Positions 1 to 11,530 of a DNA stretch of 11,530 nucleotides are shown one piece after another. This stretch comes from DAOVGU01 sp030637775 [NCBI: bacterium] (GTDB lineage: Bacteria; Ratteibacteria; UBA8468). A program made the translations under genes and the position numbers. Position 1 is the stretch's first letter; each line of letters opens with the position of its first letter. The notes under the pieces were generated by a model that saw only the letters and a list, made by a program, of their open reading frames with translations, was not told the DNA's origin and made no database searches. The stretch spans positions 1 to 11,530 of the forward strand of contig DAOWFY010000035.1 in NCBI GenBank assembly GCA_030637775.1. Reading direction: 5' to 3'.

Positions 1-315
1 ATCAGCCAGTTAAAAAGAGAAAAGATAAAGACTTACTATATCCAGCCCGAGGATTTTGGTTTAAAGAGAAGAAACTCTGAGGAAATCAAAGGGGGGACGG
101 TAGAGAAAAATAGTCAGATTATCTTAGATATCCTAAAAGGGAAGAAGGGAGCAAAAAGGGATGTAGTTCTTTTGAATGCTGCCGCTGTCTTCGTTGCCGC
201 CGAGAAAGCGGAGAATATTGCAGAGGGAATAAAGGTTGTAGGGAAAATCATTGATTCCGGCAAAGCACGGGAAAAATTGGAAGCACTGGTTAAGTTTACA
301 AATGATCTTAGATGA
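1..315 (+). CDS. trpD: Anthranilate phosphoribosyltransferase, C-terminal part (partial)
   Basis: The window opens inside this gene; the last 104 codons are visible, ending with TGA at 313-315. TrpD transfers the phosphoribosyl group of PRPP to anthranilate, the second step of tryptophan synthesis, in the cytoplasm. The visible part matches the end of the family: a PEDFGLKR stretch near the fragment's residue 17, then KGGTVEKNSQII, then KRDVVLLNAAA and a closing helix with IDSGKAREKLEALV. The N-terminal helical lobe and the PRPP-binding glycine loop lie outside the window, so completeness cannot be judged. The end overlaps the trpC start by 14 nt, in keeping with a single translationally linked trp transcript. 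The identification is firm because of the tail motifs and the trpCFBA genes that follow. Confidence 0.95.
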   Translation: MSQLKREKIKTYYIQPEDFGLKRRNSEEIKGGTVEKNSQIILDILKGKKGAKRDVVLLNAAAVFVAAEKAENIAEGIKVVGKIIDSGKAREKLEALVKFTNDLR

Positions 316-1078
316 AATTGTTGCTGCTAAAAAAAATGAGTTAAGGAAGCGCAAGAAAAAAGTTGCCCTTTCCCTTCTTTCCTCTAAAATTCCCGGCTCA
401 CCTCCTACCCGTGACTTTGAAGGAGCTCTCGTTAAAGAAGGCATAGCTCTTGTCGCCGAGATCAAAAAAGCCTCCCCTTCAGCGGGTATTATCCGCAAAG
501 AATTTAACCCATTGGAGATTGCTAAGATTTATGAAGAAAACAAAGCAGTCGCTATCTCTGTTCTTACGGAAGAAAAATATTTTTTAGGAAAGATGGATCT
601 TCTTTCCCGGATTAAAAAAATAACAAAAATTCCCATTTTGCAGAAGGATTTTATTCTTGAGGAATATCAAATTTATGAAGCCAGGGTTTATGGGGCTGAC
701 GCTATTCTTCTCATTGCCGCAATTTTACCCGAAAAAAAAATGAGGAATTTTCTTTTTCTTGCCCATCGATTAGGAATGAGCGCAATTTTAGAAATTCACA
801 ATCAAGAGGAGTTAAAAAAGGTCTTGTCCGCCGAGAGCAGGATTATTGGCATCAATAATCGTGATTTGAGGACATTTAAGGTTGATCTTAATACAACGAT
901 AAAATTGAAAGAGAGGGTTCCATCTAATAGGATTGTCATCAGTGAAAGTGGAATTAAAAATCCCAAGGATATCCAGTTATTGAAAAAACATCGGGTAAAT
1001 GCTATTTTAGTGGGAGAGACCCTTCTGCGTAGCGGAGATATTGGAAAGAAGATAAAGGAGTTGATGGAGGTAAAATGA
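302..1078 (+). CDS. trpC: Indole-3-glycerol phosphate synthase
   Basis: TrpC closes and decarboxylates carboxyphenylaminodeoxyribulose phosphate to indole-3-glycerol phosphate. The 258-residue TIM barrel has the normal length for a monofunctional enzyme. All catalytic positions line up with the known family set: E53 and K55 in AEIKKASPS, K115 in LQKDF, E164 in LEIHN, N185 in GINNRD and S216 in SESG. The phosphate-binding end AILVGET (234-240) is also present. The ATG at 302 is preferred over an in-frame TTG at 251, because MILDEIVAAKK is the usual N-terminus and the extension would lie inside trpD. No good Shine-Dalgarno precedes it, so translation is probably coupled to trpD through the 14-nt overlap. 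The stop overlaps the trpF start as ATGA. Confidence 0.97.
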   Translation: MILDEIVAAKKNELRKRKKKVALSLLSSKIPGSPPTRDFEGALVKEGIALVAEIKKASPSAGIIRKEFNPLEIAKIYEENKAVAISVLTEEKYFLGKMDLLSRIKKITKIPILQKDFILEEYQIYEARVYGADAILLIAAILPEKKMRNFLFLAHRLGMSAILEIHNQEELKKVLSAESRIIGINNRDLRTFKVDLNTTIKLKERVPSNRIVISESGIKNPKDIQLLKKHRVNAILVGETLLRSGDIGKKIKELMEVK

Positions 1079-1719
1079 CCGAGATAAAGATCTGCGGGAT
1101 TACCAATGAGGAGGATGCGAAGGCAGCCGTTGATTCAGGGGTTGATTTCTTAGGATTCAATTTTTATCCGAAAAGCCCCCGATTTATTGCCCCGGGAAAA
1201 GCAAAGGAGATTATTGATGCCCTTTCTTCCGATATAGCAAGAGTGGGGGTCTTTGTTAATGAAGAGATTTCGGTCATTGAGCAGACCATTAGAGATTGTT
1301 CTCTCAATCTTCTTCAACTGCACGGGGATGAGACGGTTCTCTTTTGCGAGGAACTGAAATATAAAATTAAAGACTATAAACTGATCAAGGTATTTCGTAT
1401 TGATAATGAACAGGATATGAAATTTATTCCAGAGTTTGGAAAGGTTGCCGATTACTATCTCTTAGATACCTATAGCGTGGATAAGTTCGGAGGTACGGGA
1501 AGGACATTCTCCTGGAATTTAGCCTGCCAGATAAAGAAAATGGGAAAGCCTATTTTTCTATCCGGAGGATTAACCCCGGAGAATGTAGAAGAGGCAATTA
1601 AAAAGGTAGATCCCTTTTGTGTTGATGTCGCCAGTGGTGTGGAGAGTTATTCGGGGAAGAAGAATTTAGAAAAAATGAAACTATTTGTAGAAAAGGTCCG
1701 TTCATTCCATTCAGGATAA
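1075..1719 (+). CDS. trpF: Phosphoribosylanthranilate isomerase
   Basis: TrpF isomerises phosphoribosylanthranilate to the substrate of TrpC. The protein has 214 residues, normal for a stand-alone enzyme. The catalytic cysteine C7 lies in KICGIT, R36 in YPKSPR, and the general acid D131 in LLDT. The phosphate-binding loops SGGLTPENV (163-171) and VASGVES are intact. The start ATG overlaps the trpC stop (ATGA) and has a strong GGAGG four bases upstream, so the start is certain. The TrpC and TrpF activities sit on separate polypeptides here, unlike the fused protein of enterobacteria. trpB follows after 2 nt. Confidence 0.97.
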
Positions 1720-1721
1720 AA

Positions 1722-2894
1722 ATGTATCCGGATAAGAAAGGTCGTTTTGGGGTTTTTGGAGGAAGGTTTGCTCCTGAGACCTTAATGGCGGCTCTCTCTG
1801 AATTGGAAACCTCATCCAGAAAGGCTCAGAGAGATAAGGCTTTCCAAAGAGAACTTAATCGCTATCTTTCCGATTATGCGGGCAGACCAACCCCTTTGTA
1901 TTACGCAAGGCGGCTGACAGAATATCTAAAGGGAGCCAGAATCTACCTTAAGCGGGAGGACCTCTGCCACACCGGAGCCCATAAGATCAACAATACCTTG
2001 GGGCAAGTTCTCCTGGCAAAAAGGATGGGGAAAAGAAGAATTATTGCCGAGACAGGGGCCGGTCAGCATGGGGTGGCCACGGCAACGGCGGCTGCCCTCT
2101 TGGGATTTAAATGTGAAATCTATATGGGAGAGGTGGATATGATACGCCAGAGGCTGAATGTCTATCGGATGGAACTTTTGGGAGCGAAGGTTATTCCTGT
2201 AAAAAGTGGCACAAGAACCTTAAAGGATGCAGTTAATGAGACATTCCGGGACTGGGTGACCAATGTCAGAGACACCTATTATGTTCTCGGTTCTGTTGTT
2301 GGTCCCCATCCCTATCCCCTGATTGTGCGCAATTTTCAAGTAGTAATTGGTAAGGAGACAAAAAAACAGATTCTTCAAGTAGAGGGGAAATTGCCCGACT
2401 ATCTTGTTGCCTGCGTTGGCGGAGGAAGCAATAGCATCGGTCTTTTTCATCCCTTCTTCCATTATAAGAATGTAAAATTTATTGGGGTGGAGGCCGCGGG
2501 AAGGGGAATAAAAACTGGCAAGCATGCGGCCACTTTGGTAGCAGGAAAAAAAGGAATATTGCACGGAAGTTTTAGCGATCTCTTACAGGATAAAAATGGC
2601 CAGGTTCATCCTACCCATTCGGTGGCTGCCGGTCTTGACTATCCCGGTGTCGGACCAGAACATTCTCACTATAAAAGTATTGGTCGGGCAAAATATGTTT
2701 CGGCTACCGACAAAGAGGCTCTGAGAGCATTTTCTCTTCTTTCTCAGACCGAAGGAATCCTTCCCGCCTTGGAGCCTGCCCACGCTCTTGCCTATCTTGC
2801 TAAATTAGCCCCAAAATTATCCAGGAAAGAAATTGTTGTCCTCTGCCTCTCTGGTCGGGGAGACAAAGATCTTGAGGAAGTAGCAAAGCTATAA
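1722..2894 (+). CDS. trpB: Tryptophan synthase beta chain
   Basis: The beta subunit joins indole with serine in a PLP-dependent reaction to give tryptophan, working in an alpha2-beta2 complex with TrpA. The 390-residue length is typical of the classical TrpB1 class. The PLP Schiff-base lysine is K88 in HTGAHKINN, the catalytic glutamate is E110 in [10 protein letters not shown], and the PLP-phosphate loop is GGGSN at 233-237. The C-terminal [10 protein letters not shown] is also normal. The N-terminus [21 protein letters not shown] is the standard family start, which supports the ATG at 1722 with only a weak AGGA upstream. The gene begins 2 nt after trpF and ends 3 nt before trpA, so subunit synthesis is likely coupled. 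Nothing is missing. Confidence 0.98.
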
Positions 2895-2897
2895 GGG

Positions 2898-3692
2898 ATG
2901 ATTAACCGCATCGATAAAAAATTTCAGGAGTTAAGAAAAAGGGGAGAAAGAGCGTTAATCTTTTATCTTACGGTTGGCTATCCTGATCTTGCCACCTTTA
3001 CAAAATTGCTTTTTGCCCTGGAGAGATCAGGGGCAGATTTAATTGAACTTGGAATTCCATTCTCCGATCCCGTGGCCGACGGCCTTACCATTCAGAAAAC
3101 CTCCCAGGTAGCGTTAAAGCAAAAGATTACTTTAAAAAAAACCTTTTCGTTGGCGAAGGATTTAGATGTCAATATTCCTCTGCTCTTGATGACCTACTAT
3201 AATCCCGTATACCAATATGGTCTAAAGAAATTTGCCGATAGCTGCAAAAGAAATGGTATTGAGGGGGTTATCGTTCCTGACCTCCCCCCCGAGGAGGCGA
3301 ATCCTTTAAGACGTGCACTAAAAAGGCATAACCTTGACCTCATCTTCCTTATTGCTCCTACAAGTCCCGAAAAAAGAATCAAGATGATTAGCAACAAGAG
3401 CAAAGGCTTTATCTATTATGTCTCCCTGACCGGTGTTACCGGAGCAAGGGAAAAATTGCCAAAGACAATTAGACTATCTCTGAATAAGATCCGTAAATTC
3501 ACAAAAAGACCAATCTGTGTCGGCTTTGGTATCTCTAAACCTTTTCAAGCAAGGGAGATTGGAAAATATAGCGACGGTATTATCATTGGCAGCGCCCTTT
3601 TAAATATCGTTGAGAAATATAAAAATAAGAGAGGTCTGATAAAGAAGGTTGAGAAATTCGCCTCCGAAATTAAAGAGACTCTTAAAGGTTAA
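2898..3692 (+). CDS. trpA: Tryptophan synthase alpha chain
   Basis: The alpha subunit splits indole-3-glycerol phosphate into indole and glyceraldehyde 3-phosphate and channels indole to TrpB. It is a 264-residue TIM barrel. The two catalytic acids are E50 in LIELGIPFSDP and D61 in VADG. The mobile-loop region YYVSLTGVTGAR and the phosphate-binding GFGIS are present. The ATG lies 3 nt after the trpB stop with AGGG directly against it, too close for a good ribosome site, so reinitiation after trpB is likely. This is the last recognisable trp gene; no terminator is visible in the 12 nt before the next gene, so transcription probably continues. Confidence 0.97.
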   Translation: MINRIDKKFQELRKRGERALIFYLTVGYPDLATFTKLLFALERSGADLIELGIPFSDPVADGLTIQKTSQVALKQKITLKKTFSLAKDLDVNIPLLLMTYYNPVYQYGLKKFADSCKRNGIEGVIVPDLPPEEANPLRRALKRHNLDLIFLIAPTSPEKRIKMISNKSKGFIYYVSLTGVTGAREKLPKTIRLSLNKIRKFTKRPICVGFGISKPFQAREIGKYSDGIIIGSALLNIVEKYKNKRGLIKKVEKFASEIKETLKG

Positions 3693-3704
3693 AGGGGAGG
3701 AAAA

Positions 3705-4562
3705 ATGAGGTTAGGATATTTGACAGATTTTAGTGAGGAAGAGGCAAAGTTTGCAAGAAGAGTAGGGTTTGACAGTTTGGAGATTAGTTGTAACAACAAA
3801 GATGCTAATTTTTGGAAGGTAATATCAAAGAAGGGTGGGGTAGAAAGTATCAAGGAGAAAATGGAGGAGAACGATTTAGCAATTTCTGCCTTAGGTTTTT
3901 ATTTTAATCAGATTCAGCCGGAAGATTGGCAAAAACAGCGTTTTTTAAAACTTTTAGAGATAGCCCCAAAACTCAAGGTGAAGGTTATCTGTACCTTTGC
4001 CGGCAGAGACCCGGAAAAAAGCCCAGAGGATAATATCCCTCTTTTCAAGAAAGCATTTACTCCCTTAGTGAAGAGAGCAGAAGATAATGGAATAAAAATA
4101 GCGATAGAAAATTGTCCGATGATGTGCGGCCATCCCTTTAGAGGGATTAATATCGCCTTTGCTCCTAAAGTATGGGATTTAATGTTTGAAGCGGTTGACT
4201 CAAAGAACTTTGGTTTGGAATTTGACCCTTCTCACCTTCATTGGCTGGGAATAGACTATATCCAGACAGCTAAAGATTATAGAGACAAGGTCTACCATGT
4301 TCACGCCAAGGATACCGAGATTTTAGAGGAAAGATTAGCCAAAGAGAGTATTTATGGAACTGGCTGGTGGAGATATAGACTTCCTGGTTTAGGGGAGATA
4401 GATTGGAAGGGATTTATCTCAACCTTATATGATATTGGCTATAAAGGAAATATTGCAATTGAGCATGAAGACCCGGTTTTCGCAGGAAAAAGAAGAAACG
4501 AGGGATTAAGATTGGGATATAAGCATCTTTCATTATGGATATTAAAGGGGAACAAAGTATGA
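3705..4562 (+). CDS. Sugar-phosphate isomerase/epimerase-like TIM barrel (AP-endonuclease family 2 fold)
   Basis: This 285-residue protein belongs to the xylose-isomerase-like TIM-barrel superfamily (COG1082 type), which includes IolE, IolI, hydroxypyruvate isomerase and sugar epimerases. The metal-site pattern is readable: E135 in IAIENCPM, D174 and H177 in LEFDPSHLHW, H198 and H200 in YHVHAKD, and E253 in IAIEHEDP. A basic/aromatic loop GTGWWRYRLPGLG (218-230) precedes the last strand and resembles the region lining the substrate site in inosose-type enzymes. A strong GGGGAGG sits four bases before the ATG, so this gene can be translated independently although it starts 12 nt after trpA. 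It overlaps the following oxidoreductase by ATGA, so the two probably act in one pathway on a sugar or cyclitol. The substrate cannot be read from the sequence. Confidence 0.85.
   Translation: MRLGYLTDFSEEEAKFARRVGFDSLEISCNNKDANFWKVISKKGGVESIKEKMEENDLAISALGFYFNQIQPEDWQKQRFLKLLEIAPKLKVKVICTFAGRDPEKSPEDNIPLFKKAFTPLVKRAEDNGIKIAIENCPMMCGHPFRGINIAFAPKVWDLMFEAVDSKNFGLEFDPSHLHWLGIDYIQTAKDYRDKVYHVHAKDTEILEERLAKESIYGTGWWRYRLPGLGEIDWKGFISTLYDIGYKGNIAIEHEDPVFAGKRRNEGLRLGYKHLSLWILKGNKV
4545..4550 (+). promoter_or_regulatory. Ribosome binding site fixing the start of the Gfo/Idh/MocA gene
   Basis: AAGGGG lies 8 nt before the ATG at 4559. It selects that ATG over an in-frame ATG at 4535, which would place this site inside the coding region. 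The site itself lies within the last codons of the upstream isomerase gene. Confidence 0.7.
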
Positions 4563-5557
4563 ACTTACCAAATCCTGTTTCCGTAGTTATAATTGGATGT
4601 GGGGGAATGGGGCGAGCACACCTTCGGAATATTCTCAAGCTAAGGGATTTAACAGAAGTGGTGGCTCTGATTGAACCATCTGAAGAGATGATTAACCAGA
4701 CTTCGGGTATATTTAAAGAACATAATCTTTCCTTGCCGCCAGTCTTTGTTAACCTTGATAAATTTTTCAAATCCGGAATGAAGAGCGAGACATCCTTTAT
4801 TATAACTCCTCATCATTTACATTTCTCGCAGGCAAAGATTTGTCTGGAAAACGGAATGGATGTTTTATTAGAAAAGCCGATGGTGATGAATGAGAAAGAA
4901 GCGCTTGACTTGATAGACATCTGGAATAAAACGGGTAGGCTCCTGGTGGTGGCCTTTCCGGGAAGTCTTTCCCCGGCAATTCAAAAAGCAAAAGAGTTGA
5001 TTACCCAAAATAGCATCGGAAAAATCATACAGGTAGCTGCTTTGATTTATCAGAACTGGAGAAAAAATCAGACCGGGAAATGGCGGCAGGTTCCGGAAGT
5101 ATCCGGGGGTGGTTTTCTCTTTGATACCGGAAGCCATATGATAAATACTGTGGTTGATATTTTAGGCGATGAAGTAGAGGAGGTATTTGCCATTCAGGAT
5201 AACCGAGGAACTCCGGTTGAAATATGTTCTGCGATTACCATCCGCACCGCAAAAGGAATTCTTGTTAATTTGACCGGTGCCGGAGATTCAATTGGCTGTG
5301 ATTCAGAAATCTTCATCTTTGGCACCAAGGGGGTTATCCGCACCGGTGCCTGGGGAGAAAAACTCCAGATGAGAAGAGAAGGAGAGGATGATTTTTCGCC
5401 CGTCGAATATTCTGAATCCACCGGAGTCTGGGAACAATTCCTTAAAGTACGCGAGGGCAAATTAAAGAATCCCTGTCCACCAGAGATTGGTCTTCGGTTC
5501 GCCAGACTTATGGATATGATACGTGCTTCTGCATCAAGAAATAAAAAGATTAAATAA
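4559..5557 (+). CDS. Gfo/Idh/MocA family NAD(P)-dependent oxidoreductase
   Basis: Enzymes of this family oxidise or reduce sugars, cyclitols and their phosphates with NAD(P). The 332-residue protein has the standard two-domain layout. The N-terminal Rossmann fold carries GCGGMG at 13-18; the family signature EKPMV (105-109) provides the conserved lysine that contacts cofactor and substrate. The GGGFLFDTGSHMIN stretch (183-196) supplies D189 and H193 at the usual catalytic positions. The rest is the C-terminal open-faced sheet. The start at 4559 overlaps the upstream isomerase stop and has AAGGGG at a proper distance, arguing for coupled expression. An isomerase/epimerase paired with a Gfo/Idh enzyme suggests an inositol- or keto-sugar-type conversion, but nothing here fixes the substrate or the direction. 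Confidence 0.9.
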   Translation: MNLPNPVSVVIIGCGGMGRAHLRNILKLRDLTEVVALIEPSEEMINQTSGIFKEHNLSLPPVFVNLDKFFKSGMKSETSFIITPHHLHFSQAKICLENGMDVLLEKPMVMNEKEALDLIDIWNKTGRLLVVAFPGSLSPAIQKAKELITQNSIGKIIQVAALIYQNWRKNQTGKWRQVPEVSGGGFLFDTGSHMINTVVDILGDEVEEVFAIQDNRGTPVEICSAITIRTAKGILVNLTGAGDSIGCDSEIFIFGTKGVIRTGAWGEKLQMRREGEDDFSPVEYSESTGVWEQFLKVREGKLKNPCPPEIGLRFARLMDMIRASASRNKKIK

Positions 5558-5568
5558 AAATTGTTACA

Positions 5569-6579
5569 ATGAAGGAAGCAGTTTTATATGAGAAATTAAA
5601 AAATGAGAAGGTTCGGTGTAATCTCTGTCCCCATCATTGTGTAGTTGAGAGAGGAAAAAGGGGGATTTGCGGAGTCAGAGAGAATAGAGGAGGTACTCTT
5701 TATAGTCTTGTTTACGAAAAGGCAATTGCTGATCATGTCGACCCCATCGAGAAGAAGCCTTTCTTCCATTTTCTTCCTGGCTCTCTTGCTTTCTCCATCG
5801 CTACCGTTGGTTGTAATTTCAGGTGTTCTTTCTGCCAGAATTATGACATTTCTCAGTTTCCCAAAGAGAAAAGTGAAATTATCGGGAAGGCTTTATCTCC
5901 GGAAAGGATTGTTTCTTCCGCCAAGCAAAATAAATGCAAGTCCATTTCCTATACTTACACCGAGCCCACAGTCTTCTTTGAGTATGCCTATGAGACGGCA
6001 AAGATTGCGACAAGAGAAGGAATAAAGAATAATTTTGTTACCAATGGCTACATCAGCAAGGAGACTTTAAAATTAATCAGCCCTTACCTTGATGCGGCAG
6101 ATGTTGACCTGAAGAGTTTCAAGGAGGAGTTTTACAAGAAGATGTGCGGAGCAAGGTTACAGCCGGTTTTGGATAACTTGAAGTTGATGAAAGAAATGGG
6201 AATCTGGGTGGAGGTGACGACGCTGATTATCTCTACCCTGAACGATTCTGATGATGAGTTAGAGGAGATTGCTAACTTTATTTTTAGTTTAGGTAAGGAG
6301 ACGCCCTGGCATCTTTCCCGTTTCTACCCGCATTATAAACTAACCGATTTACCTCCCACGCCAGTTGAGACTCTGCATCGGGCAAGGGAGATCGGAAAGA
6401 AAGCAGGTTTAAATTATGTCTATTCGGGAAATGTTCCCGGGGACGAAGGAGAGAATACCTTCTGCCCCAATTGTGGGGAAGTGGTTATCAGTCGCTATGG
6501 ATTTCAAACCGTGGAGAATCGGCTCAAGCAAGGGAAGTGCCAGGATTGTGGAGCAAAGATCGCCGGGATTGGTATGTAA
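5569..6579 (+). CDS. amrS: AmrS-type radical SAM enzyme (AmmeMemoRadiSam system family)
   Basis: This 336-residue protein is a PflA-like radical SAM protein of the family named for its frequent link with AMMECR1-like and Memo-like proteins; its reaction is unknown to me. An N-terminal cysteine cluster (C17, C20, C24, C34, in CNLCPHHC and GICGVRENR) comes first. The 4Fe-4S site CxxxCxxC follows at C82, C86 and C89 in VGCNFRCSFCQNYDIS. A C-terminal zinc-ribbon-like pair ends the protein, C299/C302 and C324/C327. The YTEPTVFFEY and NGYISKE motifs are typical of the family. MKEAVLYEKL is the usual N-terminus, so the ATG at 5569 is kept although it has no Shine-Dalgarno. It starts 11 nt after the oxidoreductase gene. 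No Memo or AMMECR1 gene lies in the window. Its stop abuts the stop of the opposite-strand kinase gene. Confidence 0.9.
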   Translation: MKEAVLYEKLKNEKVRCNLCPHHCVVERGKRGICGVRENRGGTLYSLVYEKAIADHVDPIEKKPFFHFLPGSLAFSIATVGCNFRCSFCQNYDISQFPKEKSEIIGKALSPERIVSSAKQNKCKSISYTYTEPTVFFEYAYETAKIATREGIKNNFVTNGYISKETLKLISPYLDAADVDLKSFKEEFYKKMCGARLQPVLDNLKLMKEMGIWVEVTTLIISTLNDSDDELEEIANFIFSLGKETPWHLSRFYPHYKLTDLPPTPVETLHRAREIGKKAGLNYVYSGNVPGDEGENTFCPNCGEVVISRYGFQTVENRLKQGKCQDCGAKIAGIGM

Positions 6580-7530
6580 CTAAATTAACTCTTTTGTTTT
6601 TACCCTCCTTAATATTTTATAGATATCCTTCTTTTGGCAGATTGCTGTTCCTGGTTGTAAAGCGGTGGCAGTGCCAAGAGCAACTCCAAATCTAAGTGCA
6701 TCTTGCAGATCCCTTCCTTTTGTAAGTGAGAAGAGAAATCCCGCCAAAAATGCATCCCCGGAGCCAATCGTACTTTTTACCCTTATTTGTGGAGGAGTTG
6801 CTAAAAGGGTTTCCTTTTTGGCTACCAGGATTGCTCCTTTTTTTCCTAAAGAGGTGAGCACAATCTTGATTCCCTTTTCAAGAAGATTTTTAGAAAAAGT
6901 AATAATCTCGGGAATTGTTCTCACATTTTTTTTAGATAGACGCGACAACTCCCAGAGATTTGGTTTAATAAGAAATGGAGCGCTCTTTACTCCTAACCGA
7001 AAGGGCTCATTGTCAGAATCGAGTACCGTCCTTACTCCTCTTTTCTTTAATCTTTTGATAATCTTTTGATAGATGCTTGGAGGAACTCCGGGGGTAAGAC
7101 TTCCGGAGCAAACAAAGTAGTCATTTTTTTGATAGGGGAGAGAAAAGATATCAGAGGCAAGCTCTTCAATTTCTTCTTTCCCTACCTTTGGTCCTTTTTC
7201 ATTAAGACGTATTGTTCTTTTTGTTTTATCTTCAAAGATATTTAGAATAAGTCTTGTTTCCTCATTGATTTTGATAAAGGAGAAGGGAACTTTCTTTTTG
7301 GAGAGAAGTTCTTCTATTCTTTTTCCGGTAGCACCCCCGGAGAAGCCCAAAGTCAATGTAGAGCCACCCAAAAAAGAGAGAACCCGGGAGACATTGATTC
7401 CCTTTCCTCCCGGGTCTTCCTGAAAGCGATTGATGCGGTTGATGTCATCAAAGAGGATCTGTTTGATGATGATACTTTTATCCAGGCAGGGATTTAAGGA
7501 AAGGGTATAGATGGTTGGTAATCTTTTCAA
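6580..7530 (-). CDS. 1-phosphofructokinase-family (PfkB superfamily) sugar-phosphate kinase
   Basis: A 316-residue PfkB/ribokinase-superfamily kinase of the FruK/LacC/PfkB hexose-phosphate branch, which phosphorylates sugar phosphates with ATP. The branch is indicated by the N-terminal TLSLNPCLDKSI (9-20) with D17. The GGKGINVSR motif (41-49) and the C-terminal signature GSGDAFLAGFL, with catalytic base D259, are intact. It could be 1-phosphofructokinase, 6-phosphofructokinase-2 or tagatose-6-phosphate kinase; the sequence does not separate these. The start is TTG: it forms TTGA with the rpsU stop, GGAGAG lies 7 nt upstream, and the family N-terminus begins right there. This implies coupling to rpsU. 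No fructose PTS gene accompanies it, which weakly favours a central glycolytic role. It ends with TAG directly against amrS on the other strand. Confidence 0.88.
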   Translation of the reverse strand: MKRLPTIYTLSLNPCLDKSIIIKQILFDDINRINRFQEDPGGKGINVSRVLSFLGGSTLTLGFSGGATGKRIEELLSKKKVPFSFIKINEETRLILNIFEDKTKRTIRLNEKGPKVGKEEIEELASDIFSLPYQKNDYFVCSGSLTPGVPPSIYQKIIKRLKKRGVRTVLDSDNEPFRLGVKSAPFLIKPNLWELSRLSKKNVRTIPEIITFSKNLLEKGIKIVLTSLGKKGAILVAKKETLLATPPQIRVKSTIGSGDAFLAGFLFSLTKGRDLQDALRFGVALGTATALQPGTAICQKKDIYKILRRVKTKELI

Positions 7531-7715
7531 CCTTGACTCTCCGGGTATACTCTCCTGAACTTCTTTTTTCTTCTGCGAATTTTGCTTGGTTTTTCGTAAT
7601 ACTCATGCTTCCTCAGTTCCTGAGCGATCCTTTCCTTCTCTACCTCTTTTTTGAATCTCCGGAAGAGTTTCTCGAAACTTGGGTTCCTTCCAGAATATCG
7701 CAAAGTAGCCGTCAC
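7527..7715 (-). CDS. rpsU: Small ribosomal subunit protein S21
   Basis: S21 is a small basic protein of the 30S platform near the 3' end of 16S rRNA. The core FEKLFRRFKKEVEKERIAQELRKHEYYEKP matches the family pattern (ALRRFKR...REFYEKP), followed by an arginine/lysine-rich tail; the length of 62 residues is normal. The GTG at 7715 gives an N-terminus that aligns with other S21 proteins, and an in-frame TAG lies two codons upstream, so it is the longest possible start. An alternative is TTG at 7703, for which AGGGGGTGA would be a well-spaced Shine-Dalgarno. The GTG begins 3 nt after the zinc-ribbon gene stop. The TGA stop overlaps the TTG of the downstream kinase. The usual S21 neighbours (dnaG, rpoD, yqeY) are absent here. 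Confidence 0.88.
   Translation of the reverse strand: MTATLRYSGRNPSFEKLFRRFKKEVEKERIAQELRKHEYYEKPSKIRRRKKKFRRVYPESQG
7537..7542 (-). promoter_or_regulatory. Ribosome binding site for the TTG-started kinase
   Basis: GGAGAG on the minus strand lies 6 nt upstream of the TTG at 7530-7528, inside the last codons of rpsU. It supports TTG as the true kinase start, since no ATG lies nearby in frame. Confidence 0.65.
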
Positions 7716-7718
7716 CCC

Positions 7719-7958
7719 CTATTCGATAAAAAGTCTTGCCCCACAATATCTGCAGACCTTTTCTCCTTCTGAGTAACCATCGACAATTAAACAGTTTCTA
7801 CAGCGAATGTTTCTATGAGTCCCGTGAGAAACTTTGCTTCCGACACTGAGGCGTTGTCGGACGCCAGAGCTTTGGCGGCGTCTGACGGGATGAGCAGTTT
7901 CGACCTTTACCTGAGAATCCTTTTTACTTCCCTTTTTTTTTACCTTTTTATTAACCAT
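7719..7958 (-). CDS. Small lysine-rich zinc-ribbon protein of unknown function
   Basis: I do not recognise this 79-residue protein. It begins with a strongly basic tail (VNKKVKKKGSKK, residues 2-13) and ends in a zinc-ribbon-like knuckle pair, C53/C56 and C69/C72 (IRCRNC and VCRYCG). The layout resembles small zinc-ribbon ribosomal proteins (L32, L37e) only in general shape; I would not call it either. ATG at 7958 is chosen because the predicted promoter starts transcription about 2 nt before it; a TTG at 7988 would lie inside the promoter. There is no Shine-Dalgarno. Residues 20-44 are encoded by a palindromic element, so the middle of the protein may be a recent insertion between basic tail and zinc ribbon. 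Its stop is 3 nt before rpsU, which suggests a role tied to translation. Confidence 0.65.
   Translation of the reverse strand: MVNKKVKKKGSKKDSQVKVETAHPVRRRQSSGVRQRLSVGSKVSHGTHRNIRCRNCLIVDGYSEGEKVCRYCGARLFIE
7828..7901. repeat. 74-bp branched palindromic element inside the zinc-ribbon gene
   Basis: Outer arms GAAACT (7828-7833) and AGTTTC (7896-7901) pair perfectly and can be extended by TTGCT with AGC. Inside are two adjacent hairpins: CCGACA/TGTCGG (7840-7845 with 7855-7860) and GACGCC/GGCGTC (7860-7865 with 7877-7882), the latter extendable to a 10-bp arm pair (7856-7865 with 7877-7886) with one G-T mismatch. A further pair, TCCCGT (7820-7825) with ACGGGA (7885-7890), offers an alternative fold. 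On the minus strand the element begins exactly at codon 20 of the zinc-ribbon gene and leaves the frame open. It looks GC-richer than the flanks. A dispersed, in-frame inserted palindrome is the best reading, but copies elsewhere cannot be checked here. Confidence 0.65.
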
Positions 7959-7966
7959 AACATTTA

Positions 7967-7995
7967 AGTTTAATACATAGAAAAACAAATGTCAA
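7967..7995 (-). promoter_or_regulatory. Sigma-70-type promoter for the zinc-ribbon/rpsU/kinase operon
   Basis: On the minus strand TTGACA (7995-7990) is followed by a 17-nt spacer and TAAACT (7972-7967), a 6/6 and 4/6 match to the housekeeping consensus. Transcription would start near 7960, about 2 nt before the ATG at 7958, giving an almost leaderless mRNA. There is no Shine-Dalgarno before that ATG, which agrees. Confidence 0.6.
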
Positions 7996-8009
7996 AAATT
8001 ATTTTGACA
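7990..8009. repeat. Inverted repeat formed by two back-to-back -35 boxes
   Basis: TGTCAAAA (7990-7997) and TTTTGACA (8002-8009) form a perfect 8-bp inverted repeat around 4 nt. The outer ends are the TTGACA -35 boxes of the two divergent promoters. It may simply be two promoters placed symmetrically. It could also be an operator bound by a dimeric regulator that would block both promoters together; no regulator gene is nearby to support that. Confidence 0.6.
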
Positions 8010-8032
8010 CTGAAGCTATTTGACGTTAAAAT
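8004..8032 (+). promoter_or_regulatory. Sigma-70-type promoter for the PfkB-family kinase gene
   Basis: TTGACA (8004-8009), a 17-nt spacer and TAAAAT (8027-8032) give 6/6 and 5/6 matches to the housekeeping consensus. The expected start is about 8039, 2 nt before the ATG at 8041. The ATG is preceded only by A and T with no Shine-Dalgarno, so the mRNA is probably leaderless. Confidence 0.7.
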
Positions 8033-8040
8033 ATAAAAAT

Positions 8041-8973
8041 ATGAAAGGAGACGTAGCCTGTTTAGGAATTGTCGTTGCTGATCTGGTTACCAAGCCAGTA
8101 GAAAATCTGCCGGAGAAGGGCAGACTTACTTTAGTGAAAAATATTCAGTTGCATACCGGTGGATGTGCTACCAATACCGGTTTTGCCCTGGCTAAGTTGG
8201 GGCTGAAGGTTGCTGTCCTCGGTAAGGTGGGTAAAGATGGCCTGGGGGATTTTATTTTCCACCAGGCGCAATCTATGGGAGTTGATACAACCGGCCTTAT
8301 TCAAGATGGACAAGGCAATACCTCTGCCACCATCGTAATGGTCTCTAAAGAAGGGGAAAGAACATTCTTACATTCCTTAGGAGCAAATGGGCGTTATGCT
8401 CTTCGCGATATAGATTTTGGCCTTATTAAGAAGTATCAAATTTTACATTATGCCGGGTCCTTTCTCCTGCCCAAACTTGATGGAGAGTCAATTGCTTCTC
8501 TTTTAAAGAAGGCAAGGTCTTCGGGGATCGTAACTTCCCTTGATACTGCCTGGGATGCGACAGGTAGGTGGTTAGAGGTTTTGGAGCCTGCTCTTTCTCA
8601 TCTGGATATTTTCCTGCCGAGCATTGAGGAAGCAAGGATGATTACGGGCAAAAAAGTACCGGAGGAGATAACCTCCTTCCTTCTCAAATATGGAATAAAG
8701 TTTATTGGCTTGAAAATGGGAGAGAAAGGTTGCTTTCTCCAGGAACGAGGAAAAGGAGGAATCTATATTCCTGCCTTTCCGGTAGAGGTGCGGGATACTA
8801 CTGGTGCTGGCGACGCTTGGGTAGCGGGCTTCTTGGCCGGTTTTATTAAAGGATGGGCTCTGGAGAAGATTGGGAGGTTTGCCAATAGCGTGGGGGCATT
8901 ATCTACTTTTGCCTTTGGTGCTACTGAAGGGGTAAGGTCAATAGAGGAAAGTTTGAAGTTTGCCAAGTTATGA
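8041..8973 (+). CDS. PfkB/ribokinase-family carbohydrate kinase
   Basis: A 310-residue ribokinase-superfamily kinase that phosphorylates a sugar, sugar acid or nucleoside with ATP; the substrate is not evident. The first family signature is in HTGGCATNTGFALAKLG with the diglycine at 40-41. The second is DTTGAGDAWVAGF (252-264) with the anion hole GAG and catalytic base D258. VGKDGLGDFI (63-72) is also typical. It differs clearly from the other kinase in the window, lacking the TLSLNPCLD start and sharing only superfamily motifs. An in-frame TTG at 8020 is rejected because it lies upstream of the predicted transcript start, in the promoter spacer; the ATG at 8041 gives the normal N-terminus MKGDVACLGIVVADL. 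It is transcribed divergently from the zinc-ribbon operon. lptD follows after 115 nt. Confidence 0.9.
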   Translation: MKGDVACLGIVVADLVTKPVENLPEKGRLTLVKNIQLHTGGCATNTGFALAKLGLKVAVLGKVGKDGLGDFIFHQAQSMGVDTTGLIQDGQGNTSATIVMVSKEGERTFLHSLGANGRYALRDIDFGLIKKYQILHYAGSFLLPKLDGESIASLLKKARSSGIVTSLDTAWDATGRWLEVLEPALSHLDIFLPSIEEARMITGKKVPEEITSFLLKYGIKFIGLKMGEKGCFLQERGKGGIYIPAFPVEVRDTTGAGDAWVAGFLAGFIKGWALEKIGRFANSVGALSTFAFGATEGVRSIEESLKFAKL

Positions 8974-8975
8974 AA

Positions 8976-9068
8976 TCACAGATGGACGCAGATATACACA
9001 AATTATTGTAGTGGCAAAGTTTACTTTGCCGCCGAGTAAACTCGGCAACTACACTGTGTTAATCTGTG
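8976..9068. repeat. Intergenic palindromic repeat with three-way-junction core
   Basis: The core is 9007-9053: outer stem TGTAGT (9007-9012) with ACTACA (9048-9053), enclosing GGCAAAGT/ACTTTGCC (9013-9020 with 9023-9030) and GCCGAGT/ACTCGGC (9031-9037 with 9040-9046). Only one base, A9047, is left unpaired at the junction. Flanking arms also pair imperfectly: CGCAGATATACACA (8987-9000) with TGTGTTAATCTGTG (9055-9068), 11 of 14 positions. The ATCTGTG/ATCTGCG wording of the flanks resembles an intergenic motif I recall from many environmental genomes, a recollection not checked. It fills most of the gap between the kinase gene and lptD. No T-run follows the hairpins, so it is not a classical terminator. 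Confidence 0.7.
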
Positions 9069-9088
9069 GTTAAAGATAATGTTGAATA

Positions 9089-11104
9089 ATGAATAGTCAT
9101 AACTCTAATTTCTCAATTATCTTTATGATTTTCGTAACTGTTATAATGGTTACTACTTCTTCTCTTTTTGCTGAGGAGCTGCCAATAGAATATAGTGCAG
9201 AGAAACAAGAAGTTTATATGAAGGATGACAAAATTGTAAAGGTAATTTTAAAGGGTAATGTAGAGATAAAAAAAGGATCGCTTACTATTAGAGGAGATAA
9301 GGTAATATATGAGAAAAAAAGGAATGAGATTTGGGCTCCTGGAAATGTTGTTTTTCTCCAAGAAGGAAGCAGGATTGAGGGTAAAGATTTGCTCTACAAT
9401 ATCGGAGGGGAGAGCGGTTCTTTAAAAGAGGTTAGTTTTTTTAGCCCTCCCTGGTATGGGAAGGGAGAGACTGCGGAAATCAAGAAGAAAGGAGAATATC
9501 TAATCAGGAATGGCTATATGACTACTTGCGATCTTGACCCTCCCCATTATCGTTTCCAGGCGAAGAAGATAAAGATCTTTGTGGGTAAAAAACTCGTAGC
9601 AAGAAAAATAACTTTTTATGTGAGGAAGGTTCCCATTCTTTATCTGCCTCACTACAGCCAGAGTTTAGAAAAGGAAGCAGAAAGTATCTTTAGCTATCTC
9701 CTTGGTTATAGTGATGACTGGGGGTGGTATCTTCTAACTACTCTTACCCCTTTCTTAAAGCACTATACCGCCTCTTATCATCTTGACTTTCGTGAAAGAA
9801 AGGGAATAGGGCTGGGGCTTGATCTTAAGAAAAAACCAAAGGGTGGAGAAAAGGGAATCTTAAAGACTTACTATATTAAGGAGGCCGATACAGATGAAGA
9901 AGATGAAAATCGCTATCGGCTCAGTTACAAATATAGGAATGTCTGGGAAAAGGAGGGGAGAGATTTAACCCTTCTTTCTGAACTACACAAATTATCCGAT
10001 GACGAATTTTTGAAAGACTATGCCTATAATGATTATTTGGAGGAAGCGCAGCCAAGAACCTATCTTTCCTTTAGCGAAAGAAAACCGGAGAGATTCCTGA
10101 ATCTTTTGGCGAGAACAAGGGTTAATGATTTTTACCCGGTTACGGAACGGCTTCCTGAAATGAACCTTTCCTTTCCTATTCAGAATTTAGGAAAGAATCT
10201 CTATTTTCGCTCAGAGACGAATCTGGTAAATTTGCGAAAGGAGATTGACGATGAGGTAAGAAACTCAGTACGCCTTGATACCTTCAATGAAATAATGACT
10301 TCTAAAAGGTATGGAGGATGGTTAAATGTCAGACCACACGTTGGTTCGAGATTTACCTTTTATACAGAAGACGCAGAAGGTAATAATGCTTTTCGTTCTC
10401 TGGGAGAGGCCGGAATAGATTTTGGTACTAAATTCCAAAAACCCTTCACGATAAAAGAATCCTCTCTTACCCATATTGTAGAACCAAGGGTCTCCCTTGA
10501 CTGTCGAGAGGTTTCTTTAGATCCGGAGGAACTTCTAAATTTTGATTCCCTGGATAACCTTCACTCCGATAAATATATCAATCTCCAGTTAATTAACCGG
10601 GTTTGTTCAGGGGAAGGAAAGAAAAAATCAGAACTTTCACGCCTTAATCTCAAGAGTCATTATTCTTTGGTAGAGAGGCGATTTGAAGATGCCTCCTTGA
10701 TACTTGGTATCACGCCGAAAGCAAATTGGTCATTTTCTGCCGAAAGTGATTATGATATCCCGGAAAATCGTTGGAAAACCTCTACTTCCAGTTTTTCCTG
10801 GTGGAAAAAGAAATATACTTTTGGTCTGTCTCACAGTTATGAGTATGAGGTAACTAATAGCCTCGTTCCCTCCATCTATTGGAAGATCAATCCCGACTGG
10901 CAGGCAAGATTTACTACCTCCTATCGTCTTGCGGAGAAAGATTTTGAAAGTAGAAAAATCACCCTTTACCGGGATTTACACTGCTGGGCCTCCTCGGTCT
11001 CTTTCTATCGGAGTTCTTCCGAAAGGTCAATCTACTTTATTCTTTATCTCAAAGCATTCCCGTTACACCCCGTTGAATTTACCAGAACATATGAAATAGA
11101 ATAA
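9089..11104 (+). CDS. lptD: LPS-assembly protein LptD (OstA/Imp), outer-membrane beta barrel
   Basis: LptD, with lipoprotein LptE, inserts lipopolysaccharide into the outer leaflet of the outer membrane. The 671-residue protein starts with a signal peptide: hydrophobic stretch at about 8-23 and a likely cleavage after SLFA at 28. An OstA/LptA-like periplasmic domain follows (about 33-130: EYSAEKQEV, LKGNVEIKKG, IRGDKVIYEKK, GNVVFLQEG, RIEGKDLLYN). The family signature ITFYVRKVPILYLPHYSQSL (about 179-198) leads into alternating aromatic/polar strands of the barrel to the C-terminus. The protein is shorter than the E. coli protein but complete in layout. The signal peptide lacks the usual lysine or arginine before its core, and the last residue is glutamate rather than aromatic. 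There is no good Shine-Dalgarno before ATG 9089. Confidence 0.88.
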   Translation: MNSHNSNFSIIFMIFVTVIMVTTSSLFAEELPIEYSAEKQEVYMKDDKIVKVILKGNVEIKKGSLTIRGDKVIYEKKRNEIWAPGNVVFLQEGSRIEGKDLLYNIGGESGSLKEVSFFSPPWYGKGETAEIKKKGEYLIRNGYMTTCDLDPPHYRFQAKKIKIFVGKKLVARKITFYVRKVPILYLPHYSQSLEKEAESIFSYLLGYSDDWGWYLLTTLTPFLKHYTASYHLDFRERKGIGLGLDLKKKPKGGEKGILKTYYIKEADTDEEDENRYRLSYKYRNVWEKEGRDLTLLSELHKLSDDEFLKDYAYNDYLEEAQPRTYLSFSERKPERFLNLLARTRVNDFYPVTERLPEMNLSFPIQNLGKNLYFRSETNLVNLRKEIDDEVRNSVRLDTFNEIMTSKRYGGWLNVRPHVGSRFTFYTEDAEGNNAFRSLGEAGIDFGTKFQKPFTIKESSLTHIVEPRVSLDCREVSLDPEELLNFDSLDNLHSDKYINLQLINRVCSGEGKKKSELSRLNLKSHYSLVERRFEDASLILGITPKANWSFSAESDYDIPENRWKTSTSSFSWWKKKYTFGLSHSYEYEVTNSLVPSIYWKINPDWQARFTTSYRLAEKDFESRKITLYRDLHCWASSVSFYRSSSERSIYFILYLKAFPLHPVEFTRTYEIE

Positions 11105-11112
11105 GGAGGTTC

Positions 11113-11237
11113 GGAAGTTCCCTTCAGCGGCATGCTCGATTTCCCCAGCGAGGAAATCTTCACTCTCGTTCCTCCTCGCTCATCCTTCGGATACCGTGCC
11201 CGCTCGTCGGTAACAAGGCACGCCTCAGGGAACTTCC
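11113..11237. repeat. 125-bp GC-rich foldback element between lptD and rdgB
   Basis: Perfect 11-bp terminal inverted repeats GGAAGTTCCCT (11113-11123) and AGGGAACTTCC (11227-11237) enclose several hairpins: GATTTCC/GGAAATC (11138-11144 with 11152-11158), ATCC/GGAT (11182-11185 with 11189-11192) and GTGCC/GGCAC (11196-11200 with 11217-11221). G+C is 76 of 130 bases for 11111-11240, higher than the AT-rich genes on either side. A minus-strand reading frame runs through it but resembles no protein I know. It looks like a MITE-like or REP-like repeat, or a structured RNA. Confidence 0.65.
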
Positions 11238-11255
11238 TCGCCTTTGATATAAAAA

Positions 11256-11285
11256 CAATGGTAGTTGCGGAGCAACTGACCATTG
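11256..11285 (+). other. Strong hairpin just upstream of rdgB
   Basis: CAATGGT-AGTTGC (11256-11268) pairs with GCAACT-ACCATTG (11272-11285) around a GGA loop, 13 base pairs with a single bulged G at 11278. It ends 20 nt before the rdgB start. No T-run follows, so it is not a typical rho-independent terminator; it could affect rdgB mRNA stability or belong to the adjacent repeat. Confidence 0.6.
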
Positions 11286-11305
11286 ACTACGAAATAGGTC
11301 GAAGG

Positions 11306-11530
11306 ATGGAATTGGTTTTAGCCAGTAGTAATAAAAAAAAGATTAAGGAGATTAAAGAGATAATAAAAGATTTGCATTTAAAAATTTTTACCTTACAAGA
11401 TTTCTCCGATTTCCCTCTGGTTAAGGAGGACGGTAAGACATTTCAAGAAAATGCCATAAAAAAGAGTAGAGAATGCCAAAGAGTACTTGGCAAGATTGTC
11501 CTCGCCGAAGACTCTGGCCTGCAGGTTCAT
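11306..11530 (+). CDS. rdgB: Non-canonical purine NTP pyrophosphatase, RdgB/HAM1 family (partial)
   Basis: The first 75 codons are visible; the gene runs off the window. The family hydrolyses ITP, dITP and XTP to monophosphates, keeping deaminated purines out of DNA and RNA. The N-terminal nucleotide-binding signature VLASSNKKKIKEI (residues 4-16) and the TFQENAIKKS stretch (about 45-54) are intact. The LAEDSGLQV motif (66-74), with the metal-binding and catalytic acids E67 and D68, is visible at the edge. The ATG at 11306 gives the exact family N-terminus; only GAAGG directly against the ATG could serve as ribosome site. It follows lptD after about 200 nt that hold a foldback repeat and a hairpin. 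Confidence 0.93.
   Translation, partial: MELVLASSNKKKIKEIKEIIKDLHLKIFTLQDFSDFPLVKEDGKTFQENAIKKSRECQRVLGKIVLAEDSGLQVH

What the first reader, a model, noticed from the sequence alone, without database searches (positions are those of the whole stretch)
7828..7901. Palindromic element embedded in frame in a protein gene
A 74-bp branched palindrome starts exactly at codon 20 of the zinc-ribbon gene and supplies about 25 codons between a lysine-rich tail and the zinc knuckles, without breaking the frame. This recalls the Rickettsia palindromic elements, which insert in coding regions and are kept as peptide. If repeated in this genome, it would be another lineage using protein genes as landing sites for a palindromic repeat.
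Basis: partly seen in the sequence, partly recalled or inferred. Interest (0 to 1): 0.6.

Follow-up and report, generated by a model that had tools for sequence, protein, structure and literature searches.

The report
Nested palindromic DNA inside bacterial genes
A small gene of an uncultivated bacterium carries, in its reading frame, a tiny mobile-looking palindrome with a second palindrome lodged inside it, and close relatives carry such palindromes in a range of conserved genes, so short parasitic DNA appears to be kept as spare protein linkers in this lineage too.

Summary
The palindrome is real and in frame, but it is a composite with other borders. Window 7821-7889 (minus) is a 27-bp palindrome, "A", split by a nested 42-bp double hairpin, "B" (7839-7880, 14 codons), between near-identical 6-bp repeats, in a zinc-ribbon gene beside rpsU of a Ca. 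Ratteibacteria relative. One family member has A without B; in the sister genome A holds another palindrome; in the fourth A looks decayed and a third palindrome lies upstream. A and those two other palindromes are multicopy in the family and also lie in frame in conserved genes (RecJ, PurL, DnaB, EF-G-like, IspH, CarA, WecB, LptG; fumarase in the window's own genome). Copies of A carry 6-bp target-site duplications (6 of 24 perfect, 0.9 expected), so its 27-bp form adds 33 bp, 11 codons. The likeness to Rickettsia palindromic elements holds in kind, not membership. Against: the 74-bp unit is single-copy, B has one partial match elsewhere, and folding of the composite alone is modest. In-frame palindromes are already known from Rickettsia, Wolbachia and, as REPs, other bacteria: a new variant of a known kind.

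The parts
7719..7958 (-). zinc-ribbon gene, 79 aa: Lys-rich tail, linker with palindromes, CRNC...CRYC zinc ribbon
   Evidence: only weak Pfam zinc-ribbon hits below cut-off and no NCBIfam hit; model ordered from about residue 48, linker of low confidence
7821..7889 (-). composite palindrome: element A with B nested (codons 24-46)
7881..7889 (-). 5' arm of element A, CCCGTCAGA (P-V-R)
   Evidence: alignment with G002 and G001
7821..7838 (-). loop remainder and 3' arm of element A, AGCAAAGTTTCTCACGGG (S-K-V-S-H-G)
   Evidence: the A of G002 is found by leave-one-out model R2, 24.8 bits, E 7e-4; the window's split copy is not found by the model
7839..7880 (-). nested insert B, 42 bp = 14 codons (RRQSSGVRQRLSVG), absent in G001-G003; two hairpins
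7839..7861 (+). hairpin of B, TCCGACACTGAGGCGTTGTCGGA; 22 of 23 bases recur in G034 (same class), intergenic, after a CRISPR-like repeat array
7862..7877 (+). second hairpin of B, CGCCAGAGCTTTGGCG
7890..7895 (-). upstream copy of the flanking direct repeat, GCTCAT (putative target-site duplication)
   Evidence: 5 of 6 identical to the downstream copy
7815..7820 (-). downstream copy of the flanking direct repeat, ACTCAT
7527..7715 (-). rpsU (ribosomal protein S21), just downstream
   Evidence: Pfam 3.9e-14, TIGR00030 3.2e-13

Best explanation
The stretch is the product of two successive insertions of small palindromic elements into a disordered linker of a zinc-ribbon protein. First, in an ancestor of this Ratteibacteria family, the 27-bp element A inserted and duplicated a 6-bp target; the 33 bp gained are 11 whole codons, so the frame survived. 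Later, in the window's species, a second palindrome (B, net +42 bp) inserted into the loop of A; in the sister species another palindrome (TCCCGTATTAAATACGGGA, element C) settled in the same loop. Both kept the frame, and selection kept only such insertions. The peptide most likely does nothing specific and is tolerated as linker. Shown: multicopy palindromes, target duplications of A, in-frame presence in conserved genes, absence of B in three relatives. Inferred: that B arrived as a mobile element, which enzyme moves A, translation, and neutrality.
For: G002 reads GTTAGA|AGCAAAG where the window has 42 extra bp. A is multicopy with 6-bp direct repeats exactly at its ends: 8 of 28 copies perfect against 0.9 in shuffles; without the zinc genes 6 of 24 against 0.9, reached in 0 of 20,000 shuffles. 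A lies in frame inside RecJ, PurL, PriA and LptG of G001. C: 62 places in G001; at 13 of 59 examined it is in frame in a gene with a recognised family, 12 internally. D (TTTCTTGCGAAAGCAAGAA) is in frame in the zinc gene and a DHH phosphoesterase of G003 and in fumarase of the window's own genome. The linker is modelled without secondary structure.
Against: B has no second copy in its own genome and one partial hairpin match in 291 genomes. The pattern search for A has a background: 23 matches against 10 for the reversed control in 36 genomes, so the single hits of G000 and G002 are not above it. The flanking repeats of A in the zinc gene agree within G001 (ACTCAT twice) and within G002 (GTCCAC twice) but differ between them, which one old insertion does not predict, while the shared loop AGCAAA(G) does predict one. 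Sixteen of 28 copies have fewer than 5 of 6 flanking bases alike, and the four G035 copies only 1 of 6. Net gain over solved relatives is only about 5 residues in PriA, 3 in UDP-glucose dehydrogenase and about 2 in the GlmM-like mutase. No transposase is tied to A. The composite folds at only z -1.9.
Confidence: 0.8

Rival explanations
1. The hairpins arose in place: template switching or quasi-palindrome mutation in a fast-evolving linker, with no mobile element involved.
For: B is single-copy in the held genome; the linker varies freely in length across the class; three genomes each have a different extra hairpin there.
Against: A, C and D are multicopy with near-identical sequence at unrelated loci and A has 6-bp target duplications. 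It remains possible for B alone; C shows no target duplication either.
Confidence: 0.15
2. The hairpin is kept for an RNA job, such as autoregulation of the zinc-ribbon/rpsU unit, and the peptide is a by-product.
For: A hairpin of some kind can be drawn in the linker of 4 of 4 family members, next to a ribosomal protein gene.
Against: The hairpins are largely unrelated in sequence and position; no Rfam match over the region; RNA folding z only -1.25; the same elements sit at dozens of unrelated places.
Confidence: 0.08
3. Ordinary linker variation with chance self-complementarity.
For: The 94-nt stretch as RNA is only z -1.25 and the composite z -1.9.
Against: Exact 42-bp insertion against G002, and palindromes in the same linker of G001 and G003 that are multicopy in their genomes.
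Confidence: 0.03

Closest known systems
Rickettsia palindromic elements (RPE) and Wolbachia counterparts
   Same: Palindromic repeats inserted in frame in many conserved protein genes and retained as peptide; a review states 105-146 bp elements in 19 reading frames (PMC2229807, passages read; the Wolbachia case seen only as a reference title there).
   Different: A is 27 bp in its commonest form; A shows 6-bp target-site duplications, which that review's table marks '?' for RPE; different phylum; sequences not compared.
Intragenic REPs (GTAG and CGTC families; 2013, PMC3733652)
   Same: Short multicopy palindromes inside ORFs of many bacteria, many in DNA synthesis and repair genes; REP dimers inserted in palindromes; different REPs at about the same site in recB of two Xanthomonas species (passages and section 15 read).
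   Different: A and C lack the GTAG/CGTC terminal tag that names those families; A has target duplications and, at 27 bp, a frame-neutral length.
[quoted passage not shown]
   Same: Terminal inverted repeats, target-site duplication, dispersed, no gene of its own (A).
   Different: 27 bp is little more than the two inverted repeats; no parent insertion sequence identified.

Membership tests
Rickettsia palindromic elements | in-frame insertion in conserved protein genes | tested here: met
Rickettsia palindromic elements | multicopy in the genome | tested here: inconclusive
   met for A, C, D in at least one family genome; not met for B or for the 74-bp unit
Rickettsia palindromic elements | sequence homology to an RPE family | not tested
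   no RPE sequence was fetched; no membership claimed
Rickettsia palindromic elements | expressed protein product | not testable with these tools
   no expression data
GTAG/CGTC REP families | GTAG or CGTC tag at one end of the palindrome | tested here: not met
   by eye: ends of A are CCCG/CGGG, of C TCCC/GGGA; a different palindrome of the window, 9007-9053, does begin TGTAGT
GTAG/CGTC REP families | association with a Y1 (RAYT-type) transposase | tested here: inconclusive
   Y1_Tnp matches in 4 of 4 family genomes, also in 5 of 14 control genomes; one lies about 140 bp from a C copy in G001:C157; none shown to flank A
MITE | terminal inverted repeats | tested here: met
   CCCGTTAGA/TCTAACGGG
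MITE | target-site duplication | tested here: met
   6 bp
MITE | related autonomous insertion sequence | not tested

The most novel reading that the evidence does not exclude
Element A is a translated mini-transposon, perhaps among the smallest known (not searched for): its 27-bp form plus a 6-bp target duplication adds exactly 11 codons, and the sense strand of that form is open only in the PVR...NG frame, so a landing in a linker can be survived. Its loop then serves as a safe harbour in which further palindromes (B, C, A itself) nest, so that this lineage lengthens protein linkers stepwise by stacked selfish palindromes, even in replication and translation enzymes.
Probability: 0.45. Interest if true: 0.75.

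Novelty: new variant of a known kind. Interest (0 to 1): 0.62.

Why it matters
How palindromic repeats reach coding frames, and whether they get there by transposition, is to my knowledge still open (recalled; the review marks target duplication of RPE with '?'). A family with exact target duplications, a length that keeps the frame, filled and emptier sites in close relatives, and nested insertions makes that question testable outside the Rickettsiales, in an uncultivated phylum that is probably not host-bound (inference). It also warns annotators that short inserts in core enzymes of such genomes can be real sequence.

Tried and rejected
Whole-element searches for the 74-86 bp found the window itself and otherwise only short matches, the best in G034. 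A search for one hairpin of B with up to 3 mismatches gave 17 matches in G000 against 6 for the reversed control, nearly all at 3 mismatches; I took them as background. The GACGCC...GGCGTC pattern (in G000 no more frequent than its control) led to a different dispersed repeat of G000, G001 and G003; no homology to B beyond 6-bp arms, so I dropped it as B's parent. A hairpin census of 164 kb (20 contigs or parts of contigs plus the window) showed only a mild excess, so palindrome abundance alone is no argument. Element C shows no target duplication (20 copies), so the transposition argument is for A only. Rfam: nothing. B's hairpin in viral contigs: nothing. An ORF of G008 with A (L179) looked TolB-like to my eye but has no family match and is not counted. 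Not counted either: ORFs where the repeat lies upstream of or at a doubtful start, or without a family check (for example L161, L173, L135, L239, L254, L271, L273). The 13 of 59 for C leaves out 3 of the 62 places: two fetched regions gave no row of their own (probably removed as duplicates by identical flanks), one my expression missed. For D, 17 of 20 places in G000, G001 and G003 had loci. For the duplication test I used 24 copies of A with loci (all 16 places and 8) and the four zinc genes; nine weaker places without loci and one truncated match were left out. One search scored only 150 candidates per genome.

Full report
Setting. The window is one contig of an incomplete genome (G000, 1.40 Mb in 177 contigs, 83.5% complete). 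Three family members are held: G001 (same genus), G002 and G003. Three of the seven loci have the contig lengths of the G001-G003 hits; one of them is titled Candidatus Ratteibacteria (the other four are weak matches in Clostridia MAGs). The gene (7719-7958, minus) encodes 79 residues: a Lys-rich start, a linker and a CxxC/CxxC ribbon, just upstream of rpsU. Matches to it at E up to 10 occur in 26 of 31 same-class relatives, nearly all over the ribbon part alone. What precedes the ribbon ranges from about 15 to over 100 residues. The structure model gives confident strands only from residue 48 (residues 1-40 at mean pLDDT 54-57).

The element. Compared with G002, the window has exactly 42 extra bases between GTCAGA and AGCAAA: 14 codons, RRQSSGVRQRLSVG, window 7839-7880. 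They form two hairpins. On either side stand CCCGTCAGA and AGCAAAGTTTCTCACGGG, the counterpart of CCCGTTAGAAGCAAAGTTTCTAATGGG in G002, which is a near-perfect palindrome there (with its flanks, 0 of 1000 shuffles fold as well).

Element A is a dispersed repeat. The pattern CCCGTTAGA..AACGGG occurs in 7 of 36 genomes, including all four of the family: 23 matches (both strands counted) against 10 for the reversed control, with 6 in G001, 3 in G003, 1 each in G000 and G002, so single hits mean little alone. A covariance model finds 7 matches in G000, 19 in G001, 3 in G002 and 11 in G003 at E up to 1 per genome, both strands of one place often counted; the nine copies it was built from match by construction. 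With the zinc gene of G002 left out of the model, that copy is still found at E 7e-4 in 24 kb. The zinc-gene copies of the window, G001 and G003 are not found by the model; they are recognised by alignment only.

Element A duplicates its target. In 28 copies the six bases before and after the palindrome are identical in 8 (shuffled pairing: 0.9) and alike at 5 or more in 12 (3.5); none of the other widths tried (3-5, 7, 8) gives a perfect pair. Without the four zinc genes: 6 of 24 against 0.9, reached by none of 20,000 shuffles. In the zinc gene the pairs are GTCCAC twice in G002, ACTCAT twice in G001, GCTCAT/ACTCAT in the window, 3 of 6 alike in G003. Of the 24 other copies 12 are 27 bp, and 27+6 gives 33 bp, 11 codons; in 19 of 24 the length plus six is a multiple of three. 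The five exceptions are not in verified genes.

Element A sits in frame in genes. Internally: RecJ (about 11 residues that two solved RecJ lack), PurL (family model spans it, residues 1-585; the best solved match stops before it), PriA (net gain only about 5 residues) and LptG (C nested in A, as in the zinc gene of G001). Near the start: adenine phosphoribosyltransferase in the window's own genome, and, read from the other strand, a pilin-like protein of G003 just before its methylation motif. That is 4 internal and 2 N-terminal of 24. The sense-strand cases use the same frame, P-V-R...N. N-terminal cases are weaker, since the true start may lie downstream.

Other palindromes. C, TCCCGTATTAAATACGGGA with up to 2 mismatches, has 62 places in G001, 8 in G003, 1 in G002 and none in G000; the reversed control matched once in 36 genomes. 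At 13 of 59 examined places of G001 it lies in frame in a gene with a recognised family: a GlmM-like mutase, LptG, UDP-glucose dehydrogenase and the neighbouring epimerase, archease, an M28/Antibiotic_NAT-domain protein (between the domains), the zinc ribbon, IspH, DnaB, WecB, CarA, an EF-G-like protein, and RecJ at its very start. Against solved relatives the dehydrogenase gains 3 residues and the mutase about 2, less than the element's length, so C may replace as well as add. D, TTTCTTGCGAAAGCAAGAA, with an outer stem that co-varies by eye, is exact at 11 places in G003, 3 in G000 and 2 in G001. It is in frame at 4 of 17 examined loci: the zinc gene of G003, a DHH phosphoesterase of G003 (13 residues absent from the solved relative shown), a PurS repeat protein of G001, within a longer insert, and fumarase in G000, where some 23 residues with AFLRKQE separate two blocks that are 2-4 residues apart in the two solved proteins shown.

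B itself. It has no second copy found in G000. One of its hairpins recurs with 22 of 23 bases in G034, a class relative, in intergenic DNA next to a CRISPR-like array, and in no other of 291 genomes at up to 3 mismatches. That B came as a mobile palindrome is therefore an inference by analogy with C, which took the same loop in G001.

Mechanism. I infer that A moves by an enzyme making 6-bp staggered cuts; which one is unknown. All four family genomes have Y1 transposase matches, but that type is recalled not to duplicate its target, so it would fit C or D better than A. Insertions that break a frame are lost by selection; those in linkers persist as peptide. Nesting (C in A in two genes, B in A, A against or in A in G000:C35 and in an IMG/VR contig) suggests that palindromes attract or shelter each other.

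Unexplained. The flanks of A in the zinc gene agree within G001 and within G002 but differ at four of six positions between them, while the loops agree. Repeat-to-repeat conversion or independent re-insertion could do this; I cannot tell.

Literature. In-frame RPEs and other intragenic small elements are reviewed in PMC2229807 (passages read); intragenic REPs of many species, REPs inside palindromes and a recurrent site are in PMC3733652 (passages and section 15 read). PMC2635572 was seen in passages only. Searches for Ratteibacteria with repeat, Omnitrophica with palindromic, and uncultivated-phylum terms listed no report of such elements there (listings only); searches covered the general topic. 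Subscription papers and preprints are not covered.

Noticed in passing
window 11105-11245: Another dispersed palindromic repeat of about 140 bp, 75-90% identical over parts to copies in G000, G001 and G002; it supplies the start of an ORF that runs off the contig end.
   Followed up: partly
window 9007-9053: Intergenic palindrome beginning TGTAGT and ending ACTACA, REP-dimer-like, with partial copies in related genomes.
   Followed up: partly
L140, G001:C113 28487 and 29885: Two neighbouring genes, a sugar epimerase and UDP-glucose dehydrogenase, each carry element C in the same PVFNTG reading.
   Followed up: yes
L056, G000:C131 1707-1877: A larger multicopy branched repeat (GACGCC...GGCGTC plus a second hairpin), with tens of full or partial matches in G000, G001 and G003 at E up to 10.
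   Followed up: partly
L279 6999-7025: A contig of IMG/VR carries element A inserted in another A, just upstream of a 356-aa ORF.
   Followed up: no
L276, G001:C175: WecB with element C near its start seems by eye to carry a second, unrelated insert around residues 270-300; the family model matches it in two stretches.
   Followed up: no
L154/L186, G001:C79: RecJ of G001 carries two palindromes, C at its start and A inside.
   Followed up: partly
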